Below, piece by piece: positions 1-48,149 of a DNA stretch of 48,149 nucleotides (the stretch's first letter is position 1; every line of letters begins with the position of its first letter). Made by a program: the position numbers and the translations under genes. Source of the DNA: Candidatus Bathyarchaeota archaeon A05DMB-3 (GTDB lineage Archaea; Thermoproteota; Bathyarchaeia; Bathyarchaeales; Bathycorpusculaceae). The notes beneath the pieces are model-generated. The model had not been told where the DNA came from and did not search any database. It worked only from the letters and a program-made list of their open reading frames with translations. The stretch is from the NCBI GenBank assembly GCA_019685555.1, contig JABFQN010000010.1:1-48149 (forward strand). Reading direction: 5' to 3'.

Positions 1-647
1 TCATCTATTGAAACATCAATGTTGGTTTCAAGATGTCCAAACATTTTATGATAAACGAAAACTTTACCAGCCCCTGGAATGCTAACGTCCTCCAGCCACG
101 GATCAGCAAGGAAACCGTCAATAAAGCCATGCCCTATTTTTTCTCTTAAAAAGTGGTAGAGTACGGCGCCTTCATCCTTATTTTTGGGAATTTTAACCAT
201 TTTCCTCTTTACAGCTTGTCTGAAAAGCGAAGCTAACACGTTCTCTCTTTGTTCCTTGTATTCCTTGTCTCCAATAAGCCTGGCAACAGCAGCCTCAATA
301 ATATCTAAAAGTTGACGGTCTGGTTTTTCCGGTTCTATAAGGTTATATTTTCCAATCTCTCCTCCAACGTCGATATGGGCGTATATTCCTAAGCCTAAAG
401 GATACAAGAGGTTAGTGCCTTTTTCATATTCTTCTAAATCAAGATTCAAAACATATTTGGGCTTCTCTGGCAATGTGTCCAAATAATCCTTCAAGTAAGG
501 GTGCTCTGTCAAGGCTTCCTCTAATGTTTCGCAAACCGTTCTTTTAAAAGGCCAAACATCTTCTTCCGTTTCTTCTTCCTTCTTCTTAAACAGTGAGATT
601 TTGAAACTTGAAAGCTTTGGCAAACTTAGTTTCAGTTTTTCTGACAT
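1..647 (-). CDS. flaI: Archaellum motor ATPase FlaI (ArlI), N-terminal part, cut by window edge
   Basis: FlaI is the cytoplasmic hexameric ATPase that drives archaellum assembly and rotation. Translating the minus strand from ATG at 645-647 gives an uninterrupted frame of 215 codons to the window edge. The last visible part reads DPWLEDVSIPGAG, then KVFVYHKMFG, the conserved N-terminal domain of type II/IV secretion and archaellum ATPases; the Walker motifs lie outside the window. A strong ribosome binding site (AGGAGG, about 655-660) precedes the ATG and overlaps the stop codon of flaH, so the two genes are translationally linked. FlaJ is expected beyond the left edge. A type IV pilus ATPase is the alternative, but flaH and the FlaF/G genes beside it argue for the archaellum. 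Confidence 0.9.
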   Translation of the reverse strand, partial: MSEKLKLSLPKLSSFKISLFKKKEEETEEDVWPFKRTVCETLEEALTEHPYLKDYLDTLPEKPKYVLNLDLEEYEKGTNLLYPLGLGIYAHIDVGGEIGKYNLIEPEKPDRQLLDIIEAAVARLIGDKEYKEQRENVLASLFRQAVKRKMVKIPKNKDEGAVLYHFLREKIGHGFIDGFLADPWLEDVSIPGAGKVFVYHKMFGHLETNIDVSID

Positions 648-657
648 TTGATGCCTC

Positions 658-1359
658 CTAAATTTTCACGCCGCTTAGGGGCATAACTCTTAAGCCGATT
701 TGAGGGTTGATTTCTAGGGTTATGGCGCTTTTTCTTTCGCCACTTACACCCCAGAGTTTGACAACTCTGAGTACTTTTACATCAAGTCCTGAAATGCTGG
801 CATTTTTTAAAACGAGGTAAACGTCTGAGCTTGCCCTTAGTTTCATAATTGTGTCTTCTGAAAGAAATTCTGGGTGGAAGGTGGTGACAACTGTTCTTTC
901 GTCGGACACTAGATTTTTCATTCTTGTAACAAAAGTGAGGAATTCTGACCTTGGAGTGTTTACGGTTAGAACGCTTAAACTGTCGATTATTACGGCGTCG
1001 TAAAACCGTTTTTTCAATTCAAGGAAGTTGGAGGTTACTTTTAGAAAGAAGGAGCTTAAGAAATCGTTCCATCTTCCGCCCTCAATATGTAATGGGTATA
1101 TGTTAAGTTGCCCAGACAAATAGTAGTCGTCCGCGTCAAGCTTCACAGACCTCATCATGGACAAATACTCTTTAACGGTTGCCTCGCTTGTTATAACGCA
1201 AACCTTTAACCCCATGTTAAGCATGGCGGATGCTATTTGCTGAACGAAAATGGTTTTTCCAGAACCGTAATCTCCCTCAACAGATATTAAGCTTGGATGG
1301 GGAAGGCCGCCGCCGAGGTCTCTGTCAAGTTCTGGGATGCCCAAACTTATAACTTTCAT
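658..1359 (-). CDS. flaH: Archaellum RecA-like ATPase FlaH (ArlH)
   Basis: FlaH is a KaiC/RecA-fold ATP-binding protein that sits with FlaI and FlaJ at the base of the archaellum motor. The 233-residue product has Walker A GDYGSGKT near residues 29-36 and a Walker B-type strand (AVIIDS) near residue 123, and the length fits the family. Its ATG overlaps the stop of the upstream FlaF/G gene by four bases (ATGA, 1356-1359), and its own stop lies in the ribosome binding site of flaI. KaiC-like regulators have a similar fold, but the operon position makes FlaH nearly certain. Confidence 0.93.
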   Translation of the reverse strand: MKVISLGIPELDRDLGGGLPHPSLISVEGDYGSGKTIFVQQIASAMLNMGLKVCVITSEATVKEYLSMMRSVKLDADDYYLSGQLNIYPLHIEGGRWNDFLSSFFLKVTSNFLELKKRFYDAVIIDSLSVLTVNTPRSEFLTFVTRMKNLVSDERTVVTTFHPEFLSEDTIMKLRASSDVYLVLKNASISGLDVKVLRVVKLWGVSGERKSAITLEINPQIGLRVMPLSGVKI

Positions 1360-1883
1360 TGTGTTCTAACAGCCTCCCCCTTTGCGGTAACTCCATAATG
1401 CGTAACAAAAACGACGGAAACCAAACCGTTTAGGGGAATTTCCGGAGCCCCGCTTGGAATACTTAAAAAGATGTGAGCTTCTTCCCCAGCGTCTATATAG
1501 CTGTGGTTGTCCGGCGTGAAAACATAGTTTGTCCCTGAAACCCTAACCTCTAAAATGTCATAGTCTTCGATGGGATAGGACACCCAAAAAGAATTGTTTC
1601 CATAAGAGAGGATTATGGTGTTCCACTTGTACTCCGACTGGTTCTCAAAGAAAATAACCTTTGACCCTATGTTTTCTATGGTTATGTTGCATGAGGTGGC
1701 ATTAATGGGATGCACTTCCAACTGTAAGGCTATGTCAAGTTTCTCTCTTTCGCGGTTAACATACTCCTCAGCAGTGTACAATATCTCTTTCAAACTTTGG
1801 AAAACGGTTATTAAAAACGTGGAGGATAGTGCAAGCAAAACTATTAGAATGATGGATGAAGTTATCGTTACTGAAAAACCCAT
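1356..1883 (-). CDS. Archaellum stator-type protein, FlaF/FlaG family (flaH-proximal copy)
   Basis: FlaF and FlaG are pseudoperiplasmic beta-sandwich proteins that tie the archaellum motor to the S-layer. This 175-residue product has one N-terminal hydrophobic helix (residues about 5-28), a short charged linker (EEYVNREREKL), and a beta-rich external domain with N-glycosylation-type sequons. The gene begins at ATG 1881-1883, nine bases after the preceding gene, and overlaps flaH by four bases. Next to flaH, crenarchaeal operons carry FlaF and euryarchaeal operons carry FlaG. The sequence alone does not let me choose, so no symbol is given. Confidence 0.82.
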   Translation of the reverse strand: MGFSVTITSSIILIVLLALSSTFLITVFQSLKEILYTAEEYVNREREKLDIALQLEVHPINATSCNITIENIGSKVIFFENQSEYKWNTIILSYGNNSFWVSYPIEDYDILEVRVSGTNYVFTPDNHSYIDAGEEAHIFLSIPSGAPEIPLNGLVSVVFVTHYGVTAKGEAVRTQ

Positions 1884-1892
1884 TACACCACC

Positions 1893-2393
1893 TCAAGATG
1901 GGGGTGCTGGGAAGAGGTAGCTGCTGCCTATCCCCTTTGAAGGAACTATTTTGGCTTCGAAGATCACTCCTTCCACGTTGCTAGATGGATAAGCCTTTAT
2001 GACTGCTGTTTCCCGCGGTTCCCAAGTATTATCTCCATCTGCGTCTGATAGGCTAAACTGTCCGCTTCCAGCACTTGCTGTTGCGTTATAGGTAAACAGT
2101 TGAGCTTTCCCGTATTCTCCCACATAAACATCTAGGAAAGTGAAATCGGTAAGCGGTAGGTATCCAACGTTTTTAGCGTATATGATAAAATGGGGTGGGC
2201 TCGTGGTGCTGTTTATGGTGGCATAAACTATCTCCAACTGCAAACTAACAATTCTTTTATAATCATTAACATTTTGCGCCAATTCGTTTTGAACAAGGTT
2301 TCCAGTGTAAAATGCGTAAACAGAAAAAGCGCTTGCTAGGCATACTGAAGCTATAACCATTATTATGTGGGATAAAGTTAAAGAAAAGCCCAT
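1893..2393 (-). CDS. Archaellum stator-type protein, FlaG/FlaF family (distal copy)
   Basis: This second FlaF/FlaG-type protein (166 residues) has the same plan as its neighbour: N-terminal MGFSLTLSHIIM, a single membrane helix to about residue 28, then a beta-rich external domain. A DADGDNTWEP stretch near residues 117-126 is typical of acidic surface loops and could bind metal. Its ATG shares one base with the stop codon of the upstream FlaC/D/E-like gene (TAATG at 2391-2395), so translation is coupled. It probably partners the following FlaF/G protein in a stator complex. Whether it is FlaF or FlaG depends on a family search. Confidence 0.82.
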   Translation of the reverse strand: MGFSLTLSHIIMVIASVCLASAFSVYAFYTGNLVQNELAQNVNDYKRIVSLQLEIVYATINSTTSPPHFIIYAKNVGYLPLTDFTFLDVYVGEYGKAQLFTYNATASAGSGQFSLSDADGDNTWEPRETAVIKAYPSSNVEGVIFEAKIVPSKGIGSSYLFPAPPS

Positions 2394-3163
2394 TACACAG
2401 CCCTTTTCGCTATTCTAGCCTTTGCAGCTCTTCCTTCAGCTATGGCAATAAGCCGCTTCACATCTTCTACGCCTACTCGCACACCTGAAATTACAGAAGC
2501 CTTATACATGTTCAGCAGCAGCTTGCTCTTCGTAAGACCCTTCGACTTGGCTTTTTCAGCTGCAACTGCCAAAGAATAAACCTGTTCGTTGACTCCTTCA
2601 GGCATGAAACCCAAGCGTTCATAGGATTGTGAAATCTGCTTTATGTCTTCTGGAGTGAAACCCAAATCAAGGAGAGACCAAACCCAGTCTAGGTACACAG
2701 CCCCAGATGGCGGCAGCTCAGCCTTTAAGCGAGGCTCTTCCCTTATTTCTTCTAGTGGCTTTGCTTTTGCTTCTCTAGTTTCTAAAGTTTCTTTCGGCAA
2801 CGGCGCAAGCATCTCTATTGACGGCTTTGGAACACCTTCCTCTGCCTTCTCCTCAGGCTTTTCTTCGGGTTTCCCTAAAACCAGCGACTTAACTCCTGAA
2901 GGAAGCCTTTCACTGTTTAGCTTTTTCAAGTCTTTTTCACTTGAGATGACCCGCAAGAGGTTGAAGGGATTTTCAATTTCGCTAACTGCTGACCGAATAT
3001 CAATTATGGATCTTTTAAGCTCAGCTACAGCCGTGTTCAGCTCTTCGGAAAGCTTTTCAACATTATACTTCAGCTTTTCGATTTCCTGTTTTTCTGGTTT
3101 TTCTTCGCTTTTCGACTCTGGCGTTTCAGAGGCTTCTTTTTTACTATTATCTGTTTTTGCCAT
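2393..3163 (-). CDS. Archaellum accessory protein, FlaC/FlaD/FlaE-like
   Basis: FlaC/D/E proteins form the cytosolic ring that links the archaellum motor to chemotaxis through CheF. The 256-residue product starts with a charged Lys/Glu-rich tail, then a coiled coil (residues about 25-70), then the NPFN-type segment of FlaC-like proteins. A low-complexity Pro/Glu/Lys linker follows (about 97-150), and then a helical C-terminal domain with LDWVWSLLDLGF, resembling the FlaD/E domain. So FlaC-like and FlaD/E-like parts appear joined in one protein. It is the first gene of the operon. The start ATG (3161-3163) follows AAGGACG about 11 bases upstream. The assignment rests on remembered motifs and context. 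Confidence 0.75.
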   Translation of the reverse strand: MAKTDNSKKEASETPESKSEEKPEKQEIEKLKYNVEKLSEELNTAVAELKRSIIDIRSAVSEIENPFNLLRVISSEKDLKKLNSERLPSGVKSLVLGKPEEKPEEKAEEGVPKPSIEMLAPLPKETLETREAKAKPLEEIREEPRLKAELPPSGAVYLDWVWSLLDLGFTPEDIKQISQSYERLGFMPEGVNEQVYSLAVAAEKAKSKGLTKSKLLLNMYKASVISGVRVGVEDVKRLIAIAEGRAAKARIAKRAV

Positions 3164-3194
3164 ATTTACAAACGTCCTTTAGACACTGCTGATT

Positions 3195-3262
3195 TACTGT
3201 ATGAATCTGTGATTTGCATTTAAATTATGTGAAACCAGAATCAATATTTGTAAATTTTACAA
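3195..3262 (-). promoter_or_regulatory. Promoter region of the archaellum operon with a perfect inverted repeat
   Basis: An AT-rich TATA-like element (TAATTTAAATGC read on the minus strand, 3216-3227) lies about 25 bases before a predicted start near 3197, giving a leader of about 34 bases before the ATG at 3163. Just upstream at 3248-3262 is the perfect dyad TTGTAAATTTTACAA, seven-base arms around one base. Its position behind the TATA box would suit an activator or an upstream repressor site. In such AT-rich DNA a dyad can arise by chance. Confidence 0.4.
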
Positions 3263-3379
3263 TTTAGAATCTAATTTTTATAATATTTCCAAATTTGATT
3301 CGAAATTAGAACATAACATAACACCGCCTAAAAATCGAGGCTCCACATACAAACATCAAAGAAAAACATTTCAAAACAC

Positions 3380-3387
3380 ATATTTAT
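3380..3387 (+). promoter_or_regulatory. TATA box of the 3418 gene
   Basis: The element ATATTTAT lies about 34 bases before the ATG at 3418. A start site about 25 bases from its centre falls near 3410, so the mRNA would be leaderless or nearly so. This agrees with the lack of a Shine-Dalgarno sequence before that ATG. Confidence 0.45.
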
Positions 3388-3417
3388 GCTGGATTTGCAG
3401 AATATCTATGAGAATCT

Positions 3418-4548
3418 ATGAAAAAAGCGCATTTGCTCATCTTAGTATTATTAATCATTTCCGCTATTTCTGCGCCTATAATTTATGTTTACTACTTTGA
3501 TGATGAAAGGGAATTGTTCTTCGGAGTTTCTTTTGGCTTAAACACAGCAAGCGAAGCGAAACTTCTCATAGATAAAGTGAAAGACTACACAAACCTTTTC
3601 CTCATAAACTCCTGGGATATAAGCACAAACGAAACCGCTCTAAACGAAATCTGCGAATATGCTGTAAACGCTAAACTTCATTTTATAGTGTTCTTTTCCT
3701 TCGTTTCCCATGTTGCTTATCCATGGCATACCACGTGGCTTGACACAGCCAAAGAAAGGTTTGGTGAATATTTCTTGGGAGTCTACTTTTATGATGAGCC
3801 TGGTGGAAATCAAATTGACAAGGGAGTGTGGAGAGGAGGCGCGCCGGTAGGAACCTTCTCCAACTACAGTGAGGCGGCAAACTGGTATGTTGAAAATATT
3901 TGCTCCAGCGGAAGCATGATTGACTTAAAAACCAGATATATCCCAGTTTTCACGTCGGATTATGCGCTTTACTGGTTTGACTATTTAGCGGGATACGACT
4001 GCGTCTTCGTCGAGTTCGGATGGAACCATAGCCGAATCCAGCACATAGCTTTAGGCAGAGGAGCAGCAAAATTGCAAAACAAAGAATGGGGCGTAATAAT
4101 AACATGGACCTATACCCATCCGCCATATCTTGAAAATGGAACCCGCCTATTCGAGGATTTTGTAACCGCCTACAGAGCGGGCGCCAAATACATCATCGTC
4201 TTCAACTATCCAAAAATAAACGAGTATGGAATACTAAAAGAAGAACATTTCAACGCCATGAAAGAATTCTGGAACTTGCTACGACGCTCACCAAAAACTT
4301 TAGGAGAAAGGGTAGATGGACAAGTGGCTTACGTGCTCCCAAAAGACTATGGTTGGGGAATGCGAAGCCCAGACGACAAAATATGGGGATTATGGCCTCG
4401 AGATAATCGGTCTCCAATAATATGGGAGAACATGAACAAACTCATCGAAAGATATGGCTTAAAACTTGACATAATCTACGACGACCCAAAATTCAACTAC
4501 AAGGAAAAATACTCTACAATTTACCCTTGGAACAGCACAATCACCTAA
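3418..4548 (+). CDS. Membrane-anchored TIM-barrel-like (glycosidase-like) surface protein, function unknown
   Basis: I do not recognise a named family. The 376-residue product begins with a signal anchor (KKAHLLILVLLIISAI, residues 2-17) and is then soluble, presumably outside the cell. Its alternating strands and helices include FVEFGWNHS and GVYFYDEPGG near residues 120-130, where an acidic pair after a strand recalls glycoside hydrolase barrels, and an aromatic-rich part (WGVIITWTYTHPP) is typical of sugar-binding clefts. A carbohydrate-active role is an inference from fold appearance only. The gene is divergent from the archaellum operon and has its own TATA box. Its tail, rich in Trp, Tyr and Asp, shows no membrane helix. 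Confidence 0.6.
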   Translation: MKKAHLLILVLLIISAISAPIIYVYYFDDERELFFGVSFGLNTASEAKLLIDKVKDYTNLFLINSWDISTNETALNEICEYAVNAKLHFIVFFSFVSHVAYPWHTTWLDTAKERFGEYFLGVYFYDEPGGNQIDKGVWRGGAPVGTFSNYSEAANWYVENICSSGSMIDLKTRYIPVFTSDYALYWFDYLAGYDCVFVEFGWNHSRIQHIALGRGAAKLQNKEWGVIITWTYTHPPYLENGTRLFEDFVTAYRAGAKYIIVFNYPKINEYGILKEEHFNAMKEFWNLLRRSPKTLGERVDGQVAYVLPKDYGWGMRSPDDKIWGLWPRDNRSPIIWENMNKLIERYGLKLDIIYDDPKFNYKEKYSTIYPWNSTIT

Positions 4549-4591
4549 ACAAAATTCAGCATCAAAACAGAAAATAACGTGATTCTCAAAA

Positions 4592-4666
4592 TGGACCGGG
4601 CGGGATTTGAACCCGCGGCCTCCCGAGTGCAAGTCGGGCGTTCATACCACGCTGAACTACCGGCCC
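4592..4666 (-). tRNA. tRNA-Ala (UGC)
   Basis: Read on the minus strand, all four arms form. The acceptor GGGCCGG pairs with CCGGUCC and includes the G3:U70 wobble that marks alanine tRNAs. The D stem is GUUC/GAAC. The anticodon stem CCCGA/UCGGG closes the loop CUUGCAC, with anticodon UGC. The T arm is GCGGG-UUCAAAU-CCCGC and the discriminator is A73. There is no intron and no encoded CCA. The 216 bases between this gene and 4883 hold no supported gene; they contain its promoter and a GGAGGAGGA/TCCTCCTCC inverted repeat. Confidence 0.97.
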
Positions 4667-4882
4667 ATGCGGTTGCTTCTTGTATGGAAACTGGTATGAT
4701 GGAATTTAGAGATTTCGGTTATTTGCTATGCTAAAGGTTAAATCATAAGGTTGGATTATTCTAGTAAGGGAGGAGGATGGTGGAGTTCTATTTTTCTCCC
4801 TTCTCTCCTGATGACACCGTTCCTCCTCCATGCTTCGTCAGCTCAATGGACAAAAGTATTTTACGTTGAATTTGGAGACTGA

Positions 4883-5284
4883 TTGTTGGTGAGAGCTGGT
4901 TTGGCTGAAAATTTTTCTGGGAAATTCGTTGTTCAACGGCATCACGCGAGGCAGTTGCATTACGATTTTAGGCTTGAAATGGATGGTGTCCTAAAAAGCT
5001 GGGCTGTTCCGAAAGAGCCGCCTTTAGAGCCTGGCGTTAAAAGGCTAGCGGTTGAAGTTGAAGACCATCCACTGGACTATGCTGATTTTCAGGGAATAAT
5101 ACCCGAAGGCATGTATGGTGCTGGAAGGGTGGAAATCTGGGATAGGGGCGCATATACCCTTAAACATAGAAGCAGCGACAAAATAGAGTTCACTTTAAAC
5201 GGCGAAAAAATGCGGGGAGACTACGCCCTAATAAGGTTTAAAGGGGATAAAAACTGGCTTTTGATAAAGAAGAAAACGCCATAA
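4883..5284 (+). CDS. Stand-alone 3'-phosphoesterase, LigD PE-domain family
   Basis: This 133-residue protein is the phosphoesterase domain of bacterial ligase D as a separate protein; the family removes 3'-phosphates and 3'-ribonucleotides from DNA ends before ligation. The signature HHARQLHYDFRLEMDG (residues 20-35) supplies the catalytic His20, His26, Asp28 and Arg30, and EDHPLDY supplies His62 and Tyr66, so the known active-site set is complete. The start is TTG at 4883 with GGAG at 4873-4876; GTG at 4889 is possible. No ligase, Ku or primase gene is adjacent, so it must act with ligases encoded elsewhere. Confidence 0.93.
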   Translation: MLVRAGLAENFSGKFVVQRHHARQLHYDFRLEMDGVLKSWAVPKEPPLEPGVKRLAVEVEDHPLDYADFQGIIPEGMYGAGRVEIWDRGAYTLKHRSSDKIEFTLNGEKMRGDYALIRFKGDKNWLLIKKKTP

Positions 5285-5351
5285 ACCGCGGCTCGAACAC
5301 GCAATTTTTTAAAAAGTAGAGTTTCAAAGAATGAACTGTGGAGGAAACGGG

Positions 5352-5840
5352 ATGGTTGAGTTTGAAATCGTCAAGGTTGAAGTGCCAAAAGAGTGCAATG
5401 TGATTTTGGGCATGGCGCACTTTATCAAAACCGTTGAAGACTTGTATGAAGCTTTGGTTAACTCTGCTCCAAACATAAGGTTCGGCATAGGCTTCTGCGA
5501 AAGCTCCGGTCCATGCCTGGTGAGACACGAGGGAAACGACGAGGAGCTTAGGCGGCTTGCTGCTGAAAAAGCCTTTGAAATCGCCTGCGGTCACAGTTTC
5601 ATAATTTTCATTAAAAACGCTTATCCAATAAACGTGTTGGACAAAATTAGAAAAGTGCCGGAAGTTTGCACAATTTATGCGGCTACGGCGAATCCGCTGG
5701 AAGTCATTATAGCTGAAACAGAGCAGGGTAGAGGAATAATGGGCGTTGTTGACGGTTTTAAGAGTAAAGGAATAGAAAACGAGAGCGACATAAAAGCTAG
5801 AAAGGAGTTTCTGCGGAAAATAGGCTACAAACTGAGCTAA
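5352..5840 (+). CDS. Adenosine-specific kinase-like protein (PF04008 family)
   Basis: The 162-residue product matches the small archaeal family described as adenosine-specific kinases from a Pyrobaculum structure. Conserved stretches include [21 protein letters not shown] and [14 protein letters not shown]. The glycine-rich [10 protein letters not shown] near the C-terminus is also typical. In vivo function is poorly established even for the family. An upstream ATG at 5331 exists, but GGAGG at 5340-5344 is spaced seven bases from ATG 5352, so I take 5352 as the start. Downstream, GCGGC/GCCGC at about 5845-5861 could form a short hairpin before the convergent gene at 5912. Confidence 0.85.
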
Positions 5841-5879
5841 AAGCGCGGCAAAAAGCGCCGCAGGGTGGAACTGTATGTT

Positions 5880-5908
5880 GAAAATCCACTGGAGGGAGGT
5901 AGCTTTCC
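5880..5908 (+). repeat. Weak copy of the dispersed intergenic repeat
   Basis: GAAAATCCACTGGAGGGAGG followed by TAGC resembles the start of the repeat family seen at 10506, 25397, 27310, 43092 and 43148 (core GAAAATCTAGAGRGAGG then TA). It lies 40 bases after a stop codon in the same orientation, as in the other copies. The second half of the element is not recognisable. Confidence 0.35.
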
Positions 5909-5911
5909 GTC

Positions 5912-6130
5912 TTATCTTGAGGCTATTAACTCATGCCGCAGTTCAAAAGGAACCTTTTCCTTCATTCTTTCAGCAGCATAGTCAACTAAATGTTTAAACT
6001 GTTTTTCCGTCAACACTTGACGAGCCTTTGCCAAAATTTCCAGGCAAATTTCTTTAAAAACAAGGTCTGTGCAGCCCATTTTTGCATCGTCAATTAATTC
6101 TTTGCAAGCTTGAAGGATTTGGTTGTTCAA
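5912..6130 (-). CDS. Small helical protein of 72 residues, unknown function
   Basis: I do not recognise this protein. It is predicted to be all-helical and cytoplasmic, with three cysteines (ACKEL, GCTDL, ICLEI), charged heptad-like spacing and a final HELIASR. The start is TTG (6128-6130) behind GGTGG at about 6138-6142. It is convergent with the adenosine-kinase-like gene and followed on the same strand, after about 165 bases, by the start of no other gene. The frame is open and reads like normal protein, but a gene this short with a TTG start is uncertain. Confidence 0.5.
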   Translation of the reverse strand: MNNQILQACKELIDDAKMGCTDLVFKEICLEILAKARQVLTEKQFKHLVDYAAERMKEKVPFELRHELIASR

Positions 6131-6296
6131 GGCAATTCCACCCTGCAGTCAAAATAGTTAACTCTAAAACATTAAAACACTTATGAATTCAAAAACTTGA
6201 TTACAAATCCATTTTCGCCCATAAATTTCGCTATAGCTCCAATCCAGCAAACACAATTAGGAATTTTATTTAGTAAAGAAAGAAGGGATAAGAGGT

Positions 6297-9200
6297 TTAA
6301 CGGCGTTTTTTAACCATTACAGCTGCAACTGACGACAGCATTGCGAGCAGCAATAGGAATGTTTCCAGTGGGAATTCTGGAATCGCCGATGACCCGACAA
6401 TGTCGATATGATGTTCGCTGTGGGTGTATGTGAAGTAGATGAAGGAGTGAGTGTTGTTCCACGTCCACTCGGAGGTTATTGGCACATCATTCACCAAAAC
6501 AGTGTATGGTCCGCCAAGGAGTATGTTGGGAATTGTTACGTTACAGAACCCCACCGTTCCCTCGTCGCCAGTAACGTTAAAGCCTATTTTCATTTGTTGT
6601 TGGCTGAAGTTGAAGTTTGTTACTGTTGAGTTGCTGGTGATTTCGACGAGATATTCTTCTCCTTCCCAAGGCACACTGAAGGTCAGTTTTATAGGACCGC
6701 CAGCGCTTGAGACGCTGCGCATGCTAATGCTGGATTCGAAGGCTTGAGCTGCGCCGACACTTTCAAACCAGCTTATGGACTCGTATCCTTCTTTTGTTAT
6801 GCTTATTGAATATTCTCCCGGCAGTAATCCTTCAAGCGAGAAGTATCCGGTGGCATTGCTGCTTGTTTGGATGAAAGTCATTCCTATTGCGGAGATAGTC
6901 GCATTTTCTATCGGATTGCCAGTTGAGAAGTCAACCAAGTAGCCGAAAAGTTGCGCCCTTGTAGATGCGTTAAGGAAAGGTTTGTAATATATTTCTCTAA
7001 GCTCAAAGTTGTCGAAGAAATGGTATATACGGTTTTCTATTTCGTTTTGGCTAGCGGTTCCCCAATAATTGTAAGTGGCGTTAATGATCACTCCGTCTCC
7101 ACCTGGTGCTGAAACCACAGCGTATCCAGCGTTAGATTGAATGTCATTGTGAACTATGTCGCATCTCAATTGTTGAGCGAATTCGGTGAATTTAACTCCA
7201 ATGCCGTTTCTTGCTATGTAATTATTCATTGCAACTAAATGTTCATAGTCGAGGGGGCGAAGCTTAAGCCCAGCCTCGGCGTTATACATTATTAAGTTGT
7301 CCTTTATGACACCGTAGCAAACTGTGCCGTCAATGTATATTCCGCTTCCATAATTGGATATAATAGTGTTCCTACAAATCTCATAGTATCGCCCATTACT
7401 TATTAGGGCTATGGCGTCGCCATTTCCAGAAGTGAACGTGTTGTTATTAATCTTTACAATTCCATTAAGATAATTAATTTTTATGCCGCCATTTTCGAAG
7501 TAGGCAATGAAGGAGTTCGTTATTTCTACATAGAAATCCGATGTCCACATCCCATTCATTTCAGTTATAGAGATGCAGCGAGTTATATTGCAGTTTTTAA
7601 TTATGAATTTCAAGCCTGTGAAATCTATAACTTGCCAACTCTCCGGCCACGTCAGTACGTAATGGGCGTAGGAAATATGAACATTGTCCAGAATTATTGT
7701 TGTGTTTGTCGAGGTGTAATGGAGACAGAGACCTCCCCAATTTGGCGTGGCGCTTCGGTTTGCAGTGAAAATTATGGGGTTAGTCTCTTCGCCTGTTGCA
7801 TTTAATGTGGCGCCTTTGTATAGCCAAATGTAGTATTCTCCGTTTGCAAGAACTTCTACTCCCGGCTCAATGGTTAAAGTTTTATTTTCATATATCAGTA
7901 AGTCTCCGGTTAATACATAGGGACTTCCATATTTGGTCCATGTAGTGTTTTCGTATATTATACCGCTGACAGGCGTGGCTACTAACACGTGGAGTAGGCT
8001 TTGAGCGGCAAACTCTGTTCCATTCCATACGTTAACATGATGGATTCCCGTGGTAGCGTCTAAAGGAACTGTTATCTGAGTTTTAAACATGCCTTCTGCG
8101 TCTGTTGGAACATTTTCGGCGAGAACCGTTGTGTTGTCCCATTTTATCGCTATGAAGCCATTGGGATCGTAATATTCTCCTTTAGCCCACAAGGTTACGC
8201 CTGGTCTTCCAAAGTCTATTGTTGTCTGGAAAAGCTCTGAAGATGAGAAAACAAGCGTTGGCTTGACGATTTCGTAGCTGTTTTGGGTTATAAATCCGCT
8301 AGTGTCCCAAACACTTATGTAATGGGTTCCCCAGTTTGACCGTGGAAGGGTTACGTTTACCGCAAAGGTTCCGTTTTCGTTTACGTAGACATCTGAGGCT
8401 AATTCAGTGGTGTTGTCCCATTTGATGCTGAGATACGAGTCCGGTGTGAACCATGTTCCTTTGATAAGCACAAATGGATTGGGCGACCTCTGTCCGTAGG
8501 CTCTTGCCTCAGCGAAAGTGGGGACACCCGCAACGAACTTCCATGTGTATAGGGCTATTGTGGGCTTAGGACCTTTTAAGGCTTCAAATACGTCTGCAAC
8601 ACCATAGCCGTAATCGTTGTTAACTCCGCCTTCTCTTTGAACAGCCCTAGTAATTAATGCAGCCTTTATTTTCTCTGGAGACCAGTCTGGATGCGCCTGC
8701 CTAATCAAGGCAGCCGCACCGGCAATCATTGGAGCTGCCGCGGAAGTTCCGCTTACAACCCTATAGATTATCCACTCCTTTTCTGGATACTTAAAGTATG
8801 GAAGAGAACCCGCCATTATAGAAACTCCTACAGCACATATGTCCGGTTTGAACCTATCATCTAAAGTCGGTCCTCTGCTGGAAAAGCTGGCGATGTTCTT
8901 TGCCCTATCCACGGCTCCAACAGCAATAACTTTTTCTGCAGCTGCTGGAGTGCCCACCGTATATGGTTTTGGACCAAAGTTACCGGCTGCTACAACAACT
9001 ACTATGCCTTCATCCACAACCTGGTCACATGCTAGGCTTAGAACATCTTTGCCGTCCGATGGCCCTATGGAACCGAGACTCAAGTTGGTAACTGTAATGT
9101 TGTAGACGTTTTTGTTCGCCGCAACCCATTCAAGTCCCCTGATGATATTGCTTACGTATCCTCTTCCCTTTTCATCCAACACTTTTATAGCCACGATTTT

Positions 9201-9911
9201 CGCCATGTAGGCAACACCCTTATATGTCCCGTTAGACCCAGCGCCGGTTCCAGCGGCTATGCTGGCAACCATGGTTCCATGTCCATTATCGTCATAGGGG
9301 TCAGGGTTGCTGTTTACAAAATCCGCCCAGCCAACAATTTTTCCTTCAAAATCGGGATGTTCAGGCCATATGCCCGTATCCAAGACGGCTATGGTTTGGT
9401 TTTCGCCGTAAAGACCATAATCAGCCCAAACCCTATCTACGTTGATTACTTGCACAGCAGTGTCAAGAGCTACTTGAACCTGAAAGTCTGGTTCGATACG
9501 CACAACACCCGAAAACTCCGCTAGTTTTGGAATAACTTCTGCAGGCGCGGTCACCGCAACAGCGCTCACCAGCGTATAGGCATGCTTAACAGTCACAGCA
9601 GAAAAGGTATCGCTCAGTCTGCTGATAAATTGGGCATTGCTGCTACGTGAAAGCGTCTTGTAAACGCTATGTCCAGCATTATACTGAATTATGACGTCCA
9701 CGGTTTGATAAGGGTCACTTTCAATCTCTTTTTTTAAGGAGTCGACGATCTTGTCGTTGTCGGCGTCCAGAAGTGTTACGTCCGCATAACTATCTGAGTC
9801 TTGAGTCTTTTGCTCTCTGTATGTTCCGTTGAATAGAAGGTTATAGGAAGCAATTGACAGCAGAGCTATCATTAGGATGACAATAAAACTTTTGCTGAAT
9901 TTTTTCTTCAT
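6297..9911 (-). CDS. Secreted subtilisin-family protease with Ig-like, beta-helix and CTERM-like parts
   Basis: This 1204-residue surface protease starts at ATG 9909-9911 with GGTGG about nine bases upstream; an in-frame TTG further up at 9959 lies before the predicted transcription start and is not used here. Order: signal peptide (about 5-28), an I9-type propeptide (about 60-150), the S8 catalytic domain with Asp178 (AVLDTG), His211 (NGHGT), oxyanion Asn311 (AAGN) and Ser390 (SGTSAAAP), two Ig-like repeats each holding IKWDNTT, a right-handed beta-helix region rich in Asn (about 650-950), a carboxypeptidase-regulatory-like beta domain, and a last domain. It ends with IPEFP, a hydrophobic helix and KKRR, like a PEF-CTERM sorting tail. 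The triad is intact, so it should be active outside the cell. Confidence 0.92.
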   Translation of the reverse strand: MKKKFSKSFIVILMIALLSIASYNLLFNGTYREQKTQDSDSYADVTLLDADNDKIVDSLKKEIESDPYQTVDVIIQYNAGHSVYKTLSRSSNAQFISRLSDTFSAVTVKHAYTLVSAVAVTAPAEVIPKLAEFSGVVRIEPDFQVQVALDTAVQVINVDRVWADYGLYGENQTIAVLDTGIWPEHPDFEGKIVGWADFVNSNPDPYDDNGHGTMVASIAAGTGAGSNGTYKGVAYMAKIVAIKVLDEKGRGYVSNIIRGLEWVAANKNVYNITVTNLSLGSIGPSDGKDVLSLACDQVVDEGIVVVVAAGNFGPKPYTVGTPAAAEKVIAVGAVDRAKNIASFSSRGPTLDDRFKPDICAVGVSIMAGSLPYFKYPEKEWIIYRVVSGTSAAAPMIAGAAALIRQAHPDWSPEKIKAALITRAVQREGGVNNDYGYGVADVFEALKGPKPTIALYTWKFVAGVPTFAEARAYGQRSPNPFVLIKGTWFTPDSYLSIKWDNTTELASDVYVNENGTFAVNVTLPRSNWGTHYISVWDTSGFITQNSYEIVKPTLVFSSSELFQTTIDFGRPGVTLWAKGEYYDPNGFIAIKWDNTTVLAENVPTDAEGMFKTQITVPLDATTGIHHVNVWNGTEFAAQSLLHVLVATPVSGIIYENTTWTKYGSPYVLTGDLLIYENKTLTIEPGVEVLANGEYYIWLYKGATLNATGEETNPIIFTANRSATPNWGGLCLHYTSTNTTIILDNVHISYAHYVLTWPESWQVIDFTGLKFIIKNCNITRCISITEMNGMWTSDFYVEITNSFIAYFENGGIKINYLNGIVKINNNTFTSGNGDAIALISNGRYYEICRNTIISNYGSGIYIDGTVCYGVIKDNLIMYNAEAGLKLRPLDYEHLVAMNNYIARNGIGVKFTEFAQQLRCDIVHNDIQSNAGYAVVSAPGGDGVIINATYNYWGTASQNEIENRIYHFFDNFELREIYYKPFLNASTRAQLFGYLVDFSTGNPIENATISAIGMTFIQTSSNATGYFSLEGLLPGEYSISITKEGYESISWFESVGAAQAFESSISMRSVSSAGGPIKLTFSVPWEGEEYLVEITSNSTVTNFNFSQQQMKIGFNVTGDEGTVGFCNVTIPNILLGGPYTVLVNDVPITSEWTWNNTHSFIYFTYTHSEHHIDIVGSSAIPEFPLETFLLLLAMLSSVAAVMVKKRR

Positions 9912-9938
9912 TCGATTTCCACCTAACAAATTCAGCAC

Positions 9939-9973
9939 AAGTATCGATACTTTTGCCAATCGAATTTAAGACT
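9939..9973 (-). promoter_or_regulatory. Promoter of the subtilase with a perfect 14-bp palindrome at the start site
   Basis: A TATA-like TCTTAAATTCG (minus strand, about 9961-9973) predicts transcription start near 9942. The perfect palindrome AAGTATCGATACTT occupies 9939-9952, on top of that start, where a repressor would block initiation. A half site AAAGTATC recurs at 10049-10056 in front of the divergent trmO gene. Confidence 0.5.
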
Positions 9974-10074
9974 TCAGAAGGGGAAATACTAATTGGCAGT
10001 ATGTACAAATAATTCAATTAGTTGCTTTTGACAAGGAATAAAAGCGACAAAGTATCAAAAATATTGGATGCAAG

Positions 10075-10500
10075 ATGATTGAAGAAAGCAAGATTCGCTT
10101 CATAGGGGTTGTTGAAAGAGCAGGGGAAGAGGCGAAGATAAGAGTTTTTCCAGAGTTTTGTGATGGGCTTAAGGGTGTGGAGAGCTTCTCCCACTTAATA
10201 GTGTTGTATTGGATTCATTTACGTGACAGCGAAGAGGATAGGCGAACACTGCTTGTTTACCCAAAGAGGCGTAAGGTTAACGTGTTAACTGGAGTTTTTG
10301 CTTGTAGAAGCCCTTCCCGTCCGAATCCTATAGGCTTATGCGTGGTTGAACTTGTTAAGAGGGAAGGATGCACCTTAACAGTTAAGGGGCTGGACGCCAT
10401 AGAAAATTCGCCAATAATAGATGTTAAACCCTACATCCCCCAAATAGATGCTGTTCAAAATGCGCGTTTTCCAGAATGGGCACACGAACAGCGTAGTTAA
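10075..10500 (+). CDS. trmO: tRNA m6t6A37 methyltransferase TrmO (TsaA/UPF0066 family)
   Basis: TrmO methylates the N6 of t6A37 in threonine-decoding tRNA using S-adenosylmethionine. The 141-residue product has the family signature GVFACRSPSRPNPIGL (about 73-88), which builds the methyl-donor pocket, and the beta-strand opening IRFIGVVE. The length is near the minimum for the family, so the C-terminal extension of the E. coli enzyme is missing, as is usual in archaea. It is divergent from the subtilase gene and stands alone; a copy of the dispersed repeat follows six bases after its stop. Confidence 0.9.
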   Translation: MIEESKIRFIGVVERAGEEAKIRVFPEFCDGLKGVESFSHLIVLYWIHLRDSEEDRRTLLVYPKRRKVNVLTGVFACRSPSRPNPIGLCVVELVKREGCTLTVKGLDAIENSPIIDVKPYIPQIDAVQNARFPEWAHEQRS

Positions 10501-10505
10501 AAGCT

Positions 10506-10560
10506 GGAAAAATAGATAGAGGGTATCCAATTTAACAGACGAGAAGATTGATAAAATTGA
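10506..10560 (+). repeat. Dispersed intergenic repeat, copy 1
   Basis: The unit begins GGAAAAATAGATAGAGGG, continues GTATCCAATTTAACAG and ends with AAAATTGA. CAATTT near 10528-10533 and AAATTG near 10554-10559 can pair as a six-base stem. The 12-base run GGTATCCAATTT is identical to the copy at 43148. It starts six bases after the trmO stop, in the same orientation. Confidence 0.65.
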
Positions 10561-10658
10561 CATGGGGCGGAACTTGAAAAATGGGGGCATAACCCAGCCG
10601 CCCTTATGGATAATGTTTTAAAGTTACAAACATCAGCATTTTGTTAGGGAGGACAAAG

Positions 10659-11447
10659 ATGGAACTTGAAGCTTCAGTGCATTTGCACGCTGTAAAGTTA
10701 ATGGGGGTTTCTAAGCGATATGGCAATGTTACGGCTGTTGAATATATTGACTTAGAAGTTGGAAAGGGCGAAATAGTGGGGCTGCTTGGACCAAACGGCT
10801 CTGGCAAGTCTACGACAATTAAAATGATTTTGGGACTTGTTAAGCCTGACACGGGATCTGTAAATGTTTTAGGCATAAACGTTAAGGAAGACCCCATTGG
10901 AGTTAAACGCAAAATAGGTTATGTGCCAGAATCTCCGCGCATTTACGAGTTTTTAACGGGGCTTGAGTTTCTTGACTTCACTGGGGATGTTTACGGCATG
11001 GCTCCTGATGAGAAGAAGAAACGGATAGAAGAGTTTGTTAAGGCTTTAGACCTGGAGGGACGCGAAGGCGACATGATAAGCTCTTATTCTGAGGGCATGA
11101 AACAGAAAGTTGTCATAATATCGGCTCTTATGCACAAGCCTCAACTTCTCCTCTTAGACGAGCCCCTAAGCGGTTTAGACCCCAAATCAGCGCGGATTGT
11201 AAAAGACTTGCTCCGTGAACTTGCCTCTCAAGGCGTTACCACAATAATGTCCACCCATGTCCTAGAAATAGCCCAAGCCATGTGTGACCGCATAGCCATA
11301 ATGTATAACGGACGACTGCTGGCTTTAGGCACCATGCAAGAACTCCGAGAGAAAGCCATGATGCCCGAATCTAGGCTGGAAGACATTTTCCTAAAACTCA
11401 CAGGAACAGGAGACGTAAAACCAATTGTCGAGGCTTTGATGAAATGA
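10659..11447 (+). CDS. ABC transporter ATP-binding protein (ABC-2 exporter type)
   Basis: This 262-residue ATPase powers the membrane protein encoded next to it. It shows Walker A GPNGSGKST, a variant signature SSYSEGMKQK instead of LSGGQ, Walker B LLLLDEPLSGLD, and the H-loop STHV. The YSEGM-type signature is common in ABC-2 exporters of the NatA/CcmA kind. An upstream TTG at 10641 is in frame, but AGGGAGG (10646-10652) sits before ATG 10659, which I take as the start. Its stop overlaps the permease start (ATGA, 11444-11447). The substrate cannot be told from sequence. Confidence 0.93.
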   Translation: MELEASVHLHAVKLMGVSKRYGNVTAVEYIDLEVGKGEIVGLLGPNGSGKSTTIKMILGLVKPDTGSVNVLGINVKEDPIGVKRKIGYVPESPRIYEFLTGLEFLDFTGDVYGMAPDEKKKRIEEFVKALDLEGREGDMISSYSEGMKQKVVIISALMHKPQLLLLDEPLSGLDPKSARIVKDLLRELASQGVTTIMSTHVLEIAQAMCDRIAIMYNGRLLALGTMQELREKAMMPESRLEDIFLKLTGTGDVKPIVEALMK

Positions 11448-13141
11448 ACTGGAAGACAGTTTTGCGGCTGATAAGCATAGACATAAAATCTTCAAGGCTA
11501 ATTAGGGGAACAAGGCTTGGCAGCATCCTAGAAAACAAAGTGCTAACAACCGTTCTATACGTGGGGGCATGTATCTGCGGCGCAATAGTCGGCTGGCTTA
11601 TAGGAAACTTTTACAGCGGAGTGCCAGACCCAGCCCTGAAAGAAGCCATTTTTAAAGGTGCAACAAGCCTCTTTGTGACTTTTCCAACATTGGCTCTTAT
11701 ATATGGGCTTGTTTTCACACAGATGAGTCAAATCCAGCGAATCGGTGTAAAGGTTTCAATTCAACCCCTTTACTGGTACCCCATAACCTGGGGGGAGCAC
11801 ACGCTTGCATCCATAATAGCCAACTTGATTGGCGCACCATTAATAATCACAGTTTTCATCTGCTCAAGCATCTTGGTGGCTTCAGCCTTTCTTGGGCTTA
11901 TCGCTTTGGCTGTTTGCACAGTTCTCGCTTTGATGGGCAGTCTCTTCACGGCAAGCATAACCACTGAAATCGTTAAGGTTTTACAGGTTAGGGTTTCAGG
12001 GGCTGTGACAAAAGTTGCTGGGCGAACAGCTGTTTGGGTTAGGCTTTTGGGAACTATAATATTCCTAATTGTGTTTTACCTTGTCTACTTCACCCTTGTT
12101 TATGGCGCCTCTTTTACAGCGTTAATTGAGTCGATGGCTGGCGGGCAGAGAATACTTTGGTTTATTCCATACCTCTGGTTTGGAATAACTCTATCCGCCA
12201 TTGTTAACGGTTTAAACTTTGAAGCAGTGATATTTGCCTTAACCTCGATAGGCTTCATTTATGCACTTTTTGTTGCGGCGGTTCGCCTTAACGCAAAGTT
12301 CGGCTTGTATGAGGCTCCATCCATCACCATATCCCGCGGCACATACACGCCTAAAACAGGCTTGCTGGGAAAACTGGGTTTTTCATCCCTAGAGGCTGCA
12401 ATTATGCGGAAGGATTTTAAGGCATTCACCCGCCGCCGCGAGTTAATGTATATTTTCATCATGCCCATAGTCTTCATTTTAATGCCCATAGTCTCTTCAA
12501 TTAGAGGAACAGCCGACACTATGCCCTCCATATTTTCCAAATTCCTTTTCGTCTACATCGCCTTGCTGCCGGGAACCTTGATGGCGGTCTCCATCGGAAG
12601 CATTTTAACAGGCTCTGAAGGAGAAAGCATATGGTATGTTCATGCTTCTCCAGTCTCGGCTAAAAGTTATGTGAAGGCAAAATACTTTTTCACAGTGTTT
12701 TTCAGCCTAGCCGTTACGGTAATATGCATCCTTTTTGCTGCTGTGTGGACGGCGCCTTCCCTTCGCACAGTTTTGATAGGCTTTTTTGAAGCCTTTTTGC
12801 TGGTTCTCGCCCTAAGCATGGTTTCCCTCAGCTTTGGAATAAAAGGCGCAGACTTCCGAGAACTGCCAAGGCCGAGGATGATAAGACCCTTATGGAGCTT
12901 AATCAACATGGCAATCTGTTTAGCTTTAGCCTTAGCCATAATCTCGCCAATGATCCCCTACGCTGTGAAAATTCTATTTGAGTCCATCTTTCTGCCCATA
13001 GACCTATCTACCATCATTTCAGAATCATACCTATATTCGGCTTTGTTCCTAAGCGCCATAATAGCCACAATCATCTTCTTCACTTTCTACAGAATAACCG
13101 TCAAAAACGCCGAAACTCTGCTCAGCAGTGCGGGGGGTTAG
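11444..13141 (+). CDS. ABC-2 type multi-span membrane permease
   Basis: The 565-residue product has roughly ten or more hydrophobic segments arranged in two halves, joined by a cytoplasmic loop with a basic stretch (FKAFTRRRELMY) just before a helix, the pattern of large ABC-2 exporter subunits. It is translationally coupled to the ATPase gene through an ATGA overlap, so the two make one transporter. The ATPase contains one nucleotide-binding domain, so a dimer of both subunits is likely. The substrate is unknown; no regulator or resistance enzyme is adjacent. Confidence 0.85.
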   Translation: MNWKTVLRLISIDIKSSRLIRGTRLGSILENKVLTTVLYVGACICGAIVGWLIGNFYSGVPDPALKEAIFKGATSLFVTFPTLALIYGLVFTQMSQIQRIGVKVSIQPLYWYPITWGEHTLASIIANLIGAPLIITVFICSSILVASAFLGLIALAVCTVLALMGSLFTASITTEIVKVLQVRVSGAVTKVAGRTAVWVRLLGTIIFLIVFYLVYFTLVYGASFTALIESMAGGQRILWFIPYLWFGITLSAIVNGLNFEAVIFALTSIGFIYALFVAAVRLNAKFGLYEAPSITISRGTYTPKTGLLGKLGFSSLEAAIMRKDFKAFTRRRELMYIFIMPIVFILMPIVSSIRGTADTMPSIFSKFLFVYIALLPGTLMAVSIGSILTGSEGESIWYVHASPVSAKSYVKAKYFFTVFFSLAVTVICILFAAVWTAPSLRTVLIGFFEAFLLVLALSMVSLSFGIKGADFRELPRPRMIRPLWSLINMAICLALALAIISPMIPYAVKILFESIFLPIDLSTIISESYLYSALFLSAIIATIIFFTFYRITVKNAETLLSSAGG

Positions 13142-13286
13142 GTTTAAAACACGGTTTAAATTCTCGGAATTTCAGCACTCCTAAAAATTGATTTCAGATT
13201 ACCAGTTTAGCATTAAAAATTCGCAATTACAGGTTATGCATGTTGATTCTGTGAAGCTTGCAATGTTTGCTTGGTCACCTCAAGCC

Positions 13287-13745
13287 TCATTTCGAAGGCT
13301 CAATGATTCTACTTCGCCATTTTTGAAACGGCATATAGACAAAGAGGAAAATTGCAATTGCAAAGAACGCCCATATCAGACTTGAGATTGTAGCAAGCAG
13401 AGTTAATTTCCAAAGGAGGAAAAGCAAGGGAAAAGCAAAACCAACCAAGAGAATCACAAGCACGACGAGAGTGTTTGTAATCTTTGTTTTTATCGATAAC
13501 TGGGGAATGCTTTCACAATAGTAAATAACTTCAATCGCGAAATGACTGGCAAGAAAAATAAGTAGGTAGAAAAACACTGTAAAAAAGAGGAGTATAAGCT
13601 GCGACTGCGCACTACTCGAATCAGGAAGCCGAGTAAGAAGAATCGTGACAACTGTAAATGTGAAGCCTGCAAGAAATAACATGCCACTCATAAGATTCGA
13701 AAGATGCTTAACATAATCCGAATAATTCTTCTCGCTTTCAGACAC
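13287..13745 (-). CDS. Four-helix membrane protein, unknown function
   Basis: I recognise no family. The 152-residue product has a short charged N-terminus (MSESEKNYSDYVKHL) and four clear membrane helices at about 17-38, 50-72, 88-112 and 115-137, ending in a basic cytoplasmic tail (FQKWRSRI). It starts at GTG 13743-13745 with AGGTG about eight bases upstream. It is convergent with the ABC permease, with 145 bases between them that hold nothing I can name. The 172 bases between its start and tRNA-Leu are AT-rich with no supported gene. Confidence 0.6.
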   Translation of the reverse strand: MSESEKNYSDYVKHLSNLMSGMLFLAGFTFTVVTILLTRLPDSSSAQSQLILLFFTVFFYLLIFLASHFAIEVIYYCESIPQLSIKTKITNTLVVLVILLVGFAFPLLFLLWKLTLLATISSLIWAFFAIAIFLFVYMPFQKWRSRIIEPSK

Positions 13746-13917
13746 TTAAGCGCACCTATAACAAGTTATATGTTTATTATTTTAGTTTTACTACATATGG
13801 AAAACCATCACACTTGACAACTTACCTCCAGCCGTTGTCTCCAAAATTATCTTATATGTATGTCAGTCATATATGCAAACCAAGAATATAAACGTCGCCA
13901 TAAGTCTTCTTTTCAAG

Positions 13918-14002
13918 TGCAGGGGGTGGGATTTGAACCCACGAACCCCTACGGGACAGGCTCCTGAAGCCTGCGCCTTTGACCAGGCTCGGCAACCCCT
14001 GC
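13918..14002 (-). tRNA. tRNA-Leu (CAG)
   Basis: Read on the minus strand the gene folds as a class II tRNA. The acceptor GCAGGGG pairs perfectly with CCCCUGC. The anticodon stem CAGGC/GCCUG closes the loop UUCAGGA (anticodon CAG). A long variable arm (UCCCGUAGGGG) follows, with T arm GUGGG-UUCAAAU-CCCAC and discriminator A73. No intron and no CCA are encoded. Its promoter seems to share a TATA element with the divergent rps30e gene. Confidence 0.96.
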
Positions 14003-14027
14003 CCTTTATTATGGTTTTTTCACGAAA

Positions 14028-14038
14028 AGGTTTAAGAG
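14028..14038. promoter_or_regulatory. Possible bidirectional TATA element for tRNA-Leu and rps30e
   Basis: The sequence AGGTTTAAGAG has a symmetric TTTAA/TTAAA core. About 25 bases to the left lies 14008, six bases before the 5' end of tRNA-Leu; about 25 bases to the right lies 14058, before the rps30e ribosome binding site. No other TATA-like element fits either gene in the 73 bases between them. Confidence 0.45.
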
Positions 14039-14075
14039 TTGCTGTTTCCAATATGGGTTTCGGAGGTTAAACTGG

Positions 14076-14237
14076 ATGCCTACGCATGGTTCGCTTTCAA
14101 AAGCTGGGAAGGTTAGGTCTCAAACTCCTAAGATTCAGCCTATGCCTAAGAAGAGGCCTTCCCCTAGGTTTAGGACTAGGCGCAATTATGAAAAGCGAAT
14201 TATGTTGCAGCGGAAGCCCGGGCAAAACTGGGTTTAA
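14076..14237 (+). CDS. rps30e: Small ribosomal subunit protein eS30 (S30e)
   Basis: This 53-residue gene gives [16 protein letters not shown] at the start and [16 protein letters not shown] near the end, the hallmark of archaeal S30e. S30e is a short basic protein at the decoding region of the small subunit. GGAGG at 14062-14066 is nine bases before the ATG. The gene sits between tRNA-Leu (divergent) and the amidohydrolase, which follows 48 bases later with its own AT-rich promoter-like sequence (GCTTTAAATTTTTT). It is easily missed because of its size. Confidence 0.95.
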
Positions 14238-14285
14238 ACGTGTGGGCTTTAAATTTTTTATTTTGTTTAAGCCTTATTTTAGGGC

Positions 14286-15851
14286 ATGTTAAGCGCTGAT
14301 ATTGCCATTTTAAACGCCAACATTATAACGCTCAACTCTAAACAGCCTAAAGCTGAAGCCTTAGCCATAAAAAACGGCAAGATAGTGGCTGTTGGCTCCA
14401 ACAAAGAAATTCGCGGTTATGTGGGCGGTGAAACCAGGGTTATAGATGTTAAAGGTAAAACTGTTGTTCCAGGGTTTGTGGACTGCCACGTGCACATGAC
14501 AAGCTTTGGACAGCACCTGCAAATGTTGGACTTGCGAAACGTCAGCTCTATAGAAGAGATGAAACGGAAAATACGCGAGTACGCTGAGAAAAACCCTGAA
14601 AAAAGTTGGATTTTAGGTGGAAGATGGGACCATGAAAGGTTTTCTGAAAAGCGTTATCCAACACGTTGGGATTTGGATGAGGCTGTTTTAGACAAGCCCG
14701 TCTTCCTAATTCGAGTTTGCGGTCATATTGGAGTTGCCAACACAAAAGCCTTGATGCTTGCTGCAGTAAGGAAAGACACGGCAGTTAAAGGTGGAAAAGT
14801 AGACGTTGATGAGGCAAGCGGTGAACCCAATGGAATTTTGAGGGAAAACGCCCTTGAACTTGTTTGGCGGATGGTGCCAAAACCAAGCATAACGGAGTTG
14901 GAAAACGCGTGTGTTCAAGCTTGCCAAAGGGCTGTTGAAAACGGCTTAACTGGCGTCCACTGGATTGTGGATTCTCCAGAGGAACTGCGCTTACTACAAA
15001 AACTTCATAGGAAGGGAAGGCTGCCACTACGGGTTTATTTGGGCATTCCAGTAAAACTATTAGACGAAATTGTCAAAGTGGGATTGACCACTGGTTTTGG
15101 AAATGACATGTTAAAATTAGGCTTTGTCAAAGTGTTTGCGGATGGTTCTCTTGGAGCGCGGACTGCAGCCTTGAAAAAGCCTTATTCAGACAAGCCAGAA
15201 ACACGCGGCATGTTGCTTCTCTCCCAGAGGAAGCTGAATAGGCTTGTTTTGAAGGCGCATAAGGCTGGTTGGCAGTTGGCGGTGCACGCCATAGGTGATA
15301 AAGCCATAGAATCAGCGTTGAAGGCTTTCTCAAAAGCGTTTAAAGAGTGTTGCCGTGAAAACGTTAGGCATAGAGTTGAGCATTGTTCTGTGCTTAACCC
15401 GAAAACGGTTAGGAAAATGCGAAGGCTAAACATAATAGCCTCCATCCAGCCCCACTTTGTTTTTTCAGACTTTTGGGTTGTGGAGCGGGTTGGCGCTGAA
15501 AGAGCTCGTTGGGTTTACCCCTTTAAAACACTTTTGAAGGAAGGCGTTATGGCTGCGTCGGGTTCAGACTGTCCAGTAGAGCCCATAAGCCCTTTACTGG
15601 GTATTTGGGCTGCCACGACGCGAAAAGATTTTGGGGAGGAAAATCTAACGGTGGAGGAGGCTTTGAGAACTTACACTGTGAACGCCGCCTACGCATCTTT
15701 CGAAGAGGATGAGAAGGGGACAATTGAGGTTGGAAAATTTGCAGACGTAACCGTGTTGTCTGATGATTTGCTTAGTATTTCGCCTGAGAAGATTAGAGAG
15801 GTAAAGGTTGAGATGACAGTTGTTGGAGGGAAAATCGTCTACAAAAAATAG
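14286..15851 (+). CDS. Metal-dependent amidohydrolase, YtcJ/amidohydro_3 type
   Basis: The 521-residue enzyme belongs to the amidohydrolase superfamily. It has the N-terminal beta-sandwich (DIAILNANIITLN), the metal motif GFVDCHVHMTSFG (His about 68 and 70), then HAIGDKAI and HRVEHCSV, which supply later histidines of the barrel, and GSDCPVEP, which supplies the catalytic aspartate region. Family members hydrolyse amides or exoenzyme-type N-acyl compounds, and the exact substrate cannot be read from sequence. The ATG at 14286 has no Shine-Dalgarno sequence, and a TATA-like stretch at about 14246-14256 suggests a very short leader. Codon use resembles the neighbours. Confidence 0.88.
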   Translation: MLSADIAILNANIITLNSKQPKAEALAIKNGKIVAVGSNKEIRGYVGGETRVIDVKGKTVVPGFVDCHVHMTSFGQHLQMLDLRNVSSIEEMKRKIREYAEKNPEKSWILGGRWDHERFSEKRYPTRWDLDEAVLDKPVFLIRVCGHIGVANTKALMLAAVRKDTAVKGGKVDVDEASGEPNGILRENALELVWRMVPKPSITELENACVQACQRAVENGLTGVHWIVDSPEELRLLQKLHRKGRLPLRVYLGIPVKLLDEIVKVGLTTGFGNDMLKLGFVKVFADGSLGARTAALKKPYSDKPETRGMLLLSQRKLNRLVLKAHKAGWQLAVHAIGDKAIESALKAFSKAFKECCRENVRHRVEHCSVLNPKTVRKMRRLNIIASIQPHFVFSDFWVVERVGAERARWVYPFKTLLKEGVMAASGSDCPVEPISPLLGIWAATTRKDFGEENLTVEEALRTYTVNAAYASFEEDEKGTIEVGKFADVTVLSDDLLSISPEKIREVKVEMTVVGGKIVYKK

Positions 15852-15927
15852 CGAGATTTGTGGGTTAATGTTTAAATTCACCCAGTTTACTCATACCCTC
15901 CAATTAGCTGTTGCATGAGGCAAACAA

Positions 15928-16671
15928 ATGACTGAAATAAAGCTTAGGCGGGAAAGGCTTACAAGAGAAATTAAAGAGGTTGCAATGAAATCTGGTGCAA
16001 GTCTTGTTGGAATAGTCTCTGCTGAAGTTTATGATTCTTTGCCAAAAGTTTGGGTGGAATGGAAAATTCAAAATTATTCGAAGAAGGCTTCTGAGATAAT
16101 GCCTTATGCTAAATCTGTTGTTGTGGTGGGTTATCATGTTTGGGATGATATGCTTGAACTGGCGATTAGGAAAGGTGAAGAGTGGTTTTATCCCGGGTAT
16201 TTCCCCCTTGAAGCCATAACCCAAGCGGTGAAAGACTATCTTGAAAAGGAAGGCTTTAAGACGGTTTCCGCCGGCGGTTTGTCGTATAAGCGTCTTGCTC
16301 AACTGGCTGGTTTCGGATGTTATGGGAAGAACACTCTCATAATAAATCCGGTTTTTGGTCCGTGGATACGTTTAGCTGCTGTTTTGACGGATGCCGATTT
16401 GGTGGCGGATGAGCCTTTCAACAAAGACCTTTGCGTCGACTGTGATGAGTGTGTTAGGGCTTGTCCTGTTAAGGCTTTGGCTCCCTACAAGGTTGACAGT
16501 AGCAAATGTCTTATAGGCGTTCGCCTTTTGCAAAAGGAGAAAAGCGGTTATAATGAAAAGCTGAGGAGATATGAGCCGTCGTTTACCGAGAATGCTCATT
16601 TGATGTGTATGGAATGTCAGAAAGCCTGTAAATATGGGAAAAACCTTCACAGTTCGCTTGCTTTGGTTTAG
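15928..16671 (+). CDS. QueG-like double 4Fe-4S protein (epoxyqueuosine reductase family, short form)
   Basis: The 247-residue protein resembles epoxyqueuosine reductase, a cobalamin and Fe-S enzyme. The conserved block GFGCYGKNTLIINPVFGPW (about 130-148) matches the QueG core. CVDCDECVRACP near residue 170 binds one 4Fe-4S cluster, and a later cysteine plus CMECQKAC supply a second. It lacks the C-terminal HEAT-repeat region of bacterial QueG (about 380 residues), as do many archaeal homologues whose substrates are unknown. Start ATG 15928 follows GAGG at 15916-15919. The gene stands between the amidohydrolase and elp3 on the same strand. Confidence 0.8.
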   Translation: MTEIKLRRERLTREIKEVAMKSGASLVGIVSAEVYDSLPKVWVEWKIQNYSKKASEIMPYAKSVVVVGYHVWDDMLELAIRKGEEWFYPGYFPLEAITQAVKDYLEKEGFKTVSAGGLSYKRLAQLAGFGCYGKNTLIINPVFGPWIRLAAVLTDADLVADEPFNKDLCVDCDECVRACPVKALAPYKVDSSKCLIGVRLLQKEKSGYNEKLRRYEPSFTENAHLMCMECQKACKYGKNLHSSLALV

Positions 16672-16728
16672 GCTTGTTATGTTTATTTAAGGGTTTATGG
16701 TTAGATTATTTGTGGTTGTATCTGTTTC

Positions 16729-18348
16729 ATGATGGATGAAGCTGTTAGAGAGATTGTGGAGGCTTTGATGCGTATTCCTTTGCCTAGTCGTGATGATGTT
16801 GCTCGTGTTAAGATTAGGGTTGCAGCCAAATATGGGCTTGGGAGGATTCCTTCGAATGCTGAGATAATAGCGGTTTTGAAGGCTGAGGAGAAGGCTAAGC
16901 TTCTTCCTGTTTTGCGTAGGAAAGCTACGAGAGCGATTTCGGGTGTCACTGTGGTTGCTGTTATGACTAGGCCTTATCCTTGTCCGCAGCAAGAGCCCTG
17001 CGCTTACTGTCCTGGCGGCCCGCCTTTTGGAGTGCCGCAAAGCTATACTGGTTTTGAGCCTGCTGCTATGCGGGGTTTGCAGCATGCTTTTGACCCTTAT
17101 GGGCAGGTTAGGAGTCGTATTGAACAGTTGCGTGCGATTGGGCATAAAGTGGATAAGGTGGAGCTTATTGTTATGGGTGGGACTTTTCCAGCCACGCCTT
17201 ACGCGTATCAGACATGGTTTGTTCAGCGTTGTTTAGACGCCATAGCTGGTGTGGATTCTGCTGGTATTGAAGAGGCTAAGCGGTTGGCGGAGACAAGCTG
17301 CATACGCAATGTTGGCATCACGGTGGAAACGCGTCCAGACTGGGCTAAAACGGAGCATGTGGACAGAATGCTGGAAATGGGCGTAACACGTGTTGAGCTT
17401 GGCGTCCAAAACCCGGATGATGGCGTTTACAGGCTTGTGGGTAGAAAACACACTGTGGCGGATGTAGTGGAAGCTACGCGGATACTGAAGGATGCTGGGT
17501 TAAAGGTTGTCTATCACATGATGCCCGGTTTGCCCGGTTCAAGCATTGAGAAGGATTTGGAGGCGTTTAAGCGGATTTTTGCAGATTCCGCCTTTAAGCC
17601 TGACATGATTAAGATTTACCCATGCCTAGTTTTGAAGGACACTAAAGCTTACGATTGGTTTTTGCGGGGCGAGTATAAGCCCTACACGACTGAGGATGCT
17701 GCAAGGCTTATTGTTGAAGTTAAGAGGATGATTCCATCTTGGGTGCGCATAATGCGTGTGCAACGCGATATTCCAGCGCCTTTAATAGTTGCTGGCGTTA
17801 AAATGAGCAACCTTCGGCAGTTGGTTCAGCAAAAACTGAAAGAGCAAGGCTTACAGTGCCGATGCATAAGGTGCCGCGAAGTTGGACATAGGCTTTTGGC
17901 GGATGGCGTAAAACCAGACCCGGAAAAGGTTAGGATTTTGACAACGCGTTATGAGGCTTCTGAAGGCGAAGAAATATTCATTTCAGCAGAAGACATCGAA
18001 AACGATGTTTTGATAGGCTATTTACGCTTGCGCATCCCATCCGAGAAGGCGCACAGACCAGAAATAAGGGCGGAACCGTGCAGCATAATCCGCGAACTCC
18101 ACGTTTACGGACCAGTCGTGCCAGTCGGCAAACACCTGCCAAAGGCTTGGCAACATAAAGGCTATGGAAGTGTTTTGCTGGCAGAGGCGGAACGCATAAC
18201 CCGCCAAGAATATGGCTTTAGGAAGATACTTGTTATAAGCGCTTTAGGAACAAAACAATACTATAAACGGTTCGGATACAAACACGAAGGACCATACATG
18301 ACAAAAACATTGGAGAATAAAGTACCAGTCACGCGTGATAAATTTTAA
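16729..18348 (+). CDS. elp3: Elp3, tRNA wobble-uridine radical SAM/acetyltransferase
   Basis: Elp3 adds the carboxymethyl group at C5 of wobble U34 using S-adenosylmethionine and acetyl-CoA. The 539-residue product has the radical SAM cysteines C85, C91 and C94 in CPQQEPCAYCPGG, the following GVTRVELGVQ and MMPGLPGS barrel strands, and a C-terminal GNAT domain (about 390-530) with GYGSVLLAEAERI and YYKRFGYKHEGPYM. Archaeal Elp3 works without the other Elongator subunits. A TATA-like TTTATTTAAG (about 16682-16692) predicts a short leader. The two start codons ATGATG at 16729 are equivalent choices. Codons are mostly T-ending in the first third and C/A-ending in the last third. Confidence 0.96.
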   Translation: MMDEAVREIVEALMRIPLPSRDDVARVKIRVAAKYGLGRIPSNAEIIAVLKAEEKAKLLPVLRRKATRAISGVTVVAVMTRPYPCPQQEPCAYCPGGPPFGVPQSYTGFEPAAMRGLQHAFDPYGQVRSRIEQLRAIGHKVDKVELIVMGGTFPATPYAYQTWFVQRCLDAIAGVDSAGIEEAKRLAETSCIRNVGITVETRPDWAKTEHVDRMLEMGVTRVELGVQNPDDGVYRLVGRKHTVADVVEATRILKDAGLKVVYHMMPGLPGSSIEKDLEAFKRIFADSAFKPDMIKIYPCLVLKDTKAYDWFLRGEYKPYTTEDAARLIVEVKRMIPSWVRIMRVQRDIPAPLIVAGVKMSNLRQLVQQKLKEQGLQCRCIRCREVGHRLLADGVKPDPEKVRILTTRYEASEGEEIFISAEDIENDVLIGYLRLRIPSEKAHRPEIRAEPCSIIRELHVYGPVVPVGKHLPKAWQHKGYGSVLLAEAERITRQEYGFRKILVISALGTKQYYKRFGYKHEGPYMTKTLENKVPVTRDKF

Positions 18349-18385
18349 CTTGTACCGTTTATTTAACAACTAATTATAACATCGC

Positions 18386-18398
18386 AAAGTTTTTAAGC
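18386..18398 (+). promoter_or_regulatory. TATA box of the candidate RNA
   Basis: AAAGTTTTTAAGC lies 25-30 bases before the GC-rich segment that begins at about 18421, the normal archaeal distance from TATA element to transcription start. Confidence 0.45.
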
Positions 18399-18420
18399 AA
18401 ATGGACGCTTTAGTCTATTT

Positions 18421-18495
18421 TGCGAGTAAGTCCCGCCCGAGGCTATGATGCCCGTGGACTCGGGATGGGAGCGATAGGGCGGGGTTCGCTTTTTT
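18421..18495 (+). ncRNA. Candidate structured non-coding RNA of about 70-75 nt
   Basis: A GC-rich block stands out of AT-rich surroundings between two convergent genes and has no reading frame. GCGA (18422-18425) pairs with TCGC (18486-18489), and CCCGCCC (18432-18438) pairs with GGGCGGG (18477-18483). A competing hairpin CCCGAG/CTCGGG (18436-18441 with 18459-18464) uses three of the same C residues. A TATA box lies at the right distance upstream, and six T residues (18490-18495) end the block. It does not match tRNA, SRP RNA, RNase P or a box C/D RNA, and it lacks a 3' ACA. It could also be an elaborate terminator for elp3. Confidence 0.5.
18490..18495 (+). terminator. Oligo-T stretch after the candidate RNA
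   Basis: Six consecutive T residues follow the TCGC stem end; T-runs are the usual archaeal termination signal. Confidence 0.4.
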
Positions 18496-18496
18496 A

Positions 18497-19156
18497 CTAT
18501 TTCCAGAGATAGTTGAAATACTCCACTTTATCCTTAATTATTCTATAATAGCAGTTGTTGTTATGCTCATACCTATGGAAGCAGGCGCCCGCAAGAAAAT
18601 CCACAGCTTGCAGACAATGTTCTCTCTGAGAGTTTTCATGATGAATCTCTATGTTGCTTAATTTTATTTGTTCCGTTTGTTTCCATTGAATGGTCATAAG
18701 CCATGAAGCTTTGTTAATTGCATAATGATTGAATGCCTCTTTACTAATGCGTCTGAGGCTTTTATCAACAACTATGTGTAGCTTGTCATTCGGCGTCATT
18801 TTGGGAAGAATATTTTTCATTATAGTATCAACTATGACAAAGTTATAAAGTACGGCAGTTTTTCCTTTCAGCTCTGGTTTTACCTTTGCTTTTTCTAATA
18901 CAATAAAACCAATTTTCACATTGCACTTGGAGATTTTTTCTAGAACTGTTCGCCTTACAGAGTCTCTGGAATTTGAATATTTTAATTCATTGCATCCTCT
19001 GGCGTATTCATTTCTTTCGTGCAATTTCTTCAGCAAGCGCTTCATAATTTTTGCTGCTTCAAATGGATAGTCCAAAATCAGGTAGGCAACTATAAAAAAC
19101 CGCGACGATTTTGAAGAAAATCCTAAATCGCCACTTTCATCTATGTAAACATACAT
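18497..19156 (-). CDS. DUF3800 family protein (predicted RNase H-like fold)
   Basis: The 219-residue product opens with MYVYIDESGDLGF, the DESGD motif that marks DUF3800 proteins, and has the later acidic strand LHIVVDKSLRR and the C-terminal QAVDFLAGA. These acidic positions are thought to form a metal site like that of RNase H-type nucleases; the function is undetermined, and homologues are often found in defence islands or beside mobile elements. Here it sits alone between the candidate RNA and gatD. The ATG at 19154-19156 has no clear ribosome binding site. It is AT-richer than its neighbours, which may hint at acquisition. Confidence 0.82.
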   Translation of the reverse strand: MYVYIDESGDLGFSSKSSRFFIVAYLILDYPFEAAKIMKRLLKKLHERNEYARGCNELKYSNSRDSVRRTVLEKISKCNVKIGFIVLEKAKVKPELKGKTAVLYNFVIVDTIMKNILPKMTPNDKLHIVVDKSLRRISKEAFNHYAINKASWLMTIQWKQTEQIKLSNIEIHHENSQREHCLQAVDFLAGACFHRYEHNNNCYYRIIKDKVEYFNYLWK

Positions 19157-19269
19157 TTAATATCTTTTTCCAGTATCCTTATGCTACTTAATAATCATTT
19201 TGAGTTCATTTTTACGATAAAGTTAAAGACCAAAAAAGCCTTTTCTCAATTAAAGTTGGAGAAATGAAA

Positions 19270-20613
19270 ATGAGTGCAGAAAAATTCTCCGGCTATAAAG
19301 GTGAAGTCTTAGAGGTTGTCAGAAGAGTTGATGTTGAAATTGGTGATTTGATTCGTATTACTAAGGGTGGTCAAGTTTTTGAGGGTATTCTTATTCCGCG
19401 TTCTGAGTATGGTGATGACAAGCATATTGTGATTAAGTTGCGTAGTGGCTACAATATTGGTGTGCGCCTAACCCCGGACGCCAAAGTGGAAAAAGTTGGG
19501 AAAGGCGAAAAACCAGCCTTTGTTGCTCCGCCTTTGCCGGAGCAGAACCCCGCTTTGCCAAAAGTCTCCATTATTAGTACTGGTGGGACTATTGCTAGTC
19601 GTGTGGATTATAGGACGGGTGCTGTTCGTCCAGCATTAACGGCAAGCGACCTTTACAGCGTTGTGCCGGAGTTGGCGGACATTGCCCGCATAGACGCCCA
19701 AATACTGTTCAGCCTCTACAGCGAAAACATTACGCCAGCCCACTGGACGAAAATGGCGAAAACTGTGGCTGAAAAAATCGAGGAGGGCGTGGACGGCGTA
19801 GTCATAGCCCACGGAACAGACACTATGGGTTATTCGGCTGCAGCCCTAAGCTTCGCCCTACAAAACCTTCCAGTGCCAGTGGTTTTTGTTGGTTCTCAGC
19901 GTTCAGCCGACCGTCCCAGCTCGGATGCAGCCACAAACTTGACAGGCGCTGTTTTAGCCGCTGCAAAGGCGCCTTTCGCAGAAGTAGCCGTAGCCATGCA
20001 CGCAACAGTTTCAGACAAAGCCATAGCCGTCCACCGCGGAACCCGCGTGCGCAAGTGCCACACAAGCAGACGCGACGCCTTCAAAACAATAAACGCCCAG
20101 CCCATAGCAAAAATAGAAGAAAACCACATAGTTATGCTTACAGATGATTACAAAAAACGCGACCCTTCACAAAAGCTTACAGTTAAGCCAAACTTCAGCG
20201 AAGAAGTCGCCCTAATCAAGTTTTATCCCGGCATGAACCCAGCAGTAATAGACTGGTATGTGGATAACGGCTACAAAGCCATAGTTCTGGAAGGCACCGG
20301 CTTAGGACATGTGGCAAACAGCCTCTTTCAACCTATAAAGCGCGCAGTGGATAATGGCGTTTTAGTGGCTATGGCTTCCCAGTGCATATGGGGGCGAGTA
20401 AACATGAGCGTATATGATACTGGAAGGGACTTGCTGGCTCTTGGCGTGATTCCGCTGGAGGACATGCTGGCGGAAACAGCAACAGTCAAACTCATATGGA
20501 TATTCGGACAAACCAGCAACGCCGAAGAAGCGAAAAAACTTCTAAAAACAAACATCGCCGGCGAATTTTCCGAACGCTCAATATATGGAGAAGAGGAGAC
20601 ATCCAAACCATGA
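19270..20613 (+). CDS. gatD: Glu-tRNA(Gln) amidotransferase subunit D
   Basis: GatD is the asparaginase-like subunit that frees ammonia from glutamine or asparagine for the archaeal conversion of Glu-tRNA(Gln) to Gln-tRNA(Gln). The N-terminal beta-barrel (YKGEVLEVV to VGIRL-like strands) is followed by the L-asparaginase domain with the catalytic threonine in STGGTIASR and the second threonine/aspartate motif HGTDTMGYS. An ATG at 19264 is only two bases from GGAG (19258-19261), while ATG 19270 is eight bases away, so I use 19270. The stop overlaps the gatE start (ATGA). Codons switch from T-ending to C/A-ending at about 19640. Confidence 0.96.
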   Translation: MSAEKFSGYKGEVLEVVRRVDVEIGDLIRITKGGQVFEGILIPRSEYGDDKHIVIKLRSGYNIGVRLTPDAKVEKVGKGEKPAFVAPPLPEQNPALPKVSIISTGGTIASRVDYRTGAVRPALTASDLYSVVPELADIARIDAQILFSLYSENITPAHWTKMAKTVAEKIEEGVDGVVIAHGTDTMGYSAAALSFALQNLPVPVVFVGSQRSADRPSSDAATNLTGAVLAAAKAPFAEVAVAMHATVSDKAIAVHRGTRVRKCHTSRRDAFKTINAQPIAKIEENHIVMLTDDYKKRDPSQKLTVKPNFSEEVALIKFYPGMNPAVIDWYVDNGYKAIVLEGTGLGHVANSLFQPIKRAVDNGVLVAMASQCIWGRVNMSVYDTGRDLLALGVIPLEDMLAETATVKLIWIFGQTSNAEEAKKLLKTNIAGEFSERSIYGEEETSKP

Positions 20614-22517
20614 CAACCGAAAAAGTGGACTATACGCGAATAGGCTTAAAAGTGGGCTTAGAAGTCCACCAGCAACTAGAAACCGCCACCAAACTCTTCT
20701 GCGCATGTAGACCAGAACTCTTCAAAGAAGAACCGCAAATCACATTTCTAAGGCGTTTAAGACCAACCCAAAGCGAACTAGGCCAAATAGACCCAGCAGC
20801 CTACTTCGAATTCCAAAAAGGCGTAAAAATCCTATACGAAGCGAACACGCAAACCGCCTGCCTAGTGGAAATGGACGAAGAGCCACCCCACCCGCTTAAC
20901 ATGGAAGCCGTAGAAATAGCCCTAACAGCAGCCTTAATGATGAACGCCACGCCAGTCGACGAAATCCACGTCATGCGCAAAACCGTCATAGACGGCTCCA
21001 ACACAACAGGCTTCCAACGCACATGCGTCATAGCCCTAAACGGCACAATAAAAGTAGACGAAAAAACAGTGCCCATCCAACACGTAAGCCTAGAAGAAGA
21101 CGCCGCCCGCAAAACAGGAGAAGAAGACACCCTTATCCGCTATAGGATAGACCGACTGGGCATACCATTAATCGAAATAGCCACAGCCCCAGTCATAAAA
21201 ACGCCAAAAGAAGCCGGCGAAGTAGCCCTAGCCATAGGCAAAATCCTCCGCGCCACCGGACGCGTTAAGCGCGGACTAGGCACAATACGCCAAGACCTAA
21301 ACATCTCAATAATCTGCGGAGCATTAACAGAAATAAAAGGCGTCCAAGAACTTGAGCTTATACCGCTGGTTGTAGAATACGAAGTTCAAAGACAGCTAAA
21401 CCTAATAAAAATCAGCGAAGAACTCGCCAAAGCCGGAATCCGCCCAGAAAACCTGAAAGAAGAATTTTTCGACGTAACAGAAGTTTTCCAACAAACAAAA
21501 TGCAAAGTCATCCAAAAAGCCATAAACAAAAACCAGAAAGTCCTAGCCCTAAAACTTCCAAAATTCAAAGGTTTCTTAAAAAGAGAACTCATGCCAAACA
21601 TACGCCTTGGAACAGAAATGGCTGACCGCGCAAAATTCTGGGGACGCGTCGGCGGCATCTTCCACACAGATGAACTTCCAGCCTATGGCATAACAGCCCA
21701 AGAAGTCGAAGCCCTAAGAAAGGCAGTGCGTGTTCAAGAACAAGACGCAGTGGTCTTCGTCGCCGACACAATGGAAAATGCCACAGATGCTTTAAAGGCG
21801 GTGCTGGAAAGAGCCCGAGAAGCCATAAAAGGTGTTCCGGAAGAAACCCGCGCAGCAAACCCAGATGGAACAACCCGCTACATGCGACCAAGACCAGGAG
21901 CCGCCCGCATGTATCCCGAAACAGATATTCCGCCAATACAAATAACCCAAAAACACTTGGAAAAAATCCGCACGCATCTGCCGGAGCTTCCAGAACAGAA
22001 ACTTAAGCGACTAATGCATGAATATGCTTTAAACCAGAAACTAGCAAAACAACTCATGAACTCAGAACACGCTGAACTATTCGAAACAATAGTTAAAGAA
22101 AGCAAAGTCTCCCCAACCACAGTCGCCGCCTTCCTAACCGAAACCCTAAAAGCCCTAAAACGCGACGGCATACAAACCGAAAAAATTTCACAAAACCAAA
22201 TAAGAGAACTTTTCAAGGCTTTAGCCACTGGCGAAATAGCAAAAGAAGCTCTACAAGACATTGCCGCATGGCTTTCAAAACACGAGGGAAAAACCCCAAA
22301 AGAGGCTGCTGAAAGCCTAGGCTTAAAAACCCTATCAAAAGAGGAGCTTGAAAAAATCGTTGAAGAAATAATCACGCAAAACAAGGATTTGGTGAAAAAA
22401 AGTGGCGTCAAAGCCTTCGGTCCCATAATGGGTATGGTTATGCGAGAAGTTAGGGGCAGAGCAAACGCGGAACTCGTCGGTGAACTTATTAAAAAGAAAC
22501 TTGCTGAAAAAGTGTAA
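20610..22517 (+). CDS. gatE: Glu-tRNA(Gln) amidotransferase subunit E
   Basis: GatE is the tRNA-binding kinase subunit paired with GatD; it phosphorylates the glutamyl ester and passes on ammonia. The 635-residue product has the GatB-type cradle (VGLEVHQQLET near the start, then GSNTTGFQRT, SLEEDAARK and GLGTIRQDLNIS), the archaea-specific AspRS-like insertion, and the helical YqeY-type tail. The frame is open for 38 codons upstream, but that part lies inside gatD; the start is the ATG at 20610 that overlaps the gatD stop, with GAGGAG about 12 bases before it. gatD and gatE form one operon. Confidence 0.96.
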   Translation: MTTEKVDYTRIGLKVGLEVHQQLETATKLFCACRPELFKEEPQITFLRRLRPTQSELGQIDPAAYFEFQKGVKILYEANTQTACLVEMDEEPPHPLNMEAVEIALTAALMMNATPVDEIHVMRKTVIDGSNTTGFQRTCVIALNGTIKVDEKTVPIQHVSLEEDAARKTGEEDTLIRYRIDRLGIPLIEIATAPVIKTPKEAGEVALAIGKILRATGRVKRGLGTIRQDLNISIICGALTEIKGVQELELIPLVVEYEVQRQLNLIKISEELAKAGIRPENLKEEFFDVTEVFQQTKCKVIQKAINKNQKVLALKLPKFKGFLKRELMPNIRLGTEMADRAKFWGRVGGIFHTDELPAYGITAQEVEALRKAVRVQEQDAVVFVADTMENATDALKAVLERAREAIKGVPEETRAANPDGTTRYMRPRPGAARMYPETDIPPIQITQKHLEKIRTHLPELPEQKLKRLMHEYALNQKLAKQLMNSEHAELFETIVKESKVSPTTVAAFLTETLKALKRDGIQTEKISQNQIRELFKALATGEIAKEALQDIAAWLSKHEGKTPKEAAESLGLKTLSKEELEKIVEEIITQNKDLVKKSGVKAFGPIMGMVMREVRGRANAELVGELIKKKLAEKV

Positions 22518-22520
22518 AGG

Positions 22521-23171
22521 CTATCGGTATTTTTCCAATGGAACCATTTTCTCTTCCATTGGTTTTATGTTTTCTCCACAATAGGGGCATATTTTAAACT
22601 CTGGAAGGATGGGCTTTCCACATGCGACGCAGATATTTGGATACTTCAGTTTCTCTTCAAAACTCCTCAATTCCCTTTTAAAGTGGTTCAATTCCGTCTT
22701 TATCTTTTCCACACCTTCCTTGAGCGGTTGAATCTCCTTTATCTCAGCCCTTATATTGTATATTATATCTCTAACCTGGGATAATAATGCGCTGTTCATT
22801 TCCACTGTCTCGTTCATCGCGTCTAAAATTTCGCTTTTCTCCTCCAACAGTCGGGTTTCAACGGTGCTCTGTTTCTTTGCGTCTGAGAGGATTTTGTTTA
22901 GGAAGGTTTCAACAGGGTTTTCGAAGGCTATGGCGCATGTTATCCCCCACAAGGTGAAGGTGGCGGCGGCGCTGATGAGGAAATAGGTTGTCGGCGTTAT
23001 TGCTTGAAGCTTAGACTCCAGGAATGGGTAAAGCCGTAAAAGCGTAATGGGGTTGTTAAAGAGGAAAGCGTTTGCTGCGTCAATGAGGTGGGCGATGGAT
23101 ATAGCCGTTAGGGAGCTGAAGAGCCAGACACCTATTCCCTTTTTAGTCAAGCATGGTTCCTCGCTTCTCAA
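22521..23171 (-). CDS. Membrane protein with coiled coil and C-terminal zinc ribbon, unknown function
   Basis: I recognise no family. The 216-residue product has two membrane helices (about 14-35 and 61-84), a long charged coiled coil (about 95-175), and a C-terminal zinc ribbon with cysteine pairs CVACGKP and CPYCGEN, followed by a short tail. The zinc ribbon would lie in the cytoplasm if both termini do. The listed start is TTG 23169-23171. A second TTG (23148-23150) has GAGG in front and may be the true start. It is convergent with gatE (3 bases apart) and divergent from the winged-helix-like gene at 23270. Confidence 0.65.
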   Translation of the reverse strand: MRSEEPCLTKKGIGVWLFSSLTAISIAHLIDAANAFLFNNPITLLRLYPFLESKLQAITPTTYFLISAAATFTLWGITCAIAFENPVETFLNKILSDAKKQSTVETRLLEEKSEILDAMNETVEMNSALLSQVRDIIYNIRAEIKEIQPLKEGVEKIKTELNHFKRELRSFEEKLKYPNICVACGKPILPEFKICPYCGENIKPMEEKMVPLEKYR

Positions 23172-23269
23172 ATATTACATCTTAATATTTAATACAGATA
23201 TTCCGAAAACCGCAATATATCGGCACGCGTAAATTCTAAAAGGAGAAGTGCCTTTTATATAGGGGTGTG

Positions 23270-23764
23270 ATGGGTTTGGGTGAGAAGGTGGCGAAACATT
23301 CTGGAGAAGAGTTTTCTTTCCGCGTTAAATTTGGCGACTACGAGGTGGAGGTTAGGGGTTCCCGTGGCGATGTTTTAGAGGCCATAAAGGAACTGCCAAA
23401 CCTCATGTCAAACTTGGGTAAGGCTTTTGAAAACCTTAAACCAGAAACCGTTGCCACGGTCACTGTTAAGGCTCCAGTAACAACCGTTAAGGGAGAATCC
23501 CCTGTCGAGAAATATCCAAAAATTCCCAAGGTGGAAAGCTGCGGCGAAGCCGTTTTAAAGGTTCTTGAAAGCGACTGGGGGAAGTGGCGTCCTCGAACCA
23601 TTGTCGAATTAAAAGAGGCTTTAGCGGTTAACAATTTGCGTTTTCCAGGGCGCAATTTAGCTGGAGAATTGCTGGGACTTGTGCGGAAAGGCGTGGTTAG
23701 GCGTTGGAAAACTGATAAAGGTCATGTTTACATTTTAGCTGAAGAGGAGGTTTTGACTCAATAG
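23270..23764 (+). CDS. Unnamed two-domain family, member A (beta-rich domain plus winged-helix-like domain)
   Basis: I recognise no named family. The 164-residue product has an N-terminal part with FRVKFGDYEVEVRGSRGDVL and a following helix (about 15-50), a Thr/Val/Pro linker, and a C-terminal winged-helix-like domain (about 88-160; ESDWGKWRPRTIVELKEAL, then a KTDKGHVYILAE wing). The C-terminal half matches member D at 29203, which reads TCKGVIQKLWEEGW in the same place. GTG at 23267 directly precedes ATG 23270, with GGGG only three bases before it; a TATA-like TTTATATA sits at 23253-23260. It is the first of three same-strand genes of this family. A DNA- or RNA-binding regulator is a guess from the fold. 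Confidence 0.6.
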   Translation: MGLGEKVAKHSGEEFSFRVKFGDYEVEVRGSRGDVLEAIKELPNLMSNLGKAFENLKPETVATVTVKAPVTTVKGESPVEKYPKIPKVESCGEAVLKVLESDWGKWRPRTIVELKEALAVNNLRFPGRNLAGELLGLVRKGVVRRWKTDKGHVYILAEEEVLTQ

Positions 23765-23781
23765 GGGGGCGAGCAAGTCTT

Positions 23782-24255
23782 ATGAAAAAGGTGGAAGTGC
23801 GAATTAAAACATCCTTTGGCGAAATAGTTGTTGAGGGAGAAAACCCTCAAGAGGTTCTAAGCCTATTGGCGGCTTTTCCAAAAGATTTTGTGGAAAACGT
23901 CTCCAACATAGTTTCAAGCAAGCTTGTTCCATCAGCTGCAGCTCAGCTTAAAGGCATAATAGAGTTTACCACCGAGGGACCAGTGCTTATAACACGGGAG
24001 AAGCTTACCCATTATGAGGCTATTGGGCTTATCTTATATGCTTCTGAAGATAGGCAGAACACTGCCACGCAGATTCAGAAACTTTTAGAGTCAAGCGGAA
24101 TAAAATGTATGGTGCCAGCCCGCCTAAACGAAATGACTAAGCGAGGTCAAGTTTTCAAGCCAGACCCTAAAAAGCCAGAGTTTAAGTTGACGGTGCAAGG
24201 CGAAAGATGGATTGAAGACGAAGTCTTAGCTAAGCTTAGAGGGAAGATGAGTTGA
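23782..24255 (+). CDS. Unnamed two-domain family, member B
   Basis: The 157-residue product opens with EVRIKTSFGEIVVEGENPQE, the same beta-rich N-terminal plan as member A, then a helical region. Next comes LKGIIEFTTEGPVLITREKL, which closely parallels member C (CKGLIGFADNAPHLLVSKEK). The C-terminal half looks like a winged helix with the wing FKPDPKKPEFKLT and a Lys-rich end. It lies 17 bases after member A and overlaps member C by four bases, so the three genes are one operon. The function is not known. Confidence 0.6.
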   Translation: MKKVEVRIKTSFGEIVVEGENPQEVLSLLAAFPKDFVENVSNIVSSKLVPSAAAQLKGIIEFTTEGPVLITREKLTHYEAIGLILYASEDRQNTATQIQKLLESSGIKCMVPARLNEMTKRGQVFKPDPKKPEFKLTVQGERWIEDEVLAKLRGKMS

Positions 24256-24764
24256 CCGTTAAAGAAGCACAAATGGCTGTTCATGTTAAATATGGTGGTG
24301 TTGAGCAGATTTTCTCTGGCGGTGTTGAAGAAGTTTGGATTGCCCTAAACAGGTTTTTCGCTGAGCTCGTTCCAGCCTTTGAGGTTTCGAGGTCTTTGGT
24401 TTTAAGCGTAGATTTGCAGAGGCTTGCCAAGGACTGCAAGGGTTTGATTGGTTTCGCTGATAATGCGCCGCACTTGCTTGTTTCGAAGGAAAAGTTAACG
24501 GATAACGAGACTTTGGCACTGCACCTTTTAGCCGCCCATTTAGGTTTTAAGCTTGGCATGTTGAAAACCGATGTGCTAACAAGAGAGGAGCTACAGGCAA
24601 AGTTGGGCAAAAACCCGAAAATCACAAGCACCCGCCTAGGTGAACTCGTTAAAAATGAAATAGCTGAAAAAACCAGTGATGGTGGTTATCGAATTACGGG
24701 TTTTGGTGTGGCTCAAATGCAGAGGGAGTGGCTTCCGAAGATTAGGGCTAAGGTGGGCTTATAA
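24252..24764 (+). CDS. Unnamed two-domain family, member C
   Basis: The 170-residue product starts at TTG 24252, which overlaps the stop of member B (TTGA); ATG 24273 is an alternative that would begin right at the conserved MAVHVKYGG. The N-terminal strand-turn-strand (HVKYGGVEQIFSGG) and helix match members A, B and D, and the KEKLTDNETLALHLLAA segment matches member B. The C-terminus is a predicted winged helix with a basic end. Its last 17 bases overlap the convergent SPOUT methyltransferase gene. Confidence 0.58.
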   Translation: MTVKEAQMAVHVKYGGVEQIFSGGVEEVWIALNRFFAELVPAFEVSRSLVLSVDLQRLAKDCKGLIGFADNAPHLLVSKEKLTDNETLALHLLAAHLGFKLGMLKTDVLTREELQAKLGKNPKITSTRLGELVKNEIAEKTSDGGYRITGFGVAQMQREWLPKIRAKVGL

Positions 24765-25374
24765 GATAGGATTTCAGAAGTTTCTCTTCATCCCTAACAA
24801 TCTTGTCAGAGCGTAGATAGGCTATTAGCTTCTGGCTTATCACGGGTTTTCCATTCTTTAATGGGTAAGCATATGGCAGATGAACTGTCATATACTTGTT
24901 CAGCTTTATGGACAAGCCCTTTTTAACGGGTATTTTTTCCAGTGATGTTCCTTCGCTTACAAGCTTCGCCATGTAAACAGCTCCGTCAATGGTGAATTGG
25001 GCTCTTCCAATGTTGCGCATTGTGGCCTTTGGAAAATGTTTTGTCAAAAGCTTGCTGGTTCTGCCTTTTGGCGGATAGTCGCCGAGAATCCCGCCGACGA
25101 CAACAGCCTCTTTACTAGCGAAATCTTCTGGCTTTAGTGCAAGTTTGGCTTTTGGGTCTAGAACAACAACTTTTTCTGGGTTGAAGACTTCTATTACGCT
25201 TTTATTTTCGACGGCGCCGAGCTTTGAAAGTGCAAGCTTTTCGCTTTCTTTTTTGACGTTTGTGAATAGTAAGCTTTTTTTGCCAACAATTTCCGTGGCG
25301 TTTTCGTATTCGAAGAGAAGCCATTTGCTGATTTTCTGTTCTAAGTGTTCGATAGCGAAGATTGGTTTTGCCAT
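24748..25374 (-). CDS. SPOUT-superfamily methyltransferase, Sfm1-like (PF04252 family)
   Basis: The 208-residue product has the family mark VVGGILGDYPPKGRT (about 92-106), with the DPKAKLALKPEDF and RNIGRAQFTIDGAVYM segments around it. The family is annotated as predicted SAM-dependent RNA methyltransferases; the yeast member Sfm1 methylates an arginine of ribosomal protein S3. Whether the archaeal protein acts on RNA or a ribosomal protein is open. The first residues MAKPIFAIEHLE read on from ATG 25372-25374. It follows pepF on the same strand, with a dispersed repeat between them, and overlaps member C tail-to-tail. Confidence 0.85.
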   Translation of the reverse strand: MAKPIFAIEHLEQKISKWLLFEYENATEIVGKKSLLFTNVKKESEKLALSKLGAVENKSVIEVFNPEKVVVLDPKAKLALKPEDFASKEAVVVGGILGDYPPKGRTSKLLTKHFPKATMRNIGRAQFTIDGAVYMAKLVSEGTSLEKIPVKKGLSIKLNKYMTVHLPYAYPLKNGKPVISQKLIAYLRSDKIVRDEEKLLKSYLISPP

Positions 25375-25396
25375 GTCTTTAAACCATCATTGTAGC

Positions 25397-25451
25397 GGCC
25401 AATTTTAGGAAGTTTCCAGCTGATAAATTGGCTAGCCTCTCTCTAGTTTTT
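25397..25451 (-). repeat. Dispersed intergenic repeat, copy 2
   Basis: Directly after the pepF stop, the minus strand reads AAAAACTAGAGAGAGG, then CTAGCCAATTTATCAG, and closes with AAAATTGGC. GCCAATTT and AAATTGGC form an eight-base stem. It lies between pepF and the Sfm1-like gene, so it could act as a 3' or 5' untranslated element. Confidence 0.65.
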
Positions 25452-27236
25452 CTATTTGGCTATTTCCTCCAGTTGTTTTAGAAAATGCTCGTATTGGCGT
25501 ATTCCTATTTGCCAGAAGTCTTTTGGTGTGATGTCGTATCCGGCTATTTTGGCTATTTGGGCTGGGGATAGGCTGCCGCCAGCAGACAGTATTTGTTTCA
25601 TTTTGGGGACGAAGGCTTTTCCTTCTGCCATGTATTTTTGGTATAGGGCGTAGACGAAGAGCTGTGCGTATACGTATGGGTAGTTGTAGAATCTGAAGTT
25701 CGCCATGTAATAGTGAGGCGTTATGCTCCATTCTGAAAGCATTTCGTCAAACCATTCTATGGTGTCGCCGTAGGCTTTGTCTCTGGCAGCTACCCAGTAT
25801 CGGCATATGGTTTCGTGGTTTAGGTATTCGCCGCGTTTTATAGCCTCGTAAACTGACTGTTCAAACCATGCGCGGGCGGTTACGCTGAAGATTACGCGTC
25901 CAGCTCCGTCCAAGATTCTACATAAAACCACTTTTTTCTCCACGTCTGTTTTTGCTTCTTTGAGCAGCAAGTCTGTAAGCAATAGTTCGCCGAATATGGA
26001 GGCGGTTTCGGCTACGACCATTGGGATTCGCGTGTTCAGTATGGTTTGGCTTTTTTGGCTGTAATAGTCGTGGGTTGCATGTCCAAGCTCATGCGCCAAA
26101 GTGTAGAGGTCGTTTAGTCTGCCATTAAAGCTTTGAAGCACATAGGCGGATTTGCCATTGTACCAGCTGGCGCAGAAGGCGCCGTGCTGTTTGCCATACC
26201 GCGGCGTGGCGTCTATGTGGTTTCGCCTAAACATGTCTTTTACAGCGAAGGCGTATTCTTCGTCGAAGCTTTCATAAGCTCGTATAACAAGGTCTTTGGC
26301 TTGTTCAAAGGTGAATTTCATGTCCGGCGAGTCGGGCAGAGGCGCAATTATGTCGTGGCATCCAAGCTTCGGCAACCGCATCAGTTTAGCCTTCAACCTT
26401 AAATAATGTTGGTATGTGCCGACGTTTTCCTCCACAGCCTTAAGCAAGTTGTCTATGGTTTGCTGGTCTGTGTCGTTTTCTATTAGGCTGGCTTCTATTG
26501 GCGTAGTGTATTTTCTCCATTCGCATGTGCTTAGCCAGTCGTTGCAGACGTTGCGGAAAGCTGAAGCAAATATTTCACCGTCTTTTCCGATGAGGCTGAA
26601 AACCGCTTTATAGGCGGATTCGCGGGTTGCTCGGTCTGGATGCGAAAACAAGCCATAGGCGGCGCCGAAGGGCAAAACCTTCTTCTCGCCTTCTACGGTT
26701 ACTTCGAACATGCGCGTGTTGAGCCACTTGGCTTGAAATTCTTCCCATGCTTTGACTCCAAACTGGTCTTTGTCGATTATCAGTTTTTCTTCGGTTTCGG
26801 AAAGCTGATGGGGAACCTTTCTCTGCAGTTTTTCTAAAAGGTGTTTGTAATTTGCCAATGCTGGGTTTTGGATGATTTCTGGCTTGTTGTAGACTAGATT
26901 TCCAATTTCAAGTTCAAAGAAAGCTAACATTTTGTCCAGTTTCGCCTCTAGCTTCATGGCTTTATCGTGAAGCGTTTGGGTTTCAGGCAAGGTCATGTTG
27001 GCGGCAAAGGAAAGCTCAGCAAACAAGGTTATGTCATGCAGTCTAGCCAAATAAGCCTCATACTCTTGGAGGCAAACAGCCAACCCCTCAGCCGTTAAAC
27101 CACCAATCTTTCCACGATATTTAGCCGCAAACGCTTCAGCCAAAACCGAAACTTCATCCACAGCCTTCTGCACAGAAGCATCCGTTGGACTCGGAAAGAT
27201 TTCAGATAAGTTCCAAACAACTTCACTTTCAGCCAT
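25452..27236 (-). CDS. pepF: Oligoendopeptidase F (peptidase family M3)
   Basis: PepF is a cytoplasmic zinc metallopeptidase that cuts short peptides. The 594-residue product has the zinc motif H382-E-L-G-H386 in LAHELGHATHD, followed about 28 residues later by the glutamate of VVAETASIFGE, the third ligand, and the M3 substrate-gating GAFCASWYNGKSAYVL. Length and order match PepF. Codon use drifts: the 5' third prefers GCT/GTT/GGT, the 3' third GCC/ATA/TAC/AAA. Nitroreductase lies upstream on the same strand and the Sfm1-like gene downstream; a dispersed repeat stands in both gaps. Confidence 0.95.
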   Translation of the reverse strand: MAESEVVWNLSEIFPSPTDASVQKAVDEVSVLAEAFAAKYRGKIGGLTAEGLAVCLQEYEAYLARLHDITLFAELSFAANMTLPETQTLHDKAMKLEAKLDKMLAFFELEIGNLVYNKPEIIQNPALANYKHLLEKLQRKVPHQLSETEEKLIIDKDQFGVKAWEEFQAKWLNTRMFEVTVEGEKKVLPFGAAYGLFSHPDRATRESAYKAVFSLIGKDGEIFASAFRNVCNDWLSTCEWRKYTTPIEASLIENDTDQQTIDNLLKAVEENVGTYQHYLRLKAKLMRLPKLGCHDIIAPLPDSPDMKFTFEQAKDLVIRAYESFDEEYAFAVKDMFRRNHIDATPRYGKQHGAFCASWYNGKSAYVLQSFNGRLNDLYTLAHELGHATHDYYSQKSQTILNTRIPMVVAETASIFGELLLTDLLLKEAKTDVEKKVVLCRILDGAGRVIFSVTARAWFEQSVYEAIKRGEYLNHETICRYWVAARDKAYGDTIEWFDEMLSEWSITPHYYMANFRFYNYPYVYAQLFVYALYQKYMAEGKAFVPKMKQILSAGGSLSPAQIAKIAGYDITPKDFWQIGIRQYEHFLKQLEEIAK

Positions 27237-27309
27237 AACAGTTCACTTCCTAAATAGAATAAGGCAATAAAACGCGACGAAATTTAAGCTTATCCAATTC
27301 TAACATTTA

Positions 27310-27356
27310 TTGGAAGTTTTTAGTTGTAATAGGTAGGCTCTCCTCTAGATTTTCAC
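27310..27356 (-). repeat. Dispersed intergenic repeat, copy 3
   Basis: The minus strand reads TGAAAATCTAGAGGAGAGCC, then TACCTATTACAACTA and AAACTTCCAATAAATG. The opening matches the copy at 43092; AAACTTCC is shared with copy 2. It begins six bases after the nitroreductase stop, same orientation, upstream of pepF. Confidence 0.6.
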
Positions 27357-27362
27357 ATATAA

Positions 27363-27953
27363 TCAGCGTTTAAAATGTTGGTAAGAAATTATTGCCTCTA
27401 ACGCTTTTCTTGAGGGTTTTGGCGGTTTCGCTTTCGAATAGCCCAGCTGAATTAGGGCTGCGATCCGATGGTTTTCCGGCACGCCTAAAATTTCTTTCAG
27501 CTGGTTTTCTTCTTCGGTGTTGTAGAAGGTGTAGATGCAGCTGCCTAAGCCTTCAGCTGTTGCCGCCAAGAGCATATTTTGGATGGCTGTCCAAGCTGAA
27601 GCTAATGCAAGTTCTTCCCTCATTTTCTCTGGTACATGGAAGCAGACGGCGATTAATACTGGAATCTTTGCCATGGCAGACTTGTCCCATGAACCACCTC
27701 TAGCAGCCAAATACCGAGCAGTTTCAGAAGCAAAATCAGCCCAGTGTTTGCGGCTATATTCCGTGCACACATGGGCTATTCTCTTTTTTACTTCTACATC
27801 TGTGACGATTATAAAGTGCCATGGTTGAGTGTTGCCAGCGGAAGGCGCCCAACGCCCAGCCTCCAAAACCCTAAAAAGCACCTCTTCAATTACCGGCGTC
27901 TCCTTAAACTTTCGAATGCTCCTCCTCTTGAAAACAACCTCATAAAAATCCAC
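27363..27953 (-). CDS. Nitroreductase-family FMN oxidoreductase
   Basis: The 196-residue product matches the nitroreductase family: DFYEVVFKRRSIRKF at the start binds the FMN phosphate, GRWAPSAGNTQPWHFIIV is the second FMN segment, and GLGSCIYTF and RIAALIQLGY follow. It should use FMN and NAD(P)H; the physiological substrate cannot be told. An open frame runs to GTG 27960-27962, but GGTG just before it is seven bases from the GTG at 27951-27953, which also starts the canonical VDFYEVV, so I use 27953. It heads a minus-strand group with pepF and the Sfm1-like gene. Confidence 0.9.
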   Translation of the reverse strand: MDFYEVVFKRRSIRKFKETPVIEEVLFRVLEAGRWAPSAGNTQPWHFIIVTDVEVKKRIAHVCTEYSRKHWADFASETARYLAARGGSWDKSAMAKIPVLIAVCFHVPEKMREELALASAWTAIQNMLLAATAEGLGSCIYTFYNTEEENQLKEILGVPENHRIAALIQLGYSKAKPPKPSRKALEAIISYQHFKR

Positions 27954-28123
27954 AAACAACACCTTTTATAGAACAATATTTTCATTTGAAACGCATATAA
28001 CTTTTCAGCCATAAACCAAAATTTGTAAGTTTTAGCAGAAGAGTTAGGCAACAAAATTTAAGTCTTAACCGATGTCAAAGTCTATTTGCACATTTGCTTT
28101 AAAATTGCGGATGTTGGGTTTCA

Positions 28124-28336
28124 TTGGTGTATAAAATTAAGTACGATGATGAGGCTGACGTTTTAACTGTAATCTTAGAGGAGAACGGTAAACTTTCTTA
28201 TGCTGAAGAGTTAGGCGACATAATATTGCATTTTGGCGAGGATGGGAAGCCATTGTTTATGGAGATTCTTCGAGCCAGCAAGATTGTGCCGTTAATGGTG
28301 GAAAGCCTAGCCAAAAAAGAAACCACAGTAACCTAA
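28124..28336 (+). CDS. DUF2283 family small protein
   Basis: The 70-residue product fits DUF2283: KIKYDDEADVLTVIL at the start, a middle strand with GDIILHFGEDGKPLFMEIL, then ASKIV and a short helical tail. Members often lie next to a DUF4258 toxin-like gene, which suggests an antitoxin role; no such partner is adjacent here. Start is TTG 28124 or GTG 28127. The 71 bases to the convergent HAD gene contain nothing else I can support. Confidence 0.8.
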   Translation: MVYKIKYDDEADVLTVILEENGKLSYAEELGDIILHFGEDGKPLFMEILRASKIVPLMVESLAKKETTVT

Positions 28337-28406
28337 CAGCTGCTTTTTGAAAAGATAAGTTACGGTGGTCTTTTTGGACGTATTAGCATTTGCGTGGTCT
28401 GCATTG

Positions 28407-29228
28407 TCAAATTAAAAGATTTTTAAGTATTGCAAGCGAATTGATTGTCGCGTCTGGAACTATATCTTCTGCTCTTAAACTGCCAAGCTTTCTTGAAAGT
28501 GAAACAAGCGATGTAGGGTTGGATTCCGCTTTTCTGTCTCGTCCGGATTCGCACAGAAGGTGTACAGCCTTGAACCCTGCATTTTTCGCACCCCAAACAT
28601 CAGTTCTCAAGTTATCGCCTACGTGAACCACCTTACACGGCTCTACTTTTAATTTCTCAGCAGCTAAAAGAAATATTCTTGAGTCAGGCTTGCGAATGCC
28701 CACTTCATCAGAAAACATCATAACATCAAAGTGTTTTGCAATATTCTCCCTTTCAATAAATTGCTTTAGTCCAAACCCGGGTGTTAACCCAGTATTGCAA
28801 ATAATTCCAACATTTTTGTCTCGGCTTTTTAGCCAACGCAAAATTTCATGGGCATCCAGGTTCAAGTAGGGTGGAACTTCAAAAAGAGCAGAGATATAAG
28901 CTGAACTTAGCGGGTTAAGCCACTCTTCTTTTACAGCAAAAGAGTTTCCAAGTAAATGTTTAATAAAAAGTTTAATCTGGTCTGAGTGAGCAACATCCCG
29001 GTTGGCATCCCAAATTTTCAAAAGCGAAGAACGCGTCTCATTCAAAGCAAAGTTCACACCTTCAAAAGAAACTTCGATTCCCAGCTCTTTCAATGCATTT
29101 ACGAGATTTTTGCAGCGAACAGATGATCGTGCATCGCTGTAGCCCTCTTTTTCAAAAAGTAGAGTCTCCCAAAGATCAAAAGTCACAGCTTTGACGCGTA
29201 ATTTATGGCGGTGGTCTTTTCTGGGCAT
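28407..29228 (-). CDS. HAD-superfamily hydrolase
   Basis: The 273-residue product has the HAD motifs: VTFDLWETLLF with the nucleophilic aspartate, CNTG for motif II, RKPDS with the lysine of motif III, and HVGDNLRTDVWGAKNAG for motif IV. It is of the haloacid-dehalogenase/phosphatase subfamily with a helical cap; the substrate is unknown. The frame is open upstream to 29255, but GGAGG stands seven bases before ATG 29226-29228, so I use 29228. It overlaps the stop of member D (29203) by 26 bases, so the two form one transcript, probably controlled from the palindromic promoter at 29632. Confidence 0.88.
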   Translation of the reverse strand: MPRKDHRHKLRVKAVTFDLWETLLFEKEGYSDARSSVRCKNLVNALKELGIEVSFEGVNFALNETRSSLLKIWDANRDVAHSDQIKLFIKHLLGNSFAVKEEWLNPLSSAYISALFEVPPYLNLDAHEILRWLKSRDKNVGIICNTGLTPGFGLKQFIERENIAKHFDVMMFSDEVGIRKPDSRIFLLAAEKLKVEPCKVVHVGDNLRTDVWGAKNAGFKAVHLLCESGRDRKAESNPTSLVSLSRKLGSLRAEDIVPDATINSLAILKNLLI

Positions 29229-29607
29229 ATTGATACCTCCGTGGTTTTCCATCACGTGTCAAAATTCCATCCTTAACTAAATCTATTAGAGCGTGGGCTA
29301 CTGCTGTGCGGTCGTAGTGGAATCCTCTTTTTGCCATTTCGCTGTGGACTTCGCTTAGGCTTTTTGGTGTTGCGAACCAGCCTTCTTCCCATAGTTTTTG
29401 TATGACGCCTTTGCATGTTTCTGCTCTTGGAGGTGCTGCTGCTCGTTCAGTTATGGTTAGTGGCGTTTGTTTTAGTTTTTCTGTTACTGTGGATAGGATG
29501 CGGTCCACCGCCGCCTGCAATTGGTCTTCTTGGCATTCTATTTCGAATTCTATTTCGCCTACCCGCATTTTTACACGGATGGGTGGTTTTTGAGGCGGTT
29601 CTGTCAA
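29203..29607 (-). CDS. Unnamed two-domain family, member D (winged-helix-like)
   Basis: The 134-residue product has the N-terminal IRVKMRVGEIEFEIECQEDQ strand pair and helix of this family, a short linker, and a C-terminal winged-helix-like half, with TCKGVIQKLWEEGWFATPKS and a recognition-helix-like FHYDRTAVAHALIDLVKD, then GKPRRYQYAQK as wing. It is the closest partner of member A in the C-terminal half. A longer frame reaches 29679, but the TATA box (29656-29664) puts transcription start near 29636, so TTG 29607 behind GGTGG is the likely start. It is divergent from nurA-herA across an inverted repeat, a typical place for a self-regulating DNA-binding protein; this is inference. Confidence 0.68.
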   Translation of the reverse strand: MTEPPQKPPIRVKMRVGEIEFEIECQEDQLQAAVDRILSTVTEKLKQTPLTITERAAAPPRAETCKGVIQKLWEEGWFATPKSLSEVHSEMAKRGFHYDRTAVAHALIDLVKDGILTRDGKPRRYQYAQKRPPP

Positions 29608-29631
29608 TTTTCCACCTTGTTGAATATTGAA

Positions 29632-29665
29632 TTGTGCATCTTGCACATGCACAACACTTAAATAC
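29632..29665. promoter_or_regulatory. Divergent promoter with a perfect 8-bp inverted repeat, between member D and nurA
   Basis: TTGTGCAT (29632-29639) and ATGCACAA (29647-29654) are perfect inverted arms seven bases apart. Beside them, ACTTAAATACCCC on the plus strand, read GGGTATTTAAGTG on the minus strand (about 29655-29665), works as a TATA box in both directions: start near 29636 for member D and near 29686 for nurA. The repeat would cover the member D start and flank the nurA TATA box. Confidence 0.6.
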
Positions 29666-29699
29666 CCCTTCCCCAACAATTGCCTATTGGTGAATCTTG

Positions 29700-30785
29700 G
29701 TGAACACGCAATACACTATAACAACAACACCAAAATATAATTTTCCACCAAACGCCATGGACAACACGCTGCCCCAACGCTTTATAGAGCTAAGCATCCA
29801 CTCGCTAAAGCAGGTGCAAAACCAAAGCTTTCAACTAAACCAACAAACAATTCAACAAAAAAGCCAAGAGCAGCTATACGCCTTACAGCTTATTCCGCCA
29901 ATACAGCCCATACCATTAAACCCAAAACTTGAACCGCCAACAACAATAGCCGCCGTCGACACTTCCAGCATAAAACTAGGCGAAACAGCCCAGGGCATCA
30001 TCATCGCCGTCCGCGGAACCACCATATGGAAGAAAGCCAAAAATTATGCTTATCTCCGCGTTGGACCCTTCATATTCCACATAACAGAAGAAAACCTTCG
30101 TGAAGTCTACAACACGCTTTTAAAGGCTTATTTCCGAGAACAAAACCCCCAAGCCTCGCCAAGTTTCATGCAAATCCCCATGCGCATGGCAAACCTCCTC
30201 GAAAAGTGGCTTCAAACTTCACTGGCTAAAACAGTGCACGATGGCTTAATCCTCTTTGATGGGTCTTTAACCGCTGGAACCGCCGACACTCCAACCCAAC
30301 AGCTAAAGGAAATATTGGCTACGGCGCGAAGCATGGGCAACACAGTGCTAGCCTTCACAAAAGCAACAACGTTAAGGTTTAACGGCTGCCTATTAACCGA
30401 CGCTTTTCCAACCCATAAACCGCCATGCCTAATAGAAGTGGCAAATCTAAAGCCAAAACCGCCGCTAAGCTTGCTGGGCAGTGTCTACGTGGCTAAATTG
30501 GCTAAGGGCAATTACGCCTTTAGGCTGGACATAGACCGTGAAGTGCCATCGCCGCAACGCATAGAAGCCGTTGAAAAACTCTTGGGAAACGACCTAATAA
30601 TGCACGGTTACCCAGAAACACTGCGATTGGCGCATATTCTCTGCACTTTCACAGCTAACGAGGTTATAGCCATGCAACATTTCATCCAACACCGATACCG
30701 CCTAAAAATCATAAACAGACCAGACATGCATCGTCTGCTTTTCGGACCCTTCGGGAAGGGTGAAAGCCACAGTGAAGCTGTATAA
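29700..30785 (+). CDS. nurA: NurA-family 5'-3' nuclease
   Basis: NurA is a Mn-dependent nuclease that works with the HerA translocase in DNA end resection. The roughly 361-residue product carries the RNase H-like NurA core with AAVDTSS (Asp about 87) and LILFDGSLT (Asp about 187), two of the metal-binding sites. The first 80 residues are low in charge and rich in Gln, Pro and Thr. That stretch is encoded by a G-poor sequence; its role is unclear. TTG 29697 is possible, but GGTG (29689-29692) suits GTG 29700. The gene overlaps the herA-like gene by 26 bases. The mre11-rad50 genes usually nearby are not here. Confidence 0.85.
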   Translation: MNTQYTITTTPKYNFPPNAMDNTLPQRFIELSIHSLKQVQNQSFQLNQQTIQQKSQEQLYALQLIPPIQPIPLNPKLEPPTTIAAVDTSSIKLGETAQGIIIAVRGTTIWKKAKNYAYLRVGPFIFHITEENLREVYNTLLKAYFREQNPQASPSFMQIPMRMANLLEKWLQTSLAKTVHDGLILFDGSLTAGTADTPTQQLKEILATARSMGNTVLAFTKATTLRFNGCLLTDAFPTHKPPCLIEVANLKPKPPLSLLGSVYVAKLAKGNYAFRLDIDREVPSPQRIEAVEKLLGNDLIMHGYPETLRLAHILCTFTANEVIAMQHFIQHRYRLKIINRPDMHRLLFGPFGKGESHSEAV

Positions 30786-32247
30786 GAAAGAAGGCAACAT
30801 AATCCAGATTCTAAGCTTCCCAAATGAAACCATAGAAAAAGGCGACTATTTGCTCATCGAGGATGCGGAAGCCCAAAAAGCCCTCATCGCCCAAGTAATT
30901 GACGTGCAGTTCGCCAACATTCCCGGCGTTTTAGAAGAGCTTCTGCGAAGCCTACCAGACGGCGGAGGCATAATACAAGGCGAAGACATAGACCCCCTTG
31001 AAATTGCGCCCCACATAACCTATATTCAAGACTCGAGGCTTTTGATATGCAAGATCCGCGCCACCGTTGAAGATGAAGCCCTAACTCCCAGCAGTTCGTG
31101 GCTTCCATCGCGGTCTCAGTCCACAATAAGAAAGCTGCCCATTTACACGCTGCTCAAACTGGCAAAGGTTAACGGAAATCTTCCAATAATGTTGGGCGGA
31201 ACAAAAGAGTCTTCGCTTTTAACCATTGACGCTTCTTCGCTGGATGGAAGGTTAAACATTGTGACTGGGAAGAAGGAAACTGGCAAGTCGCATCTTTCAA
31301 AGCTTTTGATAACAAGCCTCTTGCAGTACAAGGCGGTTGTCGTTGTATTAGACTTGAACGGCGAATACACGGGTTTGGGAATGACCTCAGACGATAAACG
31401 CAACGCCTACTACAACAAAATCCATGTATTGACGCCGTCGCAAAACTTCAAAGTCGCCCTAAAACAGCTCCACCTAAACATTATATTAAACATTCTCATC
31501 CACGCCTTACACTTGCCAGGCACGTCAGCCCGCGAGTTCCGCCGTATATGGCAGTTTCTAAAGGATAAGGGCAACTTAACGCTTCATGAGCTTGGTGAAA
31601 CAATTCGCAACTGGAACTGCAACCAAAATGTGCGGGATGCGCTTTTCAGCCGATACTACGCATTGGTTAATTCTGGCTTTTTCACCGACAACATCGCCGA
31701 AGCAACACTGCTTGAAGAAAGCCTCTTGAAAGCAAGAGAAGAAGGAGGCGCCATAATAGTTAATCTGCGCAACACTTCATCCATAGACCGCCAAATAGTC
31801 GTCGAATACATCCTCGGCAAACTTTTAGAGCTGCTGACAAGCTGGAGGCTTAAGGCAGTTTTCCTATTCGCAGAAGAAGCCCACCTATACTTACGCGAGA
31901 CTTACTGGGACGACATTGTAACGCGGATGCGCCACTTCGGCATCTTCACAACCTTCATCACAAACCAACCAGACACAATACGCGAAAACATTTACCGCCA
32001 AGCAGACAACATATTCCTATTCAACTTCACCAACGAGCACGACTTAGAAGTGGTTTCAAGGGCAGCCCGAGTAGACGCAGAAACCGTCAAATCCATAGCC
32101 CGCGATTTGCCGCCCCACCATTGTCTGGTGCTTGGCAAAGTCGTAAGAGACTTCCCAATAGTCGTGAAGGTTAGGGCTTTAGACGTAAAAACCATGGGAG
32201 AAACCCGCCTATTCTTCGTTGGAGAAACGGCTAAAGACAAGAGTTAA
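30760..32247 (+). CDS. herA: HerA-like hexameric DNA translocase
   Basis: HerA pumps DNA into the NurA nuclease. The 495-residue product begins with a HAS-barrel-like strand region (about 1-110), has a Walker A of unusual form (TGKKETGKS, residues 169-177; most HerA proteins have a GxxGxGKS of small residues), a Walker B with FLFAEEAHLY (about 368-377) with the catalytic Glu pair, and the following sensor stretch TTFITNQP. GTG 30760 is listed; GTG 30772 is also possible. It overlaps nurA and ends tail-to-tail over the Nudix gene (17 bases). Confidence 0.85.
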   Translation: MKATVKLYKKEGNIIQILSFPNETIEKGDYLLIEDAEAQKALIAQVIDVQFANIPGVLEELLRSLPDGGGIIQGEDIDPLEIAPHITYIQDSRLLICKIRATVEDEALTPSSSWLPSRSQSTIRKLPIYTLLKLAKVNGNLPIMLGGTKESSLLTIDASSLDGRLNIVTGKKETGKSHLSKLLITSLLQYKAVVVVLDLNGEYTGLGMTSDDKRNAYYNKIHVLTPSQNFKVALKQLHLNIILNILIHALHLPGTSAREFRRIWQFLKDKGNLTLHELGETIRNWNCNQNVRDALFSRYYALVNSGFFTDNIAEATLLEESLLKAREEGGAIIVNLRNTSSIDRQIVVEYILGKLLELLTSWRLKAVFLFAEEAHLYLRETYWDDIVTRMRHFGIFTTFITNQPDTIRENIYRQADNIFLFNFTNEHDLEVVSRAARVDAETVKSIARDLPPHHCLVLGKVVRDFPIVVKVRALDVKTMGETRLFFVGETAKDKS

Positions 32248-32680
32248 GCTTTTCAAGTTTTTCTCTTTTCCTTTGGAGGAAAGCCCTGAAAGTTTTTGTT
32301 AAATCGTATTTTTCCACTTCACCTAATGGAATCCACTTCAGTTCTTCAGCATCGTCTGCAGCTTTAGCCTCTCCGCCCTTAAGTCTTAAGAAGTAGTCGA
32401 TTATGACGAAGTGGTATTTGACTTCGCCGTTCTCGTCATAAACAATATTGTCCATTACGTCGATAAGCTGTGGGTTAGCAACTTCCAATCCAGTCTCCTC
32501 TTTAACTTCTCGAATTACTGCATTTTCAGTTGTTTCGCCAAGCTCCACCAAACCGCCTGGAACACTCCACTTGCCCTTTCCAGGCTCGCCTTTACGCTTT
32601 TCCAACAGGATTTTTCCGTTACAGACTATTATGGCGCCGACGCCCACGACTGGTTGGTTTGGATAAAACCGCCTAACCAT
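32231..32680 (-). CDS. Nudix hydrolase
   Basis: The 149-residue product contains a complete Nudix box, GGLVELGETTENAVIREVKEET-type (about 43-64; Gly, then E, then REVKEETG), which binds the metals for pyrophosphate cleavage. The start VGVGAIIVCNGKILLEKRKG and the middle VVKYHF-like strand fit the ADP-ribose/8-oxo-nucleotide branch, but the substrate cannot be settled. It is convergent with herA, sharing 17 bases at the ends; co-regulation with DNA repair is not implied by this. Confidence 0.93.
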   Translation of the reverse strand: MVRRFYPNQPVVGVGAIIVCNGKILLEKRKGEPGKGKWSVPGGLVELGETTENAVIREVKEETGLEVANPQLIDVMDNIVYDENGEVKYHFVIIDYFLRLKGGEAKAADDAEELKWIPLGEVEKYDLTKTFRAFLQRKREKLEKLNSCL

Positions 32681-32704
32681 GTTAGAGCCCTTCTATGCCT
32701 TTTC

Positions 32705-34144
32705 CTATACAACTGGACTGCTGAAGGGGCGCCAAAACCTTTCTGGTTCCTCGCCTATAAGCGCTAACTCTCTATCCTTTTTCACGGTTACCGCGAGGGC
32801 TACAGCGGTGGCAACCAACGATAAGATTCCAGTAGACTGCGTTATATAGGTTAGATTTACTGTTTGCGAAGCCAATTCAAAACTGTAGTTTACCAAATAG
32901 TCGCTGACGGATGGCTTCCCATAGTAATCTATGAAGATTACTTGGGTTTCCAGTTCTCCCACACCATAACTTAAGAAGCCGTCCCCGTCGTATTTTCCGT
33001 TAAAACGGATTATTGCCAACCCCACTTGAACTGGACGATTTCCAACTCTCATTGACAGTGTAAGGTTCCAGTTGTTTAGGCTCACGTTTTCACCAGCCTT
33101 AGCCTCATTATAAAGCAGTTCAGCCGCATACAGTCTATTCAACAAAATCCTCGTTTCATCCAGCGACACACTGGCAAGCTGGTCTCCAACGTTTGGAAGT
33201 TGAAAGCCCACATAATCCATGTAGGGTGTTCCTTGAAAAGCATATTGAACAGTTGCCGATTTAATGTCGCCTTGAATGGACAGCCCAGTTGAGGCGTAGG
33301 CTGTGCCGAACAAGAGCGAAGCCAAAAGTACCACAACGATGGTTTTTGCAGTGCGCCCTAAGCCTCCTGTTTTGAATGTTTTTGGCGTAAAAGCTATGAA
33401 AGCTGGGAATAGGGCTTGTTGCCTTGTAAGTTTGAATTGGAGGAATCTCTCTTTGTTGACGACCAATGGAAGCAGTGCTATTCCGGCGATGAAGCCTCCA
33501 GCGTGGGCGAATACTGCTGTGCTTCCGCCTAGTCTTGCGAAGCCGTAAATCACTTGGGTTGCAAACCAGAAGATTAGGTAATAAGCGGCTTTCATTCGGA
33601 AAAATATTGGAAAGAACAGAAATCCCCAACCCATGACAAGCGAAGTGCCTGGAAAAAGTATTAGATATGCGCCTAAAACTCCGCTGATGGCTCCAGAAGC
33701 GCCGATGGCTGGAATCACGTAGGCTGTGGCTCCGCCGATGAAACTGAAGGCTGTGTGGAACACTGATGCGGCAACCCCTGAAACCATGTATAAAATTAAA
33801 AACCTCCATCTGCCTAAGGCGTCTTCAACGGCTCTGCCAAAAATGTATAGGAAATACATATTGAAGAGGATGTGGAAGAAATCGGCGTGGAGAAACATGG
33901 AGGAGAATATCCTATACCACTGGGAAGGCATGGCAATCAATGAAGGCACAAAGCCGCCAGCGCTTACCCAATAATCGCTAACTTGAAGGAAAAGGTTTTC
34001 ATAAGATGTTATGGCATAAACTGCAATGTTAAGCATCACTACAGCTAAAGCGGCGATGGGTCTCTTTCTGGAGATGGGTGAACCGCCGACTGGTATGCCG
34101 ACGCTCCTTTTCAGCGTGTCCGTCAACTTGCTGTTCCTCTGCAC
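32705..34144 (-). CDS. Rhomboid intramembrane serine protease with large C-terminal extension
   Basis: The first 230 residues are a rhomboid domain: six hydrophobic helices, HADFFHILFNMYFL in loop/helix 2, the catalytic serine S150 in GASGAISG and the catalytic histidine H214 in AHAGGFIAG. The remaining about 250 residues are unusual: a basic linker, another membrane helix (about 268-285), a beta-rich domain on the opposite side, and a last helix (about 440-460). The extra domain could recognise substrates; this is inference. Transcribed alone, between the Nudix gene and the exporter operon. Start is the ATG at 34142-34144. Confidence 0.9.
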   Translation of the reverse strand: MQRNSKLTDTLKRSVGIPVGGSPISRKRPIAALAVVMLNIAVYAITSYENLFLQVSDYWVSAGGFVPSLIAMPSQWYRIFSSMFLHADFFHILFNMYFLYIFGRAVEDALGRWRFLILYMVSGVAASVFHTAFSFIGGATAYVIPAIGASGAISGVLGAYLILFPGTSLVMGWGFLFFPIFFRMKAAYYLIFWFATQVIYGFARLGGSTAVFAHAGGFIAGIALLPLVVNKERFLQFKLTRQQALFPAFIAFTPKTFKTGGLGRTAKTIVVVLLASLLFGTAYASTGLSIQGDIKSATVQYAFQGTPYMDYVGFQLPNVGDQLASVSLDETRILLNRLYAAELLYNEAKAGENVSLNNWNLTLSMRVGNRPVQVGLAIIRFNGKYDGDGFLSYGVGELETQVIFIDYYGKPSVSDYLVNYSFELASQTVNLTYITQSTGILSLVATAVALAVTVKKDRELALIGEEPERFWRPFSSPVV

Positions 34145-34194
34145 GTTAACATTTTAAACCGCGATATTAAACAGTTTCCAAAACTTTAGGCTTG

Positions 34195-35475
34195 CTATTC
34201 GTATCGTAGGGCATCTACTGGTTTGAGTTTTGAAGCGCGCCATGCTGGGTACAGTCCAAAAATAACGCTGACTGCAAGACCGAAGGCAACGGCGCCCAGC
34301 AAAACCGTCGGCGTCAAAACTGGAGTTATAGTTATTCCGTTGGCTAACGCTGCTTGGCTTCCTTGTCTTATGTTGCCTGCGCCGCCCCCGATGCTAAATA
34401 TTCTCACCACTGCCTGGGCTAAACCCCAGCCTGTTCCAACACCGATGGCGGCGCCTAAAAGACCTATTATTGCTGCTTCGCTTAGGAAGATTAAAAGCAC
34501 TTGCTGGTTTTTCATTCCCAAAGCTTTTAGAATCCCTATTTCCCTTGTGCGCTCCATTAAGGAGACAATCATAATGTTCATTATGCCTATCCCCGCCACA
34601 AGAAGCGATATAGCCGCGATACCAGCCAAGAAAAGTTCAATAGTGGAGAAGACGCTGGAAATTATGTTTAAAACAGCGGTGGAAGATGTAACCGCAACTT
34701 GGTTGCTGAAGGCTTCTCTTATGGTTTTTGCAGTGCTGTCAATGGTTGCCTTATCGTCGCTTTTCAACTTCACAATTATCATTTCACATTTTTCAGTTCC
34801 AAAGAAGCTTTGAGCCTGCATTGTTGGAATGTATATACTTGCATCGGACGGCCCGCCGATGCTGAAACCGCCCACCTCTTGGAGAACCGCCGCAACACTC
34901 CCTTCATATGTTTTGTTTGTAAGCGGACGCGCCGTGGTGTTAGTCCAAACTATTTCCACAGCGTCGCCTACATTGCAGAACAGTGTTCCATTGTTCCATG
35001 GATCGCTTACCCGTTTCCCAACAACAACAGTGTCATTTTCCGGGTTTGATGGAATTTCGCCCTTTTCAGCCAAGAAGGTGCTGCTGTAAATTTCCTTGTA
35101 TGCCGCGAAGTCAACGCCCACTATTGTTACGCGGCGGGTTTGCCCTCCACACTTTAGGTAGCCAACCCTCTGGATTATAGCCAATGAAGCTGTTACATTT
35201 TCTATATCATTAATGGTTTGGGTGTCATTAACTAATAGACTGAATCCGGAGTCTGCTCCGACACCTAAGCCTCCGCCGGCAGAAACTATTAGGGTGTCTG
35301 TTGCGAATCCCTTCTGAAGTTGGAAGGCTATAGCCGCTTGCAAGCCTTGAGTTATCGAGAGCAAAGCCACTATGGCGGCTATTCCTATAACCACGCCTAG
35401 AGTGGTCAAGCCGGCGCGGAGTTTCCGCAGTTTTATGGCGCTGAAAGCATAAGAGAATATGTCGCCAATCCTCAT
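34195..35475 (-). CDS. MacB/FtsX-type ABC transporter permease
   Basis: The 426-residue product has the MacB plan: an N-terminal helix (TLGVVIGIAAIVALLSI, about 26-42), a large external domain (about 50-270) with beta-rich and Asn/Thr-rich segments, and three C-terminal helices with the conserved ERTREIGILKALG cytoplasmic motif and a final LYPAWRASKLKPVDALRYE. Such transporters drive mechanical work across the membrane on lipids, peptides or drugs. Its start codon overlaps the upstream ATPase stop by four bases (35472-35475). It is the last gene of the PadR-led operon. Confidence 0.93.
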   Translation of the reverse strand: MRIGDIFSYAFSAIKLRKLRAGLTTLGVVIGIAAIVALLSITQGLQAAIAFQLQKGFATDTLIVSAGGGLGVGADSGFSLLVNDTQTINDIENVTASLAIIQRVGYLKCGGQTRRVTIVGVDFAAYKEIYSSTFLAEKGEIPSNPENDTVVVGKRVSDPWNNGTLFCNVGDAVEIVWTNTTARPLTNKTYEGSVAAVLQEVGGFSIGGPSDASIYIPTMQAQSFFGTEKCEMIIVKLKSDDKATIDSTAKTIREAFSNQVAVTSSTAVLNIISSVFSTIELFLAGIAAISLLVAGIGIMNIMIVSLMERTREIGILKALGMKNQQVLLIFLSEAAIIGLLGAAIGVGTGWGLAQAVVRIFSIGGGAGNIRQGSQAALANGITITPVLTPTVLLGAVAFGLAVSVIFGLYPAWRASKLKPVDALRYE

Positions 35476-36170
35476 TTCCTGTTCACCTTCTCATCTACTA
35501 TGACGCCGTCAAGCATTTGCACTATCCGCTTGGCTTCTGCAGCTAAACGCTGATCGTGGGTAACCATTATCACTGTTACGCTTTTCTCCTCGTTTAACTG
35601 CTTTACAAGGCGCATTATCTCAAACGCGTTTTTAGAATCAACATTCCCTGTGGGTTCATCCATCAAAAGGAAGCTGGGGTTGTTTGCCAAAGCCCTTGCA
35701 ATTGCGACTCGCTGTTGTTCGCCTCCGCTTAGCTCTGTTGGTTTATGGTTCATACGATGTTTTAAACCCACCAGTTCCAAAAGTTCTTCAGCGCGTTTCC
35801 GCCTTTCCTCACTGCCTAAACCAGCTATAGCCATGGGCAACTCAACATTTTCTTTCGCTGTAAACCTTGGGATAAGATTGAAGAATTGGAAGACAAAGCC
35901 GACTTTACGCCTTAAATCTGCAAGCTGATTATCGTTAAGCATTGAAACATCAACGCCTTCAATTAGGATTTTCCCTTCTGTGGGCTTGTCTAAGGCGCCA
36001 ATCAAATTCAGAAGGGTGGATTTTCCACTTCCAGAAGGTCCCAGAACCGCCAAGAATTCGCCTTCTTCAACTTTTAGGTTTACGCCTCTGAGGGCTTCAA
36101 CTGGAACCTTGCCAAGCATGTAAATTTTTCTGAGATTGACAGCCTCAACAATTGTTGCCATTACTTTCAC
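35472..36170 (-). CDS. LolD/MacB-type ABC ATPase
   Basis: The 232-residue ATPase has Walker A GPSGSGKST, Q-loop QFFNLIPRFTA, signature LSGGEQQRVAIARAL and Walker B LLMDEPTGNVD, the LolD/MacB/FtsE pattern. It pairs with the MacB-type permease that follows, overlapping by four bases. The listed start is GTG 36168-36170; the ATG at residue 4 (MATIVEAVNLRKIY) is an equal candidate. It begins 7 bases after the stop of the DrrB-type permease. Confidence 0.94.
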   Translation of the reverse strand: MKVMATIVEAVNLRKIYMLGKVPVEALRGVNLKVEEGEFLAVLGPSGSGKSTLLNLIGALDKPTEGKILIEGVDVSMLNDNQLADLRRKVGFVFQFFNLIPRFTAKENVELPMAIAGLGSEERRKRAEELLELVGLKHRMNHKPTELSGGEQQRVAIARALANNPSFLLMDEPTGNVDSKNAFEIMRLVKQLNEEKSVTVIMVTHDQRLAAEAKRIVQMLDGVIVDEKVNRK

Positions 36171-36177
36171 GTTTCCA

Positions 36178-37134
36178 TTATTTTGTCAGGTATCTCCATG
36201 AGAGCACTATGCCGAATGCCGCCAAGACTGCTGCGAATATGCTGAGGTACGCGAAGTCGGTTATTAACGCTGGAGCGTCTAATGGCAATATTATAAGTTG
36301 TCTAACAGCGTCTGTTAGGTAGGAGAGCGGGTTAACCCGCGCTATTGCTTGCATCCAATCGGGCATCAGAGAGATTGGGAAGAAAGTGTTGCTTGCAAAC
36401 ATAAGAGGCATCATAATCAAGCTTATTATCTGCATAGGCCTCTCCATTCTTGTTGACCGTAATGAGAACGCGATGAAAACAGATGAAAGCCCTACGCCGA
36501 GTAGGAATATTGCAGCGTATATGCCTAGCAAGTTAAGTAATGTGAATGTTGAGCTTAACTGCAACCCTAAAATGTATGCGAGTGCCAAGATTATCGTCGC
36601 TTGAAACATTGCCCTCAAGGTTGCGTTGAGAACTTTTGAAAATATTATTGCTCCGCGTGGCACTGGAGTGCTCAACACTTTGTCCAGAAAGCCTAGGCGC
36701 CTATCCCAAACGATTGACATGCCGCTAAACATTGTTGTCGTCATAACAATCATTGAAACCATGCCTACCGCCATGTAGCTGAAGTAGTCTGCAACGCCGA
36801 AAGTATTCTGCATAACCCTAGTGCCTATATCCGAGAACATTTGCTGAAGCATCTGTGAAATCAATGGGCCGGGAATAGTTACAGTCGTGTTAACTGGAGG
36901 AATAAGATAATTGCCAGGTATTGTTATGTTGCCAATGCTTATGTTGCCTAGGTTGCCGCTTGTGAACAGTGCGCCTATGTTCATTGATTTGCCTAAAAGA
37001 CCCATCCATATTAGTGGCTGAAGCACAAGCATCAAAACCATCACAGGGTCTTTTAGCCATTTTTTGAGTTCTCTAACTGTTAAAGCCCACAAACCGCGAA
37101 TGAGGCTTGGCTTATACTCGTTTGCGCTGCTCAT
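36178..37134 (-). CDS. ABC-2 type (DrrB-like) permease
   Basis: The 318-residue product has six membrane helices with an inserted external segment rich in Asn/Gly/Pro (about 45-110) between the first two helices. It has the ABC-2 motif NPLSYLTDAVRQ near the C-terminus and the conserved DRRLGFLDKVLSTPVPR cytoplasmic segment. It is the partner of the DrrA-like ATPase, whose stop overlaps its start by four bases (37131-37134). Exporter of unknown substrate. Confidence 0.92.
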   Translation of the reverse strand: MSSANEYKPSLIRGLWALTVRELKKWLKDPVMVLMLVLQPLIWMGLLGKSMNIGALFTSGNLGNISIGNITIPGNYLIPPVNTTVTIPGPLISQMLQQMFSDIGTRVMQNTFGVADYFSYMAVGMVSMIVMTTTMFSGMSIVWDRRLGFLDKVLSTPVPRGAIIFSKVLNATLRAMFQATIILALAYILGLQLSSTFTLLNLLGIYAAIFLLGVGLSSVFIAFSLRSTRMERPMQIISLIMMPLMFASNTFFPISLMPDWMQAIARVNPLSYLTDAVRQLIILPLDAPALITDFAYLSIFAAVLAAFGIVLSWRYLTK

Positions 37135-38135
37135 CCTCCTCTAGCCCTCCTAAGGGTTATTCTCTGCGCTCTAAACGCTTCTCTGGATTCCTCTATGTCT
37201 CGCATGGCTCTGCCAGTGTACTCTAAATAAACCTCGTTTAACGTCGGCTCGGTAAGCGAAAGCTTTGTCACTGTGTAGCCCTTCTTCCGCAATGCCTCAA
37301 TTATGAGTGGGGCGGTTACTTCTCCAGCCTCAGCTTTAATCCGATAGGCGCCGTTTTCGTTTTTCACCTCTTTAACGTGTTCGACGCTGCGGATTATGTC
37401 GACCACATCCACGTTTTCTTTTATGCTTATCGTGATTATGTCGCCGCCTAAACTGTCTTTAAGCTCGCTCGGTGCTCCTGTTACAATTATTTTGCCGTGG
37501 TCGATGATGGCTATGCGGTCACATAGGGCGTCGGCTTCTTCTAAATAATGCGTTGTCATGAAAAGCGTCATACCATACTCTTTTTTCAAACGTTTGATAT
37601 AGTCCCATGTTGCGGCTCTTGTCTGCACATCCAAGCCCAGAGTTGGCTCGTCTAAGAAAAGCACTTTTGGACGGTTAATTAAGCCGCATGCCAATTCAAG
37701 TCTTCGGCGCATTCCACCCGAGTAGGTTTCAACCCTCTTATCCTTAAAATCCGTTAATTCGACAAGTTCCAACAGTTCTATGGCGCGTTTTTTGGCGGTT
37801 TCGCGGGGAATCCCATATAAGTCTGCGCATAACATTATGTTTTCGTATCCAGTTAAGTCTTCGTCTGCCGTGTACTCTTGGGGCACAACACCTATGACTT
37901 TTCTAACTTCGTTGGCTTGTTTGACAATGTCGTAGCCCAGCACTGAGGCTTTGCCTTCGGCAGGTTTCAGAACAGTTATCAGCATGTTTATTGTGGTTGT
38001 TTTTCCAGCACCGTTTGGTCCTAGAAAGCCGAAGATTTCGCCGTCTTTTACGCTGAAGTTTACGTGGTCTACCGCTACTAAGCTTTTGTTGAAAACCTTT
38101 GTCAAGCCTTCAGCCTTAATAACTTCTTCATTCAT
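37131..38135 (-). CDS. DrrA-type ABC ATPase
   Basis: The 334-residue ATPase has Walker A GPNGAGKTT, signature YSGGMRRRLELA, Walker B LFLDEPTLGLD and H-loop TTHYLEEA, then the C-terminal DrrA extension (about 225-320, EPTLNEVYLEYTGR), which marks daunorubicin-resistance-type exporters. Its start overlaps the PadR stop by four bases (38132-38135). Daunorubicin is the family name only; the substrate is unknown. Confidence 0.94.
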   Translation of the reverse strand: MNEEVIKAEGLTKVFNKSLVAVDHVNFSVKDGEIFGFLGPNGAGKTTTINMLITVLKPAEGKASVLGYDIVKQANEVRKVIGVVPQEYTADEDLTGYENIMLCADLYGIPRETAKKRAIELLELVELTDFKDKRVETYSGGMRRRLELACGLINRPKVLFLDEPTLGLDVQTRAATWDYIKRLKKEYGMTLFMTTHYLEEADALCDRIAIIDHGKIIVTGAPSELKDSLGGDIITISIKENVDVVDIIRSVEHVKEVKNENGAYRIKAEAGEVTAPLIIEALRKKGYTVTKLSLTEPTLNEVYLEYTGRAMRDIEESREAFRAQRITLRRARGG

Positions 38136-38719
38136 GCCTTTTCATCCCGCAGTTTCTTGTCTATTTCCTCAAGCCTTTGAGCAGTTTCATTTAAAACCTT
38201 CAACGTGTCCTTTAACACTTGCTGGGAAAACTTCTCTTCCAAGCTCATGCCAAGGCTGAAAAAAGCTTTAAAAAGACGTCTAAAGGCTTCCCGAACTTCG
38301 TCAGCCTCTTCTGGAGGTATATGCAACCAAAGGGAACCGAAAAGCGGGGGGACAAAAAGTTTTCTACCAGTCCGGAACTGGACGCGCACTTTGCGCTGTT
38401 CTTCAAGAAGCTTTTTGCCCTTATCCGTAAGCGTGTATCGCCTTATTCCGCTTTCTTCAGATGGCACTTCGCAGATGTAGCCGTTATCTTGAAGCCAAGC
38501 CAAAAGCGGGTAAACAGAGCCTGGACTGGGCTTCCAACACCCGTTAGTGCGCTTTTCAATTTCGCTCATAATCTCCGAGCCAGACAAGGGCTTCTCATTC
38601 AAAAGCTCCAACACCTGATAGCGCAGAAAACCCTTAGGCACAGCAGCCATGTGTCTCAGCCAATGCCTAAACGGCGGAAGAGGCGGAGGAGGCGGATAGT
38701 TTTCATCTTCATGAAACAT
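38132..38719 (-). CDS. PadR-family transcriptional regulator
   Basis: The 195-residue product has the PadR winged helix (about 32-110): VLELLNEKPLSGSEIMSEIE, PSPGSVYPLLAWLQDNGYI and the wing RRYTLTDKGKKLL, then a C-terminal helical dimerisation part. The N-terminus is His/Pro-rich. PadR proteins usually repress exporter genes and are released by the exported compound. It is the first gene of the five-gene operon, so it probably represses its own promoter, where two dyads lie (38722-38747). The start ATG follows GGTGAT. Confidence 0.93.
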   Translation of the reverse strand: MFHEDENYPPPPPLPPFRHWLRHMAAVPKGFLRYQVLELLNEKPLSGSEIMSEIEKRTNGCWKPSPGSVYPLLAWLQDNGYICEVPSEESGIRRYTLTDKGKKLLEEQRKVRVQFRTGRKLFVPPLFGSLWLHIPPEEADEVREAFRRLFKAFFSLGMSLEEKFSQQVLKDTLKVLNETAQRLEEIDKKLRDEKA

Positions 38720-38721
38720 TT

Positions 38722-38773
38722 ATATCACCATCGATATCAAATTCGATAAGCAACAACAATGATTCTTATAAAC
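38722..38773 (-). promoter_or_regulatory. PadR operon promoter with two overlapping dyads
   Basis: The minus-strand TATA element GTTTATAAG lies at 38765-38773, putting transcription start near 38744. The dyad ATCGA-N8-TCGAT (38730-38747) covers that start. A second dyad, ATATC-N6-GATAT (38722-38737), covers the ribosome binding site of the PadR gene. Both are natural sites for self-repression. Confidence 0.5.
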
Positions 38774-38803
38774 TTTACGCAGAATTTCGAAACAATCTAG
38801 CAA

Positions 38804-39478
38804 CTACTCTATAATAGTTCCAATATTTCTTCCTTCAACTGCCAATAGAAGATTCTCTGGTTTAAATCCGTTTAATATGTGAATTCTTATTCGTTTGGCT
38901 TTTAGGATTTTTATGGCTTCTGGGTCTAGGATTTGGTGGATGCCCGCCTTGTGCTTGTTTTCGGCTAAAACTTTTGGTAGGTCTTCGAAGCTTAGCCTAT
39001 CCAGTTTTACTGCGTCTGGGTGTTTCCGTGGGTCTTTTGTGTATACGCCTTCTTGGTCTGTAGCCTTAATGAGGGTGTCTGCGTTTATGCGTTCAGCCAC
39101 TAAAGCGGCAACCGTGTCTGTCGTCATGCCGGGTTTTAAACCGCCCAAAACTGCAATCCTCCCCTTTTCTAGGCATTCAGTAGCCTCCTCCACGCTTGTT
39201 GGGATTTTTTCGCAGCCAGCCTTGCCCAGCATCTTGGCGAAAAGTTGGGCGTAAAGCCTTGAAACGCCAATCGCCAAATCGTCCTGGTCCTTTTCCGCTA
39301 AGCCAAGCTCTTTGGCAATTTTTATGAATTCTCTTGCTAGGGCTCCGCCGCCAACCACAACAGCCAATTCGTGGCCTTTCATTTTCAGCTTTTTTAAAAT
39401 CTCCGTGTATTCGGCTATTAAGCTCGTGTTTACTGGTGTGGCGACAACAGAACCGCCCAACCGAATGACTATCCGCAT
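38804..39478 (-). CDS. pyrH: UMP kinase, archaeal type
   Basis: UMP kinase makes UDP from UMP and ATP for nucleotide synthesis. The 224-residue product has the amino-acid-kinase fold: MRIVIRLGGSVVA at the start, VVVGGGALAREFI, GLKPGMTTDTVAAL and the nucleotide site KATDQEGVYTKDPR. The archaeal branch is about 225 residues. A longer frame begins at 39514, but the family start MRIVIRLGG fits ATG 39476-39478, with AAAGGAAAG upstream. It lies beside the metallo-beta-lactamase-fold gene on the same strand. Confidence 0.94.
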   Translation of the reverse strand: MRIVIRLGGSVVATPVNTSLIAEYTEILKKLKMKGHELAVVVGGGALAREFIKIAKELGLAEKDQDDLAIGVSRLYAQLFAKMLGKAGCEKIPTSVEEATECLEKGRIAVLGGLKPGMTTDTVAALVAERINADTLIKATDQEGVYTKDPRKHPDAVKLDRLSFEDLPKVLAENKHKAGIHQILDPEAIKILKAKRIRIHILNGFKPENLLLAVEGRNIGTIIE

Positions 39479-39521
39479 AGTGTTCAACTTTCCTTTAAAA
39501 TAGGGAGAACACATTTAACCC

Positions 39522-40352
39522 TTAAAAGAATTTGTCCAGTCCCTGTTTTGGTTTGGCTGTTTGCGCCTCTATTTTATCGCTGAAGATTATGCGCATGCCG
39601 TCTGTGGCTGCCACTGTGGGTGTTCCAGTTTTTTCCTCTATTAGTTTTGCCTCGCGGGCTGGTCCTTGGAATATCATTTGCATGCCGAGATGGGTTAGGA
39701 CGGCTTGTTCTGGGTGGGCTTCTTCGACAATTTTTATGGCGTCTTCTGTTGTCATGTGACCTTTCCAAGGTTTTCCGGCTGGTCGCATAACACACAGCAT
39801 CAACAGCCTTGTGCCTTCGTAATATTTTCCTATACCATCAAAGTATTCCGTGTCGGTTGTGTAAGCGAAATCGCCGTACTCTTTTGTCTCGAATCTGAAG
39901 CCAACAGCATCTGGGTCTGTGTGTCGCGCCTCTGCAACTGAAACGGCTACTTCTGCCACTTGGAAACGCGTGTTCGGAACTGCTTCGATGATTTGTTCAA
40001 CCATTTGCTGGTGGTATTTCGAAATGGATGGTTCACAGACGCTGTTGCCTTTCAAAACGCTTTTCGAGGCGGCAAGCACTCCACGCTTGCGAGTCATACC
40101 CCTTGTCATGGCTTCAATAAGCACTTCTGCATCCGTATAATGGTCTGGATGGCAATGCGATACAAAAACTGCGTTAAGCTTCTGGGGGTCTAAGCCTTCG
40201 CTTATAGAGTAAACCAACGCGCCGGGTCCCGGATCCAAGTGCAAGTTTAGGTTTTCGCCTAGTATGCGTATTCCGGATGTGCGCCTCTTCTGTGTAATGG
40301 TTGTGAATCTTCCGCCGCCTGTTCCGAGGAATATTATTTCATATGGCGCCAT
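39522..40352 (-). CDS. Metallo-beta-lactamase-fold hydrolase (RNase Z/phosphodiesterase-like)
   Basis: The 276-residue product has the metal motif SHCHPDHYTD (His66, His68, Asp70, His71), ARHTDPDAVGF with a further histidine, a YTTDTEYFDG strand with the bridging aspartate, and TTEDAIKIVEEAHPEQAVLTHLG, which gives the last histidine. Its start (FLGTGGGRFT) is like RNase Z and related phosphodiesterases, but the flexible arm of RNase Z is missing, so the substrate remains open. ATG 40350-40352 follows GAGG. It is divergent from the CaCA antiporter gene; pyrH follows 43 bases downstream. Confidence 0.88.
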   Translation of the reverse strand: MAPYEIIFLGTGGGRFTTITQKRRTSGIRILGENLNLHLDPGPGALVYSISEGLDPQKLNAVFVSHCHPDHYTDAEVLIEAMTRGMTRKRGVLAASKSVLKGNSVCEPSISKYHQQMVEQIIEAVPNTRFQVAEVAVSVAEARHTDPDAVGFRFETKEYGDFAYTTDTEYFDGIGKYYEGTRLLMLCVMRPAGKPWKGHMTTEDAIKIVEEAHPEQAVLTHLGMQMIFQGPAREAKLIEEKTGTPTVAATDGMRIIFSDKIEAQTAKPKQGLDKFF

Positions 40353-40466
40353 GGTTATGCCTCTGTCCTGGATGGATAATCTTGTTTCATTCTAAATATT
40401 TAAAATCCATCAAGGAAATATTTTAATACACAATCAGTTTGGATTAAGCGAACGAGGCTGGTTGTC

Positions 40467-41450
40467 TTGTTTGAAGAGTGGGGGATGCTGGGCAATGCGC
40501 TTGTTCTTTTGGCTTCCTTAGTGGTTCTTGACAAGGCAAGTGACTGGGCTATAACAAACAGCGTTAAAATCGCGGACATAACTGGTTTTGGGAAAACAAC
40601 AATAGGCTTTATACTAGTCGCCTTTTCCACTTCGCTGCCAGAGTTATGCGTTTCCATTTTTGCTGCTGTAGGAGGGAAGAGTATGGGTGTTGCTGTTGGA
40701 AACGTTTTGGGTTCCAACATTGTGAACATTTGCCTAATACTGGGCGTATGTTTCCTCTTTGTAGCCTTGAAAAGTTCGGAGGGTGTGAAACTTGCTCCTG
40801 CCATGGCCAAGGAGGAGATTGGAACCCTTTATTTTGGGCTTTTTGTAGCTTCTGCTGTTCCGTTGACTCTTCTCTACATTGGATATGCCAGCAGAATTAT
40901 TGGGGTGATTCTCCTTATAATCTTCGTGTTTTATGTTTATCAGCTTTCAAAAGTTAGGAAAATAAGGGAGGAGGGTTCTCTGGGGGAGGAGAGGCGAAAG
41001 CTTTCAAGATACGCGTTTTTTGCACTTTTGGGCACCGCATTGGTGGTGGTAAGCTCATATTTCATTGTGGACTCCGCCTCTTTCATCGCTGAGGGTTTAG
41101 GTGTTCCGCCAGTTGTTATAGGCGCTACAATAGTTGCCTTTGGAACAAGCCTTCCAGAGTTGGCTACAAGCGTGGGCTCTGTTCAAAAGGGGCATATGGA
41201 CATGGCTTTAGGCAACATTGTGGGAAGCTGCTTCATCAACATAACTTGCATTTTAGGCGTCGCTTTGATAGGTTCACCGTTGGCGGTTAACATGGCGGCT
41301 TTCTCCCACCTCGTCATGTTTTCGCTTATAACAAACCTTATGTTATGGTATTTCTTGTCCAGCGAGAGGATAAGCTGGATGGAAGGCACCGTATTGCTTG
41401 TAATGTATCTAGTGTTTTTGGCGACAAGCTTCGGAGGCTACAGACCATAA
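40467..41450 (+). CDS. CaCA-family cation antiporter (YrbG type)
   Basis: The 327-residue membrane protein holds two alpha repeats that define sodium/calcium-type exchangers: GFILVAFSTSLPELCVSIFA and VGNVLGSNIVNI in the first half, GATIVAFGTSLPELATSV and LGNIVGSCFINI in the second. Ten membrane helices are expected. The acidic residue in each SLPEL loop binds the cation. The likely start is TTG 40467 with GAGG about nine bases upstream. A GNAT gene follows 14 bases later. Confidence 0.95.
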   Translation: MFEEWGMLGNALVLLASLVVLDKASDWAITNSVKIADITGFGKTTIGFILVAFSTSLPELCVSIFAAVGGKSMGVAVGNVLGSNIVNICLILGVCFLFVALKSSEGVKLAPAMAKEEIGTLYFGLFVASAVPLTLLYIGYASRIIGVILLIIFVFYVYQLSKVRKIREEGSLGEERRKLSRYAFFALLGTALVVVSSYFIVDSASFIAEGLGVPPVVIGATIVAFGTSLPELATSVGSVQKGHMDMALGNIVGSCFINITCILGVALIGSPLAVNMAAFSHLVMFSLITNLMLWYFLSSERISWMEGTVLLVMYLVFLATSFGGYRP

Positions 41451-41464
41451 AAGGCGGCGGGAAA

Positions 41465-41986
41465 TTGCTAATTTTTGAAAAGGTTGGAATGCACAATTTT
41501 TCAAGGGTTCCAGAGCCTTGCAGATTTTGCCTTTACTGGCAGACAAAAGGCGAATTTCAAACTGAAGCGTCTAAAAGCGAGATTGAGAAGGCAAAGCTAA
41601 ATTGGCTTAGCAGTGTGGAAAAAGTCTTTGGAAACTGTGTGGAACTAGCGTGTCTTGGCAGTGTTTCAGTGGGCTTTATGCAGTATGCGCCTCCACAATA
41701 TTTTTCACGTGTGGGCGACTATGCCTCTGGTCCCCCAAGCAGCGACGCCGTTTTCATAGCGTGCCTCTACATAGTAAGTAAGGACCAGCGGGGGAAAGGG
41801 TATGGCACGCTTATGCTTAGAACCCTCTTGAAGGAGCTTAGGGAAAGGGGTTTCAGAGCTGTGGAAACATTTGCGAGGGTGGACTCCGCAAATAATCCGT
41901 CTGGTCCTTTAGCGTTCTACCTAAAAAACGGTTTTGAAGTGGTAAGTCGAAAAGATGATTTTCCACTTGTGCGCTTTAAACTTTAA
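41465..41986 (+). CDS. GNAT-family acetyltransferase with a CRFCLYW motif
   Basis: The 173-residue product opens with PEPCRFCLYWQTKG (near residue 17), a cysteine-containing motif shared by an archaeal GNAT group, and has the acetyl-CoA motif SKDQRGKGYGTLML (about 112-125) followed by YLKNGFEVVSR. The substrate is unknown. A longer frame starts at 41345 inside the antiporter gene; TTG 41465, after GGCGGG, is the best start, with ATG 41489 as alternative. It is 14 bases after the CaCA gene and probably cotranscribed. Confidence 0.82.
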   Translation: MLIFEKVGMHNFSRVPEPCRFCLYWQTKGEFQTEASKSEIEKAKLNWLSSVEKVFGNCVELACLGSVSVGFMQYAPPQYFSRVGDYASGPPSSDAVFIACLYIVSKDQRGKGYGTLMLRTLLKELRERGFRAVETFARVDSANNPSGPLAFYLKNGFEVVSRKDDFPLVRFKL

Positions 41987-42075
41987 AATTGAGAAGGCTT
42001 AGCAGTTTGGCGGTTTTATTTGCAGATAGTCTTTAAATAAAAGTGTGATTGTGAAATCGGTTAGATGCGGTTGCA

Positions 42076-43071
42076 ATGGAAAAGGAGAAGGTTAAGGCTT
42101 TGGCGCTTTTGTCCGGGGGGTTAGACAGCACTTTAGCCGTTAAGCTAATCTTAGACCAAGGCATAGAAGTGGAAGCCATAAACTTTGTTACGCCCTTCTG
42201 CCTCTGCAAAAAGGGCGGATGCGGCGCGCCTGAAGTTGCCGAAAAATTCGGCATACCCCTAAAAATTGTCAGTTTGGGCGGGGAATATTTGCGGGTTATA
42301 AGGAAGCCAAAATACGGTTATGGACGGAACATGAATCCATGCATAGACTGCCGCATCTTCATGCTGAAAAAGGCGAAGAAATACGCGAAGGAAATTGGCG
42401 CCGCCTTCATTTTCACAGGCGAAGTTTTAGATGAGCGCCCCATGTCCCAACACTTGAAAGCCTTACACATTATTGAGGAGGAGGCTGGCTTGAAAGGAAA
42501 AATTTTACGACCGCTTTCGGCTAGGCTGCTGCCAAAAACAGAAGCCGAGAAGAAGGGGCTTGTGGATGAAAGCAAGCTTTTGGATATTCGGGGAAGATCC
42601 CGAAAGAGGCAAATAGCCCTAGCAAAAGAGTTTGGCATAACCGATTACCCATGCCCAGCTGGAGGCTGTCTCCTAACCTACAAGGAGTTTGCGGCTAAGC
42701 TCCGCGACCTCTTTAGGCATAAGAAGCGAATTTCATTAAGGGATGTGCGGCTCTTAAAAATTGGACGCCACTTCAGATATGGCAGAAACAAGATAGTTGT
42801 TGGAAGAAACAAAGAGGAAAACGAGGTGCTTTTGAGGCTTAAAGCCCAAAACGACTACTTTTTCGAGGCGCAAGGCTGCGGAAGCCCCATAACGCTTTTG
42901 CAAGGACCAAAAACAAGACAAGCCGTGGAGCAAGCCGCTAAGCTGACAGCTTACTATTCAGACCAGAAAACGGGCAACGTACACGTGAAATACGGCAGAG
43001 AAAAACTGGAAAAAAACATTTCTGTGGACAGACCAAGCAGCGAAGAAGTGGAACAACTAAGAATAAAATAA
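42076..43071 (+). CDS. ThiI-like PP-loop ATPase with NFACT-R-like C-terminus, predicted RNA thiolation enzyme
   Basis: The 331-residue product has the PP-loop motif LLSGGLDS (residues 11-18), which binds ATP to activate a base. Two cysteine clusters follow (PFCLCKKGGC and NPCIDCR near 88-92) and a third in YPCPAGGCLLT; the third may hold the catalytic or Fe-S-binding cysteines. The tail contains IVVGRNKEENEVLLRLKAQ, similar to the NFACT-R RNA-binding domain, a combination predicted for RNA modification. The ATG at 42076 lacks a clear Shine-Dalgarno sequence; a TATA-like CTTTAAATAAAAG lies at about 42030. Two repeat copies follow the stop. Confidence 0.8.
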   Translation: MEKEKVKALALLSGGLDSTLAVKLILDQGIEVEAINFVTPFCLCKKGGCGAPEVAEKFGIPLKIVSLGGEYLRVIRKPKYGYGRNMNPCIDCRIFMLKKAKKYAKEIGAAFIFTGEVLDERPMSQHLKALHIIEEEAGLKGKILRPLSARLLPKTEAEKKGLVDESKLLDIRGRSRKRQIALAKEFGITDYPCPAGGCLLTYKEFAAKLRDLFRHKKRISLRDVRLLKIGRHFRYGRNKIVVGRNKEENEVLLRLKAQNDYFFEAQGCGSPITLLQGPKTRQAVEQAAKLTAYYSDQKTGNVHVKYGREKLEKNISVDRPSSEEVEQLRIK

Positions 43072-43091
43072 CCCATTGTTATGACCCGTAC

Positions 43092-43137
43092 CATGAAAAT
43101 CTAGAGGAGCTAGTTGCTATTGGCTGTTTTCACAACC
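43092..43137 (+). repeat. Dispersed intergenic repeat, copy 4a
   Basis: CATGAAAATCTAGAGGAG then CTAGTTGCTATTGGCTG resembles copy 3 at 27310. It starts 21 bases after the stop of the ThiI-like gene, same orientation, followed directly by copy 4b. Confidence 0.55.
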
Positions 43138-43147
43138 AAAAATGATG

Positions 43148-43199
43148 TAAAATCTAGAGAGAGGTATCCAATTTTGCAGTTCGCCAACCAGCAAAATTG
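43148..43199 (+). repeat. Dispersed intergenic repeat, copy 4b
   Basis: AAAATCTAGAGAGAGGTATC then CAATTTTGCAG, ending in GCAAAATTGA. CAATTTTGC and GCAAAATTG are perfect nine-base inverted arms around 13 bases, the strongest stem of the family. It lies between the convergent ThiI-like and GNAT genes. Confidence 0.65.
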
Positions 43200-43203
43200 A
43201 CGT

Positions 43204-44076
43204 TTATATTCGCTTCTCGAAGATTATGGCTGTTGAATCTGGCTTTTTAAAACCAGCTTTCTCTAAAGCTTCTATTATGGGCGGATGGTTGCATGTAAAC
43301 CCGTAGATTTTCTCTACGCCTTTTGTTTGGCAGTGTGCCAAAAGAAACTTTGCCATATCCAAAACAGCCTCAAAATCTCCGTCTACGTAGCATGTTTGAA
43401 CAGCGTTTTCACGCCAATCGCTGGAAACAGCGTCATCCACCAACATCAAACCACAAACCGCGCCATCTCCATCAACATGCACTACGGCTTTTCTCTGTTG
43501 GATAAACCGTTCCAAATCAAGCATATCCAAAGAATACCAGTGATAAAGAATAGTATACAAACCCGCAGCTCGGCGGTAAACCTCAGATGTTTGCAAAAAA
43601 CTCCAAACATCCTCCAGCTGGCTTACGTCCGCCCAACAAGAAGAAGCACTCTCCTTGCTTGACGGTTTCTCCAACTCCATTTCAATAAACTCTGCAACAG
43701 GCTTAAACTCCATCCTCTGGACTGCAGCAATCGCAGCTGTATTAACCGCTTCAGTGACAAGCCTCGCCACCTTAACGCCCATGCTCTTCGCATACTCAAG
43801 ACATTTCACGGTTATGGCGGTCGCCACACCCATCCGCCTAAACTGAGGCGCGGTTCTAGCGCCACTAAGCCAAGCCTCACCAGACTTGTCAATGGTTATG
43901 TGCTGCATGCCAACGGGCACATCATCCACAGTAGCCACAAAAACCTTGCCGTTCGCCTCTTTAAGCCACTTGTCCCAAACATGCGGAATATAGTCGCCCC
44001 AACTCCAAGTGTGGCGGCAAAACTCGAAAACCGCCTCGCGGTCCGATTCACGGGCTTCCCGCACATAAACCTGCAC
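43204..44076 (-). CDS. Tandem GNAT-family acetyltransferase
   Basis: The roughly 290-residue product has a first GNAT domain with QFRRMGVATAITVKCLEYAK (acetyl-CoA loop) and NTAAIAAVQRMEFKPV, then a second, more divergent GNAT-like half (about 160-290) that ends IEALEKAGFKKPDSTAIIF. The substrate is unknown. The frame is open to 44121, only 14 bases from the divergent rio2 gene. GAGG with five bases to GTG 44074-44076 gives a better start, and leaves room for both promoters. Confidence 0.82.
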   Translation of the reverse strand: MQVYVREARESDREAVFEFCRHTWSWGDYIPHVWDKWLKEANGKVFVATVDDVPVGMQHITIDKSGEAWLSGARTAPQFRRMGVATAITVKCLEYAKSMGVKVARLVTEAVNTAAIAAVQRMEFKPVAEFIEMELEKPSSKESASSCWADVSQLEDVWSFLQTSEVYRRAAGLYTILYHWYSLDMLDLERFIQQRKAVVHVDGDGAVCGLMLVDDAVSSDWRENAVQTCYVDGDFEAVLDMAKFLLAHCQTKGVEKIYGFTCNHPPIIEALEKAGFKKPDSTAIIFEKRI

Positions 44077-44135
44077 TTTCGCCTCAACACCTCCATGCCA
44101 TAACTTATTAATGAAACCCAAGTATTTAGCATTGA

Positions 44136-45035
44136 ATGTCAGCTGAAACCGCAGTTAAAGCCTTCAAAAGCCTAGAAAGCCAAGACTTCCGCATACTGCA
44201 GGTCATCGAAGCCGCCATGGCAAAACACGAATTCGTCCCAAAAGAGGTTATCATAAAATATTCCAAATTCAACATGGAAGAAGCCACCTTCAGACTTGAA
44301 AAACTCCAAAAGTTTAGACTTATACGCCAAACAAAACAGCCGTATTTGGGCTATGCGCTGAACTATTCGGGATACGACTGCCTTGCGATAAACGCCTTCC
44401 TAAAAGCCGAAATAGTTGAAGCTTTCGGCAAACCATTAGGCGTAGGCAAAGAAGCCGACGTCTACGACGCCCTAACGCCAAAAGGCGAACGTATAGCCAT
44501 AAAATTCCACCGCCTAGGCAGAATCAGCTTCCGCCAAACAATGAGAAAACGCGGTTACACAACAGAACGCACAAGCTGGCTTCTACAGTCGAGAAAAGCC
44601 GCTGAAAAAGAATACGAAGCCTTAAAGCTTGTTTACCCAAAAGGCGTAGCCGTTCCCAAACCCATAAGCCAAAACCGCCACGCCATAGCCATGGGCGCCA
44701 TAGAAGGCGCAGAACTCGCAGAGTGGAAAGAAGTTTCCCAACCAGAAAAAGTGTTAAAGGAGATTCTCCGCAACATCCGAAAAACCTACTTAAAGGCGGA
44801 AATAATCCACGCAGACCTAAGCGAATACAACATCATCCTAAAACCCGACAACCACATCCTCATAATAGACTGGCCCCAATACGTGACCAAAAACCACCCC
44901 AACGCCCAACAACTCTTAAGACGCGACGTCGAAAACATAATCACCTTCTTCAAACGCAAACACTTGCTGGAAGCCAAAACAGACAGGGCAATTGCTTACG
45001 TGGCGGGTAAGGGGAAAATTTCCACTATCTTTTAA
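44136..45035 (+). CDS. rio2: Rio2-type serine kinase/ATPase
   Basis: Rio2 acts in late maturation of the small ribosomal subunit. The 299-residue product has the N-terminal winged helix of Rio2 (about 1-85, VPKEVIIKYSKFNMEEA), the nucleotide loop GVGKEADVYDAL, the lysine strand IAIKFHRLG, the catalytic HADLSEYNIIL (aspartate near residue 227) and the metal-binding IIDWPQYV. A TATA-like TTATTAATG at 44105-44113 puts the start site within a few bases of the ATG, so the mRNA is leaderless. It overlaps the Sm-like gene by 11 bases tail-to-tail. Confidence 0.96.
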   Translation: MSAETAVKAFKSLESQDFRILQVIEAAMAKHEFVPKEVIIKYSKFNMEEATFRLEKLQKFRLIRQTKQPYLGYALNYSGYDCLAINAFLKAEIVEAFGKPLGVGKEADVYDALTPKGERIAIKFHRLGRISFRQTMRKRGYTTERTSWLLQSRKAAEKEYEALKLVYPKGVAVPKPISQNRHAIAMGAIEGAELAEWKEVSQPEKVLKEILRNIRKTYLKAEIIHADLSEYNIILKPDNHILIIDWPQYVTKNHPNAQQLLRRDVENIITFFKRKHLLEAKTDRAIAYVAGKGKISTIF

Positions 45036-45264
45036 GAGCATCCAAAATTATGTAGAGCACATTATTACCCCGCAATAAAACATTCCCATAATTGGCTACA
45101 GGCTGGTCTTCTCGACATTCAGTTGCCCCCTCCAAAAGAATATTCATGTGCCCATCACACTTAACCATTTTACCCCTATACTCACAACCGTTTTTCAAAA
45201 CAACCGCAATATTCGCGTTTAACTGCTTAACAAGAACGTTCAAAGGCTTCTTACTAGGCTCCAT
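45025..45264 (-). CDS. Sm-like archaeal RNA-binding protein (LSm)
   Basis: The 79-residue product has the Sm1 motif (NANIAVVLKNGCEYRGKMVKCDGHMNILL, split by the strand turns) and the Sm2 motif GNVLLRGNNVLYI. It should form a heptameric ring that binds U-rich RNA. The ATG at 45262-45264 follows AAGGTG. It overlaps the end of rio2. Confidence 0.95.
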   Translation of the reverse strand: MEPSKKPLNVLVKQLNANIAVVLKNGCEYRGKMVKCDGHMNILLEGATECREDQPVANYGNVLLRGNNVLYIILDALKR

Positions 45265-45416
45265 TATAGCACCTTAAACCTTTTTAACTCCTAAACATAA
45301 TCCACACCAACGTTACATATAAAAGTTTTATGAAACCCTCTTCCAAACATAGATGAAAACATCAAAATAAAGCAACATTTTCCAAAGAAATTAAATGCTC
45401 TAAAAGGTTTAGCTTT

Positions 45417-46970
45417 ATGGCGGAGAAGCCTATGCATCAAGTGCAAATAGACGGAGAAACCCTCACAATTGAGGACGTAGTTGAAGTCGCCTATGGCAAA
45501 GCAAAAGTTTCCATAACCGAAAAAGCAAAAACCAAAGTGAGGAAAAGCCGCGAATTCCTAGAAAAACTTCTGGAAAAAGACGAAACCATCTACGGCGTAA
45601 ACACAGGCTTCGGAGCCCTAAGCAACACACAAATATCAAGCAGCGAACTTAAACAACTTCAAGCAAACCTTATTAGAAGCCATTCCGCCGGCGTGGGAAA
45701 ACCCCTAAGCAAGGAAGTTGTCCGGGCCGCCATGCTTTTACGTGCCAACACATTAGCCAAAGGGTTTTCTGGCGTGCGCGTTAAAATCATCGAAACCATA
45801 GTGGAAATGCTGAACAAAGGCGTACACCCAATAATACCGGCGAAAGGCTCTGTGGGCGCCAGCGGAGACTTGGCGCCTCTATCCCACATGGTTCTAGTGC
45901 TCATGGGTGAAGGAGAAGCTGAATACGATGGTGAAATCCTAAACGGAAAGGAAGCCATGGAAAAAGCCGGAATAAAAACCGTCCAACTGGACTTTAAAGA
46001 AGGAATAGCCCTAAACAACGGCACACAAATAATGACGGCAATAGCCGCTCTCACAGTCCACCGCGCAGAAAACCTCATCAAAACGGCGGAAATAGCCGCA
46101 GCCCTAACCATGGAAGCCTTGCTCGGCGTTTCAGACGCCCTAGACGAAAAAATTCACAAGGCTAGACCCCACGCTGGACAAATAATAACCGCCAAAAACA
46201 TGAGAGAACTAATCGCGGGAAGCAAACTCATTCAAACAGGAAAAGAAGCCATGGCTAAAACTGGGCTTCCCCACGACGCCTACAGCCTAAGATGCACACC
46301 GCAAGTTTTAGGTGCCGCAAGAGACGCCCTAGCCTACGCCAGAAAAGTTGTGGAAACCGAAATAAACTCGGCAACAGACAACCCGCTAGTGTTTCCAGAA
46401 GAGGAAGGCGTATGCCTATCCGGAGGAAACTTCCACGGGCAGCCCATATCCTTAGCCATGGACATGCTTGGAATAGCGTTGGCAATAGTGGGCAACATTT
46501 CAGAAAGGCGCATAGCCCGCCTCCTAGACGAAAAACTAAACAACGGCTTACCCGCCTTCCTAATACCGCCAAAAGCGAAAAAGGGCTTGCACAGCGGACT
46601 AATGACAGCCCAATACACAGCAGCAGCCCTAGCCTCCGAAAATAAGATTCTGGCGCATCCAGCCTGCGTAGACTCAATACCAACATCAGCCAACTTCGAA
46701 GACTTCGTAAGCATGGGAGCAACAGCAGCCCAAAAAGCCACACAAATACTGGAAAACACAGAATACATAACAGCTATAGAGCTTCTCTGCGCAGCCCAAG
46801 CCATAGACCTCCGCGGGCCAGAAAAACTCGGAAAAAGAACAAGAAAAGCCTACGAAGCGCTAAGAAAAATTGTTCCGCCATTAAAAGAGGACATGGTGCT
46901 AAGCAAAGATATAGAAAAAATCAAAGAAATAATCGAGAACGGCACCATCCTAGAAGAGATATATGGTTAA
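45417..46970 (+). CDS. hutH: Histidine ammonia-lyase
   Basis: The enzyme removes ammonia from histidine to give urocanate. The 517-residue product has the tripeptide A148-S149-G150 (in GASGDLAPL), which cyclises to the MIO cofactor, Tyr59 in YGVNTGFG, and the later SATDNPLVF and QPISLAMD segments. MIO enzymes also include phenylalanine and tyrosine lyases, but the overall pattern looks like HutH. No hutU, hutI or formiminoglutamase gene is adjacent. The AGG before the ATG is nine bases away; a TATA-like CATATAAAAG lies at about 45316. Confidence 0.93.
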   Translation: MAEKPMHQVQIDGETLTIEDVVEVAYGKAKVSITEKAKTKVRKSREFLEKLLEKDETIYGVNTGFGALSNTQISSSELKQLQANLIRSHSAGVGKPLSKEVVRAAMLLRANTLAKGFSGVRVKIIETIVEMLNKGVHPIIPAKGSVGASGDLAPLSHMVLVLMGEGEAEYDGEILNGKEAMEKAGIKTVQLDFKEGIALNNGTQIMTAIAALTVHRAENLIKTAEIAAALTMEALLGVSDALDEKIHKARPHAGQIITAKNMRELIAGSKLIQTGKEAMAKTGLPHDAYSLRCTPQVLGAARDALAYARKVVETEINSATDNPLVFPEEEGVCLSGGNFHGQPISLAMDMLGIALAIVGNISERRIARLLDEKLNNGLPAFLIPPKAKKGLHSGLMTAQYTAAALASENKILAHPACVDSIPTSANFEDFVSMGATAAQKATQILENTEYITAIELLCAAQAIDLRGPEKLGKRTRKAYEALRKIVPPLKEDMVLSKDIEKIKEIIENGTILEEIYG

Positions 46971-46974
46971 ATGG

Positions 46975-47108
46975 TCGGGCGGGCAGGATTTGAACCTGCG
47001 ACACTCCGGTTTCCGCTTTGCGCATGTGCGCTTGGTAGGCTGAAAGGGTACACCCACCATGGGCAGGTGTCTACAGCCGGAAGCTCTACCAAGCTGAGCT
47101 ACCGCCCG
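46975..47108 (-). tRNA. tRNA-Tyr (GUA) with a 60-nt intron
   Basis: On the minus strand the acceptor CGGGCGG pairs with CCGCCCG, so the tRNA starts with C1:G72, the archaeal tyrosine identity pair. The anticodon stem UCCGG/CCGGA closes the loop CUGUAG-A, anticodon GUA. The intron (47011-47070) is inserted after position 37, the common archaeal place, and holds ACACC.../GGGUGU and GCGC-ACAU-GCGC hairpins. T arm GCAGG-UUCAAAU-CCUGC; discriminator A73; no encoded CCA. The spliced RNA is 74 nt. Confidence 0.95.
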
Positions 47109-47166
47109 ACTGGCTAAATTTTAAAGTGAATAAAGTCGATTTAACCGTTTCGCAGCTCAGCCCTTT

Positions 47167-47286
47167 TCACTTAGCCTTTTTGCATGCTTTAAGCCAAAGC
47201 GCTCCCCAGATTATGGCGAAGGCTAGTGTGGACCAGAAGAAAAGTATTAGCATTTTAACAGCTTCTGAAGCTATCTCCTCAAACAT
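47167..47286 (-). CDS. Putative 39-residue single-span membrane peptide
   Basis: ATG 47284-47286 to TGA 47167-47169 encodes MFEEIASEAVKML, a hydrophobic helix (about 12-33) with aromatic residues at both ends, and a basic tail ACKKAK, so the tail should face the cytoplasm. AAGGG lies eight bases before the ATG, and an AT-rich stretch (about 47315-47325) may be a promoter. It lies between tRNA-Tyr and the surface-protein gene. The gene is predicted from form only. The rest of the gap from 47287 to 47496 holds no supported gene. Confidence 0.45.
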   Translation of the reverse strand: MFEEIASEAVKMLILFFWSTLAFAIIWGALWLKACKKAK

Positions 47287-47496
47287 TCTGAAACCCTTCT
47301 CCACTTAACCCATTATTTTTAAAGTTAAAAGCGAAGTTTCCAATGGTGTAATAAGCATCTAAACAAGCATATTTTGGATAAAGATATATGGCAACATCAA
47401 CAGTAAGCCATTTATAAAGAAAACACCTAATATGGTTCAGCCGGAAAGGGGGAAAGGGGAAGGCTTCCATTACCCGCAACTTTTAGAAAAAGCCTT

Positions 47497-48149
47497 TTAA
47501 ACTCGACGAGTTTTCCCCGGCAGATTATAACCATAATACCAGGCAGTCCAACCCCTGCGGAAAGCCTCCCTAGCTTCCGCCTTCACTTTTCTCCTTCTGC
47601 GGTAAACCCAAAAACCAAGTAAAGCAATTATTAAAGCCAATATGAGAAGCAAAATCCAATAAAACCATTCAGGAAGGAACCAGCCAACCACCCGCGCACT
47701 ATAATGCGCTGTAGCCACATGAGGGCCATCCATATAAACGAATAACTGATAAACACCAGCCTCCATGGCGGCTCCGTCAACATCCCAATAATTAAAGTCA
47801 TATCCGCCTATAGGCGGGGCTGACAAAGAAACATTGACACAGGCGTCATACCACCAACCACCAGCTGGATTAAACTCGCCGGCCGGGCTTCTAGAAGGCT
47901 GTATACTCAAACCAGAGGGATCGGTAGCCACAACCAAAAGATGCTGAGTTTTCCAATTGGCAACAGCAGTTTTAGGACCATCCATAAGTATAGGATTGCT
48001 CTGGGCATAACTCGTCCCAGAAGCATCCCCACCCCAAAAACTGAAAACACGCCGCGTCCCATTACCATGATCAAAAACGCCAACATCCAAAAAAGCATAA
48101 GCCGTCTCATTAGCGTCATACCAGCCAACACCGCCAACAACACCATAAG
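47497..48149 (-). CDS. C-terminal part of a large secreted surface protein, cut by window edge
   Basis: The minus frame is open from the window edge to a stop at 47497-47499, so the gene continues to the right. It has a repeat-like pattern: MDGPKTAVANWKTQ and MDGPHVATAHYSARVVGW, with VFSFWGGDASG and FNYWDVDGAA blocks between, the type found in long archaeal and bacterial surface proteins with InlB-B-like repeats. It ends with a membrane helix (EWFYWILLLILALIIALLGF), an Arg/Lys-rich stop-transfer sequence (YRRRRKVK) and a short cytoplasmic tail, so the repeats are outside the cell. Confidence 0.75.
   Translation of the reverse strand, partial: YGVVGGVGWYDANETAYAFLDVGVFDHGNGTRRVFSFWGGDASGTSYAQSNPILMDGPKTAVANWKTQHLLVVATDPSGLSIQPSRSPAGEFNPAGGWWYDACVNVSLSAPPIGGYDFNYWDVDGAAMEAGVYQLFVYMDGPHVATAHYSARVVGWFLPEWFYWILLLILALIIALLGFWVYRRRRKVKAEAREAFRRGWTAWYYGYNLPGKTRRV

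Follow-up and report, generated by a model that had tools for sequence, protein, structure and literature searches.

A DUF3800-X RNA and its convergent DUF3800 gene in a Bathyarchaeota genome, a possible RNA–protein control module

The RNA gene and its surroundings

The window analyzed here, 48,149 nucleotides from Candidatus Bathyarchaeota archaeon A05DMB-3, carries between elp3 and gatD a GC-rich block and, on the opposite strand, a gene for a DUF3800 protein (Table 1). An Rfam search, which the earlier note had suggested, matched a segment of approximately 72 nt in this block to DUF3800-X RNA (RF02984) over positions 1–73 of the 73-position model, with a score of 66.1 bits (E = 1.9e-12, cmscan) against the family gathering score of 38.2 bits. 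The RNA is present in a single copy in this genome, and its end lies 5 nt from the stop codon of the convergent DUF3800 gene. The coverage of the model, the three stems P1, P2, and P3, and the DUF3800 neighbor are all alike between the window RNA and the family, and nothing essential differs. The earlier note had taken the block for a candidate new RNA gene that matches no archaeal RNA class known to its author. This reading as something new is incorrect, because the block is a full-length member of RF02984, and that family takes its name from precisely the kind of gene that adjoins it here. The RNA is an ordinary DUF3800-X member of a family that is already known and whose function is unsolved. 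The DUF3800 motifs were reportedly first described in a survey by Weinberg from 2017.

Other parts of that first description held up well. No open reading frame of at least 60 residues crosses the block, and the TATA box, the four-base closing stem, the seven-base stem, and the T-run all lie where they had been placed. Of 200 dinucleotide-shuffled versions of the block, 199 fold less stably than its own single strand (z = -2.8). The window does allow the alternative hairpin CCCGAG/CTCGGG to form, but this hairpin is not conserved in relatives. We rejected it as a switch, as it shows zero compensatory changes and one of its pairs is kept in only 3 of 19 relatives. Elsewhere in the window, Rfam finds a tRNA (52.9 bits) that ARAGORN missed; because it spans 134 nt in Rfam and yet escaped ARAGORN, it probably contains an intron.

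Table 1. Positions of the features in the window and, where a locus label is given, in relatives
Feature	Position	Strand	Basis or remark
TATA-like box TTTTTAA	18390-18396	+	-30 to -24 from RNA start; sequence
DUF3800-X RNA (RF02984)	18420-18491	+	cmscan; covariation in relatives
P1 5' strand GCGA	18422-18425	+	pairs with 18486-18489; 98.7% of cells paired, 19 sequences
P2 5' strand CCCGCCC	18432-18438	+	pairs with 18477-18483; 94% of cells paired including flanking U-G pair
P3 5' strand CCCG	18451-18454	+	pairs with 18461-18464; 94.7% paired, 2 pairs with both-side changes
P3 3' strand CGGG	18461-18464	+	covariation
P2 3' strand GGGCGGG	18477-18483	+	covariation
P1 3' strand TCGC	18486-18489	+	covariation
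T-run, likely RNA transcription end	18490-18495	+	sequence; termination inferred
DUF3800 protein gene, 219 aa	18497-19156	-	PF12686, 54 bits; convergent partner
RNA + DUF3800 cassette, approximate ends	18349-19215		between elp3 stop and gatD promoter
tRNA	46975-47108	-	Rfam
DUF3800-VI RNAs (L035/L041/L053)	2140-2197	-	upstream in sense of other DUF3800 genes
DUF3800-VI RNA (L045)	1408-1458	+	upstream in sense of other DUF3800 genes
DUF3800-VI RNA (L039)	1403-1459	+	upstream in sense of other DUF3800 genes
5'-extended DUF3800-X variant (L005)	1477-1572	+
5'-extended DUF3800-X variant (L012)	174-271	-
5'-extended DUF3800-X variant (L027)	753-848	+
5'-extended DUF3800-X variant (L030)	1501-1595	-
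Tandem DUF3800-X-like copies (L121)	263-334 and 500-573	-	second copy weak, 29.6 bits
DUF3800-X RNA and gatD close together (L092)	2121-3092	+	genome of another class

Conservation of the RNA in relatives

Of the 257 class genomes searched, 29 contain RF02984, 26 of them above the cut-off; one of the 29 matches (L029) lies inside an open reading frame and was discarded as a chance match. Members from outside the class came from 398 genomes drawn across the phylum, a set that has genomes in common with the class set. Two weak matches without DUF3800 nearby (L098 and L100) were set aside. The main covariation alignment comprised 19 sequences, leaving out those with large insertions. In this alignment, 95.3% of the cells of P1, P2, and P3 are standard pairs, as opposed to 36–45% when the strands are slid against each other, and 17 changes on both sides of a pair were counted versus 5.5 in shuffles. 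These changes fall on seven pairs, four of them in P2, and the wider alignment of 30 sequences shows both-side changes at 10 of the 12 predicted pairs. This covariation supports the fold of P1, P2, and P3. The earlier note had named absence of the block or its stem pairs in related genomes as evidence against it; homologs are instead present and their stems covary.

A TATA-like hexamer at -33 to -26 (around -29) precedes the RNA in 11 of 15 relatives with the paired gene (shuffle mean 1.8) and in 8 of 10 unpaired relatives (shuffle mean 1.1), an indirect sign that the RNA is probably transcribed from its own promoter. The idea of an independent small structured RNA gene is thus supported by both the covariation and the conserved TATA-like box. 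The region of the T-run is T-rich in relatives and its sequence is not identical. Variation within the family is limited to the stems, the P3 loop, and the internal loops. Members in other classes have an extra hairpin between P1 and P2, after a conserved GAGUAA, which the window clade lacks. In these out-of-class members, the internal loop on the P2 side, GAA opposite AGUA, presumably resembles the sarcin-ricin (bulged-G) motif, which we take to be retained only partly in the window clade.

Two variations on the family were also noticed. Four loci (L005, L012, L027, and L030) carry a variant with a 5' end longer by approximately 24 nt, a possible extra hairpin (e.g., CCGAG/CUUGG or CCAAG/CUUGG), a TATA-like box displaced to -50 to -55, and no DUF3800 gene nearby. 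Two of them stand head-to-head with the same gene, which looks by eye like an aldehyde ferredoxin oxidoreductase gene, and a model of the variant found few more clear members in the genus. At L121, two DUF3800-X-like copies lie in tandem, and all that this genome has of DUF3800 is a fragment.

The convergent gene, the cassette, and RNAs without a gene

A profile search of the 257 class genomes recovered 12 full-length X-type DUF3800 genes, and the 3' end of every one of them is met by the RNA on the other strand. The 13th such gene (L049) is divergent and was detected through its protein; it is accompanied by a weak RNA match whose location and strand are those expected (E = 7e-4 in R1) but whose score of 28.9 bits is below the Rfam cut-off. 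The distance from the RNA end to the stop codon ranges from -13 to +9 nt at 17 of 17 measured loci with an adjacent gene, which take in other classes of the phylum and include two genes that are contig-cut or apparently frameshifted. The distances among the RNAs correlate with those among the proteins (r = 0.80 for 10 pairs and 0.83 for 15 pairs; permutation P = 1e-4) with species distance not partialled out, and such a correlation would also be expected from shared vertical descent. The X-type proteins cluster with full support, apart from the proteins linked to DUF3800-VI RNA; this grouping is a weak test because the set was chosen with an X-based profile.

Alignment of 15 X-type proteins revealed near-invariant acidic residues (D6/E7, E57, D131, and D186), and H173 is likewise common to them. 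A single-sequence structure prediction reached a pLDDT of 46, too poor a model to place these carboxylates on a fold or to give independent support for one, and a comparison by sequence with solved structures returned no match. The RNase H fold and an association with noncoding RNA have been reported for DUF3800 (PMC10910872), and DUF3800 proteins accompany Cas12a2 and VI-F/V-A2 CRISPR loci (PMC10910872, PMC12669027). A viral or phage origin was rejected, as no relatives of the protein were found in the viral contigs and phage records searched; relatives on plasmids amount to three plasmids only, with proteins approximately 25% identical. A defense annotation was likewise rejected, given that PADLOC returned nothing beyond noise (E = 0.035) and NCBIfam gave zero matches.

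In the window and in one relative (G135, L003), the pair sits between elp3 and the gatD promoter. In four close relatives whose elp3 is 81–85% identical (L058, L061, L062, and L063), elp3 adjoins gatD with neither the RNA nor DUF3800 in between, and filled and several empty sites share AATAAAGTTAAAGA, the promoter motif of gatD, or a motif very similar to it. The pair is present or absent jointly at this site, and therefore the RNA and the gene constitute one unit of approximately 0.86 kb. Another genome (G121) carries the pair at a different site, far from elp3. The RNA and the gene are inherited and moved as one two-gene cassette. A DUF3800-X RNA has gatD for a near neighbor in a genome of another class as well (L092), which may reflect chance or a favored site.

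The 29 class genomes comprise 12 with intact pairs, the one with the chance match, and approximately 16 in which the RNA has no intact gene next to it. At five loci (L008, L013, L017, L022, and L025), a remnant of the 3' part of DUF3800 survives beside the RNA, two loci are cut by a contig end (L018 and L031), and others, including L015, L023, L024, and L026, have no visible DUF3800 remnant. Sensitive searches of the genomes with such orphan RNAs found no full-length X-type gene elsewhere. The orphans that were scored retain 14–16 of the 16 pairs, and the promoter is mostly kept. The asymmetry, in which genes never occur without the RNA while the RNA often occurs without a gene, fits an antitoxin-like pattern; it can also be explained by size, as 72 nt decay more slowly than 660 nt. 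The neighbors of three orphans were also noticed: an AbiEii-type gene (Pfam, 90.8 bits; L024) and a gene with a nucleotidyltransferase domain (L015), both toxin–antitoxin-like, and, upstream of the RNA, an apparent CRISPR-type repeat array (NPCFVGLAFWT repeated in translation) with a gene for a PIN-like protein (L023).

Possible function and comparison with known systems

We propose, with a probability of roughly 55%, that the pair is a ribonucleoprotein module whose RNA, acting in trans, binds and controls a DUF3800 protein with a predicted RNase H-like fold, toxin–antitoxin-like restraint being the leading version. The RNA would be made from its own archaeal promoter, end at the T-run just before the convergent DUF3800 stop codon, and fold as a P1-P2-P3 rod with conserved internal loops. 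It would then bind the DUF3800 protein, for which an RNase H-like fold is predicted, and control its activity, perhaps by restraining a potentially harmful nuclease in a toxin–antitoxin-like and possibly defensive arrangement. The family membership, the covarying fold, the conserved promoter, the obligate convergent pairing, the distance correlation, and the empty sites were computed here; to these we add by inference the binding of the RNA to the protein, the nuclease activity, the toxicity, and the direction of control.

Type III toxin–antitoxin systems such as ToxIN likewise combine a structured RNA with a protein, and the ToxIN RNA is reported to hold a nuclease. ToxI, however, consists of tandem repeats co-transcribed upstream of toxN, whereas the window locus has one RNA copy on the opposite strand, 3' of the gene, with a promoter of its own. 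The DUF3800 and ToxIN proteins show no sign of relatedness, and toxic endoribonuclease activity neutralized by direct RNA binding is a putative property of DUF3800. In a tentative elaboration, the RNA would control an RNase H-fold nuclease in the manner of an antitoxin, within a toxin–antitoxin or abortive-defense module, and, unlike in type III, a single convergent, separately transcribed RNA would bind the protein; the orphans would then have been kept after decay of the gene, and the 5'-extended orphans perhaps repurposed.

DUF3800 genes of this archaeal class are also associated with another structured RNA, DUF3800-VI (RF02915). It differs in structure and in its position upstream of the gene in the sense direction, Rfam types it as cis-regulatory, and the proteins linked to it are not part of the X group. 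Since the RNA is 3' and convergent in one RNA class and upstream in the other, a simple cis element is disfavored. The convergent ends do touch or overlap by a few nucleotides, as they would if the RNA were an antisense or 3'-end element acting on the DUF3800 mRNA through transcription collision, antisense pairing, or 3' end formation. We nevertheless consider this improbable: what is conserved is not a stretch complementary to the coding sequence but a plus-strand RNA that folds through covarying pairs, keeps its loops, and has a separate promoter, and many RNAs persist without the gene. Still less probable is a role of the RNA in mobility of the cassette, as a transposon-end or transposase-linked RNA, instead of in the cellular activity of the protein. 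The cassette-free elp3–gatD site of close relatives, the varied neighbors elsewhere, which include an integrase (L006) and a weak integrase-core match (L089), and the several copies in some genomes (g5) would suit such a role, but DUF3800 is not a known transposase, the window's genome has a single copy, and no terminal repeats or target-site duplication were seen by eye when filled and empty elp3–gatD sites were compared.

A more serious competitor, though one that we regard as doubtful, is an RNA that serves as an activating cofactor or scaffold of the DUF3800 nuclease rather than as its inhibitor, making it an RNA-dependent enzyme, possibly of defense. The co-occurrence and the distance correlation fit activation equally well, and the near-invariant acidic residues and the company of DUF3800 with the above CRISPR loci agree with it. 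The accessory DUF3800 of Cas12a2 and VI-F loci shares the domain and the reported RNase H fold (PMC10910872, PMC12669027); unlike at those loci, the window DUF3800 stands alone with its own RNA and has no Cas effector beside it. The RNA contains no guide-length hypervariable segment of the OMEGA/TnpB kind, and its flanks are the promoter and the end of the gene; any guide would have to lie in a putative 3' extension. This lack of a variable guide-like segment speaks against activation, as do the approximately 16 genomes that keep the RNA, its promoter, and its pairs without an intact gene, where an activator would be unneeded. We rate restraint as somewhat more likely than activation.

The DUF3800-X RNA of the window is in itself no discovery. 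We found no established function for the RNA classes associated with DUF3800, and for this reason the locus is worth an experiment. With its relatives it offers clean test material in the form of an obligate convergent pair, empty sites, and orphan RNAs. In three genomes (G050, G051, and G052), an X pair coexists with a DUF3800 gene that is preceded, on the same strand, by a DUF3800-VI RNA; having two such distinct pairs of RNA and DUF3800 gene in one genome adds to this test material.
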